This document shows, piece by piece, positions 1 to 54,410 of a stretch of 54,410 nt of DNA. The position numbers and the translations under genes are program-made. The notes beneath the pieces were generated by a model that saw only the letters and a program-made list of their open reading frames with translations, did no database searches and was not told where the DNA came from. The DNA is from Lactobacillus acetotolerans DSM 20749 = JCM 3825 (GTDB lineage: Bacteria > Bacillota > Bacilli > Lactobacillales > Lactobacillaceae), in NCBI RefSeq assembly GCF_001436775.1, contig NZ_AYZC01000004.1, positions 1-54,410 of the forward strand, in the 5' to 3' direction. Every line of letters begins with the position of its first letter. Position 1 is the stretch's first letter.

Positions 1-29
1 AATGATTCGGTTCATAAAGCTAAACTTTC

Positions 30-55
30 GTCAATGTCTTAACTTAATGACATTG
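30..55 (-). repeat. 26-bp repeat, copy 1 (opposite orientation to copy at 54356-54381)
   Basis: The reverse complement of these 26 bases is identical to 54356-54381. The unit has self-complementary arms, CAATGTC and GACATTG, around TTAA-G-TTAA with one extra A, so it could fold as a hairpin of about 11 pairs. Identity stops just outside the unit on both sides. Confidence 0.8.
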
Positions 56-87
56 AAGATATCCTCCCGTTCCTTTAATTTATACCT
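31..87 (-). pseudogene. Remnant of a gene 3' end resembling the end of the 53355-54380 gene
   Basis: On the minus strand an 18-codon open stretch ends with NVIKLRH and a TGA stop. It is preceded in frame by a TAA and has no start codon. The same seven final residues and stop end the unknown gene at 53355-54380, with 26 identical bases. Upstream, RYKLKERE can be loosely matched to RDKLNIKI of that protein. I read it as a possible relic of a paralogous gene. A copied short repeat without gene ancestry is the alternative. Confidence 0.35.
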
Positions 88-100
88 TTAAAGAAAAAAG

Positions 101-316
101 CTACTTATGGTGTTTCATCATGTTCATAACTTGATTAACCTTTTTGGCAGAAGGTTTTTGTCCCATTTGTGACATCATAGCAACAATCATATCTTCACTA
201 ATTGGGGGATTATCTTTGAAATATTTCTTCATATAAGCTCTTGCACCATAAAAGCCACCAACGAGCCCTAATAAGAGTGCAATAATAATTAAAACGATTG
301 CCAGTACCATATTCAT
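101..316 (-). CDS. yneF: YneF family (UPF0154) small membrane protein
   Basis: The 71-residue protein begins MNMVLAIVLIII. One hydrophobic helix (about residues 3-25, ending in the glycine-rich LGLVGGFYGARAY) is followed by the family-typical tail: KYFKDNPPISEDMIVAMM, then MGQKPS and a Lys/His-rich end. This matches UPF0154/YneF, a conserved Firmicutes single-pass membrane protein of unknown function. The ATG at 316 is chosen because GGAGG (326-330) lies 9 bases upstream; an in-frame start 24 bases earlier has no ribosome binding site. It follows ynzC on the same strand, an arrangement seen near lexA in other Firmicutes. Confidence 0.85.
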   Translation of the reverse strand: MNMVLAIVLIIIALLLGLVGGFYGARAYMKKYFKDNPPISEDMIVAMMSQMGQKPSAKKVNQVMNMMKHHK

Positions 317-384
317 AAAATAAAACCTCCATTTAATCAATACTTCTATGTTACCTAAATTTAAAAAGCTTTTAAAGCTTTAAT

Positions 385-633
385 TTAATCTTTTCGCAAA
401 CCTTTTTTTCTTTGTGCCCTTTTAGCTTTTTCAGAGGTAACCTCATTGCCGTTCTTATCAAGAACTACCGTATCCTCAAGTTGTTGTTTAAAACCAGACC
501 GAAAATTCTCAATAAACTTTTTGTGTAATTTCTTACGTTCATCTTTTTCATCATCGGTTAATCCTTCATTTTCTTTTTTATGATAAAGTTCATTAATCCG
601 ATTAAGCATCTTTTTTTCTTCATTTTTATCCAT
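385..633 (-). CDS. ynzC: YnzC family (UPF0291/DUF896) protein
   Basis: This 82-residue, highly charged, all-helical protein has the DUF896 pattern: a start-proximal LNRINELYHKK helix, then EGLTDDEKDERKKL and FIENFR, and a basic tail. The family is small, cytoplasmic and functionally unassigned, and is often linked to lexA in Firmicutes. The ATG at 633 is chosen over a GTG at 642 because that GTG lies inside the GAGG ribosome binding site (642-645), which is 8 bases from the ATG. It diverges from lexA across about 150 bases and is probably co-transcribed with yneF. Confidence 0.85.
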   Translation of the reverse strand: MDKNEEKKMLNRINELYHKKENEGLTDDEKDERKKLHKKFIENFRSGFKQQLEDTVVLDKNGNEVTSEKAKRAQRKKGLRKD

Positions 634-699
634 TTTTTGCACCTCACACTTAAAAACTAGTCTACAATATTTACTTAAATAAAAAAAGTATAGTTATAC

Positions 700-713
700 A
701 GAACATTTGTTTG
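700..713 (+). promoter_or_regulatory. LexA (SOS) box upstream of lexA
   Basis: AGAACATTTGTTTG matches the Gram-positive LexA operator (CGAAC-N4-GTTCG) at most positions. It overlaps the -35 region of the proposed lexA promoter, as expected for autoregulation, and lies between divergent ynzC and lexA. Confidence 0.7.
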
Positions 714-739
714 CTAACCCCGACAATTTTTGTTAAACT
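711..739 (+). promoter_or_regulatory. Probable lexA promoter
   Basis: A -35 like TTGCTA (711-716) is followed 17 bases later by an extended -10, TGT-TAAACT (-10 hexamer 734-739). The -35 is covered by the LexA box. The match to the -10 consensus is only 4 of 6, so the exact position is inferred. Confidence 0.5.
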
Positions 740-781
740 TAGTGCATAGACAATACAAGTGATAAATAATGGAGTGAAACT

Positions 782-1405
782 ATGAATAATAACCATGATT
801 CAAAACAAATAGAAATTTTACGGTATATTTATGAAACCGTTGAAAACAGGGGGTTCCCTCCTACTGTCCGTGAAATTTGTGCGGCGGTTCACCTGTCATC
901 CACTTCAACTGTTCATGGCCACCTTTCTCGGCTTGAACGAAAAGGTTTATTAATCAAAGACGCAACTAAACCCCGTGCAATCGAAGTAACTAAGAAAGGT
1001 AAAGAAGTCTTAGGAATCAAACCAAAAGAAATTCCTGTCGTTGGCGACGTTACTGCCGGCCAACCAATTCTAGCCGTAGAAGATATCGAGGACTACTTCC
1101 CACTCCCACCTGATCTCGGTACCGATACAAGTGACTTATTCATGTTAAAAGTTCATGGTGAAAGTATGATTAATGCCGGTATTCTAAACGGTGATAATGT
1201 TATCGTTAGAAAACAAAGCACTGCTAACAACAGCGAAATTGTGGTTGCAATGACAGACGAAAACGAAGCCACTATCAAGCGCTTTTATAAAGAGAAGGGA
1301 CATTATCGCTTACAACCTGAAAACGATACTATGGCTCCAATTATCCTGCCTAACGTACATATTTTAGGTAAAGTAGTTGGATTGTATCGAAACAGTATCA
1401 ATTAG
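782..1405 (+). CDS. lexA: LexA, SOS-response transcriptional repressor and self-cleaving protease
   Basis: The 207-residue protein has an N-terminal winged helix (residues 1-70: [29 protein letters not shown]) and a C-terminal S24 peptidase domain. The Ala92-Gly93 cleavage site (VTAGQP), nucleophile Ser128 in HGESM and general-base Lys166 in ATIKRF are all present, so RecA-stimulated self-cleavage should work. GGAG sits 7 bases before the ATG. An operator at 700-713 implies autoregulation. Three further LexA-type boxes occur in this window before the gene at 41878. A hairpin follows the stop. Confidence 0.97.
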
Positions 1406-1425
1406 TTTTTATAATTAGATCATTT

Positions 1426-1458
1426 GCTAGAATCAAAATTGATTCTAGCTCTTTTATT
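1426..1458 (+). terminator. Terminator after lexA
   Basis: A perfect 10-bp stem (GCTAGAATCA / TGATTCTAGC, loop AAAT) is followed by a T-rich run. It overlaps the last codons of the convergent SGNH gene and may serve both directions. Confidence 0.75.
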
Positions 1459-2152
1459 TTGCAAATATTTCTGTTAGTTTTCTTTCAAAAACCGGCAGCC
1501 ATTTATCGCGGTAACCTGCTCTGGTGGGATTAATCTCATCAATCATATAAAGACTGTCCTGATTTTTAAATTCTGGATTATGGTATAAATCTAACACCGT
1601 AATTCCTAATTTTGGAGCTAATTTATTTATCTGGTTAACCAGGCGGTCATAAGTGGGATCAGTAAAAAAGGAATTGGTGTAAAGCAAAATTGGACAATGC
1701 CATTCTTTCTGGGCAGTGGTGACAATATACTTTAAATCTGAAACAGTATTACCTTTCGAAATTTGCATAGTAAACAATTCTGGTTTAGGTTCCTTGAGTT
1801 CATCCTTAAATCGGCTTAAATATGATTCAGCGTGGCTAACACTATCAGCGTCTTTAATAGCAGCGACACCATCCCTTTTCCAGAGATAATCAACAAAACT
1901 CTCACCCAACGCACCAAAGCCAAAAGTAACTGAAGAACCAAAAAAGAGAATCTTTTTACCCATTAATGGACTTTTTCTGGTATTAATGCGGTTAAGACTG
2001 TACTTCTTAGCATTTCCAGGCAGATATGCATAATCAGAGTAAAAGCGTTGGTTTAATGGATGATCATCTAGATCAGCCCGCAATTCGTCCAACGCTATAT
2101 CAGATAAATCATCATTTTGCTTAATCGGAATCAAAAAGGTTTCATTGCTCAT
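1454..2152 (-). CDS. SGNH/GDSL-type hydrolase with Asn at the usual catalytic His position
   Basis: The 232-residue protein has block I FFGSSVTFGFG (residues 70-80), with Ser74 at the nucleophile position, and the C-terminal block V region MIDEINPTRAGY. In SGNH hydrolases the latter is normally DxxHP, with Asp and His completing the triad; here Asp205 is kept but residue 208 is Asn (codon AAT, one base from CAT). Activity may therefore be lost or altered. Substrate is unknown; no signal peptide or membrane segment is visible, so it is probably cytoplasmic. The gene starts one base after the stop of the UDG-like gene, implying co-transcription. Confidence 0.8.
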   Translation of the reverse strand: MSNETFLIPIKQNDDLSDIALDELRADLDDHPLNQRFYSDYAYLPGNAKKYSLNRINTRKSPLMGKKILFFGSSVTFGFGALGESFVDYLWKRDGVAAIKDADSVSHAESYLSRFKDELKEPKPELFTMQISKGNTVSDLKYIVTTAQKEWHCPILLYTNSFFTDPTYDRLVNQINKLAPKLGITVLDLYHNPEFKNQDSLYMIDEINPTRAGYRDKWLPVFERKLTEIFAK

Positions 2153-2153
2153 T

Positions 2154-2807
2154 TTATTTTTTAGCCTCTTTATGTAAATAAGGCTTAATTGAAAGCCAAT
2201 CTTCTTTTATATCGTTCGCTAACTTTCTATTATAGAAGACTGCAGCCGGATGATATTGGAAAAACACTGTATATTTTTGCTTTGACCAAACATAATCATC
2301 TTCCTTATCATTTAATTGTAAAATTGAGGTATTTTTAACGACTTTGCCATGTTCCTGTGAAATACTGTGTCCAGGACCTAAAAGCCGCTTTATGGCAGTA
2401 CCACCAACAGCTACAATTAACTTAGGCTTAACATGTTTAATCTCATAATCAAGAAATGGTGCATGCGCAAAAATTTCTTTCTTGGTTGGTTTCCGATTAG
2501 GATATTTAATTACTTCTTTATTTTCTCGTTTACTGAAAACTTTTTTAATGGCATAAGGACGGCTTCTAACAACACTAGTGATATAAACGTCGCTTCGCTT
2601 TAAGCCGATTAAAGCTAAAGACTTCATAAGCTCCTTACCAGAACTACCATGAAAAGGGATGTGCGATTGAATTTCTTTACGGCCGGGAGCTTCACCTACA
2701 ATCATTAACGCTGGGGATTTTGGTCCAGCTCCTTCGTTGATACCTTCTAGTTTCATACCACGAGATCTTTGTTTAACTTTTGAAATTAAATCATTTGGAT
2801 ATTTCAT
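2154..2807 (-). CDS. Uracil-DNA glycosylase superfamily protein without Fe-S cysteines
   Basis: The 217-residue protein has motif A IVGEAPGRKE (residues 36-45), the GSSGKELMKSL segment, a central LIVAVGGTA strand and the C-terminal FQYHPAAV motif. These place it in the UDG superfamily (pfam03167), nearest to family 4 in the motif A form. Family 4 and 5 enzymes carry four cysteines for a 4Fe-4S cluster; this protein has no cysteine at all, so it is a cluster-free variant. It would be expected to remove uracil or related damaged bases from DNA, but activity is inferred. It is first gene of a pair with the SGNH protein. Confidence 0.75.
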   Translation of the reverse strand: MKYPNDLISKVKQRSRGMKLEGINEGAGPKSPALMIVGEAPGRKEIQSHIPFHGSSGKELMKSLALIGLKRSDVYITSVVRSRPYAIKKVFSKRENKEVIKYPNRKPTKKEIFAHAPFLDYEIKHVKPKLIVAVGGTAIKRLLGPGHSISQEHGKVVKNTSILQLNDKEDDYVWSKQKYTVFFQYHPAAVFYNRKLANDIKEDWLSIKPYLHKEAKK

Positions 2808-2883
2808 CTATTTTTACTCAACAATTCATTCTTATTAAAATTATAATAATGCAATATATTCAAGATTGTAGATTATCAGTATT

Positions 2884-2897
2884 TGTAAGCGCTAACT
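2884..2897. promoter_or_regulatory. cre site (CcpA operator)
   Basis: TGTAAGCGCTAACT fits the catabolite-responsive element TGWAANCGNTNWCA at every position but the last. It sits immediately upstream of a TATAAT at 2908-2913 that serves the small membrane-protein gene, covering the place of its -35. Being near-palindromic, it could also act on the divergent UDG/SGNH pair. Confidence 0.6.
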
Positions 2898-2907
2898 CAA
2901 TTAGGTG

Positions 2908-2913
2908 TATAAT
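2908..2913 (+). promoter_or_regulatory. -10 element for the small membrane-protein gene
   Basis: A consensus TATAAT lies 41 bases before the ATG at 2954. A poor -35 (TTGTAA at 2883-2888, spacing 19) overlaps the cre site. Confidence 0.55.
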
Positions 2914-2953
2914 ATAAGTGAAGAATAGAATATTTACAAATGGAGTGATTACT

Positions 2954-3112
2954 ATGTTAGCCGCAATGAATATAGCTTCCGTAAGCTTTATAGTTTTAAT
3001 CGTTGTTGTATTACTGGGGGTTGTATTGTACGAAGTTGGTTTACTTCACACAGAAGCAGAAAATGCTGGTATCCCATTTCATACTTTTATAAAGAATCTA
3101 TTCAAATTTTAA
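2954..3112 (+). CDS. Small single-pass membrane protein, unknown function
   Basis: The 52-residue protein begins MLAAMNIASVSF, has one strong hydrophobic helix (about residues 9-27, FIVLIVVVLLGVVLYEVGLL) and a short polar tail ending in FIKNLFKF. The ATG at 2954 is chosen for GGAG (2942-2945), 8 bases upstream. I do not recognise a family. A consensus -10, a cre-like operator before it and a hairpin after it indicate a real, separately transcribed and probably carbon-regulated gene. Confidence 0.65.
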   Translation: MLAAMNIASVSFIVLIVVVLLGVVLYEVGLLHTEAENAGIPFHTFIKNLFKF

Positions 3113-3119
3113 ACCGAAA

Positions 3120-3148
3120 AGTCATCAACTATTGTTGGTGGCTTTTTT
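3120..3148 (+). terminator. Terminator after the small membrane-protein gene
   Basis: AGTCATCAAC pairs with GTTGGTGGCT (two G-T pairs) around a TATT loop, followed by six T. It overlaps the end of the convergent DUF6176 remnant. Confidence 0.75.
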
Positions 3149-3415
3149 CTTCCTTAGAAATAACATTTTGTAATTGTGGAGCTAACAATTCTACTTGAGG
3201 AATAAGATCTTCTTGTAGTCCTAAATCTTTAGGCCTAGTTTCCGTATCAATACATTCTCAATTACTTCCTTAAATATATCTTCAACATACATCCGTTCTC
3301 CCGCCATTGTTGCCACAGTTTCTTGATGATGTTGATTTAAGAAATTCATCCATTCTTGAACTTTTTTCTCTTTACCCTTTTTTACCTTAAATCTACTTAA
3401 TTCGACTTTTACCAT
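3129..3415 (-). pseudogene. Broken DUF6176 family gene (internal deletion plus frameshift)
   Basis: The first frame gives the DUF6176-type N-terminus MVKVELSRFKVKKGKE, ending soon after MYVEDIFKEVIEN and stopping at 3221. In another frame the downstream bases continue as CIDTETRPKDLGLQEDLIPQ to a stop at 3129. In intact relatives, as I recall them, an ECID-x4-P-x-DL segment follows only after a central block of roughly 30 residues. I therefore infer that the central part was deleted with loss of frame. The upstream ribosome binding site (AAGG) remains. Function of the family is unknown. Confidence 0.65.
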
Positions 3416-3600
3416 ATTTAAATTTCACCTTATTAGCTTGTAATTCTTAAAAAGCTTTCCACATACATTATTAATTTAAAATTCACAAATAATTTTAGCT
3501 TTTTTAGTAAATATTCTTTAGTACAACAGTATTTTATTTTTAGATTGTGAAAAATAATAATGTTTCATATCAGTTCCACGGCAAATAATTTCACAAACTA

Positions 3601-4362
3601 TCAGTGGATATTTTTCAAAACATTAATTGCTAAATTCATAACTTTAATTTGCGAACTTACTCCCCAATCGCGTTCATTGTCGGTATCAAGGTCATTCAGC
3701 GAATCAGCGGTAAACAATATTTGGGCAAAATATACATGCCGAAATTGTGCACAAGCCACCATCGCAGCACACTCCATCTCAACGGTAGAAGCTCCTAATT
3801 TTTTAGCTTGTTGAACCTTTGCTGGCGTCTCTCTAAAAGACCCGTCCGTGGTCCAAGTCATAATTTCTTCAACTTTGTAATGCATACTTTTCATTGCTTT
3901 TTCTACTTTGGTTAAAAAAGTAGACCTCAAATCAACGTAATTTGACCTTGCTAGATAGTGAAAAGATGTACCTTCATCCCTAATTGCTTTTATTGGTACT
4001 AAGAAATAATTTTCAGGAATAGCGGTTAATACCCCGGCTGATCCAATCGCCAAAACTTGTTTAACACCATAAGCAATTAACCAATCAAGTAATTGAGTGG
4101 CTGCAGGAGCTCCTAAAGGTGCTTGGCATAACGTAAATTTTGCACCAGCTATTTTAATTTCAAAAATTTTGGGATTAAAAGAAATACATAAAAATTCCCC
4201 AATAACTTTATGCTGATATTTTTGTAAAAATTTTTGAATTGAGTCATCCGGAACAAACGCGTACAACAATTTTCTAGGGAAATGATAATCTTTTTGCTCA
4301 TGATTTGGTTCTAAAACTGCCCTTGAATTAGAATCAAAATCTACTAAAAATGGTTCTTTCAT
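3601..4362 (-). CDS. Nucleoside phosphorylase (PNP/uridine phosphorylase superfamily), copy 2
   Basis: The 253-residue protein has the PNP_UDP_1 fold signature: AIGSAGVL (phosphate-binding region), then TDGSFRET, STVEMECAAM (the EME ribose-binding motif) and FTADSLND. Such enzymes reversibly cleave purine or pyrimidine nucleosides with phosphate for salvage; the base preference cannot be read from sequence. It is a tandem paralogue of the next upstream gene (4385-5152), only 22 bases away, with long identical blocks. AGGAT precedes the ATG. Both are probably one transcript. Confidence 0.8.
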   Translation of the reverse strand: MKEPFLVDFDSNSRAVLEPNHEQKDYHFPRKLLYAFVPDDSIQKFLQKYQHKVIGEFLCISFNPKIFEIKIAGAKFTLCQAPLGAPAATQLLDWLIAYGVKQVLAIGSAGVLTAIPENYFLVPIKAIRDEGTSFHYLARSNYVDLRSTFLTKVEKAMKSMHYKVEEIMTWTTDGSFRETPAKVQQAKKLGASTVEMECAAMVACAQFRHVYFAQILFTADSLNDLDTDNERDWGVSSQIKVMNLAINVLKNIH

Positions 4363-4384
4363 AATTTATCCTTTGTACTTAAAT

Positions 4385-5152
4385 TTATTTATCAGTTAAA
4401 TTAATTAAAATATTGGCTGCTAAATCCATAACTCTAATGTGCGAATTGTTTCCCCAGCCACGATCATCATGGACATTAAGATCATTCAAAGAATCAGCTG
4501 TAAACAATATTTGTGCAAAATTTATATGCCGAAATTGGGCACAAGCTGCCATAGCAGAACATTCCATTTCAACTGTAGAAGCACCTAACTTTTTAAATTG
4601 AGCAACTTTAGCAGGAGTTTCCCTAAAGAAACCATCGGTTGACCAAGTCATAACCTCTTTAACTTTAAAGTGCATTTCAACCATCTGATTCTCAATTTCC
4701 TGTAAATAGGATGATTTTAAATCAACAAAGTTAGAACTTGGCAAATAGTGAAAGGATGTACCTTCATCACGAATTGCTTTAGTTGGAATTAAGAAATAAT
4801 TTTCAGGAATATCAGTCAGGACACCAGCTGAACCAATCGCTAAAATTTGCTTAACGCCATAAGCAATTAACCAATCAAGTAATTGGGTAGCTGCTGGTGC
4901 TCCTAACGGTGCTCGGCACAAAGTAAATTTTTCATTTTTTATTTCAACTTCGTAAATTTTTGGACTGAAAGAAACACTTAGAAATTGTCCAATAACCTTA
5001 TGACGATACTTTTTTAAGAAATTTCTGAGAGACTTAGGTGGTATAAAAGCATAAAGCAGTTTCTTAGGAAAATGATAATCTTTCTTCTCATAATCTGGAT
5101 TTAAAACTGCCTTAGGTTCGGGATCAAAATCTAATATAAATGATTTATTCAT
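4385..5152 (-). CDS. Nucleoside phosphorylase (PNP/uridine phosphorylase superfamily), copy 1
   Basis: The 255-residue protein shares AIGSAGVL, TDGFFRETPAKV, STVEMECSAM and FTADSLND with its downstream neighbour. Its N-terminal 60 residues and loops are more divergent than its core, fitting a tandem duplication with later drift, possibly in substrate choice. The ATG at 5152 is preferred to a GTG at 5161 because AAGGTGG overlaps that GTG and is well spaced from the ATG. It is likely first gene of the pair. Confidence 0.8.
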   Translation of the reverse strand: MNKSFILDFDPEPKAVLNPDYEKKDYHFPKKLLYAFIPPKSLRNFLKKYRHKVIGQFLSVSFSPKIYEVEIKNEKFTLCRAPLGAPAATQLLDWLIAYGVKQILAIGSAGVLTDIPENYFLIPTKAIRDEGTSFHYLPSSNFVDLKSSYLQEIENQMVEMHFKVKEVMTWSTDGFFRETPAKVAQFKKLGASTVEMECSAMAACAQFRHINFAQILFTADSLNDLNVHDDRGWGNNSHIRVMDLAANILINLTDK

Positions 5153-5208
5153 ATTTACCACCTTCTATTCGCTAATAATTTATTTCTAAAGAGTTTACCA
5201 CAATAAAC

Positions 5209-5238
5209 AAAAAAGAACCATCTTTTTCAAGATGGTTC
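5209..5238 (-). terminator. Terminator after rplS
   Basis: GAACCATCTT / AAGATGGTTC forms a perfect 10-bp stem with a 4-base loop, followed on the minus strand by six T. It separates rplS from the nucleoside phosphorylase genes. Confidence 0.9.
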
Positions 5239-5259
5239 CCTTTCCTTTCGACGTCAGAA

Positions 5260-5607
5260 TTAACGACGTGATTCTGCAATTCTTGCAGACTTACCATGAC
5301 GTTCACGTAAGTAGTAAAGCTTAGCACGACGTACACGACCATGACGCAAAACGTCAACTTTGGCAACACGTGGGTCGTTAACTGGGAAGGTACGCTCTAC
5401 ACCAACACCTGAAGTAATTCTACGAACAGTGTAAGTTGCAGCAATACCTGTACCCTTCTTCTTAATTACGACACCTTCGAACATCTGAATATGTTCGTGA
5501 GTACCTTCAACAACGCGTACGTGGACACGAATAGTATCACCTGCACGGAATTTAGGAATATCGTCACGAATTTGATCTTTTGTCAATTCTTGAATTAATG
5601 GATCCAT
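5260..5607 (-). CDS. rplS: 50S ribosomal protein L19
   Basis: The 115-residue protein is full length for L19: [16 protein letters not shown], a central [27 protein letters not shown] and a basic C-terminus [18 protein letters not shown]. It sits at the 30S-50S interface (bridge region). The gene is monocistronic here, with its own promoter, a structured leader and a strong terminator. The usual upstream neighbour trmD is separated by the inserted HNH-like gene. Confidence 0.98.
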
Positions 5608-5689
5608 AATTTTTCTCCTTCTTCGGCATTCTTACACATACCTATGTCAGCGGAATACCCCTAATTATTTTGTGGCTCTACACCACACT
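5608..5689 (-). ncRNA. Probable L19 ribosomal-protein leader
   Basis: The 5' UTR of rplS can fold into an upstream hairpin (TGTGG...CCACA, 5671-5687) and a closing helix GGTATTC/GAATGCC (5653-5659 with 5625-5631), with one G-T pair and a small inner CAT...ATG hairpin, just before the AGGAG. This placement and shape fit the Firmicutes L19 autoregulatory leader. The assignment is from structure and position, not a covariance search. Confidence 0.6.
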
Positions 5690-5695
5690 TTTTTA

Positions 5696-5724
5696 ATTTT
5701 AGCAAAGAAACACTATTGAATCAA
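5696..5724 (-). promoter_or_regulatory. rplS promoter
   Basis: On the minus strand TTGATT (5719-5724), 17 bases, then TGC-TAAAAT (-10 at 5696-5701). This is a good extended SigA promoter starting the L19 leader. Confidence 0.75.
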
Positions 5725-5751
5725 GATTTATCTAGATCAACTTTAATTTTT

Positions 5752-6483
5752 TCAATCTAATTTTTTACCTAAAAGGGTTTCATACTTATTAGTCTTAATT
5801 AAAATTTCTTTATAATCTTTATCTAATTTCCCATTTTCATCTTTTAAAATTGTCCTGTTGTTTTTTCGATCTCGTTTCAGTAAAGTTTCTTTTGGTGTTA
5901 ATTTCGATGATGTAGATTTTTTATCTTGTTTCGACAAATTATTTTCAGGAGAATTTCCCAATGATTCAATAAAATCATAAAAAATAGATAATAATTTAAT
6001 AAATTCTTCCTTTGTATCAAGATCTGAAGGATCCACATATTTGTCTCGAATTCTCCCCTTTATTCCCAAATACCCATCAAATCCTAAATCAATTCTAGGA
6101 TAATTTTCTTTCACAATAAGTAAATGCAATATAGCGTGTTCTATCAAATTACAATATACCAAATTTTTCGGTTTTTGATATTTGAAACCATGGTCAGATT
6201 CTTTAGGGCAATCTTCAAAAGCGCCATCTATAGCATTTACACTATTTAAATTAGGATATTCATTTTCACCCTTATGATGTATATCCCACCCCTTTTGTCT
6301 ATTTTCAAAATTCCTTTCTCTTACTATATTATTAGTTCTATAATTATCCGAAAAATGATTTTTATATGAAATAGGATGAAAATACGATTTTTTAACATTT
6401 CCATGTGCCTTTAGTTTCTTAAAATAATCCTCATACGAACACTTGTCTAACACATTTTTATAAATACTAACACTACTAAGCAT
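5752..6483 (-). CDS. Orphan protein with an HNH-nuclease-like core
   Basis: I do not recognise a named family. This 243-residue protein has a central block (about residues 65-130) WDIHHKGENE...YPNLNS...FKYQKPKNLVYCNLIEHAILHLLI. The HH pair, the later Asn in YCNLIEH and the closing His of AILH resemble the beta-beta-alpha-metal (HNH) nuclease core, so a DNA or RNA endonuclease is a reasonable guess. The C-terminal 70 residues are Lys-rich and low in hydrophobics. AAGGA precedes the ATG. It is more AT-rich than its neighbours, lies between trmD and rplS, which are adjacent in most Firmicutes, and has its own promoter, suggesting insertion by transfer. Confidence 0.6.
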   Translation of the reverse strand: MLSSVSIYKNVLDKCSYEDYFKKLKAHGNVKKSYFHPISYKNHFSDNYRTNNIVRERNFENRQKGWDIHHKGENEYPNLNSVNAIDGAFEDCPKESDHGFKYQKPKNLVYCNLIEHAILHLLIVKENYPRIDLGFDGYLGIKGRIRDKYVDPSDLDTKEEFIKLLSIFYDFIESLGNSPENNLSKQDKKSTSSKLTPKETLLKRDRKNNRTILKDENGKLDKDYKEILIKTNKYETLLGKKLD

Positions 6484-6548
6484 TATTAATTCCTTGAAAA
6501 AATCAAAATAAATAAAATATATTATTACATAAACACTTATATTTATAT

Positions 6549-6577
6549 ATTATCCTCTCTAAATTTTGAGCTTTCAA
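6549..6577 (-). promoter_or_regulatory. Promoter of the HNH-like gene
   Basis: On the minus strand TTGAAA (6572-6577), 17 bases, GATAAT (6549-6554). The -35 lies inside one of two GCTTGAAA repeats spaced 12 bases apart. Confidence 0.7.
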
Positions 6578-6599
6578 GCCTTATTTCAAGCGTTCAAAC
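6572..6599 (-). repeat. Short direct repeats over the HNH-like gene's -35
   Basis: Minus-strand GCTTGAAA occurs at 6572-6579 and 6584-6591, period 12, with a related GTTTGAAC at 6592-6599. The arrangement looks like an operator with repeated half-sites. Confidence 0.5.
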
Positions 6600-6623
6600 G
6601 GCTCCAGAGCGATTTGTATAATC

Positions 6624-6650
6624 AAAAAAGGCGAGCTTATAAAGCTCGCC
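6624..6650 (-). terminator. Terminator after trmD
   Basis: A perfect 9-bp stem, GGCGAGCTT / AAGCTCGCC, with 3-base loop and six T on the minus strand, 58 bases beyond the trmD stop. Confidence 0.92.
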
Positions 6651-6707
6651 TATACATTCATAAATTTATTATTAACTTATACTTTAGTTATTAATATACT
6701 TTTAAAA

Positions 6708-7430
6708 CTATTTATCTTCTTCAGATTTAATTTCTTCCAGCATTTTCTTCTCTTCAGTATTTAAATTATAATTCTTTAACATATCTGGCCGATATAAGTA
6801 CGTTGCTTTCAATGCTTCTTTATGCCGCCAACGATCGATCTTTTGATGGTTACCAGAAGTCAATATTTCTGGTACCTTTTTCCCTTCGAAATCCTCAGGC
6901 CGAGTATACTGCGGATACTCTAACAACCCATGAGAGAAACTCTCCTCTACAGGAGAAACAGTATTACCCAAGATACCTGGAATTAGCCGCACGGTAGCGT
7001 CAATCATACTCATAGTTGGCAGTTCCCCACCAGTTAAGACGTAATCACCAATTGAGACAGCTTCATCGGCTAAATCATAAACCCGTTGATCAAATCCTTC
7101 GTAGTGACCACAGATAAAGGTCAATTCTTTTTCTTTAGACCATTCCTGGGCCTTTTTTTGGTTAAAAGTCGCACCTTGTGGAGCCGTAATGATTACCTTT
7201 CCTTTCGATGGAAGTGAATCCAGCGCCTTCTTAATCGGCATAACCTGGAGTACCATCCCTGCGCCACCGCCATATGGTGAGTCATCAACATGGTGGTGAA
7301 CATCAGTAGTAAATTTTCTAAAGTTAACTAAGTTCAGTTCCCATTTACCATCTTCAAGGCCCCTACCCAACATCGAAGTCTTCAACGGTGTAAACATATC
7401 AGGAAAAAGGGTTAAAATGTTAATCTTCAT
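6708..7430 (-). CDS. trmD: tRNA (guanine-N1)-methyltransferase TrmD
   Basis: This 240-residue SPOUT enzyme methylates G37 next to the anticodon, preventing +1 frameshifting. Visible motifs are [10 protein letters not shown] (51-60), the knot residues GHYEGFDQR (108-116) and [11 protein letters not shown] (127-136), all intact. It overlaps the end of rimM by 11 bases, so translation is probably coupled. A strong terminator follows, so rplS is not reached from here. Confidence 0.98.
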
Positions 7431-7935
7431 CGCGTAATCCCTCTAATAACTTCACATAAACTTTTTTATTAGCAACGTCTACTTTTTTAACAACGTCTGG
7501 AATATATGGAATCAAATATTCTTTACCCGATTGCTCAGTTACTTGCCAGACATCATTGGCCCCAAGAGACTGAATGTCAGTAATCGTGCCAATTTTTTCT
7601 CCAGATTCAGCGTCAATAACCGTACTATTCAAAATATCACGGTAATAGTAACTGCCTGCAGGCAATTTTTGCTGATTTTCTTGGCTAACCACCAAAATCT
7701 TATCTTTAAGTTCACTAGCTTCTTCAACGGTCGTAATCTCTTTGAATTGGACTAACCAGAATTGCTTAAAAGGCCGCCCCTTTTCAACCGTCAATACCTT
7801 GTCTTCATTGTCTTTTAAAGATAGTTTTGCATTAGCCGCAAAACGTTCTTTAGGAAAATCTGTAATTAACGCTACTTTAACTTCACCATTTAAACCATGT
7901 GTAGATAAAATACGTGCTACATCATAAAATTGCAT
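7420..7935 (-). CDS. rimM: Ribosome maturation factor RimM
   Basis: The 171-residue protein has the N-terminal RimM beta-barrel ([16 protein letters not shown]) and the C-terminal PRC-barrel domain ([26 protein letters not shown]). It binds S19 and assists maturation of the 30S head. It precedes and overlaps trmD. A strong hairpin lies between it and rpsP, so its transcription depends on readthrough or on an unseen promoter in the 75-base gap. No KH-domain gene (ylqC/khpA) lies in that gap. Confidence 0.97.
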
Positions 7936-7962
7936 TTTTTCTCCCTACGAAATCTAAGTAAG

Positions 7963-7996
7963 AAAAAAAGTTTGAAGCTACCCACTTCAAACTTTT
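7963..7996 (-). terminator. Terminator or attenuator between rpsP and rimM
   Basis: A perfect 12-bp stem (AAAAGTTTGAAG / CTTCAAACTTTT) with 7-base loop is followed on the minus strand by seven T. It lies directly after the rpsP stop inside an otherwise classic operon. Confidence 0.85.
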
Positions 7997-8010
7997 AAAG
8001 TATTTTTTAA

Positions 8011-8283
8011 TTACTTATTTTTCTTTGATTCGTGCAACTTCTTCATTAAGCCGGCGTTGGAAAGAAGTGATCTAACAGTTTCTGAAGGTTGTGCACCTTT
8101 CTTAAGCCAATTAAAGATTTCACCTTCATTAAGCTTCAATTGCTTTGGTTGTGAAACTGGATTATAGTAACCAACTTCTTCGATAAAGCGGCCATCACGA
8201 GGCATTCTTGAATCTGCAACAACGATTCTATAGAATGGCTTTCTCTTGGCACCCATACGGTGCATACGAATTTTTACTGACAT
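8011..8283 (-). CDS. rpsP: 30S ribosomal protein S16
   Basis: The 90-residue protein has the S16 start [25 protein letters not shown] and [12 protein letters not shown], with the usual length. It is an early assembly protein of the 30S body. AGGAGG lies 8 to 9 bases upstream. A consensus-like promoter in the 86-base gap after ffh and a terminator just after its stop suggest that it is partly an independent unit. Confidence 0.98.
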
Positions 8284-8316
8284 AAATTAATTTCCTCCTA
8301 AAACTTAACGATGATT

Positions 8317-8345
8317 AATATACCATTTTTCAAATAAGCTGTAAA
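8317..8345 (-). promoter_or_regulatory. rpsP promoter
   Basis: On the minus strand TTTACA (8340-8345), 17 bases, TATATT (8317-8322), within the ffh-rpsP gap. Confidence 0.65.
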
Positions 8346-8369
8346 GTGTTTTTACTTAACACTTGCTTT

Positions 8370-9797
8370 TTAAGAGTGGAACCTCTTAATCTTCATCCGC
8401 TTCTTCTTGTTCTTCTTAAAGCGTTTGTTCATATGCCGCATGGCCATTTTGCCCATAGGCGTATTCATACCGGGGAGGTTGCCCATGCCTTTCATGTTGC
8501 CCTTAGTAACCTTATTCATCATGTCTCGGGCTTGTTTGAATTGTTTGATCATCCGGTTAACTTCAACTACCGGACGACCGGATCCTGCAGCAATTCGTCG
8601 TCTTCTACTCGGCTTTAAAATATCCGGATCTTCACGTTCCTGTTCAGTCATAGAAGAAACAATTGCCTTAACATGGGCAATTTGCTTTTTATCAATACTT
8701 ACATTCTTCAACTGAGGATTATTAGCCATACCTGGGATCATCTTCATAATCTGATCCAGTGGCCCCATCTTTTGTACCTGATCCAGCTGGTCAACGAAGT
8801 CATTGAAATCGAAGGTATTTTCCTTCATCTTTTCAGCTACTTTGGCTGCTTTCTTTGCGTCGTAATCCTGCTGGGCTTTTTCAATCAAAGTCAGCATATC
8901 ACCCATGCCAAGAATTCTTGAAGCCATCCGGTCTGGGTGGAAGTTTTCCAGGTCAGATAACTTTTCACCCTCACCGGTATAAATAATCGGCTTACCGGTA
9001 ACAGCCCTAATTGAAAGTGCGGCACCACCACGGGTATCGCCATCAAGTTTAGTTAAGACAATACCAGTGATATCTAAACGTTGATCAAAGCCCTTAGCTA
9101 CATCAGTTGCAGCCTGTCCCGTCATCGCGTCGACTACCAAAAGAATGTTATCAGGTTGGGCAACCTTCTTAATTCTTTCCAGTTCTTCCATTAACGGCTC
9201 ATCAATTTCCAGCCGGCCGGCTGTATCGATAATTACATAATCATTTTTATCTTTATCGGCCTGTGCCAACCCATCTTTAACAATCTTAGCAACGTCTTTT
9301 TCATTTGCTTCACTATATACCGGAACCTTTAATTTATCACCGATCTGCTTAAGCTGATCAACGGCGGCAGGACGGTAAATATCGCCCGCGATTAAAAGTA
9401 GCCGAGCATTCTCTTTTTTCTGTAAATGATAGGCAAGTTTACCAACCGTGGTAGTCTTACCGGTACCTTGCAGACCAACCATCATGATAACAGTTGGGAT
9501 ATGCTTGGATTTATTTAAGCCAACCGCGGTTTCACCCATCATTTTAGTTAACTCATCGTTAACTATTTTAATGACCTGCTGGCCCGGATTTAGACTCTCC
9601 TGAACTTCCTTGCCTAATGCTTCCTTCTTAATCTTCTTGATGAAGTCTTTTACAACTTTAAAGTTAACATCGGCTTCTAACAGTGCAAGGCGGATCTCAC
9701 GGCTCGCCTTGTTAATATCATCTTCTGATATTTTCCCTTTGCCAGTTAAATTTTTTAATGCTTTTTGAATTCTTTCACTTAAATTTTCAAAAGCCAT
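8370..9797 (-). CDS. ffh: Signal recognition particle protein Ffh (SRP54)
   Basis: The 475-residue protein has an N domain (1-90), a G domain with GLQGTGKTTT (108-117), DTAGR and TKLDGD, and a Met-rich M domain from about residue 310 ending in a Lys-rich tail. With 4.5S RNA it binds emerging signal sequences and docks with FtsY at the membrane. It starts 4 bases after ylxM, the usual Firmicutes partner. Confidence 0.98.
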   Translation of the reverse strand: MAFENLSERIQKALKNLTGKGKISEDDINKASREIRLALLEADVNFKVVKDFIKKIKKEALGKEVQESLNPGQQVIKIVNDELTKMMGETAVGLNKSKHIPTVIMMVGLQGTGKTTTVGKLAYHLQKKENARLLLIAGDIYRPAAVDQLKQIGDKLKVPVYSEANEKDVAKIVKDGLAQADKDKNDYVIIDTAGRLEIDEPLMEELERIKKVAQPDNILLVVDAMTGQAATDVAKGFDQRLDITGIVLTKLDGDTRGGAALSIRAVTGKPIIYTGEGEKLSDLENFHPDRMASRILGMGDMLTLIEKAQQDYDAKKAAKVAEKMKENTFDFNDFVDQLDQVQKMGPLDQIMKMIPGMANNPQLKNVSIDKKQIAHVKAIVSSMTEQEREDPDILKPSRRRRIAAGSGRPVVEVNRMIKQFKQARDMMNKVTKGNMKGMGNLPGMNTPMGKMAMRHMNKRFKKNKKKRMKIKRFHS

Positions 9798-9801
9798 TGG
9801 G

Positions 9802-10143
9802 TTATTCTCCCCTCATTTGATTTAATAATTTTTTGATACTGCTTCTAGTTTGCTTAATTTTATTTTGCCCGGCAGATTGATAAATTTGAACTAATTCGGA
9901 TTCAATCTTATTATAGTCCCTCTGCATATGGAGTTTTGCTTCGTACTTTTCTAATAACCTGCTCGACCGACGCAAATTATCATAGACGGCTTGCCGCGAA
10001 ACCTTATGATTAGCGGCAATCTCACCTAAAGAATAATCGTTATAATAATAATCTTCAAAGTAAGCTTGCTGCCCCTCTGTCAAAAGCGTTCCGTAATATG
10101 CGTACAAATCGCCAAGTTTTTCATTTTTTTCAAGTTCATCCAT
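9802..10143 (-). CDS. ylxM: YlxM, helix-turn-helix SRP-associated protein
   Basis: The 113-residue protein has a sigma-factor-like helix-turn-helix (SLGEIAANHKVSRQAVYDNLRR) at about residues 38-60. It matches the UPF0122/YlxM family, always found before ffh and thought to modulate SRP GTPase cycling. AAGGTGG precedes the ATG. In most relatives ftsY is directly upstream; here pepD lies between. Confidence 0.92.
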   Translation of the reverse strand: MDELEKNEKLGDLYAYYGTLLTEGQQAYFEDYYYNDYSLGEIAANHKVSRQAVYDNLRRSSRLLEKYEAKLHMQRDYNKIESELVQIYQSAGQNKIKQTRSSIKKLLNQMRGE

Positions 10144-10214
10144 TAAGTTCCACCTTGAACCAGTATAGCAAAAAAGCGGTTGGTTGACGATTAGCCAGCA
10201 CCAATTTATTTGAT

Positions 10215-10242
10215 AAAAAATCCAGCTAGAAATCTAGCTGGA
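10215..10242 (-). terminator. Terminator after pepD
   Basis: A perfect 9-bp stem, TCCAGCTAG / CTAGCTGGA, with 4-base loop and six T on the minus strand, between pepD and ylxM. Confidence 0.9.
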
Positions 10243-10263
10243 CATTTTGATAGCAACTGTTAA

Positions 10264-11688
10264 TTAAAGGTTAGCATCCATATTAAAAGTTAACTTTGAC
10301 ATATTGATTGAATCGATCATCATTTGACCCCAAAGCTTTTCAGTCTTCGTACGTGTATAAGCAACAGTCTTTTGATTTTCTTTGGTAAGGTAATCGGTCA
10401 ATCCTTTACCAGACTTGTTGCCAGCATTCTTAGTAATCTCAGCAACACGGGTACGGTAATACTGGTTAAGGTCAGTCAGATAAGTAATATCAAGTTGAAC
10501 AAATTGTGGGTAATGGCTTTCAACCAAAGCAGCAAATGACTTGTAATACCACCAAGCGTCCTTCATGTTATATTCCATTGAAGTATTGTTATATGAAGGA
10601 TCGGTATCATTCATGTTAGCAAAGAACGGAACGTATGGTGTGAATGCTGGGCCACCAATACATAGCCACATGATAGCAGCCTCATCTTCAGGAACGCCAT
10701 TTCTAATTTGTAAGATATGTGAATTTTGAGTTCTGTTTAAACCAATTGGACGATAACGGTGCTTTTCTTCATCAGTACCCTTGCCAAATGGATCATATGG
10801 TGTGTCTTGGTAGTGACTGCCCAAGACAAATTCAACATCCTCTTTAGCAATCTTCTTGGAAGCTTTGCGAATGAATGGTAAATCACCATCTTGTGGGTCT
10901 TGTTCAATTTCAGGATTGAAGTACTTTTGACCGTACCAAACCCGGTTAGTGTTGTAATGTCGGTCTTGTTCAGTATAAGTACCGAAAATGTGCCGGAAGT
11001 TCCAGCCTTCATGATCAGTATTTAAGTGGTGTTCATCAACGAATTCACGAATACCGTCACTCCACATAAAGTTATCGGGATCATTGAAATCAACCTGTTC
11101 AATTGAAACCCGGTTAGCTGCAACGGCATAAGAATCATCTGGAATTCTTTGTGCTACCCAGTGGTGACCGGTAACAATTTCCATGTACCAGATATCATTC
11201 TTGTCGCTAAATAATACTGAGTTACCAGCTGGTGAACCATACCTAGCAATAAGTTTGCCCAAATATTTAACACCATCTTTAGCAGAATGAATATAAGGAA
11301 GGACAACGGTTTGCATACAATCCTCATCGAGGCCATCTTTAACAAGTGGGTCAAAGGCCAAAGCACGCTCATTGCCGTAAGTTGATTCAGTACATGACAT
11401 AGCAACATTCTCTTGGTTAATACCACTTTCGTCATAATAACCACGGTGTTTATAGTCAACGTTAGGAACAGCAGACACAGCCTGTGCATTTTCTGGTAAA
11501 TCCATCTTAAATTTATTCAACCATGACTTAATCTTACGTCCCTTTTCACCCTTAGCAGCTGGTTCAATAATGAATCTCTGCGGGGTAATTGGACTAAAGG
11601 TATCATCGTTACGGGCAACCATAGTTGAGCCGTCAATTGAGGCTTTTTTGCCAACTAAAACAGTTGTACAAGCGCTATATTCTTTCAT
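10264..11688 (-). CDS. pepD: Dipeptidase, peptidase family C69 (PepD)
   Basis: The 474-residue protein begins MKEYSACTTVLVGKKAS. In C69 (N-terminal nucleophile) dipeptidases the prepeptide before Cys is removed and Cys7 becomes the catalytic N-terminus. DGSTMVARNDD follows as in lactobacillar PepD. It cleaves a broad range of dipeptides in the cytoplasm, the last step after Opp uptake. The ATG at 11688 is chosen for AGGAG, 7 bases upstream; an earlier in-frame start lacks one. It stands between ftsY and ylxM with its own terminator, an insertion into the conserved SRP cluster. Confidence 0.95.
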   Translation of the reverse strand: MKEYSACTTVLVGKKASIDGSTMVARNDDTFSPITPQRFIIEPAAKGEKGRKIKSWLNKFKMDLPENAQAVSAVPNVDYKHRGYYDESGINQENVAMSCTESTYGNERALAFDPLVKDGLDEDCMQTVVLPYIHSAKDGVKYLGKLIARYGSPAGNSVLFSDKNDIWYMEIVTGHHWVAQRIPDDSYAVAANRVSIEQVDFNDPDNFMWSDGIREFVDEHHLNTDHEGWNFRHIFGTYTEQDRHYNTNRVWYGQKYFNPEIEQDPQDGDLPFIRKASKKIAKEDVEFVLGSHYQDTPYDPFGKGTDEEKHRYRPIGLNRTQNSHILQIRNGVPEDEAAIMWLCIGGPAFTPYVPFFANMNDTDPSYNNTSMEYNMKDAWWYYKSFAALVESHYPQFVQLDITYLTDLNQYYRTRVAEITKNAGNKSGKGLTDYLTKENQKTVAYTRTKTEKLWGQMMIDSINMSKLTFNMDANL

Positions 11689-11731
11689 AATTTTCTCCTT
11701 ATAAAAAATACCTATTAAACTCACTTTAACA

Positions 11732-12907
11732 CTAGACTAAGCCATGGAACAAGCCAATGGCATAACTAGCCGCATCAAAGTCAGCTAGATCACCGGCTTT
11801 TTCACCTAAACCAACCAGCTTAACGGGCAGTTTCATCTCATTGCGGATTGCAAGCACAACCCCACCTTTAGACGAGCCGTCTAGCTTAGTCAACACTAAA
11901 CCGGTCAGCTTAGTAGTTTTATCAAAATCTTTTGCTTGAAGCAGCGCATTTTGTCCGGTGGAGCCATCCAAAACAAGCAGGGTTTCAGTGGGTTGATCTG
12001 GCAATAGTTTCTTAATAGTTCGCTGGATCTTTTCCAATTCATTCATTAAATTCTTCTTGTTTTGAAGACGTCCAGCGGTATCTACTAAGAGGTAATCAGC
12101 TTTTTCTTTAATAGCACGTTGAGTTGCGTCATAAACAACTGAAGCCGGGTCTGCCTGAGCTTTTCCTGTGACTACCGGAACACCGACACGTTTGCCCCAT
12201 GCTTCAAGTTGTTCAACGGCCCCAGCCCTAAAAGTATCAGCCGCAGCCAAAAGCACTGATTTGCCTTGATCCTTAAAGCGCTTGGCTAACTTACCAATTG
12301 TGGTAGTCTTACCTGCACCGTTAACACCAACAAAGAGGTAAACATTTGGTTTATCATCTGGACGATAAATTAACTTCTCATCCTCAGAATTACCGTTTTT
12401 GTCATACAAATCAACTAACTTTTGAACGATTACCTGCTTTAATTCATCTCGTGATTTAGCCTTTTTTAATTTAGCCTCATCGCGCAGTTCATCCGTTAAT
12501 TCTTCAGCCGTCTCGTAGCCAACATCAGATTCAATCAATAATTCTTCTAAATCATCAAAAAAGTCCTCATCAACCGTTCTAAATTGAGCAAAGAATTTAT
12601 TTAAACGAGCTCCAAAGCCTTTATTTGTCTTTTCAAGCCCTTTTTCATAAAGCTCAGTTTTATCTTGCTTTTCAGTCTTATCCTCTGATTCTGACCCAGA
12701 ATTAGCTTCTGTTACTTGCTCATCATCTGTTTTAACAGAAGAATTTTGATCGGATTCCGCAGATTTATCTTCTGTTTTATTCTCCTTATTATCCGGATTA
12801 TCTGCTTTTTCTTCAGTTTCAGATCCTTGCTTTTCTTTAGCTTGATCATCTTTATCTACACTTTTTTCACCAAAAAGTGATTTTTTGATTTTATCAAATA
12901 AACCCAA
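11732..12907 (-). CDS. ftsY: Signal recognition particle receptor FtsY
   Basis: The 391-residue protein has a long acidic, Glu/Asp/Lys-rich A domain (1-90) for membrane and translocon contact. The NG GTPase follows, with GVNGAGKTTT (194-203), DTAGR and TKLDGSSKGG. It receives Ffh-ribosome complexes at the membrane. The start is TTG, with GAGGTGA upstream. It follows smc by 2 bases, so the two are surely co-transcribed. Confidence 0.97.
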   Translation of the reverse strand: MGLFDKIKKSLFGEKSVDKDDQAKEKQGSETEEKADNPDNKENKTEDKSAESDQNSSVKTDDEQVTEANSGSESEDKTEKQDKTELYEKGLEKTNKGFGARLNKFFAQFRTVDEDFFDDLEELLIESDVGYETAEELTDELRDEAKLKKAKSRDELKQVIVQKLVDLYDKNGNSEDEKLIYRPDDKPNVYLFVGVNGAGKTTTIGKLAKRFKDQGKSVLLAAADTFRAGAVEQLEAWGKRVGVPVVTGKAQADPASVVYDATQRAIKEKADYLLVDTAGRLQNKKNLMNELEKIQRTIKKLLPDQPTETLLVLDGSTGQNALLQAKDFDKTTKLTGLVLTKLDGSSKGGVVLAIRNEMKLPVKLVGLGEKAGDLADFDAASYAIGLFHGLV

Positions 12908-12909
12908 TC

Positions 12910-15900
12910 TTACTTCACCTCATTTTTATTCTTTATCTCTTTTAATGATACTGAAAGAACTTGCGACACACCAGATTCTTGCATGACCACACCATAGAGC
13001 TGATCCGCCTGTTCCATCATTCCCCGCCTATGCGTAATTACGATAAATTGCGTATGCATATCATATTTCTTCAAAAATTGTGCAAAACGGGTAACGTTCG
13101 CGTCATCCAGGGCTGCTTCAACTTCATCGAGTACACAAAATGGGACTGGCTTCACTTTCAGCATTGCAAAAAGCAGCGTAATTGCTGTTAAAGCACGCTC
13201 CCCACCGGAAAGTAAACTTAAGCGCTGCAGCTTTTTACCAGGCGGTTGAGCGATAATTTCAATCCCCGTATTGAGCATATCATCTGGATCCGTTAAAACA
13301 AGTTTGGCATTCCCACCGCCGAAAACAACTGGGAACAGCTCAGTAAAACTCTTCGCAACTGCAGCGAAAGTTTTACTGAAACGCGTTTTAACTTCATTAT
13401 CAAGCTCAACCATAGATCTTTTCAGGTTATCTCGTGCCTTAAGTAAGTCATTTTGCTGACCATTTAAAAAATCGTACCGTTTTTTAACGTCATCATATTC
13501 GCCGATAGACTTCAAGTTAACCGGACCAATATCCGCAATCGACATGCGGTGCAGCTTAACACTCTTCTTCAGTTTTTTACGATTATCTTCGTCATTCTTC
13601 CCTTCAGCCTGTGACAAAGCGGCTTCATAGGTTAATGAATAATCGGAACTAAGTGTATCAAGCCGTTGGTTGATCGCGCTAGAATACTTAGTTATCTGAA
13701 CAGAAAAATCTTCTTGTTCAACTGCCGCATCCTTGCGTAAATCATAATTTCGACTGGCAACTTGGTCCAGTTGGTTAATCTTTGCATCAAACTGCCCTAG
13801 CTTAGAACTAAGCTCATTTAACTTTTTCTGTAAAGAATCCCGTTTATCAGCAAGTTGTGTTTTTTCTTTCCGTAAATCAGCTTTTTTCTGAGAAGAAATT
13901 TCGCCACTATGATTAATGGTAGATAATTTAGCATTTAAATTATTAATTTGATCTTTATTATCTTGAAGTTTCTTTTCTCTTTCCTGCTTTTGGTTAAGCA
14001 GGTTTTCCAATTTATTAGAATAAACGGCAATTTTAGGATCTAAATCTGACAATTTAGCCTGTACTTTTTTATTTAAGGAAGTAAAGTTTTGAATCCTTTC
14101 TTGAACTTCTTTAATGTTGCTTTTTTGTTCTGTACCCTTCTTAGCAAGCTCATCTTTTTTATTTTCAGCTTCAGAAATTTGCTTCTTAAGCTTAAGTATT
14201 TGTTGCTCTCTTTCTTGCTTATGAGATTCAAATAACTTATTAGCGTCGCTGAGACGCTTAACCTCTTTTTCCTGATTCTGATAAGAAAGAACTGCTTCTC
14301 CTAAATTTTGGTTAATTTTTTGAATATTTTTATTGACTTTGCTTAATTTAGCGGAAAGGTTATCATCTTTGTCGACTAAAGTATTTAAGTTAGCCTGATC
14401 CTCACTTAATTGTGACTTTAATTGCTTAATCTGTTTCTTAAGCTGGGTAATTTCAGCTGCAGTTTGCAGAGGAGAATTATTTCTTTGGTTACGCACACCA
14501 CCAGTCATTGAACCACCTGGAGAAATCACATCCCCATCCATGGTTACGATCCGATAGCGCCCGATTCTGCGTGAAATCTGCAGAGCATTATCAATTGTAT
14601 CAACAATAATGGTGCTTCCAAGCAAATAAGTTATGGCTGCACTAATATCCTGCTTAGCCTCACTACTTACCAGATCGCTGGCAATTCCCTTAAAACCTTT
14701 AAAGGATTTCAACGTAATCACCGTTGAGCGCGGAATCCGATACTGCCTTAAACCATCCAGTGGCAAAAAGGTTGCCCGGCCTGCATGGTTCCTTTTCAGC
14801 CGATTAATTGCGTCCCTTGCACGACCACGTGACTCAGTAACTAAATCCTGAACACCACCGCCTAGTGCTGTAGTCATTGCAGCTTCAAGCTCTATTGGAA
14901 AAGTAATAAGCTCTCCCACAGCTCCAATAACTCCAGGATATTCATCTAAATTATTTAAAACGTTTCTAACACCGTAATAATAGCCTTCGTGACGCTTACG
15001 GATATTTTCAAGGGCGTTATAGCGGGCACTAATCTGCTGCAAGTGATTCCTGCCTTGCGCAACCGTCTGCCGTAAATGATTTAAATCAGCTTGAGCTTTC
15101 TCATGCTTATCCTTTAATTCGGACAGTTCAGCCCGTTCCTTTTTACGTTTAGCAGTTAAAGTTTTGCCTTGCACACTTAATTGTTCCAGATTAGCAGAAG
15201 CTTTTTGCAGCTGCTGGGCAACATCATTATTCTGATAACTACTGTCATCTTGGGTCCGTTTCAATTCAGACTTTAAATAGACAATTTGATTATTATTAGA
15301 GGTCTGATCTTGCAACAATTGAATATAGTCATTACGCAAGTCCTCTAACTTTTTATTTAATTGGTCTGGATCTTCATTCAGTTGAGTAACTAATTTATTC
15401 TTCTGCCTCTTGAGCTCATCCTGCTTTTGCTGTAAATCCTGTTCTTTCTGATTAAAAGCAGTTAATTCGTCTTGAACGGTTTTAATTTGCTTCTTTAATT
15501 CTGCTAATTCATCCCGATACTCGGTTTTAGTTGCTTCATCAAACTGCTTTGATTGCTCGGCTACTTGCAGATTGGTATTCAATTCAGACAGTTTTTTTGT
15601 CAAAGCCAGCAAGTCATTTTGGATTGTATCCCGTTGTTCGCCTAACTGCTTATATTCTGCCCTTTTAGCAACAACGGCACTTTTTGATTCCTTAACCTCA
15701 CTATCAAGTTTTGACAAAAGAACCTGATTCTTATCAGCCTTTGCCTGAACAGCTTCTTTTTTATGATTCAGATCTTCAATTTCAAAAGCAAGCAGGGTCT
15801 TTAATTTTTGGTCAAGACCCGACTTTTGAAACTTATATTCTTTTGCTAAAGAACTCTGCTCATGTAAAGGTTCAATCCTTTTTTCTAATTCTTTAACTAA

Positions 15901-16479
15901 GTCATTAATTCTAACTAAATTATCGTTAGTCTTATCAAGTTGACCCTCAGCTGCCTCTTTTTGCTTCTTAAAATGCAATACGCCGGCTGCTTCTTCAAAG
16001 AGGCTACGCCGGTCTTCTGGACGTGAATTCAGGATTTGATCCACTCGTCCCTGCGAAATTATTGCCAAACTATTCTGAGAAATTCCTGAATCTAAGAAAA
16101 GGGCACGCACGTCACGTAAACGAACGGTTTGCTTATTAATCAAGTACTCACTGTCACCAGAACGCAGAATTTGTCTGCTTATTGCTACTTGATCACTATC
16201 GCAACTTAATTCGTGCTTTTTATTATCAAAAATCATGGTGACTTCAGCGCGGTTGGCGGGCTTGCGAAATTCACTACCAGCAAAAATAACGTCTTTCATG
16301 TTAGAACCACGAAGTGATTTAGCACTTGATTCTCCCATTACCCAACGGATAGCCTCTGTAATATTACTTTTACCACTACCATTAGGACCGACAATTCCGG
16401 TGATTCCGTTATTAAAATGAATAGTTGTTTTTTCAGCGAATGATTTGAAACCATCAATGACTAATTCTCTTAATGGCAC
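12910..16479 (-). CDS. smc: Chromosome segregation ATPase SMC
   Basis: The 1189-residue protein has Walker A GPNGSGKSN (31-39), two long coiled coils around a hinge near residues 500-660 (GVIGAVGELI, ALGGGVQDLV), the ABC signature LSGGERAL and Walker B with FCVLDEVEAALDD near the end. It is the core of bacterial condensin, working with ScpA and ScpB (not in this window). The start is GTG, directly after AGGAGGTG. rnc lies 11 bases upstream, ftsY 2 bases downstream. Confidence 0.98.
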   Translation of the reverse strand: MPLRELVIDGFKSFAEKTTIHFNNGITGIVGPNGSGKSNITEAIRWVMGESSAKSLRGSNMKDVIFAGSEFRKPANRAEVTMIFDNKKHELSCDSDQVAISRQILRSGDSEYLINKQTVRLRDVRALFLDSGISQNSLAIISQGRVDQILNSRPEDRRSLFEEAAGVLHFKKQKEAAEGQLDKTNDNLVRINDLVKELEKRIEPLHEQSSLAKEYKFQKSGLDQKLKTLLAFEIEDLNHKKEAVQAKADKNQVLLSKLDSEVKESKSAVVAKRAEYKQLGEQRDTIQNDLLALTKKLSELNTNLQVAEQSKQFDEATKTEYRDELAELKKQIKTVQDELTAFNQKEQDLQQKQDELKRQKNKLVTQLNEDPDQLNKKLEDLRNDYIQLLQDQTSNNNQIVYLKSELKRTQDDSSYQNNDVAQQLQKASANLEQLSVQGKTLTAKRKKERAELSELKDKHEKAQADLNHLRQTVAQGRNHLQQISARYNALENIRKRHEGYYYGVRNVLNNLDEYPGVIGAVGELITFPIELEAAMTTALGGGVQDLVTESRGRARDAINRLKRNHAGRATFLPLDGLRQYRIPRSTVITLKSFKGFKGIASDLVSSEAKQDISAAITYLLGSTIIVDTIDNALQISRRIGRYRIVTMDGDVISPGGSMTGGVRNQRNNSPLQTAAEITQLKKQIKQLKSQLSEDQANLNTLVDKDDNLSAKLSKVNKNIQKINQNLGEAVLSYQNQEKEVKRLSDANKLFESHKQEREQQILKLKKQISEAENKKDELAKKGTEQKSNIKEVQERIQNFTSLNKKVQAKLSDLDPKIAVYSNKLENLLNQKQEREKKLQDNKDQINNLNAKLSTINHSGEISSQKKADLRKEKTQLADKRDSLQKKLNELSSKLGQFDAKINQLDQVASRNYDLRKDAAVEQEDFSVQITKYSSAINQRLDTLSSDYSLTYEAALSQAEGKNDEDNRKKLKKSVKLHRMSIADIGPVNLKSIGEYDDVKKRYDFLNGQQNDLLKARDNLKRSMVELDNEVKTRFSKTFAAVAKSFTELFPVVFGGGNAKLVLTDPDDMLNTGIEIIAQPPGKKLQRLSLLSGGERALTAITLLFAMLKVKPVPFCVLDEVEAALDDANVTRFAQFLKKYDMHTQFIVITHRRGMMEQADQLYGVVMQESGVSQVLSVSLKEIKNKNEVK

Positions 16480-16490
16480 ACACCCACCTC

Positions 16491-17177
16491 CTAATCGAGT
16501 TTATCTAAGGCCGCTTTAGCTGCTTGTTGTTCAGCCGCTTTTTTATTATGTCCTTCTCCTTTAGATTCAACCTTGTGGTTTATTTTTAATTCAACTACAA
16601 ACTTGGAAGGAAGTTGCGATTCACTAACAACGTTATATTCAATTGCTACTGGGCCACCTTGCTGCAGAAATTCCTGGAGGTCAGTCTTGTAATCTCTGGA
16701 GGCATCAAATTCTCCCTCATCAATTTGCGGATAAACGGTTAAATGTAGAAAATGCTGAACAGAACTCATTCCCTGGTCTAAGAAAAGGGCGCCGTTAAAA
16801 GCTTCAAAAACATCTTCTAGCAAAGTTTTTCTGGAACGTGCCCCAGCCTTTTCTTCACCGTGGCCTAAATTAATTTCATTTTGAAAGCCACACTGAAAGG
16901 CAAACTTTGAGAATCCCGCGGTATCAACTATATTTGACCTTAAACGGGTTAATTGCCCTTCATTTAATTTGTTAAAATGCCGGTACAAATAATCTGAAAC
17001 AGCCAATTCAAGGACGGCATCCCCCAAAAATTCCAATTTTTCATAATCGCGAATTCCATCGTGTGGATGTTCATTTGAATAAGAAGAGTGGGTAAATGCT
17101 TCTTCTAATAACTTTTCATTATGAAATTTAACTCCATATTTTGTATCTAATTTTTTAATAAATTTTGTACTAACCAT
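16491..17177 (-). CDS. rnc: Ribonuclease III
   Basis: The 228-residue protein has the RIII signature YEKLEFLGDAVLEL (45-58, catalytic acids Glu49 and Asp53) and the second acidic pair in LLEDVFEAFNGA. The C-terminal double-stranded RNA binding domain has KVESKGEGHNKKAAEQQAAKAAL. It processes rRNA precursors and structured mRNAs. The ATG at 17177 gives the usual family length; an in-frame start 96 bases further up would add an atypical hydrophobic leader. It is the first gene of the rnc-smc-ftsY unit. Confidence 0.97.
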   Translation of the reverse strand: MVSTKFIKKLDTKYGVKFHNEKLLEEAFTHSSYSNEHPHDGIRDYEKLEFLGDAVLELAVSDYLYRHFNKLNEGQLTRLRSNIVDTAGFSKFAFQCGFQNEINLGHGEEKAGARSRKTLLEDVFEAFNGALFLDQGMSSVQHFLHLTVYPQIDEGEFDASRDYKTDLQEFLQQGGPVAIEYNVVSESQLPSKFVVELKINHKVESKGEGHNKKAAEQQAAKAALDKLD

Positions 17178-17235
17178 CTTCACTGCCCTCTCACAACTAT
17201 TAATTATAACAGTTTTAAGCCTATAAAATGATAGC

Positions 17236-17265
17236 AAAAAAGACCACTTCCATAAAGAAGTAGCC
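17236..17265 (-). terminator. Terminator after the second oppA copy
   Basis: GACCACTTC pairs with GAAGTAGCC (two wobble pairs) over a 6-base loop, followed on the minus strand by six T. Confidence 0.8.
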
Positions 17266-17287
17266 TCTTTCACTTTAAAAATTTAAT

Positions 17288-19057
17288 TTATTTAACATAA
17301 CCAACTTGGTACCATAATTGGTTTCCGTTGTTGTTCTTTGACGGTTTGGTTGAATAACCAGTCAGTTTACTATTAACCGCGGAAATGCTGTAAGCATTAT
17401 CTGTAGGAATAACGTAGGCTTGGTCAAACATATATTGCTGCCATTCATGGAATTTTTGAACACGATACTTGTGATTAAAGGATTTTTGTGAATCCATTTC
17501 GTTAAGCAACTTATTATTCTCTGGAGTTACAAATCGTTCATAGTTTTGAACACTATTTTCGCCGAACATGGTTATTTGTGAAGGTTCACTTGCTAAAGTC
17601 CAACCAGCACTAAACATATCAACTGATGGATCATCATGTTGTACTTTATCATAGAAAGAATTAGGTTCAGTTAGACGACCACCTGCTAACTTAACGTTCA
17701 GACCGATTTTATGCCACTGTTGAATATAATTTTGAACAATTGGTTCTTGCGTAGAATCACCTGTCATAGCCATGAAATGAATTGTTAATGGCTTACCATT
17801 TGGTTGTACACGCCATTTACCTTTCTTCTTGTAACCTGCTTTATCCAAAATTTGGTTAGCTTTCTTAAGGTCATAATGATAACCTTTAACATCCTTATTA
17901 AAGTAATCACCAAATCCTTCTGGAATTAATGTTGGTACTTGGAAACTTAAACCTTGTGTGTAACGTTTATCAACTGCATCGACGTTCATGGCATAACCTA
18001 TAGCTTGACGCAATGGTTTACTATTCATCTTTGCATTCTTATTCATCACATTCTTACCTTTGGCAGTATTCCACTTACCAACTTTAAAGCCAAGGTAATA
18101 ATACTGTAAAGGTATTTGACCAATAAAATCAACACCCTTTGTACCTTTCACTTGGTTCCACTGTGAGTTTACCACCTGTGCAACATCAAATTTATGACTC
18201 TTAATTGCCTGTGAAGCTGAATTTTGAGACACAACCTGAATAACAATTTTATTCAATTTTGGTCTACCACGCCAATAATATTTATTTGGAACCCAGGTTA
18301 CAGATTGGCCTCGAACTAATTTTTGTACTTTAAATGGTCCATAATACAAAGGCCTCTTCCTGATTTGGTCAGAGGATTGTAATTTATTAAATGGTACGTT
18401 CTTTAAATAATGATATGGTGCAGCATCTTCAGAGAAGTAACCATTACCACTATAATACATCCCTGGTTTTAATTGCTTATAATGAAGGACAATTGTTCTA
18501 CCATTTTCACCATCAGGCATTTCAATTCCTGAAATAGTCTTAGCTTTACCTTCATGGTATTCTTTCATACCATTAATATCTTCAAATTTGCTATTGTATC
18601 TTTGAGAAGCAGTCTTCTTATTAGCCAAAATTTCATAAGAATATTCTAAGTCTTTAGCATTTACTTGCTTACCATCAGACCACTTAACACCTTTTTTCAT
18701 AGTAATAGTAGCAGTCTTGGCATTCTGATTTAATTTTAAGGTAGCAGAACCTTTATCATTGATTTTATAGTGATTATCAGTATCAAACAAAGATTCTTCA
18801 CCAGGTTCAGCAACGCTTGAATCAACAGCTGTGGTTGCTAACTCATCAGAAAAAATACCGGTAAATGGTGTATCTGTCTCAAGGGATACCTTAACTGTAC
18901 CACCCTGTTTGGTAGCTTTCTTTGGGGTTGCGGTTGGAAAATTCTTTTTAGTATTTACGTTAGTATTACCACTTTTACTACATGCTACTAAAGCTAGTGC
19001 AGCCGCAGTAACAACTCCTATCGTTATAACAAATTATACTTTATTAATACAAATCAT
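17288..19057 (-). pseudogene. Second oligopeptide-binding protein gene (oppA paralogue) with destroyed 5' end
   Basis: The mature lipoprotein is fully open: the hydrophobic h-region, lipobox LVAC and the SBP_bac_5 domain all align with the neighbouring OppA over their whole length. The n-region, start codon and ribosome binding site are missing. Reading back from the h-region, an in-frame TAA occurs at 19034-19036. The only ATG before it (19057) gives just seven codons and has no ribosome binding site. No ATG, GTG or TTG lies between that TAA and a TTG at 18790, which would omit the signal peptide and lipobox. I infer recent inactivation; translation from an unusual codon cannot be excluded. 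Confidence 0.75.
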
Positions 19058-19275
19058 TAGTTAAATAGTATCATAATAAGTTAGTGAATCAACATTCTTT
19101 ATTAAAAACAAATTAATTCTTTACATTTTCTTGATTCAAAATCAAAATTCAAAATAAATAAAATCTAAACAAGAAAACTGTAACATAGGGGAAATTCAAA
19201 ATAATAGAAATTATACTTACTTATTTGTTCGTTCAAAGATTTTTATATATTTTTAATCTTAACTGTCTATTACAC

Positions 19276-19309
19276 AAAAATATCTTTACTTAATAATTAA
19301 GTAAAGATA
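19276..19309 (-). terminator. Terminator after oppA
   Basis: A 29-base perfect hairpin (13-bp arms TATCTTTACTTAA, 3-base loop) followed on the minus strand by five T. Confidence 0.88.
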
Positions 19310-19321
19310 CCCTTCAAACTT

Positions 19322-21079
19322 TTATTTAGTATAACCAACTTGATACCAAAGCGGATGATTATTATTTTCCTGCGAAGGTTTAGTTGAATATCCAGTTATT
19401 TTATTATTAATAGCCTTTACGTCATACGAATTATAAAGTGGGATTACGAAAGCTTCATTAAATATATATCGTTGCCATTCATGGAATTTTTGAACACGAT
19501 ATTTGTGATTGAATGCTTTTTGTGAATCCATTTCGTTAAGCAGTTTGTTGTTCTCTGGAGTAACAAAACGTTCATAATTCATTGGTGCTTTTTCACCATA
19601 TAGGCCTTCTTGCGATGGTTCATTTGAAAGTGACCAAGCTGCTATATACATATCAATCGATGGATCATCATGCTGAACCTTATCATAGAAGGAATTAAAT
19701 TCAGTTAAACGACCACCCGTTAATTTAACGTTTAAACCGATCTTATGCCATTGCTGAATATAATTTTGGAAAATTGGTTCCTGAGTTGAATCACCAGACA
19801 TCGCTGCCAAATGAATAGTTAGCGGCTTGCCATCAGGTTGAACACGCCATTTACCTTTTTTCTTATAACCAGCCTTATCCAAAATCGAATTAGCTTTCTT
19901 AAGATTATAACGATAACCCGTAACATTTTTATCAAAGTAATCACCAAACTGTTCTGGGATTAAAGTTGGTACTTGAAAGCTCAAGCCTTGAGTATAACGC
20001 TTTTCTACAGCATCAACATTCATTGCATAACCTATAGCTTGACGCAGAGACTTATTAGCCATCTTGGATTTAGGATTCATTACATTTTTACCTTTAGCAG
20101 AATCCCATTTACCTACCTTAAAGCCAAGATAGGAATAAGACAATGGTATATCGGCGATAAAATTAACATTTTTAGTCCCTTTAACTTGATTCCACTGCGA
20201 ATTAATTACAGTGGCAACATCAAATTTGTGGCTTTTAATTGCCTGTGAAGTTGAATTAGGTGAAACAACTTGATAGATAATTTTGTTTAATTTTGGTCTA
20301 CCACGCCAGTAATATTTATTAGGAACCCAAGTTACAGATTGTCCACGAGTCATCTTTTGGACTCTAAATGCTCCAAAGTATAAAGGGTTTTTCCTAATTT
20401 GATCAGAAGATTGCAATTTACTGAGTGGAATATCTTTTAAATAATGATATGGTTCCGCCCATTCCCAGAAATAATTATTACCAGTGTAGTACATACCTGG
20501 CTTTAATTGTTTAAAATGAATAATAAGTGTACGCCCATTTTCACCATCAGGCATTTCAAGACCTGAAATGGTTTTAGCCTTACCTTCATGATATTCCTTC
20601 ATACCATTAATCAGTTCAAATTGACTACTGTAATTGGGAGAATTTGTTTTCTTATTACCCAAAATCTCATATGCGTATTCCAAATCCTTGGCAACTACTT
20701 GTTTGCCATCTGACCATTTAACTCCCTTTTTAACCGTTATGGTAGCTGTGCTAGCCTTACGATCAAGTTTTAAGGTAGCTGGGCCCTTATTATTAATCTT
20801 ATAATGATCATTAGTATCAAATAACTCTTCATCACCTGGTGAAGCAACATCGGCATCAAATTGAGAATCTTTTAATTCCTCTGAAAAAATACCAGTAAAT
20901 GGAGTATCTGTTTCAACAGCTACATTTAGCGTGCCACCCTGCTTAGAAACCTTCTTGGGTGTTGCAGCGGGAAAATCTTTTTTTGTTGTATTAGCATTAT
21001 TATTTTTACCACAAGCTACTAGTGCCAAGGTAGCCGTGGTAATAATACCTATTGAACCAAGAATTTTTGTTGCTTTCAT
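19322..21079 (-). CDS. oppA: Oligopeptide ABC transporter substrate-binding lipoprotein OppA
   Basis: The 585-residue protein has a signal peptide MKATKILGSIGIITTATLAL, lipobox LVAC (lipidated Cys), a Gly/Asn/Thr linker and an SBP family 5 domain (KQGGTLNVAVETDTPFTGIF, VKKGVKWSDGKQV). It captures peptides outside the membrane for OppBCDF. The ATG at 21079 is supported by TTCCTCCT (AGGAGGAA) 7 bases away. It lies after oppC but beyond a strong terminator and a palindrome, so it probably has its own promoter and higher expression. Confidence 0.93.
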   Translation of the reverse strand: MKATKILGSIGIITTATLALVACGKNNNANTTKKDFPAATPKKVSKQGGTLNVAVETDTPFTGIFSEELKDSQFDADVASPGDEELFDTNDHYKINNKGPATLKLDRKASTATITVKKGVKWSDGKQVVAKDLEYAYEILGNKKTNSPNYSSQFELINGMKEYHEGKAKTISGLEMPDGENGRTLIIHFKQLKPGMYYTGNNYFWEWAEPYHYLKDIPLSKLQSSDQIRKNPLYFGAFRVQKMTRGQSVTWVPNKYYWRGRPKLNKIIYQVVSPNSTSQAIKSHKFDVATVINSQWNQVKGTKNVNFIADIPLSYSYLGFKVGKWDSAKGKNVMNPKSKMANKSLRQAIGYAMNVDAVEKRYTQGLSFQVPTLIPEQFGDYFDKNVTGYRYNLKKANSILDKAGYKKKGKWRVQPDGKPLTIHLAAMSGDSTQEPIFQNYIQQWHKIGLNVKLTGGRLTEFNSFYDKVQHDDPSIDMYIAAWSLSNEPSQEGLYGEKAPMNYERFVTPENNKLLNEMDSQKAFNHKYRVQKFHEWQRYIFNEAFVIPLYNSYDVKAINNKITGYSTKPSQENNNHPLWYQVGYTK

Positions 21080-21204
21080 ATCATTGTTCCTCCTATTCAT
21101 TGGAATGAACCATATCAAGGTTCTTAAAATAAGTTGATAAATAGATATTAGCATACAAAATTAAAAAAGCAATAGTTTTATTAAAATAAAATTAAATCCT
21201 GAAT

Positions 21205-21227
21205 TATCAAATTAAATTTATTTGATA
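21205..21227. repeat. Palindrome between oppC terminator and oppA
   Basis: TATCAAAT and ATTTGATA arms flank an AT-only 7-base centre. It lies upstream of oppA and has no T-run, so it looks more like an operator than a terminator. Confidence 0.45.
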
Positions 21228-21255
21228 TTTTCTATTATTTTTCTTAAATTATGCA

Positions 21256-21285
21256 AAAAAAGACTCTATCTTTTTGGATAGAGTC
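21256..21285 (-). terminator. Terminator after oppC
   Basis: GACTCTATC / GATAGAGTC stem with 6-base loop, followed on the minus strand by seven T. It separates the oppDFBC transcript from oppA. Confidence 0.88.
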
Positions 21286-21308
21286 ATTTGCAGTAAATTT
21301 ATTATTAT

Positions 21309-22235
21309 TTAATTTTCACGCTGTCTTGCATCCCCTGCTCGTTGCAAAGCACGACCAACATAATTAATACTCAAGGAAATAGTTAGTAATAAAATCGTAG
21401 CTGGCAGCCATAACCATGATCGACTGATAACGTTAACCGGATCATTAGCAAATCCAATCAAAGTACCAAGTGATGGCGTTGTTGTTGGCAGACCATAACC
21501 AATAAAGGATAATGTTGTTTCAATACCAATATTCCCGGCAACAGTTATAACAACATCAATAATAATCATTGATGTAATGTTGGGTAAAACTTCACGGAAC
21601 ATAATTTGTAAGTCTGATGATCCAGATGTTTTAGAAGCCAAAACATAATCACGACCACGCTGAGACAAAACAAATGAACGGTAATACCGCACTGTCGTTG
21701 TCCAGCCAAACATTGAGATCAAAAATACCAGTGTCACAGCATTATAATTAGGAATAACTGTAGTCAAAACAATAATAATTGGTAATTCTGGTAAGATTTG
21801 GATAAAGTCAACAATTCTCATAATAATTGAATCGACTATTCCACCATAATAACCAGCAACTAGACCTATTACTAATCCGACCGTCTCAGTAATCACGGTT
21901 ACTGAAAGTCCAATTAAAATAGAATTACGGCCACCCATCATTAACAGTTTAAGAATGTCACGGCCACCGTCATCAGTTCCTAACAGGTGTCCAGCTTCAC
22001 CCCAGCCATAATAGGCGTCGGCAATATTTATTTCTGTAATTTGACCTTTATTCAAGAATAGGGATCCACCAAAGGTGAATAACAAAATTAGAATGATCAA
22101 GAACAAGGCAAACCTAGCAACTTTATCACGCCAAATTTCGCGCATTGCAACCTTAAAACCAGAAGGTGGAAGAGAAACTTCAGGCTTTTTACTTTTTATA
22201 TTTTGCTTTTCAGTATTTGCTTTCTTATTAGCCAT
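21309..22235 (-). CDS. oppC: Oligopeptide ABC transporter permease OppC
   Basis: The 308-residue protein has an N-terminal cytoplasmic segment, a first membrane helix FALFLIILILLFTFG, and the binding-protein-dependent permease core with several further helices. The coupling (EAA-type) loop is SSDLQIMFREVLPN. It pairs with OppB to form the channel. It starts 14 bases after oppB. AGGGAGGAGA lies before the ATG. Confidence 0.94.
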   Translation of the reverse strand: MANKKANTEKQNIKSKKPEVSLPPSGFKVAMREIWRDKVARFALFLIILILLFTFGGSLFLNKGQITEINIADAYYGWGEAGHLLGTDDGGRDILKLLMMGGRNSILIGLSVTVITETVGLVIGLVAGYYGGIVDSIIMRIVDFIQILPELPIIIVLTTVIPNYNAVTLVFLISMFGWTTTVRYYRSFVLSQRGRDYVLASKTSGSSDLQIMFREVLPNITSMIIIDVVITVAGNIGIETTLSFIGYGLPTTTPSLGTLIGFANDPVNVISRSWLWLPATILLLTISLSINYVGRALQRAGDARQREN

Positions 22236-22249
22236 TATATTCTCCTCCC

Positions 22250-23209
22250 TTACTTAATTCTGATCCGTGGATCAATAATACTCATAATGATATCCGATAA
22301 TAAGTTACCTAATAATGTCAAAATACCAAATATAAGAATCAAGGCGGTCAGGGTAGTATAATCACGCTGTGAAATTGAGTCTAGGAATAGTTTACCCATA
22401 CCTGGATAACTAAATACAGATTCAATAATCATAGAACCACTGAGTAATCCAGTAATAGTATTCCCTAAGAAGGCAGCAATTGGTAAAAGTGAATTCCGTA
22501 AAATATGTTTATGAAAGACTACATTTTCAGGAACACCTTTACTACGTGCTGTTCGTACATAGTCTTCTACTTTATTGTCTACGATCCCAGTTCGTAAATA
22601 CTGAACAATGGAAGTTGTTGTAATCAAAGCATATAAAATCGCTGGAAGAATCATATGGTAAAATCGACTACCTAAAACACCCCAAAATCCTGTTGCATTT
22701 GCGGAAACAGAACCTGAAATAGGAAACCAGCCTAATACAAATCCAAATAACCATAATACTAAAATATAAAATACAAACCCAGGGACAGCCAAGGTAATAT
22801 AGTTAAAAATTTGAACAGCTTGATCTTGCCATTGGTCTTGGTAACGACCAGCAGCAATTCCCAGAGGAATAGCAATCGCATAAGTCAAAATAGTTGTTAA
22901 AAGTGATAACCAAAAAGTATTTACCGCTCGATCAGCAATTAACGAAATAACTGGCACATGTTGAATATAACTTGTACCGAAGTCACCATGGAATATATTG
23001 CCAATCCACCTAAAATATTGAATATAAAATGGATCATTTAACCCAGCAGCTTGTTTCAAAGCAGCCAATTGTTTAGGATCCGTATTAGGGTTTATATGTC
23101 CACTAAATGGATCACCAGGCATCATTTTAGCCAAGAAGAAGACCAAAATACTTAGGATAATCAATTGTGGGATCATAATTAATATACGTCGTAAAACTGT
23201 TTTCCACAT
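22250..23209 (-). CDS. oppB: Oligopeptide ABC transporter permease OppB
   Basis: The 319-residue protein has an N-terminal helix (RILIMIPQLIILSILVFFLA), the family signature MMPGDPF, about six membrane helices and the coupling loop ENVVFHKHILRNSLLPI. It starts 2 bases after oppF. Confidence 0.95.
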   Translation of the reverse strand: MWKTVLRRILIMIPQLIILSILVFFLAKMMPGDPFSGHINPNTDPKQLAALKQAAGLNDPFYIQYFRWIGNIFHGDFGTSYIQHVPVISLIADRAVNTFWLSLLTTILTYAIAIPLGIAAGRYQDQWQDQAVQIFNYITLAVPGFVFYILVLWLFGFVLGWFPISGSVSANATGFWGVLGSRFYHMILPAILYALITTTSIVQYLRTGIVDNKVEDYVRTARSKGVPENVVFHKHILRNSLLPIAAFLGNTITGLLSGSMIIESVFSYPGMGKLFLDSISQRDYTTLTALILIFGILTLLGNLLSDIIMSIIDPRIRIK

Positions 23210-23211
23210 TC

Positions 23212-24189
23212 TTAATCACTCTCCTCTACTTTTTCTTCCTCTTTTTGAGCTCGTTCCTTAGGAAGTGCTACCCAGTGATTGGGTGCAACCTTTTGTAATG
23301 GAAAGACTCTTCCATCTTGGTCATACCATTTGCTTTGATTCTCCTGGAATTCTTTCTCTACTTGTTGGCGGTGCTTCTTGTGTTCTGCACGGTGTTCCAC
23401 GTCAACAACCGGAATGGCTGAAAGTAAACGCTTAGTATAAATATGTATTGGATGTTTATAGATAGCTTCCCGGCTTCCTAATTCAACCAAACGTCCTCGG
23501 TGCATAATTGCCAAATTTTCTGACATATGCTTTACAACCCCTAAATCATGGGAGATAAATAGGTAAGCAATATCATATTGTTGTTGAATATGCTTCATAA
23601 AGTTCAAAACTTGAGCTTGAACGGATAAGTCCAAGGCACTGGTCGGTTCATCAGCAACAATCAATTTAGGGTGCGTGGCTACCGCACGCGCAACCCCTAT
23701 TCTCTGCCTTTGACCACCTGAGAACTCATGTGGATATTTATAAATAGCATCACTAGGCATCCCTACGATATCAAGTAATTCTTGTACCCGATCACGTTCT
23801 TGATCAGTAGTTAAATTTTCAAAATTTCGAATCGGTTCAGCAATAATATCTTCAATTCTCTTTCTGGGATTCAAACTAGACATTGAATCCTGGAAAATCA
23901 TTTGGACATCTTTATTGTAATTAAGCCTTTTTCTATTTCTAGACTTAGTAACATCTACACCCTTATAGATGATCTGACCACTGGTAACGGGTTCAACACC
24001 AACGATTGCCTTACCGGTGGTGGACTTGCCAGAACCAGATTCACCAATTAGGCCATAAGTTTCACCCTCGTTAATTGAAATGCTAATACCATCAACGGCA
24101 CGAACATAATCAGTAATCCGGTTCCAAAATCCAGACCGAATTGGGTAATGGACTTTTAAATCTTTAATTTGAATTATTTCATTAGCCAT
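23212..24189 (-). CDS. oppF: Oligopeptide ABC transporter ATPase OppF
   Basis: The 325-residue protein has Walker A GESGSGKST, Q-loop FQDSMSSLNP, signature FSGGQRQRIGVARA, Walker B LIVADEPTSALD and the OppD/F C-terminal extension. It energises peptide import with OppD. It lies 3 bases downstream of oppD. Confidence 0.95.
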   Translation of the reverse strand: MANEIIQIKDLKVHYPIRSGFWNRITDYVRAVDGISISINEGETYGLIGESGSGKSTTGKAIVGVEPVTSGQIIYKGVDVTKSRNRKRLNYNKDVQMIFQDSMSSLNPRKRIEDIIAEPIRNFENLTTDQERDRVQELLDIVGMPSDAIYKYPHEFSGGQRQRIGVARAVATHPKLIVADEPTSALDLSVQAQVLNFMKHIQQQYDIAYLFISHDLGVVKHMSENLAIMHRGRLVELGSREAIYKHPIHIYTKRLLSAIPVVDVEHRAEHKKHRQQVEKEFQENQSKWYDQDGRVFPLQKVAPNHWVALPKERAQKEEEKVEESD

Positions 24190-24192
24190 ATG

Positions 24193-25215
24193 TTACTCCC
24201 CACTTGCCACATTATCTTCATTTTCAAAGTGGAACGTCTTCCAGCAAGTACATCTTACCCAGTGTCCTGGTTTAACTTCATGCATTACTGGATCTTTTTC
24301 GTGAGCACTTGCCGGAATCCATGGGATCCTAGCAGCGAACCGATCACCTTCACGAGGCATATTCTTAAGTGAAGGAACAGTACCCTGAATAACGTGTAAA
24401 TCAGCGTCATCTTCATCCTCTGTTTGCGGCATGGAATTCAAAAGTGAACGGGTATACGGATGTAAAGGATGTTCAAAAATAGTTTTGACATCTGCTTTTT
24501 CAACGATTTGTCCCGCATACATAACGGCTACTTCATCAGCCGTTTCTGCAACAACCCCAAGATCATGGGTGATCAAAATGATACCTGATTGCGTTTCTTT
24601 TTGAATATCTTCCAGTAAATCCAAGATTTGAGCTTGGATAGTTACGTCTAAAGCAGTTGTTGGCTCATCAGCAATAATAATTTCTGGTTTACATGCAATT
24701 GCCATCGCGATAACAACACGTTGACGCAGGCCACCTGAAAGTTCAAATGGATACATTGAATACATTTCTTCAGGCTTAGGCATACCAACCTGATTGAATA
24801 GTTCAATTACCCGGGCATGACGCTTTTTCTCATCCATATCCGTGTGATAGTAAAGAGTTTCTGCAACCTGATCACCAACACGCATCAGTGGATTCAAACT
24901 AGCGAGTGGATCCTGGAAAATCATCCCTATTTTATCTCCCCTGATCTTATCAAAAAGAGATTCATTTAAACCAACAAGGTTTAAGCCATTATAAAGAATG
25001 TCTCCGGTAACTCTCGTATTTTTATGATCATACAAGCCAATAATGCTTGCTGCGATTGTACTCTTACCACAACCAGATTCACCTACAATTGCCAAAATTT
25101 CATTCCGCTTAAGAGTTAAATTAATATCATCCGCAGCGTCATAAAATTTTCCTTGTAAACGATAAGCAGTATGCAAATGTTGGATATCTAATAAGAGATC
25201 ACTTTGTTTTTCCAA
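24193..25215 (-). CDS. oppD: Oligopeptide ABC transporter ATPase OppD
   Basis: The protein has Walker A GESGCGKST, Q-loop FQDPLASLNPL, signature LSGGLRQRVVIAMA, Walker B IIADEPTTALD, H-loop ITHDLG and the oligo_HPY C-terminal region ending near WVRCTCW. I choose a TTG start at 25215 (340 residues): a GGAGG lies 8 bases before it. The ATG at 25230 has no ribosome binding site and itself forms part of that GGAGG region. It is the first gene of the oppDFBC transcript. Confidence 0.92.
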   Translation of the reverse strand: MEKQSDLLLDIQHLHTAYRLQGKFYDAADDINLTLKRNEILAIVGESGCGKSTIAASIIGLYDHKNTRVTGDILYNGLNLVGLNESLFDKIRGDKIGMIFQDPLASLNPLMRVGDQVAETLYYHTDMDEKKRHARVIELFNQVGMPKPEEMYSMYPFELSGGLRQRVVIAMAIACKPEIIIADEPTTALDVTIQAQILDLLEDIQKETQSGIILITHDLGVVAETADEVAVMYAGQIVEKADVKTIFEHPLHPYTRSLLNSMPQTEDEDDADLHVIQGTVPSLKNMPREGDRFAARIPWIPASAHEKDPVMHEVKPGHWVRCTCWKTFHFENEDNVASGE

Positions 25216-25284
25216 AGCACATTCCTCCATCTCAAATCTTCTAATAATTATTAAAAGATACTTAAATATTTTATTTATTTTCTA

Positions 25285-25313
25285 ATTATATACATCATAC
25301 TGGTCACATGCAA
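25285..25313 (-). promoter_or_regulatory. oppDFBC promoter
   Basis: On the minus strand TTGCAT (25308-25313), 17 bases, a consensus TATAAT (25285-25290). It lies between acpP and oppD and makes opp independent of the acpP transcript. A partial AATT-AGAAAATA stretch after it is only weakly CodY-like. Confidence 0.75.
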
Positions 25314-25339
25314 ATCAAAAATGAGATTTTTGTGAGAAA

Positions 25340-25582
25340 TTATTTTTGGTGTGCTTTGATATATGAAACTGCATCCCCAACGGTTTGGATCTTTTCAGCA
25401 TCTGCATCGGGAATTTCAGAACCAAATTCATCCTCCAGCTGCAAGATAAATTCAACTAAATCGATTGAATCTGCATCCAGATCCTTAGTAAAATTAGTCT
25501 TTTCGGTAATTTTATCTTTTTTAACATCAAAGTTATCGGCTAACATATTCTTAATCTTATTAAAAATTTCTTCTTCTGACAT
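25340..25582 (-). CDS. acpP: Acyl carrier protein
   Basis: The 80-residue acidic four-helix protein has the phosphopantetheine site DADSIDLVE (Ser39) and helix FILQLEDEFG. It carries acyl intermediates for fatty-acid and phospholipid synthesis. It directly follows plsX, whose product uses acyl-ACP, a common Firmicutes pairing. Some lactobacilli carry a second ACP in the fab cluster; which role this copy plays is not visible here. Confidence 0.95.
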   Translation of the reverse strand: MSEEEIFNKIKNMLADNFDVKKDKITEKTNFTKDLDADSIDLVEFILQLEDEFGSEIPDADAEKIQTVGDAVSYIKAHQK

Positions 25583-25612
25583 TCTTAACTCCTCTTTCTT
25601 TAGCTAAAGCAA

Positions 25613-26617
25613 TTAATTTTTCTTAGAAAATTCTAATTTAAATTCATCGGTTAATTTTTCCGCTACTATTTTATCTACTTGCTTAATTGTGTAGTAAACT
25701 GCTCGTTCTCCTGAGCGCCCATGCGTTTTAACTACCGGTGCATTTAAGCCAAGCAGTGCGGCACCACCATACCTGGCAGTATCAAATTTAGCAACCAGAG
25801 ACTTTAAGGCATTCTTAATCAGTAATGCACCCACTTTGGTCATAAAACCATTATTAAGAAGGCTATCCTTTAACATATGAATTAATACGCTGGCAGTTCC
25901 TTCGGTGTTCTTCAGAACTGAATTACCGGTGAAGCCATCCGTTACCACAACATCAGCTTTGCCAAGCAACAATTCATTTCCTTCAATATTACCAGTGAAA
26001 TTCAAATCACTTGCCTTCAAAAGTTTGTACGCTTCTTGGTGAACATCGTCACCTTTATCACTTTCCGCACCATTATTAAGAAGGGCAACGCGTGGATTAG
26101 ATACATCACGTACTTTTTCAGCATAGTATGAAGCCATTTTAGCCCACTGTAAAAGATATTCTGGTTTGCTTTGCGCATTAGCACCAACATCGATCATGTT
26201 AAAACCAATATCTGAATTTTCTACTGGTAAAGTAGGCATTAAAGCTGGTCTGGCAATACCTTTAATCCGACCGACAATAAAAATTCCAGAGGTAAGAAGG
26301 GCACCGGTATTGCCTAAGGACAACAAAGCGTCTGCCTTACCGTCTTTAACGTAGTTGGCTGCAACCACCATCGAAGAATTTTTCTTCTTCCGAATGGCTT
26401 TAACGGGCTCATCCTGATCCTCGATTACCTCAGTAGTCGGAACTATTGTCAGACGATCATCTAATTGGTCAGCCGGAATTAATTTCTTTAATTTTTCTTC
26501 ATCACCAAACAAAACAAATTTGGTTTGTTTTAATTCTGGTTTTGCGTGCAAAACCGCATCGGTAATTGCCTTAGGCGCATGCTCGCCGCCCATTGCATCA
26601 ATAGCTATTGTTCTCAT
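25613..26617 (-). CDS. plsX: Phosphate acyltransferase PlsX
   Basis: The 334-residue protein begins with the family signature IAIDAMGGEHAPK and has a central GNTGALL and a C-terminal GGAALLGLNAPVVKTHGRS. It converts acyl-ACP to acyl-phosphate for PlsY in phosphatidic acid synthesis. It lies 19 bases after recG and 30 bases before acpP. Confidence 0.96.
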   Translation of the reverse strand: MRTIAIDAMGGEHAPKAITDAVLHAKPELKQTKFVLFGDEEKLKKLIPADQLDDRLTIVPTTEVIEDQDEPVKAIRKKKNSSMVVAANYVKDGKADALLSLGNTGALLTSGIFIVGRIKGIARPALMPTLPVENSDIGFNMIDVGANAQSKPEYLLQWAKMASYYAEKVRDVSNPRVALLNNGAESDKGDDVHQEAYKLLKASDLNFTGNIEGNELLLGKADVVVTDGFTGNSVLKNTEGTASVLIHMLKDSLLNNGFMTKVGALLIKNALKSLVAKFDTARYGGAALLGLNAPVVKTHGRSGERAVYYTIKQVDKIVAEKLTDEFKLEFSKKN

Positions 26618-26636
26618 TAATTTATCACAATCTTTT

Positions 26637-28676
26637 CTATGCTCGTTCTTGTTCTAATTGTTTATATTCTAGCACCTGTTTTAAAGAATTATGGGATTTA
26701 TCCTGTAACTCAGGATCGTTCTGAACCAACTTCTGGGCAACTTTCTGGGCAACAACTAAAGTATTGTAATCATTAACCACGTTACCAACACGAAATTCAG
26801 GAAGCCCTGATTGTGCCTTACCAAACAAGTCGCCTTCACCACGCATTTTGAGGTCTTCTTCAGCCAGCTTAAATCCATCGGTAGTTGAAGCAACAATTTT
26901 CATTCTTGCTTTACCAGCCTCTGTTTTAGGGTCAGCCATAAAAATACAGTAACTTTGGGTATGGCCCCGACCGATTCGGCCACGCAACTGGTGCAATTGG
27001 CTAATACCAAAACGATCAGCGTTATAAATGATCATCATATTTGCGTTAGCAACATCAACCCCGACTTCGATCACACTAGTTGTAACTAAAATGTCGATCT
27101 TACCAGCAGAAAAATCAGCCATAATCTCATCTTTTTTAGGACCAGGCATTTGTCCGTGCAAAAGCACTACTTTTTGATCCGGAAAATCATGACTCAATTT
27201 AGTATGTAATTCTTCCGCATTTTTCAAATCAACCGCTTCAGATTCAGTAATAAGCGGAGTTACAGCATAAATTTGAAAACCCTGCGCCAATTGTTTATGC
27301 ATTAATGCATAAACTTCCTTCATTTGATTACTGGTCTTCCAAGAAGAAATGATTGGCTTTCGACCTGACGGAAGGTGACGAATTTCTGAAATCGACATCT
27401 CACCGTACACCGTCAAAGCCAGTGTCCGTGGAATTGGTGTAGCTGTCATTGCTAAAATATCGGGATGATTTCCCTTATTAATCAGTGCTTGTCTTTGACC
27501 CACACCAAAACGGTGTTGTTCATCAATAATAATCAAACCTAATTTTTTAAAGATAACCTTCTTTTGAATTAACGCATGCGTCCCAATGACAATATTAATC
27601 GTACCATCAGTAATTTCACGGTAAATTTCTCGCCGTTCCATCGTTTTCGTATTACCGGTAAGAAGAGCTATCCGAACTCCCAATGGCCGAAGTAATTCAT
27701 CAATTTTTTTAAAATGCTGTGTCGCCAGAATTTCGGTGGGAACCATCAATGCAGCCTGATAACCGGCAGTTACTGCAGCAAAAAGTGCGTAAACAGCCAC
27801 AACCGTCTTACCAGAGCCAACGTCCCCTTGTAAAAGCCGTTGCATCTGTCGTTCTGAATGCATATCTGCAAAAATTTCATTAACTACCTGTTTTTGATCA
27901 TTTGATAATTCAAACGGCAATGACTTAGTTAACTTAGCAACTTCTGACAGATCGTAATGTTTAGCAAATCCTTTAGAATGATGAGAATTTGCACTTGATA
28001 AAAGGGCTATTTCTGTTTCAAAAATAAAGAATTCACGAAAAATAGCACTTCTTTTAGCTAATTTAGCCTCATTGGGATTCTTCGGATGATGCATCTTTTG
28101 AATGATTTCTTGATCACTAAGCAAACGATATTTCCTACGGACAGCTTCCGGCACAACATCGGTCACTTTATTCAAAAAATCATTAATTGCTAAATTAATC
28201 AGGTCAACTAATTTCTTTTGCCGTATGTGTTTATTAACGGGGTAAATTGGCGCCATGCCACTGTCGTTTTCTTTAGCGGCTACAAATTTAAATCCAGATA
28301 GACTTTGCCGGGCAACGTTATATTTACCGTAAACAGCAACTTCTTTACCAATTTCAACTTTTTTCCTTAACCAAGGCTGGTTAAAAAAATTGACCATGAT
28401 AATATCATGGTCAATGCGCATTTTAAAGCTTAAGCGACTCTTTTTATAACCAAATCGACTTACAAAAGCTTCTGTGGCTACAACTCCTTTTAACAAAACT
28501 TTTTGACCGTCCATGATCTGGTCGAGTGGTAATGTCTGTAATTCATCATAGCGAAAAGGAAAATAAAATAGTAAATCGTAAATACTATAAATGCCCAAGC
28601 TTCCAAGGTTAGCTGCAGTCTTTGTCCCTACACCCTTTAAATCTGTAACAGGAGCAAACAATGCATTATTAATCAT
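26637..28676 (-). CDS. recG: ATP-dependent DNA helicase RecG
   Basis: The 679-residue protein has an N-terminal wedge/OB domain (about 60-150), helicase motif I LLQGDVGSGKT, motif II DEQH, TATPIPRTLA, and the C-terminal TSVIEVGVDVANA and QLRGRIGRG motifs. It remodels stalled forks and Holliday junctions. The ATG at 28676 follows the yloV TAA by one base (TAA-A-ATG), fitting coupled translation; a TTG 9 bases earlier is the alternative. Confidence 0.97.
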   Translation of the reverse strand: MINNALFAPVTDLKGVGTKTAANLGSLGIYSIYDLLFYFPFRYDELQTLPLDQIMDGQKVLLKGVVATEAFVSRFGYKKSRLSFKMRIDHDIIMVNFFNQPWLRKKVEIGKEVAVYGKYNVARQSLSGFKFVAAKENDSGMAPIYPVNKHIRQKKLVDLINLAINDFLNKVTDVVPEAVRRKYRLLSDQEIIQKMHHPKNPNEAKLAKRSAIFREFFIFETEIALLSSANSHHSKGFAKHYDLSEVAKLTKSLPFELSNDQKQVVNEIFADMHSERQMQRLLQGDVGSGKTVVAVYALFAAVTAGYQAALMVPTEILATQHFKKIDELLRPLGVRIALLTGNTKTMERREIYREITDGTINIVIGTHALIQKKVIFKKLGLIIIDEQHRFGVGQRQALINKGNHPDILAMTATPIPRTLALTVYGEMSISEIRHLPSGRKPIISSWKTSNQMKEVYALMHKQLAQGFQIYAVTPLITESEAVDLKNAEELHTKLSHDFPDQKVVLLHGQMPGPKKDEIMADFSAGKIDILVTTSVIEVGVDVANANMMIIYNADRFGISQLHQLRGRIGRGHTQSYCIFMADPKTEAGKARMKIVASTTDGFKLAEEDLKMRGEGDLFGKAQSGLPEFRVGNVVNDYNTLVVAQKVAQKLVQNDPELQDKSHNSLKQVLEYKQLEQERA

Positions 28677-28677
28677 T

Positions 28678-30336
28678 TTATTCAACGGAAATCAAGAAGT
28701 GATAAACCGGCTGACCACCATCATGAATCTCAAATTCAAGGTCATCATGCTTCTTCTTAAGGTCAGCTACAACCTTATCAGCATCTTTTTTACTTGCATC
28801 CCGACCAAACATGATGGTAATAATCTCAGAATCTTCATTCAACATCTTTTCGATCATCTTAGTAGTTGCTTTGATCATATCAGGATCATCTACACGGATA
28901 TTGCCATCAACAATGCCTAAGTAATCATTTTTATGAACTTCAACCTTATCAATAGTAGTATCACGGTTAGCTTGGGTAACTTGACCGGAAACAACCGTAT
29001 CCAAATCTTCAGTCATATTCTTAACGTTGTCTTCTACTGAATCATCTGGATTGAATGAAAGCATTGAAGTCAGACCTTGAGAAATAGTCTTACTTGGGAC
29101 AATTCCTACAGGAATATCACTTACTTCAGCAGCTTGTTTAGCTGCAAGCACAATATTACCATTATTAGGTAAAACGATGGCCTTCTTAGCACCCGACTTC
29201 TTAATAGCGTCAGCAATATCCTGGGTTGATGGGTTCATTGTTTGACCACCTGAAATAATTCGGTTAACCCCTTCACTTTCAAAGAGCTTACGAATACCGT
29301 TTCCTGAAGCAACAGCAATAACAGCAAAATCAACACTCTTTTGTTTCTCTTCGTTATTATTAACAATTGTTTCGTGCTGGATTCGCATGTTATCAATTTT
29401 AATTTTTTCTAATTGGCCAAATTGACTACCATATTGGAAAACTTCCCCGGGATGTTCAGTATGAACGTGCACCTTAGCAACTTCATCATCAGAAACTGCT
29501 AACAGAGAATCGCCTAAACCAGATAAATGTTTTCTAAATTCATCAAGGTTAAATGGCTTCTTATTAGGAATATCAGCCGTTAAATCGACCATAATTTCGG
29601 TACAATAACCATTTTTAATATCTTGAGTGGCTAATTGACTTTGAACTGATTGGTGGTGCATTGCGTTGATCATTTCATCCATTTCAGTTTCATCTGGTTG
29701 ATACTGATCAGCAAAGTTTTCCCCTAATAGGCCCTCTAAAAAGCCTTCATAAATAAAGAGTAATCCTTGACCACCGGAATCAACGACGCCAACTTGTTTC
29801 AACACTGGAAGCAAATCAGGGGTAGACTTCAATGCCTTCTTGGCACCTTCAACTACGGCCTTCATTACTTCTTCAACGTCATCACTTTCGTTAGCTTTAT
29901 TCGCACCATCTTGCGCAGCAACACGAGCAACGGTCAGAATGGTACCCTCAACAGGTTTCATAACTGCCTTATAAGCAGTAGCAACACCATTTGTAAAGCC
30001 ATTTGCCAATTCTTGTGCAGTCAAAGTATTCATGCCTTGAGTAGCCTTATAAAAGCCCCTGAATAGCTGAGATGAGATAACACCACTATTACCACGTGCT
30101 CCCATCAGCATCCCTTTAGATAGACTTTCAGTCAGATCGCCAACTTTAGAACTAGGGTTTTCGGCAACTGCTTTAGCACCACTCTCAATAGTTAAATTCA
30201 TATTGGTACCAGTATCACCATCTGGAACTGGAAAAACGTTCAACGAATTAACAAATTTCGCGTTTTTACCAATTCTGTGGGTGGCCACACGAACCATATC
30301 CCTAAATTTCTTACTATCTATTTCCTTTAAAACCAA
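28678..30336 (-). CDS. yloV: YloV/FakA-type DAK2 domain kinase
   Basis: The 552-residue protein has an N-terminal DAK2 domain (NVFPVPDGDTGTNMNLT, GARGNSGVISSQ, GVVDSGGQGL) and a C-terminal half of the DhaK/DegV-related type. It matches FakA, which with an acyl-binding FakB phosphorylates fatty acids for use by PlsX/PlsY; location two genes before plsX fits that role. It starts at TTG, with GGAGG 9 bases upstream. It follows yloU, as in Bacillus. Confidence 0.92.
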   Translation of the reverse strand: MVLKEIDSKKFRDMVRVATHRIGKNAKFVNSLNVFPVPDGDTGTNMNLTIESGAKAVAENPSSKVGDLTESLSKGMLMGARGNSGVISSQLFRGFYKATQGMNTLTAQELANGFTNGVATAYKAVMKPVEGTILTVARVAAQDGANKANESDDVEEVMKAVVEGAKKALKSTPDLLPVLKQVGVVDSGGQGLLFIYEGFLEGLLGENFADQYQPDETEMDEMINAMHHQSVQSQLATQDIKNGYCTEIMVDLTADIPNKKPFNLDEFRKHLSGLGDSLLAVSDDEVAKVHVHTEHPGEVFQYGSQFGQLEKIKIDNMRIQHETIVNNNEEKQKSVDFAVIAVASGNGIRKLFESEGVNRIISGGQTMNPSTQDIADAIKKSGAKKAIVLPNNGNIVLAAKQAAEVSDIPVGIVPSKTISQGLTSMLSFNPDDSVEDNVKNMTEDLDTVVSGQVTQANRDTTIDKVEVHKNDYLGIVDGNIRVDDPDMIKATTKMIEKMLNEDSEIITIMFGRDASKKDADKVVADLKKKHDDLEFEIHDGGQPVYHFLISVE

Positions 30337-30357
30337 TATTCTTAACCTCCGTTTGCG

Positions 30358-30720
30358 TTACTCGTCAAGCACTTTAACACTCTGAACGATGACATTAACG
30401 GCTTTTGTATCAATACCAAGTTGATTCTTCAAGTTAAATTTCACACTGTCTTGCACGTTACGGCTTACCTCAGAAATCTTCAAACCATAACCAACAATAA
30501 TATAAACATCAACCGTGATTTGATTGTTTTCTGACTTAACAACAACACCACGTTTATAATTTGCTCGATTAAGAATTCCATCGAAACCATCGCGAATAAC
30601 ATTCTTTGATGCCATTCCAACAACGCCGTAATTAGACGTAGCTGCATTACCAACAACAGTTGCAATTACTCCATTTGAAATATCAATCAAACCATCTTTT
30701 GTTTTGATTTTAACAGCCAT
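30358..30720 (-). CDS. yloU: Asp23/Gls24 family protein YloU
   Basis: The 120-residue protein has the Asp23 pattern: DISNGVIATVVGNAA, GVVGMASKN, then VDVYIIVGYGLKISEV and NVIVQSVKV. Asp23 proteins are abundant, membrane-associated or envelope-stress-linked, with no known enzyme activity. The ATG at 30720 follows GGAGG. It is first in the yloU-yloV-recG-plsX-acpP unit and diverges from rpmB. Confidence 0.92.
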   Translation of the reverse strand: MAVKIKTKDGLIDISNGVIATVVGNAATSNYGVVGMASKNVIRDGFDGILNRANYKRGVVVKSENNQITVDVYIIVGYGLKISEVSRNVQDSVKFNLKNQLGIDTKAVNVIVQSVKVLDE

Positions 30721-30757
30721 GTTTATCCTCCGTCTCATTGTTTAAATATATGTATTT

Positions 30758-30786
30758 ATTTTATCATATATTTAACTATAAATTAA
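30758..30786 (-). promoter_or_regulatory. yloU operon promoter
   Basis: On the minus strand TTAATT (30781-30786), 17 bases, TGA-TAAAAT (-10 at 30758-30763). The extended -10 compensates for a weak -35. Confidence 0.55.
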
Positions 30787-30817
30787 AAAATCCCTTTGAT
30801 AAAAAATTCTTTTCAGG

Positions 30818-30846
30818 TTGAATTACTTCTAAACACATGCTATCCT
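30818..30846 (+). promoter_or_regulatory. rpmB promoter
   Basis: TTGAAT (30818-30823), 17 bases, extended -10 TGC-TATCCT (30841-30846). Confidence 0.65.
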
Positions 30847-30884
30847 TAATAAGTATGAAAACACAAATAAAGGAGGTTTAGCAA

Positions 30885-31070
30885 ATGGCAAAAGATTATG
30901 TAACAGGTAAAAAGACTACTTTTGGTAACAAGCGTTCACACTCATTAAATTCAGCTCGTCGCGCTTGGAAGCCAAACCTTCAAAAAGCTCGTATTCTTGT
31001 TAACGGCAAACCAAAACGTGTATGGGTTTCAACCAAGGCTTTAAAGTCTGGTGAAGTTACTCGTGCTTAA
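30885..31070 (+). CDS. rpmB: 50S ribosomal protein L28
   Basis: The 61-residue basic protein has [16 protein letters not shown] and a central [17 protein letters not shown], typical of the short Gram-positive L28. No CxxC zinc ribbon is present. AAAGGAGG lies before the ATG. It is monocistronic, with promoter and terminator, and divergent from yloU. Confidence 0.97.
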
Positions 31071-31080
31071 ATATTAAGTA

Positions 31081-31115
31081 AGACTTACAGAAGAAATTTT
31101 GTAAGTCTTTTTTTT
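31081..31115 (+). terminator. Terminator after rpmB
   Basis: AGACTTACA / TGTAAGTCT stem with a 10-base loop, followed by eight T. Confidence 0.88.
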
Positions 31116-31132
31116 CGAACAATTTTAAAAAG

Positions 31133-31167
31133 AAAAAAACAGCATTTTTAAAAATGCTGTTTTTTTA
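31133..31167. terminator. Bidirectional terminator between rpmB and thiN
   Basis: A perfect palindrome (AACAGCATTTTT / AAAAATGCTGTT) with A-run and T-run flanks on the two sides, so it can end transcripts from either strand. It overlaps the thiN stop codon. Confidence 0.88.
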
Positions 31168-31851
31168 TATATTATGGAAACGATTAATATCTTTAGAATA
31201 AATAATTGCTACCGTTCCCTTTTTAAAACTTATCTCAAAAGTATCTTTATCAGGTAAAAATTCATTTGATCCAAAAATTAACGGATAAGAATTACTATAA
31301 TTAGCCAATTCATAGCGAGCCCCTTCAATATTTAAATCTTTAACCCCGCTAAGATCAGCAACACCAACGTAATTATAACCCGCTTTTCTATTAATCACGT
31401 GCTGGCCTGGAATATAAAAATTCAGTAAATTTTGCTTATCCAATAAAGTAATCTTTTCGGCATACTTATTTATCTTAGGATTTAAAATCATAAACAAATT
31501 AATCAAAAAATGATCGATCCGTCCTCCGGTTGCACCCAATATCGTTAGAGAATCAACGTGATAATCTTCAAAAGCTATCTTCACCATTAATTCAGAATCC
31601 GTGGCGTCTTTTATTGGGCTCGAATAACGAATATCAGGGACACTGCTATCAATCTTGGCCAATTCGCTTTTTTCAAGTGAATCAAAGTCTCCAATTGCAA
31701 GATCAGGAATTAGGCCCATCTCCTCTAATAATAAACTTCCCCGATCAACACCAATAAGCAAATCATTTTTTTGCTGTGCTAAGGCAAAATCATTTTTTAT
31801 ATTCTGCGGCCATTCTTCCTCAGGACCACCTAATAAGGCATAAGCTTTCAT
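31165..31851 (-). CDS. thiN: Thiamine diphosphokinase
   Basis: The 228-residue protein has LLIGVDRGSLLL, the GDFDS catalytic motif, KDATDSELM and GATGGRIDH, as in TPK. It transfers pyrophosphate from ATP to thiamine to make TPP. It overlaps the end of rpe by 4 bases (ATGA), the rpe-thiN order usual in Firmicutes. No TPP riboswitch is seen, in keeping with its place at the end of a housekeeping operon. Confidence 0.94.
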   Translation of the reverse strand: MKAYALLGGPEEEWPQNIKNDFALAQQKNDLLIGVDRGSLLLEEMGLIPDLAIGDFDSLEKSELAKIDSSVPDIRYSSPIKDATDSELMVKIAFEDYHVDSLTILGATGGRIDHFLINLFMILNPKINKYAEKITLLDKQNLLNFYIPGQHVINRKAGYNYVGVADLSGVKDLNIEGARYELANYSNSYPLIFGSNEFLPDKDTFEISFKKGTVAIIYSKDINRFHNI

Positions 31852-32507
31852 CGTAAAATCTCTGTTAATTTCTTAACTTGTTCAGTAATATTTCCATTCT
31901 TAAAAATATAAGAACCCGCAACAAAGACATCTGCTCCAGCATCTTTAGCCAACATAGCAGTTTGTCCGTTAACACCGCCATCAACTTCAATTGGAATATC
32001 CTTACCAGCTTTAGTAAGCAGTTGGCGCGTCTTCTTAATCCGTTTAGGTGAATCAGCTATAAACTTTTGTCCGCCAAATCCGGGATAAACCGTCATCAAT
32101 AATACCTGGTCTAGCTTAGAAACAAACTTATTTAAAACCGAAACCGGTGTATCGGGATTTAACACTAAGCCAGCCTTTACATTATTTGCAATTAAATAAT
32201 CAAGCCAGTGGTTAACTTTTTCTTCACTCATCGCCTCATAATGGATTTCAACCAAATCAGCTCCAGCCTTAACAAACGCCGGAACCAAAACATCTGGTTT
32301 ATCACTCATTAAGTGAATTTCTGCCTCTGTTGTAGGAAATTCACGCTTAAAATCACTTACCATTTGCGGTCCAAAAGATAAGTTGGGCACAAAATGCCCA
32401 TCCATAATATCAATATGAAAGCGGGTGATTCCGGCAGCCGTAGCTTCTTTTATATCTTTTTTTAAGTCTAAATTATTTGCATTTAAGATTGATGGTGCAA
32501 TTAACAT
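31848..32507 (-). CDS. rpe: Ribulose-phosphate 3-epimerase
   Basis: The 219-residue TIM-barrel protein has HIDIMDGHFVPNLSFG, VYPGFGGQKF and EVDGGVNG, the metal and substrate residues of RPE. It interconverts ribulose-5-phosphate and xylulose-5-phosphate in the pentose phosphate route. It starts 12 bases after rsgA. Confidence 0.97.
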   Translation of the reverse strand: MLIAPSILNANNLDLKKDIKEATAAGITRFHIDIMDGHFVPNLSFGPQMVSDFKREFPTTEAEIHLMSDKPDVLVPAFVKAGADLVEIHYEAMSEEKVNHWLDYLIANNVKAGLVLNPDTPVSVLNKFVSKLDQVLLMTVYPGFGGQKFIADSPKRIKKTRQLLTKAGKDIPIEVDGGVNGQTAMLAKDAGADVFVAGSYIFKNGNITEQVKKLTEILR

Positions 32508-32519
32508 GTTCTCTCCTTC

Positions 32520-33413
32520 TCACTTTAAATATTCAGGAATACGCCCGGTACTAATTTCTTCCCTGATTGCTACGTAATCATCATAACGACTCTGCCTTAT
32601 TTGCCCGGCTTTGAGCAACCGTTTAACCTCGCAGGCTGGTTCTTTTATATGTTGACAACCACGAAACTTACAGTTAACGCTAGCTTTTTTGAATTCAACG
32701 AAATAATTACGTAAATCCGTCAACTTAATCGGTGTTAAATCAATTGCGGAAAAACCAGGCGTATCAGCTAAAAAGCCCTGACCCAAAGGAAACAATTGTA
32801 CTCTCCTGGTTGTGTGCTTGCCACGGTTCAAACTGGTTGAAATAGCAGCTGTAGCCTGATTAAGACCCTTCTTTAAGTGGTTAAGTAAGGTTGACTTACC
32901 GGCACCAGATTGTCCCGCTAATGTCCAAATTTGCTTTTTCGTGATCATCTTAGATATTTTTGCTGACAGGTCCTGCCAACTGTAAAACACGGGATAACCA
33001 ATCTGTTCATAATAAGCGAGAATTTTCTTTATTTTCAGTAATTCCTCTTCAGTAGCCAGATCACTCTTAGACAAATAAATACTTACTTTAACTTTTTTCC
33101 ACGAAAAGAAAGTCAAGAAGCGATCAAGTAATTGCAAAGAAAAATCTGGTTGAACCGCAGACATGACTAACAGAACGTGACTAACGTTAGCAACTGCTGG
33201 CCGCCCAATTCGATTAATTCGGGGCGCAATTTCAATTAGGTAACTTGTCCCATGATCATCTACTTGAATTTTGACATAATCACCAACAGCCGGTTTTTGC
33301 TTTTTTTGTCTAAAAACGCCACGGGCTCTAGTGCGCACTATACCGCTACTTGTTTCGACATCGTAAAAGCCGGCCAGCAAACTGACGACAATGCCTTCTG
33401 CTTGTTTAATCAT
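32520..33413 (-). CDS. rsgA: Ribosome small subunit GTPase RsgA
   Basis: The 297-residue protein has an N-terminal OB fold, a circularly permuted GTPase (LSKSDL before GQSGAGKST, then DTPGF) and a C-terminal zinc knuckle ([14 protein letters not shown]). It checks late 30S assembly. The G4 motif is SKSD rather than NKxD. It overlaps the pknB stop by 4 bases; the pknB-rsgA-rpe-thiN order is conserved. Confidence 0.96.
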
Positions 33414-35392
33414 TTAGTTACCTTTTCATTTAATACGGTTTGACCATCACGGACAACCCGCAATTCACCTGATCCATCTTTTAATGAAAATGGGATTGAG
33501 AAGCTCATATCATGTTTAATATACAAATCACGATAAATGTTACTGAGAGAATGATCATCATCAGAAATATAAATCTGCACGTGATTACCCTTATCTTTGT
33601 CAGAACTACTTTGATCTTTACCTGGAGCCTTATAATTTACCGTAAATGTCTTTGTAACACTGGAATCTTTATCCTGATTTTGCTTTGGTCCCTTAGAAAC
33701 ACTAATGGTGATCGTCGAACCACTTTCTACTTCAGTTCCAGCTTCAGGACTCATTGAGATAACCATACCCTTTTCAACAGTATCTGAATACTTTTGGGTC
33801 GCCTGCAGAGTTAAATGATTATCCTTAGCATAATCTTGTGCACCCTTTAAAGAGTAATTCCGTAAATCTTTAAGTTTAATCGTATTCTTTTTATGACTAA
33901 CAGTTTTACCCTTTGAAACTACAAGGGTAATTGTAGTTTGTTTAGGTTTTACTTCGACACCGGCAGCGATACTTTGGCTAATAATATTACCAACAGCTAC
34001 AGTATTCGAAGATTGATCTTTTCGGATCACGTCGAAACCTAATTTGCTTAATTTCTTAGCGGCACTAACATAGTCTTTCCCGGTCATATCAGGAACTTTA
34101 ACCATGCCAGCTCCATTAGAAACAACTAAATCAACAGTTTTACCCTTCGCAATCGGATCGCCAGCACCTGGAGAAGTTGAAATTATTTTCCCTGCATCTA
34201 TGCTATCGGAATGTTTATGGCTTATTTCGCCAACTTCTAAGCCTGCTGCTTGCAACTTATTACGGGCAGAATTCTCCGTCAAATTCGTAACGTCGGGAAC
34301 CTGAACATCCCCTGTGTCACGTCCATTTAATGCAAAAACCATAATAAAGATGATTACAATCGCAGCTAAGCCGCTAAGAATCCACCACCATTTATGTTTT
34401 TTAATATTTTCCCAGAAACTAGGCTTCTTCTCATCATCTTTTTTTTGATCGGAAGCATTTGCTTTATCCTTGTCTGTTTTTTCACCATTTGCTTTAAAAC
34501 CAGGTAAAACAATGGTTTCATCAGTATTAATATTATGAGCAGGAACAAAAACCGGTTCATCTTTACGACTCGGATCTAAACTAGTATCTAGATCTGCCTT
34601 CATCCCTTGAGCTGAGGCATACCGATCTCGCGGATCTTTAGCAGTGGCCTTTAAGACTACATTCTCTAAAGCTTGTGGTACCTTAGGATCCTTTTTACGA
34701 ATGGATGGAATCGGTTCCTGAGCGTGCTTCAACGCAATTGCAACGGGAGTATCGCCATTAAACGGTACTTTCCCCGTGATCAATTCATAAAGTATTATTC
34801 CTAAAGAATAAATATCAGACTGCTTGGTAACTAGTCCACCCCGGGTTTGTTCTGGGGACATATAATGAACCGAGCCCATCGCAGAGTTAGTTTGGGTAAT
34901 GGAACTTTGGTTTAAAGCAACAGCAATACCAAAATCAGCTATTTTGATATTGCCTTTTTTATCCATTAAAACATTTTGTGGTTTTAAATCACGGTGAATA
35001 ACATTGTGCTTGTGAGCCAAAGTCATCGCACTCAGTATTTGATCCATGATACGAATAACTTCGTGCAAATCTAAGGGGGATTTTTTTTGAATATACTCCT
35101 CTAGATTGGGACCATCTACGTATTCCATAACCATATATGGCAGGCCATGGTCAGTTCCTACATCGAGCACAGAAACGATATTCGGGTGACTCAATTCACT
35201 GGTAGCCAAAGCTTCCCGTTGAAACCGGGCTAAAGTCTGTGGTTCTTTTTGTAAATCAAGCCTTAAGATTTTTACCGCAACTTTACGCTGCAAAATAATG
35301 TCTTCTGCCAAATAAACGTTGGCCATACCGCCTTCGCCTAAGGTATCAATGATGCGATAGCGATCGCCAAGTAAATAACCTTTATCGATCAC
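33410..35392 (-). CDS. pknB: PASTA-domain Ser/Thr protein kinase (PknB/PrkC/StkP type)
   Basis: The 660-residue protein has an N-terminal kinase (about 12-275: [36 protein letters not shown]), a charged juxtamembrane linker, one membrane helix ([21 protein letters not shown], near 340-360) and at least three extracellular PASTA repeats ([20 protein letters not shown] is the first). It senses peptidoglycan or lipid II and controls cell-wall growth. A further C-terminal domain of about 90 residues follows the repeats. It overlaps stp by 4 bases. Confidence 0.97.
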
Positions 35393-36138
35393 TTGTCGTC
35401 ATCTCCCTTGCTTGACACCAAGCAAACGGTTATATTATCACCACCGCCCAAACGATTGGCTTCATTAATTAATTTATTGCAGCGGTCTTTAAGTGATAAA
35501 TCTTTAGTTGCTAAAATTTGCTGAATTTGGGGATCAGTTAATGAATTAGTTAACCCGTCGGTACACAGCATAATAATATCATCATCATGAAGTTTTATTT
35601 CCCGAAATTCCGGATCGATCGTACTTGAAACACCTAGAGCTTGGGTAATGATATTTTTCTGTGGGTGGTGTTTAGCCTGTTCTTTAGTAATTTGGCCCAT
35701 TTTAACTAATTCATTAACCAAAGAATGGTCTTCTACCAATTGAGTGAATTTGCCATCTGCATAGCTATAAGCACGGGAATCACCTAAGTGAGCAATCAAA
35801 GCCGTCGTATCGAAAACAATCGTTAATACAATAGTTGTCCCCATTCCATTTAAATCAGGAAAGCGATCAGCTGTTTTTAGAATTGTTTCGTTTTCAGAAT
35901 TAAGTTGTACTTCTAACCATTTATGGGCAATTTTGCTGTCACTAAAGTCAGTATTTTTAAAATTATGACCTAAGTGACTAACTGCCATAGCAGAGGCAAC
36001 GTCACCACCTTGATGACCGCCCATGCCGTCACACACAATAGCCAGGGTTACACCACTTTTGTTCTTAAAAACTTGTACAAAATCTTGATTGCTTTTTCGT
36101 ATTCTACCAATACTCGAAGCAAATGCTGTTTCAATCAA
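35389..36138 (-). CDS. stp: PP2C-type Ser/Thr phosphatase, partner of PknB
   Basis: The 249-residue protein has the PP2C/PPM motifs: IGRIRKSNQD, CDGMGGHQGGD, AHLGDSRAY, VEDHSLV, CTDGLTN and GGGDNITV, all metal-binding Asp residues present. It reverses PknB phosphorylation. The symbols prpC, pppL and stp are used for this gene in different genera. It starts 4 bases after rsmB. Confidence 0.96.
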   Translation of the reverse strand: MIETAFASSIGRIRKSNQDFVQVFKNKSGVTLAIVCDGMGGHQGGDVASAMAVSHLGHNFKNTDFSDSKIAHKWLEVQLNSENETILKTADRFPDLNGMGTTIVLTIVFDTTALIAHLGDSRAYSYADGKFTQLVEDHSLVNELVKMGQITKEQAKHHPQKNIITQALGVSSTIDPEFREIKLHDDDIIMLCTDGLTNSLTDPQIQQILATKDLSLKDRCNKLINEANRLGGGDNITVCLVSSKGDDDK

Positions 36139-36142
36139 AACT

Positions 36143-37462
36143 CTAACCTCGTACTACAAACTTAGCAATGAAAAAGCCGTCACTGCCATAACTATCTGGT
36201 AATATCTTCAACATCCCTGTTTTAGATTCAATTTTTGCCAATTTAAAGGGACGCAATTCAAACTTAGGATGATTCTTCAAGAAAATTTCAACCACTTTTT
36301 CATCCTCTTCTACCGCAAAAGTGCAGGTAGAATAAATGAGTTCTCCATTTTCTTCAAGAATCTTGCTAACATGATCAAGAATGTCCAGCTGGATCTTTTG
36401 CAGGTTCAGTAAATCCTTCATGCTTTTCGTATAACGGATTTCGGGTTTACGCCGTAACAAGCCCAATCCGGAACAAGGGGCATCTACTAATATTTTAGCA
36501 AATTGCTGCCCAGAAAAATATTGGTCAACTTTGCGGGCGTCCATTGCCTTAGTGACCACTCTGTTGGCAACATGCATTCTATTAGCATTTTGTCTTACTA
36601 ACCGAAGCTTCTTTTCGTGTATATCCAGGGCAGTCACCTGCCCATGCGGCAAATACTCAGCAATTTGAGTCGTCTTACCGCCTGGGGCACTACACGCGTC
36701 TAGAACTTTCTCATCACCGGAGAAATCAAAAGCTTCAACAACTAGACTTGCTGCCTCATCTTGAATCGTTAACTTTCCTTCTTTAAAAGGCGGGGTGGTA
36801 CTAACACCACCGTGACTCAAAATGAGTTCATTACTGGCCAGTTTAGAATCTTGTGGAGCAAAATTTAATTTCTTTAATTCTGCAATCGTCTGCTTTTGAT
36901 CCGACAAAGTCGATAGACGCACGCTATTTTTGGCAGGCGTGTTAATGCTGCTAAGAATACTTGCTGCCCTTTTTTCTCCCCAATTAGTAATAATGTAATT
37001 AACTAACCATTCAGGGACACTCGCTTTTACACTTAAATATTTAACCGAATCTATCTTATCAGGCAGTATCGTTCCTCGTCTAATTAACGCATGCAGCACG
37101 CCATTAGCAATCCTAAAGCCGGATGAATGCCGCCCGCCGAATTGCTTAGCTAATTTGTTAGCCTCATTTAGAGTTGCACGGTTAGGAACCTTATCAAGAA
37201 AAATAATTTGGTAGGCCGACATTAAAAGAAGCGGTTTTAAATATGGTTCTTTAAGCTTAGTTTTAACTAGCCCCTTTAATTGGTACTCTAAGTATATTTT
37301 ATATTGAATAGTCCCATAAACAAGCCTAGTGGCAAAATTTCGATCCGTCTGTGAGAGCCGCGAACCACGCAAATTATTATTCAAACTGATATTAGAATAT
37401 GAACCATCACGAAAAACCCGAATTAAGGTTTCAAGTGCGATTGCACGTGCACTTTTAGTCAT
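36143..37462 (-). CDS. rsmB: 16S rRNA (cytosine-967-C5)-methyltransferase RsmB
   Basis: The 439-residue protein has an N-terminal NusB-like domain (ARAIALETLIRV), then a SAM-dependent methyltransferase with LDACSAPGGKTTQIAE, DAPCSGLGLLRRKPE and the catalytic Cys in YSTCTF. The ATG at 37462 is chosen: it overlaps the last codons of fmt by 8 bases and gives the expected family length. A longer start 42 bases up is unlikely. Confidence 0.96.
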   Translation of the reverse strand: MTKSARAIALETLIRVFRDGSYSNISLNNNLRGSRLSQTDRNFATRLVYGTIQYKIYLEYQLKGLVKTKLKEPYLKPLLLMSAYQIIFLDKVPNRATLNEANKLAKQFGGRHSSGFRIANGVLHALIRRGTILPDKIDSVKYLSVKASVPEWLVNYIITNWGEKRAASILSSINTPAKNSVRLSTLSDQKQTIAELKKLNFAPQDSKLASNELILSHGGVSTTPPFKEGKLTIQDEAASLVVEAFDFSGDEKVLDACSAPGGKTTQIAEYLPHGQVTALDIHEKKLRLVRQNANRMHVANRVVTKAMDARKVDQYFSGQQFAKILVDAPCSGLGLLRRKPEIRYTKSMKDLLNLQKIQLDILDHVSKILEENGELIYSTCTFAVEEDEKVVEIFLKNHPKFELRPFKLAKIESKTGMLKILPDSYGSDGFFIAKFVVRG

Positions 37463-38399
37463 CGATAATTTTCTCTTCTGGCTTAAATTTACTACCTTGA
37501 CCATTCAAAAAGTTTTTCACTGTCATTCGTTTTTTACCTGCAGGCTGCAATTCAAGTAAATCCAAAATTGTATGGTTTGCAAAACTAATAGCAAAACGAT
37601 TTTTATTAGAAACTAAGCTACCTGCTTCAAGCTTGGTTTGATCTTTACTTACCTTGGCTTTCCAAACTTTAAGCCGCTTACCATCTACCATTAAATATGC
37701 ACCGGGATCAGGATTTAAAGCCCTGATTAAGTTATTTGCTTCAGTAGCTGTCATACTTAAAGTGATTTTTTCTTGCTTTTTGGAAATATTTGGTGAGAAA
37801 ACAACTTTATCTGGATCTTGTGGGATTTTTCTTACGCTACCATCAATAATTTTCGGTAAGGTTTCTAATAATAAATCTCTTCCTAAAATTGCAAGTTTAG
37901 TAAAAAGACTGCCCGTTGTATCGTCAGGTTCAATTTTAAGTGCTTTTTGTGCATAAATATCCCCAGCGTCCATTTTCTTGACCATTTCCATAATAGTAAT
38001 CCCCGTTTCAGCGTCATCGTTAAGCAATGAGTATTGAACCGGTGCACCGCCACGATATTTTGGTAAAAGTGAACCATGCACATTAACCGCGGCAATTTTA
38101 ACGGATTTTAAAAATTTAGTCGGCAAAAATTGGCCATAAGCAGCAGTAACAATTAAATCTGCGTGCATGGCAATTAAATTATCTAATTCCTTAGAGCCTG
38201 AAAGTTTAGCAGGTTGAAAAACAGGCAAATTAAGTTTTTCAGCGGCTAATTTAGCTGGAGTTTTGGTTATTTTCTGTTTGCGTCCTACTCTTTTATCGGG
38301 TTGTGTTACTACAGCCTTAACTACGTAACCGTGTTTTACCAATCCCTTAAGAACAGGAACTGAAAAATCCGGTGTACCCATGAAAATTACAGATGTCAT
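37455..38399 (-). CDS. fmt: Methionyl-tRNA formyltransferase
   Basis: The 314-residue protein has VIFMGTPDFSVPVL, the catalytic AAVNVHGSLLPKYRGGAPVQ (cut here: Asn, His of HGSLLP) and MDAGDI with the catalytic Asp. It formylates initiator Met-tRNA. The ATG at 38399 is preceded by GGGGGA; an earlier in-frame ATG would overlap priA. It lies in the standard priA-fmt-rsmB order. Confidence 0.97.
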   Translation of the reverse strand: MTSVIFMGTPDFSVPVLKGLVKHGYVVKAVVTQPDKRVGRKQKITKTPAKLAAEKLNLPVFQPAKLSGSKELDNLIAMHADLIVTAAYGQFLPTKFLKSVKIAAVNVHGSLLPKYRGGAPVQYSLLNDDAETGITIMEMVKKMDAGDIYAQKALKIEPDDTTGSLFTKLAILGRDLLLETLPKIIDGSVRKIPQDPDKVVFSPNISKKQEKITLSMTATEANNLIRALNPDPGAYLMVDGKRLKVWKAKVSKDQTKLEAGSLVSNKNRFAISFANHTILDLLELQPAGKKRMTVKNFLNGQGSKFKPEEKIIDD

Positions 38400-38412
38400 T
38401 AAACATCCCCCT

Positions 38413-40809
38413 TTACATAATTCGCTCTGGCTCATTATCGATATAGACATTCAGTCCATATTTCTTAATTTCTTGCGCAGAATCCTGAATTTGATGTAAC
38501 AACTTATTAAGATTATCTTCTGATTTATATTTTACCAGTATTTGGTAATAATATTGATTTTTTAGACGTGCAATTGCACTTGGTGTGGGACCAAGAATAA
38601 TCGTACTTGCATGCAAATTCTGTTGTAGGCGTCTTTTAATCGTAAAAGCCTCACGCGCCGCGTTCTGTTCTTTTTTAGAAGCAACAGAAATTAAAACGGT
38701 ATAAAAATACGGTGGATAATTACCGGCATGACGTACCCGCATTTCATAACCATAAAAGCGTTCATAATCCTGGGTTTGCGCCAACTTAATTGCATAATGT
38801 TCAGGATTATAAGTTTGAATGAGTACCTTGCCCGTTTTTTCAGCTCGGCCGGCACGGCCAGCAACCTGGGTTAACAATTCAAAAGTACGCTCTGAAGCAT
38901 TGTAGTCGGGCACCCATAACCCGGTATCCGCATTAATTACTCCTACCAAGGTTACATTAGGAAAATCCAAACCCTTCGCAATCATTTGCGTACCCAATAA
39001 AATATCTGCTTCATGGTTGCCAAAGGCGTCAAGTATCCGCTTATAACTGCCTTTGCGTCTGGTTGTATCAACATCCATCCGTAAAACTTTGGCAGTTGGT
39101 ATAAGCTGCAGCAATTCCTCCTGTACCTTTTGTGTACCAGTCCCTAAAAAGCGAATTTGTGAACTATGACAATTAGGGCAACATTTTGGAATTGGCTCAG
39201 TATAACCACAATAGTGACATTGCATTTCACCGGTATCCTTATGCATTGTTAAAGATAGATCACAGTTAGGACACTTCATTACGTAGCCGCATTCCCTGCA
39301 GAGCATGAAGTTAGCAAAGCCGCGGCGATTGAGCATTAGAATAACCTGTTCTTTTTTAGCTAAGCTTTCCTTAATTGCGTCAACTAATTCAACGGACAGG
39401 TCAAATTGACTGCCCGCGAACTGCACGTGTTTTAGATCAATTAATTTTACTTCAGGTAATTTTTTATTATTGGCGCGTTTGGTAAGACGCAAAAGCTTGT
39501 AAACACCCTTTTGGGCACGTGCACGACTATCTAAAGATGGGGTGGCACTACCTAAAACAAGTGGGCAATGATTGTACTTACTACGCCAAATAGCGACATC
39601 TCGAGCATGATAGCGGGGATTGTCTTCCTGTTTATAAGAAGATTCATGTTCCTCATCAATCACAATTAAGCCAATGTTGGTCAAGGGTGCGAAAACAGCG
39701 CTGCGGGCGCCAACAACTACGCGTACCTCGCCACGCCTAATTCTGCGCCATTCATCGTATAATTCACCCTCAGATAAACCGCTGTGCAATACGGCAACTT
39801 GTTCACCAAAACGGGCTTTAACCTGCCGCACCATTTGCGGGGTCAACGAAATTTCCGGTACAAGCATTAGGGCATTTCTCCCTTGTTTTAAGGCTTTACT
39901 GATTGCATGCAAATAAACCTCAGTCTTACCACTGCCGGTAATTCCTTCAAGTAAAAATATTTGTGCTTTTCTTTCATTAATTGCGGGAGTTATCTCATTT
40001 AAGGCATTTTGTTGTTGGTCATTCAACGTTATCGCTTTTTTCTTGGGATCACCATTAAAACCAGATAAGGGATCACGGTATACTTCAACCGCCTTTTTCT
40101 TAAACCAGCCTTTTTTGACAGCGCTGGTTAGAGTAGAAGTATTAACTTGGGCGTCCCTTTCAAGATTATCCTGAAACTTAGGATACTGCTGATAGTTTTC
40201 GATAATATCCATTAAAAGTTGTTTTTGTTTTACCGCATTTTGCCGCAAAGCATTATAAATTTTAACGTACTCTGCTTTATCTTCCGTTAAAAGATACTGA
40301 TTTTGCGTCTTAACTTTTGCCCTGTTTTCAACTAAATATTCAATTTTAGCATCAGCATTTCGTAAAAGTTTGCGCACAAAGGTTACCTGCTTTACATCGG
40401 TTATATCAGACAGGTCAACTGGATCCCCCTGAAAAAGGGGCATTTTTTTAGCTTTTGCCGAAACAGGTGTCAAAATTTTACGGTAATTAGCGCGCATTAC
40501 CCGCGGAAGCATCGCCTTAAGAATTGTAATTCGGTAAGAAAAAACGTGGTTGGCCAAATCCGCGGAAAGCTTAACCAATTCAGGTGTAAGTGGCGGCATT
40601 TCATCAACTACTAATAATAAATCTTTTAGTTTACCCTTATATTTGCTTTTTTCAGATAGTCCGACGACAAAGCCTTGAAGTTTTCTAGGGCCAAAGGGAA
40701 CGAAAACCCGCGAACCAATTTCTACACCACCCAATTCATCTGGAATGTGATATTCGAAGATACGGTCAGTCTGCTTGGCAGCAATATCAACTATAACTTG
40801 AGCAATCAT
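38413..40809 (-). CDS. priA: Primosomal protein N' (PriA helicase)
   Basis: The 798-residue protein has the N-terminal 3'-end-binding domain (IVDIAAKQTDRIFEYHIP), helicase motifs GITGSGKTEVYL and DEEH, a zinc-binding insertion with eight cysteines in CxxC pairs (CRECGYVMKCPNC, CHYCGY, CCPNC), and TQMIAKGLDFPNV, then QVAGRAGR. It restarts collapsed replication forks. AAGGTGATTAC precedes the ATG. A terminator separates it from rpoZ. Confidence 0.97.
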   Translation of the reverse strand: MIAQVIVDIAAKQTDRIFEYHIPDELGGVEIGSRVFVPFGPRKLQGFVVGLSEKSKYKGKLKDLLLVVDEMPPLTPELVKLSADLANHVFSYRITILKAMLPRVMRANYRKILTPVSAKAKKMPLFQGDPVDLSDITDVKQVTFVRKLLRNADAKIEYLVENRAKVKTQNQYLLTEDKAEYVKIYNALRQNAVKQKQLLMDIIENYQQYPKFQDNLERDAQVNTSTLTSAVKKGWFKKKAVEVYRDPLSGFNGDPKKKAITLNDQQQNALNEITPAINERKAQIFLLEGITGSGKTEVYLHAISKALKQGRNALMLVPEISLTPQMVRQVKARFGEQVAVLHSGLSEGELYDEWRRIRRGEVRVVVGARSAVFAPLTNIGLIVIDEEHESSYKQEDNPRYHARDVAIWRSKYNHCPLVLGSATPSLDSRARAQKGVYKLLRLTKRANNKKLPEVKLIDLKHVQFAGSQFDLSVELVDAIKESLAKKEQVILMLNRRGFANFMLCRECGYVMKCPNCDLSLTMHKDTGEMQCHYCGYTEPIPKCCPNCHSSQIRFLGTGTQKVQEELLQLIPTAKVLRMDVDTTRRKGSYKRILDAFGNHEADILLGTQMIAKGLDFPNVTLVGVINADTGLWVPDYNASERTFELLTQVAGRAGRAEKTGKVLIQTYNPEHYAIKLAQTQDYERFYGYEMRVRHAGNYPPYFYTVLISVASKKEQNAAREAFTIKRRLQQNLHASTIILGPTPSAIARLKNQYYYQILVKYKSEDNLNKLLHQIQDSAQEIKKYGLNVYIDNEPERIM

Positions 40810-40821
40810 GTAATCACCTTG

Positions 40822-40857
40822 AAAAAAATGACCCCCATCACTTTTGGATGGAGGCCA
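40822..40857 (-). terminator. Terminator after rpoZ
   Basis: An 11-bp stem (TGACCCCCATC with GATGGAGGCCA, two wobbles) and, on the minus strand, seven T, between rpoZ and priA. Confidence 0.85.
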
Positions 40858-40863
40858 TAAAAT

Positions 40864-41091
40864 TTAATCATCTATTTGATTAACCTCTCGATGTGCTGGA
40901 TCAATTGTAACCTTACCAGCTGCAATTTCTTCTAGCGCTTTACCGACCGATTTGTCACACTTAAAACTCTTAAGTGTTGCTGGATCTCCAGCTTCTAATT
41001 CATGTGCACGCTTAGCAGCTAGTACAGATAATGAATAGCGTGAATCGACGCGCGACAATAATTTATCAATTGACGGATATGTAATTCTCAT
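40864..41091 (-). CDS. rpoZ: RNA polymerase omega subunit
   Basis: The 75-residue protein has the omega pattern: [28 protein letters not shown], then [16 protein letters not shown]. It aids RNA polymerase assembly. The ATG at 41091, after GGGAGG, is the start; it begins directly after the gmk stop. The gmk-rpoZ pair is standard. Confidence 0.96.
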
Positions 41092-41092
41092 A

Positions 41093-41707
41093 TTAATCCT
41101 CCCTGACCATTTTACGGTAATTATCAATAACCCGCTTCACACTTACATGTTCTGCGTCAACAATTGCTTTAATATGATCAACTGCATTAGCAACAGTATC
41201 ATTAACTACGGCATAATCATAATCTTGCATTACTAAAATTTCTTTACGAGCCTGCCGAATACGACCCATAATAACATCTTCAGATTCTGTTCTCCGATGT
41301 TCTAGGCGCAAATGCAAAGTGTGTAGATCTGGCGGTGTTAAAAAGATAAATACGCCATCAGGCATCTTTTCCCGTACTTTGCGTGCCCCGTTAACATCGA
41401 TTTCTAACAAAACATCATTTCCTGCATCCAGCATTTTTTTAACTGGTGCAACTGGTGTTCCATAATAATGCTTAACGTATCTATTATATTCCAGAAGTTC
41501 GCCTTGGTTAATAGCTTCTTTAAAACGTTTTTCGGTAACAAAGTAATAATCTTTACCATTAACTTCGCCAGGACGAGGTTTACGTGTGGTCATCGACACA
41601 GAATATTCGAACGGAAATACTTTATTTTTAACAATTGCACTTTTTACGGTTCCTTTACCGACACCCGAGGGACCCGAAAGGACGAGTAACAAACCTTTAT
41701 TTGCCAT
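41093..41707 (-). CDS. gmk: Guanylate kinase
   Basis: The 204-residue protein has P-loop [10 protein letters not shown] (11-20), [13 protein letters not shown] and [10 protein letters not shown], as in GMK. It phosphorylates GMP to GDP. TAGGAGAG precedes the ATG. It is divergent from the SOS-box gene, and one LexA-type box lies about 90 bases upstream of its start. Confidence 0.97.
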
Positions 41708-41796
41708 GCCAAACTCTCCTACAAATAACTATTGTATTTAGTTTGCACTAAAATTAGTTTATTTTCAAGTCAGCCAATTCTGCAATTATTTTTTGC

Positions 41797-41810
41797 CAAA
41801 CACTTGTTTT
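41797..41810. promoter_or_regulatory. LexA-type box 1 (SOS gene)
   Basis: CAAACACTTGTTTT; matches CGAAC-N4-GTTCG imperfectly. It overlaps the -35. Confidence 0.5.
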
Positions 41811-41832
41811 CCTAAACATTTGTTCGTATAAT
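41804..41832 (+). promoter_or_regulatory. Promoter of the SOS-box gene
   Basis: TTGTTT (41804-41809), 17 bases, a consensus TATAAT (41827-41832). LexA-type boxes cover the -35, fill the spacer and lie just after the expected start point. Confidence 0.8.
41813..41826. promoter_or_regulatory. LexA-type box 2 (SOS gene)
   Basis: TAAACATTTGTTCG, ending one base before the -10. Very close to the box in front of lexA (both contain AACATTTGTT). Confidence 0.75.
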
Positions 41833-41841
41833 AGTAAATGT

Positions 41842-41855
41842 CAAACAAGTGTTCG
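41842..41855. promoter_or_regulatory. LexA-type box 3 (SOS gene)
   Basis: CAAACAAGTGTTCG, just downstream of the expected transcription start. A good match to the Gram-positive LexA operator. Confidence 0.7.
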
Positions 41856-41877
41856 AGATTTATGAAAGATGATTTTT

Positions 41878-42186
41878 ATGAAAACTTTTAATTCTTTTTT
41901 AGCCACTGAAATCACAAAACCAATAAAGAAGGTATATCACTACCTATTTGAATACGATGAAGACCGTTTAAGCATCTATGGGCAGTTTTGTGGCAAGATC
42001 TTAGCTTACCTCAGCTACGCACTTTTACACCGCGCCTACGTCTTATTGACCTATCAAGATGGCAGTACCGAAATTGGTCAAATTACTAAGCGGCTTTCTG
42101 CGGACAGATTCGTATTGAGAAGTGAAGATAAAAAGATTCTAAAAATTGTTGATCTAAACGATATTTTTCGGGTAGACCTTTCATAA
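41878..42186 (+). CDS. Putative SOS-induced small protein, possibly YolD-like
   Basis: The 102-residue protein begins MKTFNSFLATEITKPIKK. Its C-terminal half (VLLTYQDGSTEIGQITKRL...ILKIVDLNDIFRVDL) reads as a small beta barrel whose strand order recalls YolD-like proteins, partners of Y-family DNA polymerases; this similarity is weak and by eye. No enzyme motif or membrane helix is evident. The start is uncertain: ATG at 41878 has a poor GAAAG nine bases upstream; ATG at 41869 has none. It stands alone on the plus strand, with a strong promoter under three LexA-type boxes and a terminator, so induction by DNA damage is the best clue to its role. Confidence 0.65.
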   Translation: MKTFNSFLATEITKPIKKVYHYLFEYDEDRLSIYGQFCGKILAYLSYALLHRAYVLLTYQDGSTEIGQITKRLSADRFVLRSEDKKILKIVDLNDIFRVDLS

Positions 42187-42206
42187 TCTAATTACACAAA
42201 ATTAAA

Positions 42207-42240
42207 GGCTAGAAATTTTCCAATTTCTAGCCTATTTTTT
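42207..42240 (+). terminator. Terminator after the SOS-box gene
   Basis: A perfect 11-bp stem (GGCTAGAAATT / AATTTCTAGCC), TTCC loop, and a T-run. It may also serve the convergent ASCH gene. Confidence 0.88.
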
Positions 42241-42688
42241 ATTCTATTTTTGTAAATACTTCACATACAACATTCGTATTCTCATTAAAGATTTGCTTTC
42301 TTTCCTGACATTCTTTAGTAAAGAAATCCCAGTGAACTTTATACCAATATTTATAAGAACGATCGCCTTCACCTTCATGATAAGCATGTTCTTGGGATAC
42401 CTGCTTAAAAGGCATTACTTCATAAACTTTATTCTGAATAACGCAAACTGGATTGAAATCACCATCAAGCACAATACAATACTTACCAACCTGAGAAGAA
42501 CTTTCCGTAGGAACATGGATACTGGTAGTTGCCGTTTTAATTCTACGATTAACCAGATCACTTAACTCATCAGCATCCGCTTTAGTTGCACCAAAAACGA
42601 AAGCTTCATCTAAATCTTGCGGATCTATTTTTCTCTTGTCGCAGAAATTTAGCCAATACTGCTTAACAGCCTGTTCTTTATTAGTCAT
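42239..42688 (-). CDS. ASCH domain protein
   Basis: The 149-residue protein has an ASCH-type layout: VFGATKADADELSDLVNRRIKTATTS, a Tyr-containing GKYCIVLDGDFNPVCVI strand pair and a late YKVHWDFFTKEC. The PUA-like fold is thought to bind RNA or modified nucleosides; some small ASCH proteins are amidohydrolases of acetylated cytidine. Specific function is not visible. It overlaps the recN stop by 8 bases, so it is the last gene of the efp-recN cluster. Confidence 0.8.
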   Translation of the reverse strand: MTNKEQAVKQYWLNFCDKRKIDPQDLDEAFVFGATKADADELSDLVNRRIKTATTSIHVPTESSSQVGKYCIVLDGDFNPVCVIQNKVYEVMPFKQVSQEHAYHEGEGDRSYKYWYKVHWDFFTKECQERKQIFNENTNVVCEVFTKIE

Positions 42689-44372
42689 CTTTTTTATTTT
42701 TGAAACTCTTCATTAAATCTGCAGCATTCTGCTTTGCTGCTTCAGTAACATCATTTCCAGCCATCATCTGTGCGATAGCCGTGATTGTCTCCTTCTGTGT
42801 GAGCGGACCAATCTGAGCGAAAGTTGCCCCATCTTTTATCTGCTTTGCTACCAAATAACGCTGATCCCCAGCAGCAGCAACTTGTGGTGAGTGCGTTATC
42901 GCAATTACCTGCTTATTTTCACCAATTGAATGTAATTTTTCACCGATTGCTGCTGAAACACGACCGGAAACACCGGTATCAATTTCGTCAAAGATCATCG
43001 TTCCAACTGGTTCAACCCGGCTAAAAATAGCCTTTAGTGCCAAGATTAGCCGTGATTGTTCACCACCAGAAACAATTTTAACAAGGGGCATTAAATTCTC
43101 TCCAGGGTTAGGTGCAATCAAAAATACGATTGAGTCTGTACCCTTTTTTGTAAAGGTTTTGGTCTCATCGAAATTAATTGAAAAACGGGCTTTTGCCATA
43201 TAAAGATCAGCTAATTCCTGTTTGATCTTTTCCACTAATTTATGAGCAACCTTTTCTCTTGTTCGGTGAAGACCGCGTGCTTCCTTGGTTAACTTTTCAT
43301 TGAGCTCAGCGACTTGATTTTGCAATTTTTCTTCATCCAAGCCACCAGTCTCATACTGACTAAGCTCTTTTTGTACTTTCTCATAAAACGCAAAAACGTC
43401 TTTTAAGGTCGGGCCGTATTTTTTCTTAAGTGAATTTAAAGTATCTAAGCGATTAGAAACATATTTAAATCTTTCTTCGTCAAAATCCATTTCATCCATT
43501 ACATTGGATAATTCACTGCGAGCATCGCTTAAAGCATAAACGCCATCGTCAACGGTTTTAGCAATATCCTTAAACTTAGAACCATATTCTGTTAGATCGG
43601 CTGCCGCATTTTGTGCATCCCCCAACAACGTGGCAATTCCATGCTCATCGTCATCATATAATTGCATAAAATAATTAGCAGTATCAACAATTTTTTGATA
43701 ATTATTTAGCTCGTTATATTCTTTTTCAAGCTTTTCGTCTTCTTTAGGATCCTTTAAATCGGCAGCTTTTAACTCATTATCCTGAAATTTTAGGATATCT
43801 TGCTTTTGAGCCAACTCTTGTGCATCTTCACGTAAATGTCGCAACCTATTAGTTAATTTTTGCCAATTTAAAAAATCTTTTTGATATTTTGCTAAGTTAT
43901 CCTTAAAAGACTTGGGAGCATAATTATCAACTAAATCAATTTGCCGATCTTGATCCATCAAAATTTGCTGATCATTTTGACCATGAATATCAACTAAATA
44001 ATTACCAATATCGCGCAAAACATTAATAGTTGTTAGTTGACCATTAATCCGGACAACATTACGCCCTTTAGCTGCAAGTTCCCGGCTAATTACAAGCTGA
44101 TCATCAGAATGGGGCAAGCCATATTTATCGCATAATTCGGTGATTTTCTTTTCTTGCCCATCAAGCTGGAACAAGCCGGTAACTACCGCCTTCTTTTCAC
44201 CGGTTCTGATCATTTCTTTTTGACCGCGTCCACCCATAAGGAGTGAAACAGCGTCTATAATGATTGATTTACCAGCACCTGTTTCACCAATCAGAACGGT
44301 CATGTGTTCCTGAAAACGAACCTTCAGTGCTTTTATAATCGCAAAATTTTTGATATCCAGCTCAACTAACAT
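42681..44372 (-). CDS. recN: DNA repair protein RecN
   Basis: The 563-residue SMC-like protein has Walker A GETGAGKSI (about 29-37), two coiled coils, signature VSGGEQSRLILALK and Walker B MIFDEIDTGVSG. It acts early at double-strand breaks. No LexA box is seen directly before it. It follows tlyA by 9 bases; the arginine regulator gene (argR/ahrC), which stands between them in many Firmicutes, is absent. Confidence 0.97.
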   Translation of the reverse strand: MLVELDIKNFAIIKALKVRFQEHMTVLIGETGAGKSIIIDAVSLLMGGRGQKEMIRTGEKKAVVTGLFQLDGQEKKITELCDKYGLPHSDDQLVISRELAAKGRNVVRINGQLTTINVLRDIGNYLVDIHGQNDQQILMDQDRQIDLVDNYAPKSFKDNLAKYQKDFLNWQKLTNRLRHLREDAQELAQKQDILKFQDNELKAADLKDPKEDEKLEKEYNELNNYQKIVDTANYFMQLYDDDEHGIATLLGDAQNAAADLTEYGSKFKDIAKTVDDGVYALSDARSELSNVMDEMDFDEERFKYVSNRLDTLNSLKKKYGPTLKDVFAFYEKVQKELSQYETGGLDEEKLQNQVAELNEKLTKEARGLHRTREKVAHKLVEKIKQELADLYMAKARFSINFDETKTFTKKGTDSIVFLIAPNPGENLMPLVKIVSGGEQSRLILALKAIFSRVEPVGTMIFDEIDTGVSGRVSAAIGEKLHSIGENKQVIAITHSPQVAAAGDQRYLVAKQIKDGATFAQIGPLTQKETITAIAQMMAGNDVTEAAKQNAADLMKSFKNKKDD

Positions 44373-44381
44373 ATTACTCTC

Positions 44382-45194
44382 CTAAAGATCATTAACAGCG
44401 CGAGCTACAACCTCTTCTGGTTTTCCTGTCCAAATTCTACGTCCACCATTTGCTTCATCTTTTTGCAAATGGATTAAGAATTCAATGTTGCCCTTACCAC
44501 CTTTAATCGGTGAATAATCAACATCAAGCACGTTAAAACCAATTGCTAAAGCCTTCTCTACTGTATGTTCAATAACCTTACAGTGCACCTTATGATCATG
44601 AACAATTCCATGCTTGCCAACGTTCACCGGACCCGCTTCAAATTGCGGCTTAATCAAACAAACAGCATCACAATGATCTTTTAAGATTTGGTACATTGGC
44701 GGCATAATCAGATCGAGTGAAATAAAGGATACATCGGTCATGGCAAAATCTGGTAAACCATGATGAAAATCTTCTGGCTTACTATAACGGAAATTTTGTT
44801 TTTCCATAACAATAACTCGTGGATCGTCACGAAGCTTCCAAACCAATTGGTTATAGCCAACGTCCAAGGCGTAAACCATTTTCGCACCGTTCTGCAAGGC
44901 AACATCAGTAAAGCCACCGGTTGAGGCCCCAATATCTAAACAAATTTTACCTTTTAGATTAATATCAAATGATTTAAGTGCTTTTTCAAGTTTAAAACCG
45001 CCACGAGAAACGTACTTTTTCCCATCATCTTTAACGTAAAATTTCTCGCCTTCTGGGAAACTTGTGCCACTCTTATCAATTCGCTGATGATTATGATCAC
45101 AAACAAGTCCAGCCATAATAGCCCGCTGCGCCTGAGTTCGTGAATTAAAAACACCTTGTTTAGCTAATAAAACGTCTGCTCTCTCTTTTGTCAT
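44382..45194 (-). CDS. tlyA: TlyA family rRNA 2'-O-methyltransferase (YqxC)
   Basis: The 270-residue protein has an N-terminal S4 RNA-binding domain (RADVLLAKQGVFNSRTQAQR) and an FtsJ-like methyltransferase domain (CLDIGASTGGFTDVALQNGA, DVSFISLDLIM, KPQFEAG). TlyA enzymes methylate cytidines of 16S and, in some, 23S rRNA; older annotation as haemolysin is misleading. It directly follows ispA. Confidence 0.92.
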   Translation of the reverse strand: MTKERADVLLAKQGVFNSRTQAQRAIMAGLVCDHNHQRIDKSGTSFPEGEKFYVKDDGKKYVSRGGFKLEKALKSFDINLKGKICLDIGASTGGFTDVALQNGAKMVYALDVGYNQLVWKLRDDPRVIVMEKQNFRYSKPEDFHHGLPDFAMTDVSFISLDLIMPPMYQILKDHCDAVCLIKPQFEAGPVNVGKHGIVHDHKVHCKVIEHTVEKALAIGFNVLDVDYSPIKGGKGNIEFLIHLQKDEANGGRRIWTGKPEEVVARAVNDL

Positions 45195-46064
45195 TTATAA
45201 TACCTTTTTATAAAGATCTAAGAAACTGGCTAATAATTGACCGTTTAACCCAGTTAAATTTGCCTTTGCGTGGTCAATTAAATTAGTTAATTCTTTTCGG
45301 CTTTGATCGATTCCAAGAAGGGTTAAAGTATTGTTTTTCCCCTCTTCTTTATCTTTATGAGTTTCTTTACCTGCCTCTTCGCTTGTTTCGACTACGTCAA
45401 CTAAATCATCATAAATTTGGTAAGAGCGGCCGAAATCTTTAGCAAAAGCAACTAATTTATCTTTCTGTTCAGAATCCGCACCTGCATAAACTGCAGCCAT
45501 CTTGACACTAGCCTCAATAAGACAGCCGGTTTTGAGCCACTCCATCCGGTTAATAAACTTAGCATTACCGGCAACACTTGCATTATTAGTGGAATCAATA
45601 TCTAAATATTGACCACCAACCATGCCGTTTGGTCCAACTGCACGGGTAATAATTGTAACAAGTTGGGAAGACTTACTACCTTCCGCAATCCATTGAATAC
45701 CCATTGGAAGTAAGGCATCTCCGGCTAAAATAGCTTCTGCCTCACCCCATTTTTTGTGGCTGGTTAACTTACCACGGCGATAATTATCATTATCCATTGC
45801 AGGTAAATCATCATGAATCAATGAATAAGTATGGATTAATTCAATTCCACAGGCTATTCTAACTTCCTGCTCACCAATTTTTTTACCTAAAGTATACAAA
45901 GTTGAAAGGAAAAGCAACGGACGCAGACGCTTGCCGCCAGCCATTACTGAATAAGCCATAATCTTGCCTATTTTTTTATCATCAACTTCACTAGCCAAAT
46001 GTTTCTCTAAATAATTGTTAATTATTGGTGTCCAATGACTTTGAAATTCTTTAAATACTGTCAT
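45195..46064 (-). CDS. ispA: Polyprenyl (farnesyl) diphosphate synthase
   Basis: The 289-residue all-helical protein has the first Asp-rich motif HDDLPAMDNDNYRRG, GGKRLRP and the second motif YQIYDDLVDVVE. It condenses IPP with allylic diphosphates to give FPP for undecaprenyl and other chains. It starts 2 bases after the xseB stop; xseA-xseB-ispA is the standard order. No dxs follows. Confidence 0.95.
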   Translation of the reverse strand: MTVFKEFQSHWTPIINNYLEKHLASEVDDKKIGKIMAYSVMAGGKRLRPLLFLSTLYTLGKKIGEQEVRIACGIELIHTYSLIHDDLPAMDNDNYRRGKLTSHKKWGEAEAILAGDALLPMGIQWIAEGSKSSQLVTIITRAVGPNGMVGGQYLDIDSTNNASVAGNAKFINRMEWLKTGCLIEASVKMAAVYAGADSEQKDKLVAFAKDFGRSYQIYDDLVDVVETSEEAGKETHKDKEEGKNNTLTLLGIDQSRKELTNLIDHAKANLTGLNGQLLASFLDLYKKVL

Positions 46065-46066
46065 AA

Positions 46067-46309
46067 CTATTCCTCTGGTGATGATGCATTTTTAGGATCT
46101 AACTTGTGCTCAGTACCATCGCTATCAACTAACTTAGCAACTGTTTCTTCAGCTTGAGTTAGCTTTTTATTTAAGTTACGGCTAATAGTAACCCCTTCTT
46201 GGAACTCTTTTAATGCATCCTCCAAAGGGACATTGCCGTTTTCTAAATTAGTAACAATTTTTTGTAAATCATTTAGTTGTTCTTCAAAATTATTTTTCTT
46301 TGTTGCCAT
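46067..46309 (-). CDS. xseB: Exodeoxyribonuclease VII small subunit
   Basis: The 80-residue helical protein has FEEQLNDLQKIVTNLENGNVPLEDAL-type sequence, split here as NLENGNVPLEDALKEFQEG, and LNKKLTQAEETV. It coats XseA to form ExoVII, which degrades single-stranded DNA. It overlaps xseA by 20 bases. Confidence 0.95.
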   Translation of the reverse strand: MATKKNNFEEQLNDLQKIVTNLENGNVPLEDALKEFQEGVTISRNLNKKLTQAEETVAKLVDSDGTEHKLDPKNASSPEE

Positions 46310-47660
46310 TATTGTTTCTCCTAATTGACTTCACCGTTGCACTTGCATCGCCATCTTTAAAATGAAGCTTAATTAATTCTTTCTCTTTAATTTGCTTAAT
46401 CGAACTAACCGTTTTGCCCTGATCGTCTGTTGTATAAACAAAGCCACGATCCAAGGTCTTCAGCGGGCTATAATCATCCAACTGCTGCGTAAGTTGGCTA
46501 AATTGGTTACGTTTACCCTTCAAAAAATGATTCATATTATCAAACAAACGCCGATTATAAAAATCGCGCTGCTGCAAAAATTGGTCAATCTTTTTATCAG
46601 GGCTAGCCGACATTAACTTTTGCCGCAACAAGTTATAACTTTGCCGCGCACGTTCAACTTTATTCTGCATACTGCTCTGCAAACGCTGCTTCAATATGTC
46701 CAGAGTTTGTGCTTGTTGGTCGTAAAGCCTAGTAGGTTCACGCATAATTACAGAATTATTGATTCGGTTTAACGCATCCCGCCTTACACGAATAATTCCT
46801 TGCATACTGGCAAGAAGTGAATTTTGCATTTGCCGAATATTAGCCAATTCATCTGCTAAATTTGGAGTGGCATATTCTGCGGCTGCCGTTGGCGTAGCTG
46901 CCCGCTTATCGGCAACCAGATCACAAAGGGTGGTATCCGTTTCGTGTCCAACTGAAGAAATCACCGGCATTTTCATACTGTAAACCTGACGGACAACTTC
47001 TTCTTCGTTAAAAGGCCAAAGATTTTCTAGAGATCCACCACCACGACCGATAATCATAACATCATATTTATCGCCATAGGAAGCTATCTGCCGCATTGCA
47101 CGAACAAGAGAGTCAGCCGCAGCATCCCCTTGTACTTGAGCTGGGAACAGGTCAACCTCTGCATGTGGAAAACGGCGGTTAGCCGTAACTAAAATATCAT
47201 GGATAACTGCTCCTGACGCACTGGTAACAACAGCTATATTATCAGGAAAATGCGGTAAGGGCTTTTTATGTGCAGGGTCAAACAGCCCTTCTTTAGACAG
47301 TTTTGCCTGCAATTGTTTTAATTGCTCATATAAGGCACCGAGGCCAGCCGGTTCCATCGTTTCTGCATAAAACTGATAGGATCCTTGGGGGCTATAAACA
47401 CTTACATATCCTGTAACGTAAACTTTCATTCCCTCTTCGGGTCTAAATTTAACCTTATTAAAGTAAGAACGAAACATTACCACGTTAATTTTGGATTTTT
47501 CATCTTTTAATGAAAAATACTGGTGTGAATTACGGCGAAAACGAAAGTTTGACAACTCTCCCTGCAGAAATACTTTATGCAGGTAAGGATCATTTTTAAA
47601 TTTTTGGGTAATGTAATAATTTAAAGTCGTAACCGTAAGATATTTATTCTCTGAGGCCAT
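46290..47660 (-). CDS. xseA: Exodeoxyribonuclease VII large subunit
   Basis: The 456-residue protein has an N-terminal OB fold (VFLQGELSNFR, YQFYAETMEPAG) and the catalytic domain IAVVTSASGAVIHDI, IIGRGGGSLENLWPFN and ISSVGHETDTTLCD. A long helical region then holds XseB. It overlaps folD by 17 bases. Confidence 0.97.
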   Translation of the reverse strand: MASENKYLTVTTLNYYITQKFKNDPYLHKVFLQGELSNFRFRRNSHQYFSLKDEKSKINVVMFRSYFNKVKFRPEEGMKVYVTGYVSVYSPQGSYQFYAETMEPAGLGALYEQLKQLQAKLSKEGLFDPAHKKPLPHFPDNIAVVTSASGAVIHDILVTANRRFPHAEVDLFPAQVQGDAAADSLVRAMRQIASYGDKYDVMIIGRGGGSLENLWPFNEEEVVRQVYSMKMPVISSVGHETDTTLCDLVADKRAATPTAAAEYATPNLADELANIRQMQNSLLASMQGIIRVRRDALNRINNSVIMREPTRLYDQQAQTLDILKQRLQSSMQNKVERARQSYNLLRQKLMSASPDKKIDQFLQQRDFYNRRLFDNMNHFLKGKRNQFSQLTQQLDDYSPLKTLDRGFVYTTDDQGKTVSSIKQIKEKELIKLHFKDGDASATVKSIRRNNNGNKEK

Positions 47661-48498
47661 TAGCTCTCCTCGTTAATTTAATAACTTGCTCCATTAAAGA
47701 TTCAACTGTTAAGGGACCAACGCCACCTGGAACTGGGGTAATATAACTGGCTTTAGGTAAAACATCATCAAAAGCCACATCCCCAACTAAGTGTCCGCGG
47801 ATATGATTAATCCCAACGTCGATCACAACGACACCATCTTTCACCATGTCAGCAGTAACCAAGTTAGCTTGCCCTGCAGCAGAAATCAGAACATCAGCTC
47901 GTTTAGTGTACTCAGAAATATCTTTGGTTTCTAAGTGTAAAACTGAAACGGTAGCATCCCTCTCCAGCATTAAAGCAGCAAGGGGCTTACCAACAATATT
48001 ACTACGGCCAATAATAACGACGTCCTTACTCTTTAAGTCAATCTGATAGTGATCTAATAATGCCATTATGCCATCAATCGTAGCTGGTTCAACGAAGTGG
48101 TTGCCCTGCCACAAACGGCCAACATTACTTGGGGTTAAACAATCAACATCCTTATTAGGATCAATTCTTTCAACTGCTTGATTTACATTAATTTGTTTCG
48201 GTGCAGGTAACTGAATCATAATACCGTAAACTTTGGGATCGGCATTTAATTTATCGATTAAAGCTAGCAGATCTGACTGTTGTTCGTCAGTTGGCAACTG
48301 GTAAATTTTTTGGATAATCCCTACGCTTTTAGCCCGTCTTTTCTTAGTACGGACATAAACCTTGCTACCCGGATCGTCTCCAATATTAATTACGCAAAAT
48401 AGTGGGATTATATTTTGCTTTTTTAGATCTGTAACTTTTTCTTTAAGTTTATCTGCACGCAAATTAGCTAATGCCTTACCATCAAGAATTTTTCCCAT
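47644..48498 (-). CDS. folD: Methylene-tetrahydrofolate dehydrogenase/cyclohydrolase FolD
   Basis: The 284-residue protein has VYVRTKKRRAKSVGI with the catalytic Lys region, GIMIQLPAP, the NAD(P) site VIIGRSNIVGKP and the C-terminal TPVPGGVGPLTV. It interconverts one-carbon folates. The ATG at 48498 is preceded by GAGGG; a longer start 36 bases up lacks a family match. Confidence 0.97.
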   Translation of the reverse strand: MGKILDGKALANLRADKLKEKVTDLKKQNIIPLFCVINIGDDPGSKVYVRTKKRRAKSVGIIQKIYQLPTDEQQSDLLALIDKLNADPKVYGIMIQLPAPKQINVNQAVERIDPNKDVDCLTPSNVGRLWQGNHFVEPATIDGIMALLDHYQIDLKSKDVVIIGRSNIVGKPLAALMLERDATVSVLHLETKDISEYTKRADVLISAAGQANLVTADMVKDGVVVIDVGINHIRGHLVGDVAFDDVLPKASYITPVPGGVGPLTVESLMEQVIKLTRRANGLRE

Positions 48499-48553
48499 TA
48501 AATCATTTCCCTCTTCTATAAAAATAGCCGGCATTATTGCCGGCCATTGATTA

Positions 48554-48949
48554 TTATTTAATGAAGTTTGCTAATACACCATTAACAAATGGTTTTGTCT
48601 TCGGATCGGCAAATTCATCACATAAATTTAAAGCTTCATTAACCGCTGCTTTAGGGTCAATTTCGTCACTATACTTAATTTCATATAAAGCAACTTCCAT
48701 AATTGCAACCGCGATCTTATTAACTCGATCTAGCTGCCAACCCTTTTTAAGATGGCTGCCTAAATCTTTCTTTAATTCGTCACGCTTTGCAAGGACGCCC
48801 TCAATTAAAATTTTTGAATAAGCAGAAAGTTCCTTCAAATCTAGTGTTATAACAATTTTAGTTTCAACTTCTGCTGCAGAATAATCTGGCTCTTCATTAG
48901 CCAAATAAACTGCCTGCATAGCTACTCTACGACTCTCGTGTTGATTCAT
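48554..48949 (-). CDS. nusB: Transcription antitermination factor NusB
   Basis: The 131-residue helical protein has ESRRVAMQAVYL at the start, then IAVAIMEVALYEIKY and the family's PKAAVNEALNLCDEFAD near the C-terminus. It acts in rRNA antitermination. The ATG at 48949 lies inside the end of yqhY (22-base overlap). Confidence 0.95.
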   Translation of the reverse strand: MNQHESRRVAMQAVYLANEEPDYSAAEVETKIVITLDLKELSAYSKILIEGVLAKRDELKKDLGSHLKKGWQLDRVNKIAVAIMEVALYEIKYSDEIDPKAAVNEALNLCDEFADPKTKPFVNGVLANFIK

Positions 48950-49385
48950 CTTTACTCTTTTCGTCACTATCTGAAAACAGCTTAGAAGTAGCTTGATCAC
49001 TATCTTCTTCATCTTCTGGGAAAACCAAGCCAACAACATGAACGTTAATTTCTTTTAATGTTAAATCGGTCATCTGCAATAGTTGCTCTTTTAATGCTTT
49101 TTGCAATTCAACCGCAACTTTAGGAACATAAACTCCAGATTCAACGTAAACATAAACGTCAGCGATAAGTTTGTTATCCTTATCTACCTTGACGTTAACG
49201 CCTCTGCGCCGATCTTCACGACCAAAGACCCAATTAATTCCTGATCTAACATTACCACGCATTCCTGCAACGCCGTCAACTTTTTCAGCAGCAATGCCCA
49301 TGATAACTTCAAGGACTCTTGGATCAATCTCGATCTGTTCGCCGTTTTTCTCACCATTTAAGACAATTTTTGAACTATCTGCCAT
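48927..49385 (-). CDS. yqhY: Asp23/Gls24 family protein YqhY
   Basis: The 152-residue protein has an Asp23 core: IDPRVLEVIMGIAAEKVDGV, GRREDRRRGVNVKV-type basic stretch (here FGREDRRRGVNVKVD) and YVYVESGVYVPKVAVELQ, with an acidic tail. It is the second Asp23 protein in the window (the first is YloU). In Bacillus, YqhY lies after accBC and affects acetyl-CoA carboxylase; no acc genes are here. It lies between efp and nusB. Confidence 0.9.
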   Translation of the reverse strand: MADSSKIVLNGEKNGEQIEIDPRVLEVIMGIAAEKVDGVAGMRGNVRSGINWVFGREDRRRGVNVKVDKDNKLIADVYVYVESGVYVPKVAVELQKALKEQLLQMTDLTLKEINVHVVGLVFPEDEEDSDQATSKLFSDSDEKSKDESTRES

Positions 49386-49402
49386 TTTCTTACCTCAAAA
49401 AA

Positions 49403-49972
49403 TTACTTATTTGCACGGGATATATAGGTACCATCCGTAGTATTAATAGTTAGGACATCACCTTTATTAATAAAGAAAGGAACGTTAACTACTAAACCAG
49501 TTTCCATAGTCGCTGGCTTGCCACCACCAGATGAAGTATCACCCTTAATATTAGGTTCAGTCTTAGTAACTGTTAGGTCAACCGTATTAGGCAATTCAAT
49601 TCCTAAGGTCTTCCCATCGTGCATCATTACGCTTACAACCATGTTTTCTTTTAAGTACTTGGCTTCATCTTCAACCTGCTCTCGTGGAATCGCTAATTGA
49701 TCATAAGTTGTAGTATCCATAAATACGTAGCTAGAACCATCATTATACAGATATTGCATGCTCTTTGTCTCAATTTCGGCAGTTTCAACTTTAGCGGTTG
49801 AACGAAAAGTGTGCTCTTGAACTGCACCAGTATTTAAACTCTTAAGTTTTGAACGAACAAAAGCGCTACCTTTACCTGGTTTTACGTGTTGGAATTCAAC
49901 AATCCGCCACAAATCATTATTATATTTTATGGTTAACCCGTTCTTGAATTCGTTAACTGAAATCATTGTCAT
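49403..49972 (-). CDS. efp: Elongation factor P
   Basis: The 189-residue protein has an N-terminal KOW-like domain with the tip loop [10 protein letters not shown] (Lys34 at the position often modified) and two OB domains, ending in TNTTDG-type IYISRANK (here [10 protein letters not shown]). It relieves ribosome stalling at polyproline. GAGGA lies 7 bases before the ATG. It is the first gene of the long efp-to-ASCH run. Confidence 0.97.
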
Positions 49973-50086
49973 TGTAAGTTCCTCATCTCCACATTATATT
50001 TTACCAATTTATAGATCATTTTACTATAAATAAAATTAGTCTATGGATAAATTTAAGTTATCTTTTCTATTTTTTGCGTGAACAAC

Positions 50087-50119
50087 AAAAAAACGAGGAG
50101 CCATTGCTTCTCGTTTTTT
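50087..50119 (-). terminator. Terminator after rpmA
   Basis: AACGAGGAGC and GCTTCTCGTT form a 10-bp stem with one mismatch, with A-run and T-run flanks on both sides. Confidence 0.82.
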
Positions 50120-50133
50120 CTTTAAAAGTTAAA

Positions 50134-50427
50134 TTACTTAGCTTCTTTTGCAGCAGGAACTATAGAAACTTGCTTTCTGTACTTACCGTAACGCTCAAAT
50201 TTAACAACACCGTTTACCAATGCAAACAAAGTGTCATCTCCACCTTGGCCTACGTTCTTACCTGGATGAATCTTAGTACCACGTTGACGGTAAATAATAG
50301 TACCTGCGTGGATCTCTTCACCATCTCCAGCTTTAGCGCCTAAACGACGACCAGCTGAATTACGACCGTTGGCAGTAGAACCGCCACCCTTGTGGTGGGC
50401 AAATAATTTCAAACCTAAAATATTCAT
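50134..50427 (-). CDS. rpmA: 50S ribosomal protein L27 with cleavable N-terminal extension
   Basis: The 97-residue protein has [10 protein letters not shown] before [18 protein letters not shown]. Firmicutes L27 carries such an extension with a LxLFA-type end that the Prp cysteine protease must remove to expose the residues reaching the peptidyl transferase centre. The ATG at 50427 is better spaced from GAGGTGA than one at 50433. Only 18 bases separate it from rplU: the usual prp gene between them is missing here. Confidence 0.96.
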
Positions 50428-50445
50428 TATCATTTCACCTCTGAA

Positions 50446-50757
50446 TTAAGCTTCTATTTTTTCAACTGTAACCTTAGTATAAGGTTGACGGTGACCATAC
50501 TTTGAATGTGAGTGCTTCTTTGGCTTGTAATGGAAAGTCGTAACTTTCTTTTCCTTGCCTTGCTTTTCAACTTTAGCGCTAACCTTAGCACCCTTAACTA
50601 ATGGGGCACCAATCTTAACGTCTTTGCCGTCAGCTACAAGGATAACTTTATCAAAGGTAACTTCCTTACCTTCTTTAGCATCAAGCTTTTCTACAAAAAC
50701 AGTGTCACCTTCAGCAACTTTGTATTGCTTACCACCGGTTTTAATAATTGCGTACAT
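50446..50757 (-). CDS. rplU: 50S ribosomal protein L21
   Basis: The 103-residue protein has [17 protein letters not shown] and the C-terminal [20 protein letters not shown], as in L21. GGAGGTG precedes the ATG. It has its own promoter and a structured leader and is co-transcribed with rpmA. Confidence 0.98.
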
Positions 50758-50869
50758 TTGTACACCTCCGAAAAATACTCAGACTCGCCAATCGAGGTGC
50801 TTCTTATTCAGAAAAACTTCTTACCCCGAAACGTGCGGTTGCAGATGTGGAGGTCTCCACAAATACAAC
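50758..50869 (-). ncRNA. Probable L21 ribosomal-protein leader
   Basis: The 5' UTR of about 110 bases contains a perfect hairpin (TGTGGAG / CTCCACA region) followed by GCAACCGCACG and CGGGGTAAGAAG, then AGCACCTCGATTGGCGAGTCTGAGT near the ribosome binding site. Length, position and blocks fit the Firmicutes L21 leader. Assignment is by recognition, not by a covariance search. Confidence 0.65.
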
Positions 50870-50875
50870 TACTCT

Positions 50876-50904
50876 ATAATACTACCTAAAAAGCAAGATA
50901 TCAA
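50876..50904 (-). promoter_or_regulatory. rplU promoter
   Basis: On the minus strand TTGATA (50899-50904), 17 bases, TATTAT (50876-50881). Confidence 0.75.
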
Positions 50905-50911
50905 TGGAAAA

Positions 50912-52270
50912 TCACTTAACATTAATAGTTTTATACTCAATTGTTTGGTTGCCTTCATAAGCCGGCAGCCTATTTTCTGCCCGATAAAGGGCACGCTCAA
51001 AGGATTGGTATCCCTTACTTGAACTTACGGCAAATTTTACATTGTACTTGCCAACATATTCACGGATATTCCACGTGCTGTCATGAGCTGCGAAGGCGGT
51101 CACGAGGATAACTATATCTAAATCCTTAATTTGATTTTCTATAACCTTCTTTTTGCCCTGAAAAGCGTCGATTGGAATGGGTATACCGTTATAACGCTTA
51201 ACAATGCTTTCAAGCATGGCTTCATTCTGGTTATCACCGATCGCAACACCCACACGTTGGTAGTGCAGATCCATGTCTAGTTTGGTTAATTCATCTTCAG
51301 AAGTATCTTTATTTTCTTTTTTCTTCCTATTATTAACACTATTATGTTTAGGCTGATCTACCTGATAAATCCAGCGAATTTGAACGGCATCAGCCGGGTT
51401 CTTCTTCAAACGAACATCCCCAGTATACCAGGCCAAATCAACGATCGACCCGTCTACCAAGTGCACCTCATCATCTTGATAGCGACTCGAGTCAACCGGG
51501 ACAACCACTGCTTTACCACGAATACGCAACTTTTTACCATTAATATTACGTGTTATAGCTAAATGATTTGGTCTTCCCTGAACCACAGCATACTTAAAAG
51601 TTGCAATCTGATCATAATCATATGTACGAAGCTTCCGGTGTCCCACTATTCTAAGGACGGTAGCCTCATAGTGAGGATTATTGTGTTCCGCAATTGCTTC
51701 GACAATGTCCCCGCTCTTAAGATTAAGGGAATGAATTTGTGATTCTCTCAAAGTGTAGACACGCTCACCGTTACTATTGATCAAATCACAGCCTGAAACC
51801 AGGCGAATAACGGTATAACGCTTGCCCTTGCGATAATCGCGCTTCGGCTTTTTCTTAGGTTTCATCGCCTGTTCAAAGATTTTCTTATTAACCGAATCTT
51901 TATTGGTCACAGAGTCTTGAATAGCCTGGCCAAGTTTACCTAAGACATCGCCATATCTTTTACCGATATCTGGTACAAAAGTTAGTTGGTGAAGTGCAGA
52001 CAAGGATGAATTTTTAGCAGCAGGATCCCCAGGAGAGGCAATTAATTTAGTTAGGGCAATGATAAGCTGCTTAACCTGTTTAATATTTGCCTTGCTCTGC
52101 GAATTATCCGGCTTTTTAACGGCTTTGGCTTTAACGGGTTTATTGCTGTCCTTATTCCCACCAGCCATCGCAATAATTACCCGGATAGCATTTAAACTAT
52201 TTTGCAGGCTTTTGTCATCGCCAGTGGTTTTATTCAAAATTCTTTTTAAATTATTTCGGTAATCAAACAT
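50912..52270 (-). CDS. DUF2325-like C-terminal domain protein, unknown function
   Basis: The 452-residue protein has a helical N-terminal third (about 1-140, Lys-rich), a middle beta-rich part (RYTVIRLVSGCDLINSNG, SGDIVEAI) and a C-terminal alpha/beta domain: VGVAIGDNQNEAMLESIVKR, DLDIVILVTAFAAHDSTWNI, KFAVSSSKGYQSFERALYR. The last part resembles DUF2325. The family has no settled function. A GxxxN-type turn at VAIGDNQN suggests ligand or nucleic-acid binding, but this is a guess. It lies alone between the L21 unit and the hydrolase. Confidence 0.65.
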   Translation of the reverse strand: MFDYRNNLKRILNKTTGDDKSLQNSLNAIRVIIAMAGGNKDSNKPVKAKAVKKPDNSQSKANIKQVKQLIIALTKLIASPGDPAAKNSSLSALHQLTFVPDIGKRYGDVLGKLGQAIQDSVTNKDSVNKKIFEQAMKPKKKPKRDYRKGKRYTVIRLVSGCDLINSNGERVYTLRESQIHSLNLKSGDIVEAIAEHNNPHYEATVLRIVGHRKLRTYDYDQIATFKYAVVQGRPNHLAITRNINGKKLRIRGKAVVVPVDSSRYQDDEVHLVDGSIVDLAWYTGDVRLKKNPADAVQIRWIYQVDQPKHNSVNNRKKKENKDTSEDELTKLDMDLHYQRVGVAIGDNQNEAMLESIVKRYNGIPIPIDAFQGKKKVIENQIKDLDIVILVTAFAAHDSTWNIREYVGKYNVKFAVSSSKGYQSFERALYRAENRLPAYEGNQTIEYKTINVK

Positions 52271-52354
52271 ATTTTCCTCAGACTCTTTATCACTAAGTAT
52301 CTAGTATATACTTATTACTTATTTATTATAATTAAAAGAGTTTAGTGACAAAAT

Positions 52355-52377
52355 AAAAAACAGGCTGCTAACCTGCT
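52355..52377 (-). terminator. Terminator after the alpha/beta hydrolase
   Basis: AACAGG pairs with CCTGCT (one wobble) across a 7-base loop, with six T on the minus strand. Short stem. Confidence 0.6.
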
Positions 52378-52381
52378 TTCT

Positions 52382-53278
52382 TCAATCGACAATATAATTT
52401 TTAAAGAATTCAATTTCCTGATCATTGGCAAGCTGGGCTAATTTATCCCTTTGATTAATAAAGAATACGTGTGCCCGCGGATTTTCATCGTTACCGTAGC
52501 TCTTGCAAATAGCCTGGATACCATGACCCAATAAAAAGCCAAAAAGAGTGAATTGAATATCATGCAAGAAATCTTTATTAGCCGTAATCAAAAAAGTTGG
52601 CAAGAAATCCTTAGTTATATATTTTTCTACATCCAGTTGTTCATGATACTTCTTAACGGTAGCCGGTGTGAAATATGCACCTTCTAGCCCCGCTAAACTT
52701 GCCGGTGTTAACACGAATGAAGCAGCACAATTCAAGCCAATGGCTCTGAAATGCAAATTCAATGGTTTATAAGGAAACAATTTAGCATAATCAGGATTAG
52801 TCAGAATAGTTGTATATTGCTCAACCATTTGACCACCGGCACTATCTCCTAGAAGAAAAAAATTATTACGATCTAAACGGTATTCATCGGCATGATCATC
52901 GATCCAATGTAAATATGTATCCACATCGTTTAATTCGTCAGGAAATTCCGCATGCTCTGGAGCCAAACGATAATTAGGATTGATAAAAGCAAAACCACGT
53001 TTTGCTAGACCCATCCCATAATATTGGTAGGTTTCTTTGGTGCCATAAACCCAACCGCCACCATGAACATTAATAATGGTAGGAAAAGGAGGATCTACTT
53101 TTTTAGGTAGATAAATATCTAGTGAATTCCACTTAGAATCTTGACCGTATTGCAGGTTATCAAAGCGTTCTACTTCCGGAATGTTATGCGGTAAACCTGC
53201 GTCACGTTTGTCATCACTTTTTTTGGCACCTGTCCTAAATTTGGTGACCGCCTGCATCAATTTTTCATTAATTTTCAT
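52382..53278 (-). CDS. Alpha/beta hydrolase (esterase/lipase, HSL-like)
   Basis: The 298-residue protein has the oxyanion HGGGW (72-76), YRLAPEH, nucleophile GDSAGG (Ser146), and a C-terminal NPRAHVFF with the likely catalytic His; ITANKDFLHD probably provides the acid. The set matches the hormone-sensitive-lipase/esterase group that cleaves short acyl esters. No signal peptide. The ATG at 53278 is chosen for AGAAGG, 8 bases upstream; an ATG at 53284 is too close to it. Confidence 0.85.
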   Translation of the reverse strand: MKINEKLMQAVTKFRTGAKKSDDKRDAGLPHNIPEVERFDNLQYGQDSKWNSLDIYLPKKVDPPFPTIINVHGGGWVYGTKETYQYYGMGLAKRGFAFINPNYRLAPEHAEFPDELNDVDTYLHWIDDHADEYRLDRNNFFLLGDSAGGQMVEQYTTILTNPDYAKLFPYKPLNLHFRAIGLNCAASFVLTPASLAGLEGAYFTPATVKKYHEQLDVEKYITKDFLPTFLITANKDFLHDIQFTLFGFLLGHGIQAICKSYGNDENPRAHVFFINQRDKLAQLANDQEIEFFKNYIVD

Positions 53279-53354
53279 TATCATTACCTTCTCTTTAATG
53301 AGTATTCTATAGTAATTAATTATATAATTTTAGTATAGGAAAGGGTTGATTAAC

Positions 53355-54380
53355 ATGGGATTTTTTAGAAAATTACTCAAAAACATCACTAACAAGAAAC
53401 AGCAGAATGAACAAAAAATACAAGTCAAAAAAGATAGAAAATTACTCTATCCGTACCTTTGCAAAAAAACAATCGATGATCATCCTAACCTAGATGAATA
53501 TAACCTCGCACGATTATATTCAATAGAAAATTATTTGAACCAGAAAAAGAAAACTAAAGAAAATGATCATCTCACCCTTGAACGCTTTTATCGGCAAGAT
53601 AAATTATTCAATTGGGTGGGAATTGCAGCCGATATTAGATTTGAAAACAAGCGCAGCGGTGGTCGACTCTTACTTGAAAGGGTCGCGTTAGATAACCCCG
53701 AACATCCCGTTTTTATTGACGACCACTTATGGTTAAAACTAAATGACGTTAAGGCTGTCTTGACTGACCAGCAAACTATAGGAAGTGGTGACGCCGTCAG
53801 AGGCGTTAGCAAAATTGACAGTTATATTGGCAAAGAGCAGCAAGATAAATTTGGTTTAAGAAAAACGGTCATTAAAAATGCTGGAATTTACGTTGGCAAA
53901 AAGATCCGCAACCCGCACCAAACAAACTTACATTGCAAGATAGTCAGTAATTATGATCGTAAAAAAGATTGGGTAGCTAAAATAAGCAATAAAGAAAATG
54001 TATCCAATCTTATAAATAAAAAAATCGATATTAACGAGCTTTTACAACAAAAAGGACACGTTGAATATAGATTAAAGGGCAACACACATAGGCACATTAT
54101 TCCCCAAGCTGTTGACTTACCTACCAAAACAAAATCTAAAAAGAAAGCTAACGATTCTGTCAATCAAATAAAGCAAAACGCGCAGAAATTATTAGTTAAA
54201 AAGAAAAATCATATTGTTGTTCAGGGAACAATCACCAGGTACACTGGTAAAATCGGTCAAATCAGATACTACCGTGACCAACAGGATGTTCTACAACTCG
54301 CCATTCAAGTTCAAAATATTAGGGATAAACTCAATATCAAAATAGCCAGTAGAAGCAATGTCATTAAGTTAAGACATTGA
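53355..54380 (+). CDS. Unknown basic cytoplasmic protein, two beta-rich domains
   Basis: I do not recognise a family. The 341-residue protein starts MGFFRKLLKNITNKK (amphipathic, Lys-rich). A first beta-rich domain (WVGIAADIRFENKRSGGRLLLE, FIDDHLWLKL) and a last one (VVQGTITRYTGKIGQIRYY) look like small barrels. They are joined by Lys-rich linkers. Nucleic-acid binding would fit the charge but is a guess. The ATG at 53355 is chosen over a TTG at 53346 (AAAGGG upstream). A TATAAT lies at 53323-53328. Its last codons and stop fall inside the 26-bp repeat that recurs at the other end of the window. Confidence 0.6.
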   Translation: MGFFRKLLKNITNKKQQNEQKIQVKKDRKLLYPYLCKKTIDDHPNLDEYNLARLYSIENYLNQKKKTKENDHLTLERFYRQDKLFNWVGIAADIRFENKRSGGRLLLERVALDNPEHPVFIDDHLWLKLNDVKAVLTDQQTIGSGDAVRGVSKIDSYIGKEQQDKFGLRKTVIKNAGIYVGKKIRNPHQTNLHCKIVSNYDRKKDWVAKISNKENVSNLINKKIDINELLQQKGHVEYRLKGNTHRHIIPQAVDLPTKTKSKKKANDSVNQIKQNAQKLLVKKKNHIVVQGTITRYTGKIGQIRYYRDQQDVLQLAIQVQNIRDKLNIKIASRSNVIKLRH

Positions 54381-54381
54381 C
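54356..54381 (+). repeat. 26-bp repeat, copy 2
   Basis: Identical to the reverse complement of 30-55. It encodes NVIKLRH and the TGA of the gene ending at 54380. Arms CAATGTC and GACATTG are self-complementary. Confidence 0.8.
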
Positions 54382-54410
54382 AAAGCTGATGATACTTTTT
54401 AAGACATTTA

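What the first reader, a model, noticed from the sequence alone, without database searches (positions are those of the whole stretch)
41797..42186. Small gene under three LexA-type operators, stronger SOS control than lexA itself
Seen: a strong promoter (TTGTTT, 17 bp, TATAAT) with LexA-like boxes over the -35, in the spacer and just after the start point. The gene encodes a 102-residue protein that I cannot assign. Its C-terminal half resembles the YolD-like barrel seen beside Y-family polymerases, but no polymerase gene is near. Inference: a tightly repressed, damage-induced effector (mutagenesis accessory, division inhibitor or similar).
Basis: partly seen in the sequence, partly recalled or inferred. 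Interest (0 to 1): 0.7.

Follow-up and report, generated by a model that had tools for sequence, protein, structure and literature searches.

The report
SOS-controlled YolD-like barrel gene family
Beside a DNA-repair gene, this Lactobacillus carries a small, unnamed gene that looks tightly shut off until DNA is damaged; relatives of it sit at the same place in many lactic acid bacteria and seem to be a missed, arm-less cousin of the YolD helper proteins of error-prone DNA polymerases.

Summary
A matrix built only from 30 lexA promoters ranks the three boxes and lexA's own box as the four best sites of the 54-kb window. In the genus, the box in the promoter spacer and the box after the start point keep fixed distances to the -10; the box over the -35 is kept in only 9 of 50. 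The gene is real (median dN/dS 0.07), matches in 55 of 75 Lactobacillus genomes, and lies divergent from gmk and convergent to recN. Divergent homologues with LexA boxes lie beside gmk in other Lactobacillaceae genera; 19 gene-less Lactobacillus loci lack the boxes too. It matches no Pfam or NCBIfam family. The predicted fold is a helix plus an Sm/SH3-like barrel, and profiles tie the C-terminal part to YolD (95%; WYL 6%). The N-terminal polymerase-docking arm of YolD is missing (0 of 71 members). Lactobacillus plantarum lp_1611, probably its orthologue, has a LexA motif and rises 33-fold in peroxide (PMC2174512). Best reading: a LexA-repressed, arm-less YolD-like damage-tolerance factor of unknown partner.

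The parts
41797..41810 (.). LexA-type box 1, over the -35 hexamer
   Evidence: 15.3 bits with lexA-derived matrix; kept in 9 of 50 genus promoters at 11 bits or more
41804..41809 (+). -35 hexamer TTGTTT, 17 bp from the -10
   Evidence: read from sequence; tool scan did not call it
41813..41826 (.). LexA-type box 2, fills the spacer and abuts the -10
   Evidence: 12.5 bits; begins exactly 14 nt before TATAAT in 50 of 50 promoters with a TATAAT frame (13-15 allowed), 47 of 50 at 11 bits or more
41827..41832 (+). -10 hexamer TATAAT
41842..41855 (.). LexA-type box 3, just downstream of the expected start point
   Evidence: 16.7 bits, best site of the window; 48 of 50 at 11 bits or more, 13-16 nt after the start of TATAAT in 48 of 50
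41878..42186 (+). 102-aa gene; N-terminal helix of low confidence, then helix 38-51 and a five-strand Sm/SH3-like barrel (residues 54-101)
42206..42233 (+). intrinsic terminator after the gene
   Evidence: 12-pair stem and T run
41093..41707 (-). gmk, the divergent neighbour that marks the locus
   Evidence: name recalled from the sequence
42681..44372 (-). recN, the convergent neighbour that marks the locus
   Evidence: name recalled from the sequence
700..713 (.). single LexA box of lexA (reference site)
   Evidence: 15.3 bits; one box in 30 of 30 lexA promoters
782..1405 (+). lexA, the presumed repressor
   Evidence: name recalled from the sequence

Best explanation
The gene is a widespread member of the LexA regulon of Lactobacillaceae. 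LexA on boxes that overlap the promoter spacer and the start point (here also the -35) keeps it off; DNA damage removes LexA and gives a strong burst of a small soluble protein. The protein is a YolD-like helix-plus-barrel module without the N-terminal arm with which YolD/YqjX is modelled to plug into Y-family polymerases. I think it acts in DNA-damage tolerance at stalled forks, through its barrel (binding RecA-ssDNA, a polymerase or single-stranded nucleic acid), as a regulator or accessory beside the arm-bearing UmuC-YolD pair rather than as the ordinary UmuD-like subunit. Shown by computation: boxes, their conservation, location, gene constraint, homology to the YolD C-terminal part, absence of the arm motif. 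Inferred: LexA binding, induction, role in tolerance, partner.
For: Boxes from an independent matrix and their fixed geometry; boxes and gene absent together in 19 of 19 gene-less Lactobacillus loci; LexA boxes before the homologues of other genera, 29 of 32 with two and 3 of 32 with one, against 0 of 552 control windows with two and 12 with one. Constraint: 57 close pairs, median dN/dS 0.068, maximum 0.151. Homology: genus family against other-genera family 97.5%, E 6e-12; both together against YolD 95.2%, E 3e-8 over the C-terminal 74 columns; WYL 6.2%; reversed controls 1.1% or less. The same holds without the 10 weakest other-genera sequences (94.4%) and for those 10 alone (94.0%). The own umuC-linked YolD gives the same order of helix and five strands and much the same PDB neighbours. 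recN, a repair gene (recalled), is the neighbour. L. plantarum lp_1611, a LexA-motif ORF opposite opu genes, is up 32.9-fold in H2O2; in L243 the gene of this family lies between gmk and an OpuAC-type transporter in that orientation.
Against: The polymerase-docking arm is missing, so the best-modelled way for a YolD to act in mutagenesis is not open to it. Co-occurrence with relatives of the umuC-linked YolD is loose: among 61 genus genomes at least 90% complete, 34 have both, 9 only this gene, 8 only that YolD, 10 neither (p = 0.014, species not independent). Within the genus alone the YolD match is weak (A against PF08863 members 23.6%, against the umuC-linked set 0.6%, against both 59.8%); the strong value needs the other-genera sequences. 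That lp_1611 is the orthologue was not shown by sequence. Nothing here tests DNA damage, binding or phenotype.
Confidence: 0.5

Rival explanations
1. It is the SOS checkpoint protein: a small division (or replication) inhibitor, which would explain the very tight control, fast sequence drift and loss in some species.
For: 2-3 operators over one promoter, median identity to the window protein 52% against 84% for gmk in the same genus loci, gene losses (19 of 19 gene-less loci lack boxes too). The usual place of the SOS division inhibitor yneA (recalled), between lexA and the DUF896 gene, is only 133-184 nt long in 29 of 30 lexA loci (the other had no DUF896 match), short for such a gene.
Against: No match to a division-inhibitor family and no LysM domain in the lists shown; barrel related to YolD. 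The short lexA-DUF896 gap is also found in all five lexA loci that come from genomes without this gene (L106, L116, L121, L122, L123), so it is not evidence that this gene took over.
Confidence: 0.2
2. It is a nucleic-acid-binding regulator: an Hfq/Sm- or WYL-like barrel that binds RNA or ssDNA after damage and changes gene expression (the L. plantarum authors also guessed a regulator for lp_1611).
Against: No sequence-profile link: best Hfq chain E 0.73, WYL 6%, 5.5% with one doubtful WYL row removed; a shared small barrel shows no function; the model shows no helix-turn-helix.
Confidence: 0.17
3. It is an ordinary YolD, the UmuD-like subunit of the UmuC-type polymerase, merely encoded away from the polymerase as in Staphylococcus aureus.
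For: S. aureus yolD lies apart from its polymerase and both are LexA-controlled (PMC6511836; PMC11442139); barrel homology.
Against: The genome already has an arm-bearing YolD next to umuC; the arm motif is absent here (0 of 39 and 0 of 32; 30 of 30 in the umuC-linked set); 9 of 43 gene-bearing genomes at least 90% complete lack a detectable relative of that YolD.
Confidence: 0.1

Closest known systems
YolD/YqjX family (PF08863), putative UmuD counterpart of Gram-positive Y-family polymerases
   Same: C-terminal helix and SH3/Sm-like barrel, small size, LexA control
   Different: No N-terminal polymerase-docking arm, not recognised by the Pfam model, not next to a polymerase, fixed place beside gmk and mostly recN
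umuC-linked YolD-like protein of the same genome (L067:1467-1826)
   Same: Same order of helix and five strands and much the same PDB neighbours
   Different: Keeps the RGxxKW arm, overlaps the end of umuC; also missed by PF08863
lp_1611 of Lactobacillus plantarum WCFS1 (PMC2174512)
   Same: Hypothetical ORF with LexA-DinR motif, opposite opu genes; the same arrangement is seen in a family member here (L243)
   Different: Sequence not compared here; described by its authors as a possible transcription regulator
WYL domain and Hfq
   Same: Fold class of the barrel
   Different: No profile-level sequence relation

Membership tests
LexA (SOS) regulon | LexA boxes over the promoter, better than chance and conserved | tested here: met
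LexA (SOS) regulon | LexA binding and induction by DNA damage | not testable with these tools
   only indirect: lp_1611 up 32.9-fold in H2O2 (passages of PMC2174512)
YolD/YqjX (PF08863) | match over the curated Pfam cut-off | tested here: not met
   window protein 0 families at E up to 10; YolD not among the 10 families for 39 genus members nor among the 25 of 29 families shown for the 38 members of A2; own genome 0 matches
YolD/YqjX (PF08863) | homologous C-terminal helix plus barrel | tested here: met
   profile comparison 95.2%, E 2.6e-8, reversed controls 1.1% or less (splits); AF2 models
YolD/YqjX (PF08863) | N-terminal arm that inserts into the polymerase (RGxxKW-type motif) | tested here: not met
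   0 of 39 and 0 of 32 against 30 of 30; role of the arm from PMC12926913; that this motif is the arm is my reading
YolD/YqjX (PF08863) | gene next to a UmuC-type polymerase | tested here: not met
   none seen among the window ORFs (by eye); no umuC match in 19 other-genera loci
YolD/YqjX (PF08863) | acts with a Y-family polymerase in mutagenesis | not testable with these tools
   still unsettled even for YqjX (PMC13335488)
Hfq/Sm | Sm fold with recognisable Hfq/Sm sequence | tested here: inconclusive
   fold similar, best Sm-like chain E 0.43, best Hfq E 0.73
WYL domain | profile similarity to PF13280 | tested here: inconclusive
   6.2% though the fold matches
SOS division inhibitors (YneA/SosA type) | LysM or other recognisable inhibitor domain | tested here: not met
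   no such family listed

The most novel reading that the evidence does not exclude
A family-wide, so far unrecognised SOS effector of Lactobacillaceae: a YolD barrel that has shed the polymerase-docking arm and has its own LexA-locked promoter, the mirror image of the recently described subunits that keep only the arm. It would uncouple the barrel's job (RecA/ssDNA or checkpoint) from the polymerase.
Probability: 0.4. Interest if true: 0.75.

Novelty: new variant of a known kind. Interest (0 to 1): 0.6.

Why it matters
What YolD proteins do is an open question in Gram-positive mutagenesis: one 2026 paper models the arm as the polymerase-binding part (PMC12926913), another doubts that the complex exists (PMC13335488). 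A natural, LexA-controlled, arm-less YolD barrel, possibly the gene behind the 33-fold peroxide response of L. plantarum lp_1611, lets the function of the barrel be tested apart from the arm, in food bacteria. It also shows that a conserved SOS gene can be missed because its protein drifts while its operators and location stay.

Tried and rejected
Chance boxes: rejected. In one search I first counted simulated triples at 15.26 bits, a threshold that the real site itself does not meet three times; one search repeats it at 12.47 bits. Non-coding or spurious ORF: rejected by dN/dS and orthologues. Mobile or phage gene: no tblastn match in phages or plasmids, fixed location. Plain YolD: rejected by the missing arm. 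WYL or Hfq member: fold only. BFVD fold search gave generic barrels, mostly unnamed. The strict-pattern scan of the genome was not above its control except for the cluster; its other sites lie near recA (L249) and near unassigned or doubtful ORFs (recA recognised by eye). Tight link to umuC-YolD: only weakly supported. Single-member hits in Pfam, NCBIfam and PHROGs were weak and scattered, one or a few members each; among them one member each near Peptidase_S24 (E 0.016) and a UmuD model (E 0.089), which I did not count.

Rows dropped: of 55 genus matches I used 52 promoters (L026 added by hand; G057, cut by a contig end, G071, with stops, and G054, at a contig end, left out; L051, which holds N, scored no box; L007 has only 85 nt upstream). 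Alignment A1 has 39 of these, near-identical ones removed. Of 20 profile hits in other genera 19 were fetched (the one in a 1410-aa frame was not) and 14 used; L174, L176, L178, L186 and L188 were left out because my ORF picker gave long or overlapping frames. Of 30 genera read at gmk 18 gave an ORF and 12 none (10 without a box, 2 with one); whether those 12 hold it elsewhere was not tested. Of the 18, only 8 reach E 0.01 with the genus profile; the other 10 were taken by place, boxes and size, and later matched the rest as a group (99.1%). L226 is in the comparison and but not in A2. One wrong-strand row was removed from the PF08863 set (29 left); the WYL set has 26 of 30 loci, one of them doubtful (removed). 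A dinB reference was cut in the wrong frame and is useless; nothing rests on it. dN/dS used equal-length pairs of 75-99.5% identity with dS 0.1-1.5. Species are related, so counts are not independent events. Thresholds (11 bits, 220 nt) and start codons were my choices.

Full report
What is in the sequence. The 102-aa ORF 41878-42186 lies alone on the plus strand between gmk (41093-41707, minus) and an ASCH-domain gene followed by recN (42681-44372, minus). TTGTTT 41804-41809, 17 bp and TATAAT 41827-41832 form a promoter-like element; boxes lie at 41797-41810, 41813-41826 and 41842-41855, that is over the -35, over the whole spacer and just after the expected start point. A 12-pair terminator follows at 42206-42233. 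Orthologues place the start at 41878 rather than 41869 by the ribosome-binding site (by eye). That the genus is Lactobacillus rests on one named relative, L031, Lactobacillus sp. ESL0246.

Are the boxes LexA boxes? lexA is in the same window (782-1405). All 30 lexA promoters fetched, of 70 genomes with a match, hold exactly one AGAACnnnnGTTTG. A symmetric matrix from these (4 distinct boxes, both orientations) never saw the gene in question, yet its four best sites in 54 kb are box 3 (16.7 bits), lexA's box (15.3), box 1 (15.3) and box 2 (12.5); the next site has 12.0. At the score of box 2 the expectation is 1.0 site per window, and none of 300 simulated windows has two within 60 bp. In 52 orthologue promoters 47 have at least two boxes at 11 bits or more, 4 have one and 1 (with N letters) none; 695 other 220-nt windows of the same loci have none with two and 3 with one. 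Geometry is fixed: box 2 begins 14 nt before TATAAT in 50 of 50 promoters with a TATAAT frame, box 3 begins 13-16 nt after the start of TATAAT in 48 of 50; both reach 9.5 bits in 50 of 50. Two promoters (L005, L051) had no such frame. The -35 box reaches 11 bits in 9 of 50 and 9.5 bits in 13 of 50. So the conserved design has two operators; the third is found in this species and a minority of others.

How widespread is it? With one sequence as query, 55 of 75 genomes of the genus match (two of them cut or broken) and 0 of 75 others. In the genus loci gmk is divergent in 50 of 50 where it is held and recN convergent in 46 of 46. A profile finds 20 more genomes in other genera among 301 of the family; of the 19 fetched, recN is beside the place in 19 and gmk was labelled in 18. 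Reading the DNA upstream of gmk in 30 further genera gave an ORF of this kind in 18, 8 of them at E 0.01 or better with the genus profile; as a group the other 10 match the rest (99.1%, E 2e-18; reversed 0.3%). In the 32 other-genera promoters 29 have two boxes and 3 have one; controls 0 of 552 with two, 12 with one. Of 20 Lactobacillus genomes without a match 19 gave a gmk locus; its upstream DNA has no ORF with a profile E below 1 and no box at 11 bits within 300 nt (one weaker box, 10.9, in L193). Gene and operators therefore come and go together. The protein is under strong purifying selection at short range (57 pairs, median dN/dS 0.068) but drifts far: median identity to the window protein 52% against 84% for gmk (50 loci) and 75% for recN (21 loci).

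YolD is the nearest family by sequence. The window's genome has a UmuC-type polymerase (Pfam IMS) behind LexA-like boxes (by eye), with an overlapping 120-aa gene that has the YolD arm motif; relatives of it are in 47 of 75 genus genomes, with umuC beside 27 of 30 fetched. PF08863 misses it too, but its profile matches PF08863 members over 97 columns (81.7%). The genus family matches the other-genera family (97.5%, E 6e-12), and both together match the YolD set in the C-terminal 74 columns (95.2%, E 2.6e-8), against 6.2% for WYL and 1.1% or less for reversed profiles. Splitting the other-genera set changes little: 94.4% without the 10 weakest, 94.0% for those 10 alone. The genus family alone matches YolD only weakly (23.6% to PF08863 members, 0.6% to the umuC-linked set, 59.8% to both). 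The umuC-linked YolD model shows the same helix-and-five-strand order, at lower confidence (mean pLDDT 76.5), and much the same neighbours. The arm motif (regular expression RGxxKW or R[GK]MxKW) is in 30 of 30 umuC-linked proteins, 0 of 39 genus members and 0 of 32 other-genera members.

What the literature adds (passages read, not whole papers). YolD is proposed as the UmuD counterpart, and in S. aureus it lies away from the polymerase but is LexA-controlled (PMC6511836; PMC11442139). A 2026 survey models the N-terminal arm as the polymerase-binding part and reports subunits that share only the arm (PMC12926913). Another 2026 paper cites unpublished failure to detect a YqjX-PolY2 interaction and doubts the complex (PMC13335488). 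In L. plantarum WCFS1 the hypothetical ORF lp_1611 carries a LexA-DinR motif, lies opposite opu genes and is up 32.9-fold in H2O2 (PMC2174512). In L243 the gene of this family lies between gmk and a transporter with an OpuAC domain, in that orientation; L229 and L247 look alike (by eye). I infer, but did not show, that lp_1611 is the orthologue. The listings of six paper searches showed no other title on it or on a Lactobacillus LexA regulon with such a gene; subscription papers are mostly not held there.

Mechanism. Two or three operators over one promoter, with the spacer filled, should give tight repression and strong induction; this is inference from E. coli rules (recalled). The barrel without the arm argues against an ordinary polymerase subunit and for an activity of the barrel itself. 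The loose co-occurrence with relatives of the umuC-linked YolD (34 both, 9 gene only, 8 YolD only, 10 neither, of 61) fits a role that does not need that polymerase, though whether the 9 hold another UmuC was not tested. I favour damage tolerance (0.5) over a checkpoint inhibitor (0.2), a nucleic-acid-binding regulator (0.17) and an ordinary YolD (0.1).

Verdict. Observation confirmed; interpretation partly supported; a new variant (arm-less, own promoter, fixed locus) of a known kind (YolD-like SOS proteins).

Noticed in passing
L067:1467-1826 and 30 loci L068-L097: The umuC-linked YolD of Lactobacillus has the YolD arm motif in 30 of 30 but the own copy gets no Pfam match, so YolD may be under-annotated in this genus.
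   Followed up: partly
window 385-781: The gap between lexA and the DUF896 (YnzC-like) gene is 133-184 nt in 29 of 30 genus lexA loci; the usual SOS division inhibitor yneA (recalled) seems missing from this place.
   Followed up: partly
window 42239-42688, minus strand: An ASCH-domain gene sits between this gene and recN; it was found in only 7 of 51 genus loci at 80% coverage (some loci end early), so the slot next to recN looks variable.
   Followed up: no
L180, L183, L184: In three other-genera loci a patatin-like gene (by eye) lies between gmk and the SOS gene.
   Followed up: no
L250:1500-1513: A strong single LexA-type box (16.0 bits) stands about 20 nt before an unassigned 178-aa ORF elsewhere in the genome.
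   Followed up: no
L044, L049, L052: Some orthologue promoters carry three boxes in another arrangement, further upstream of the start codon.
   Followed up: no
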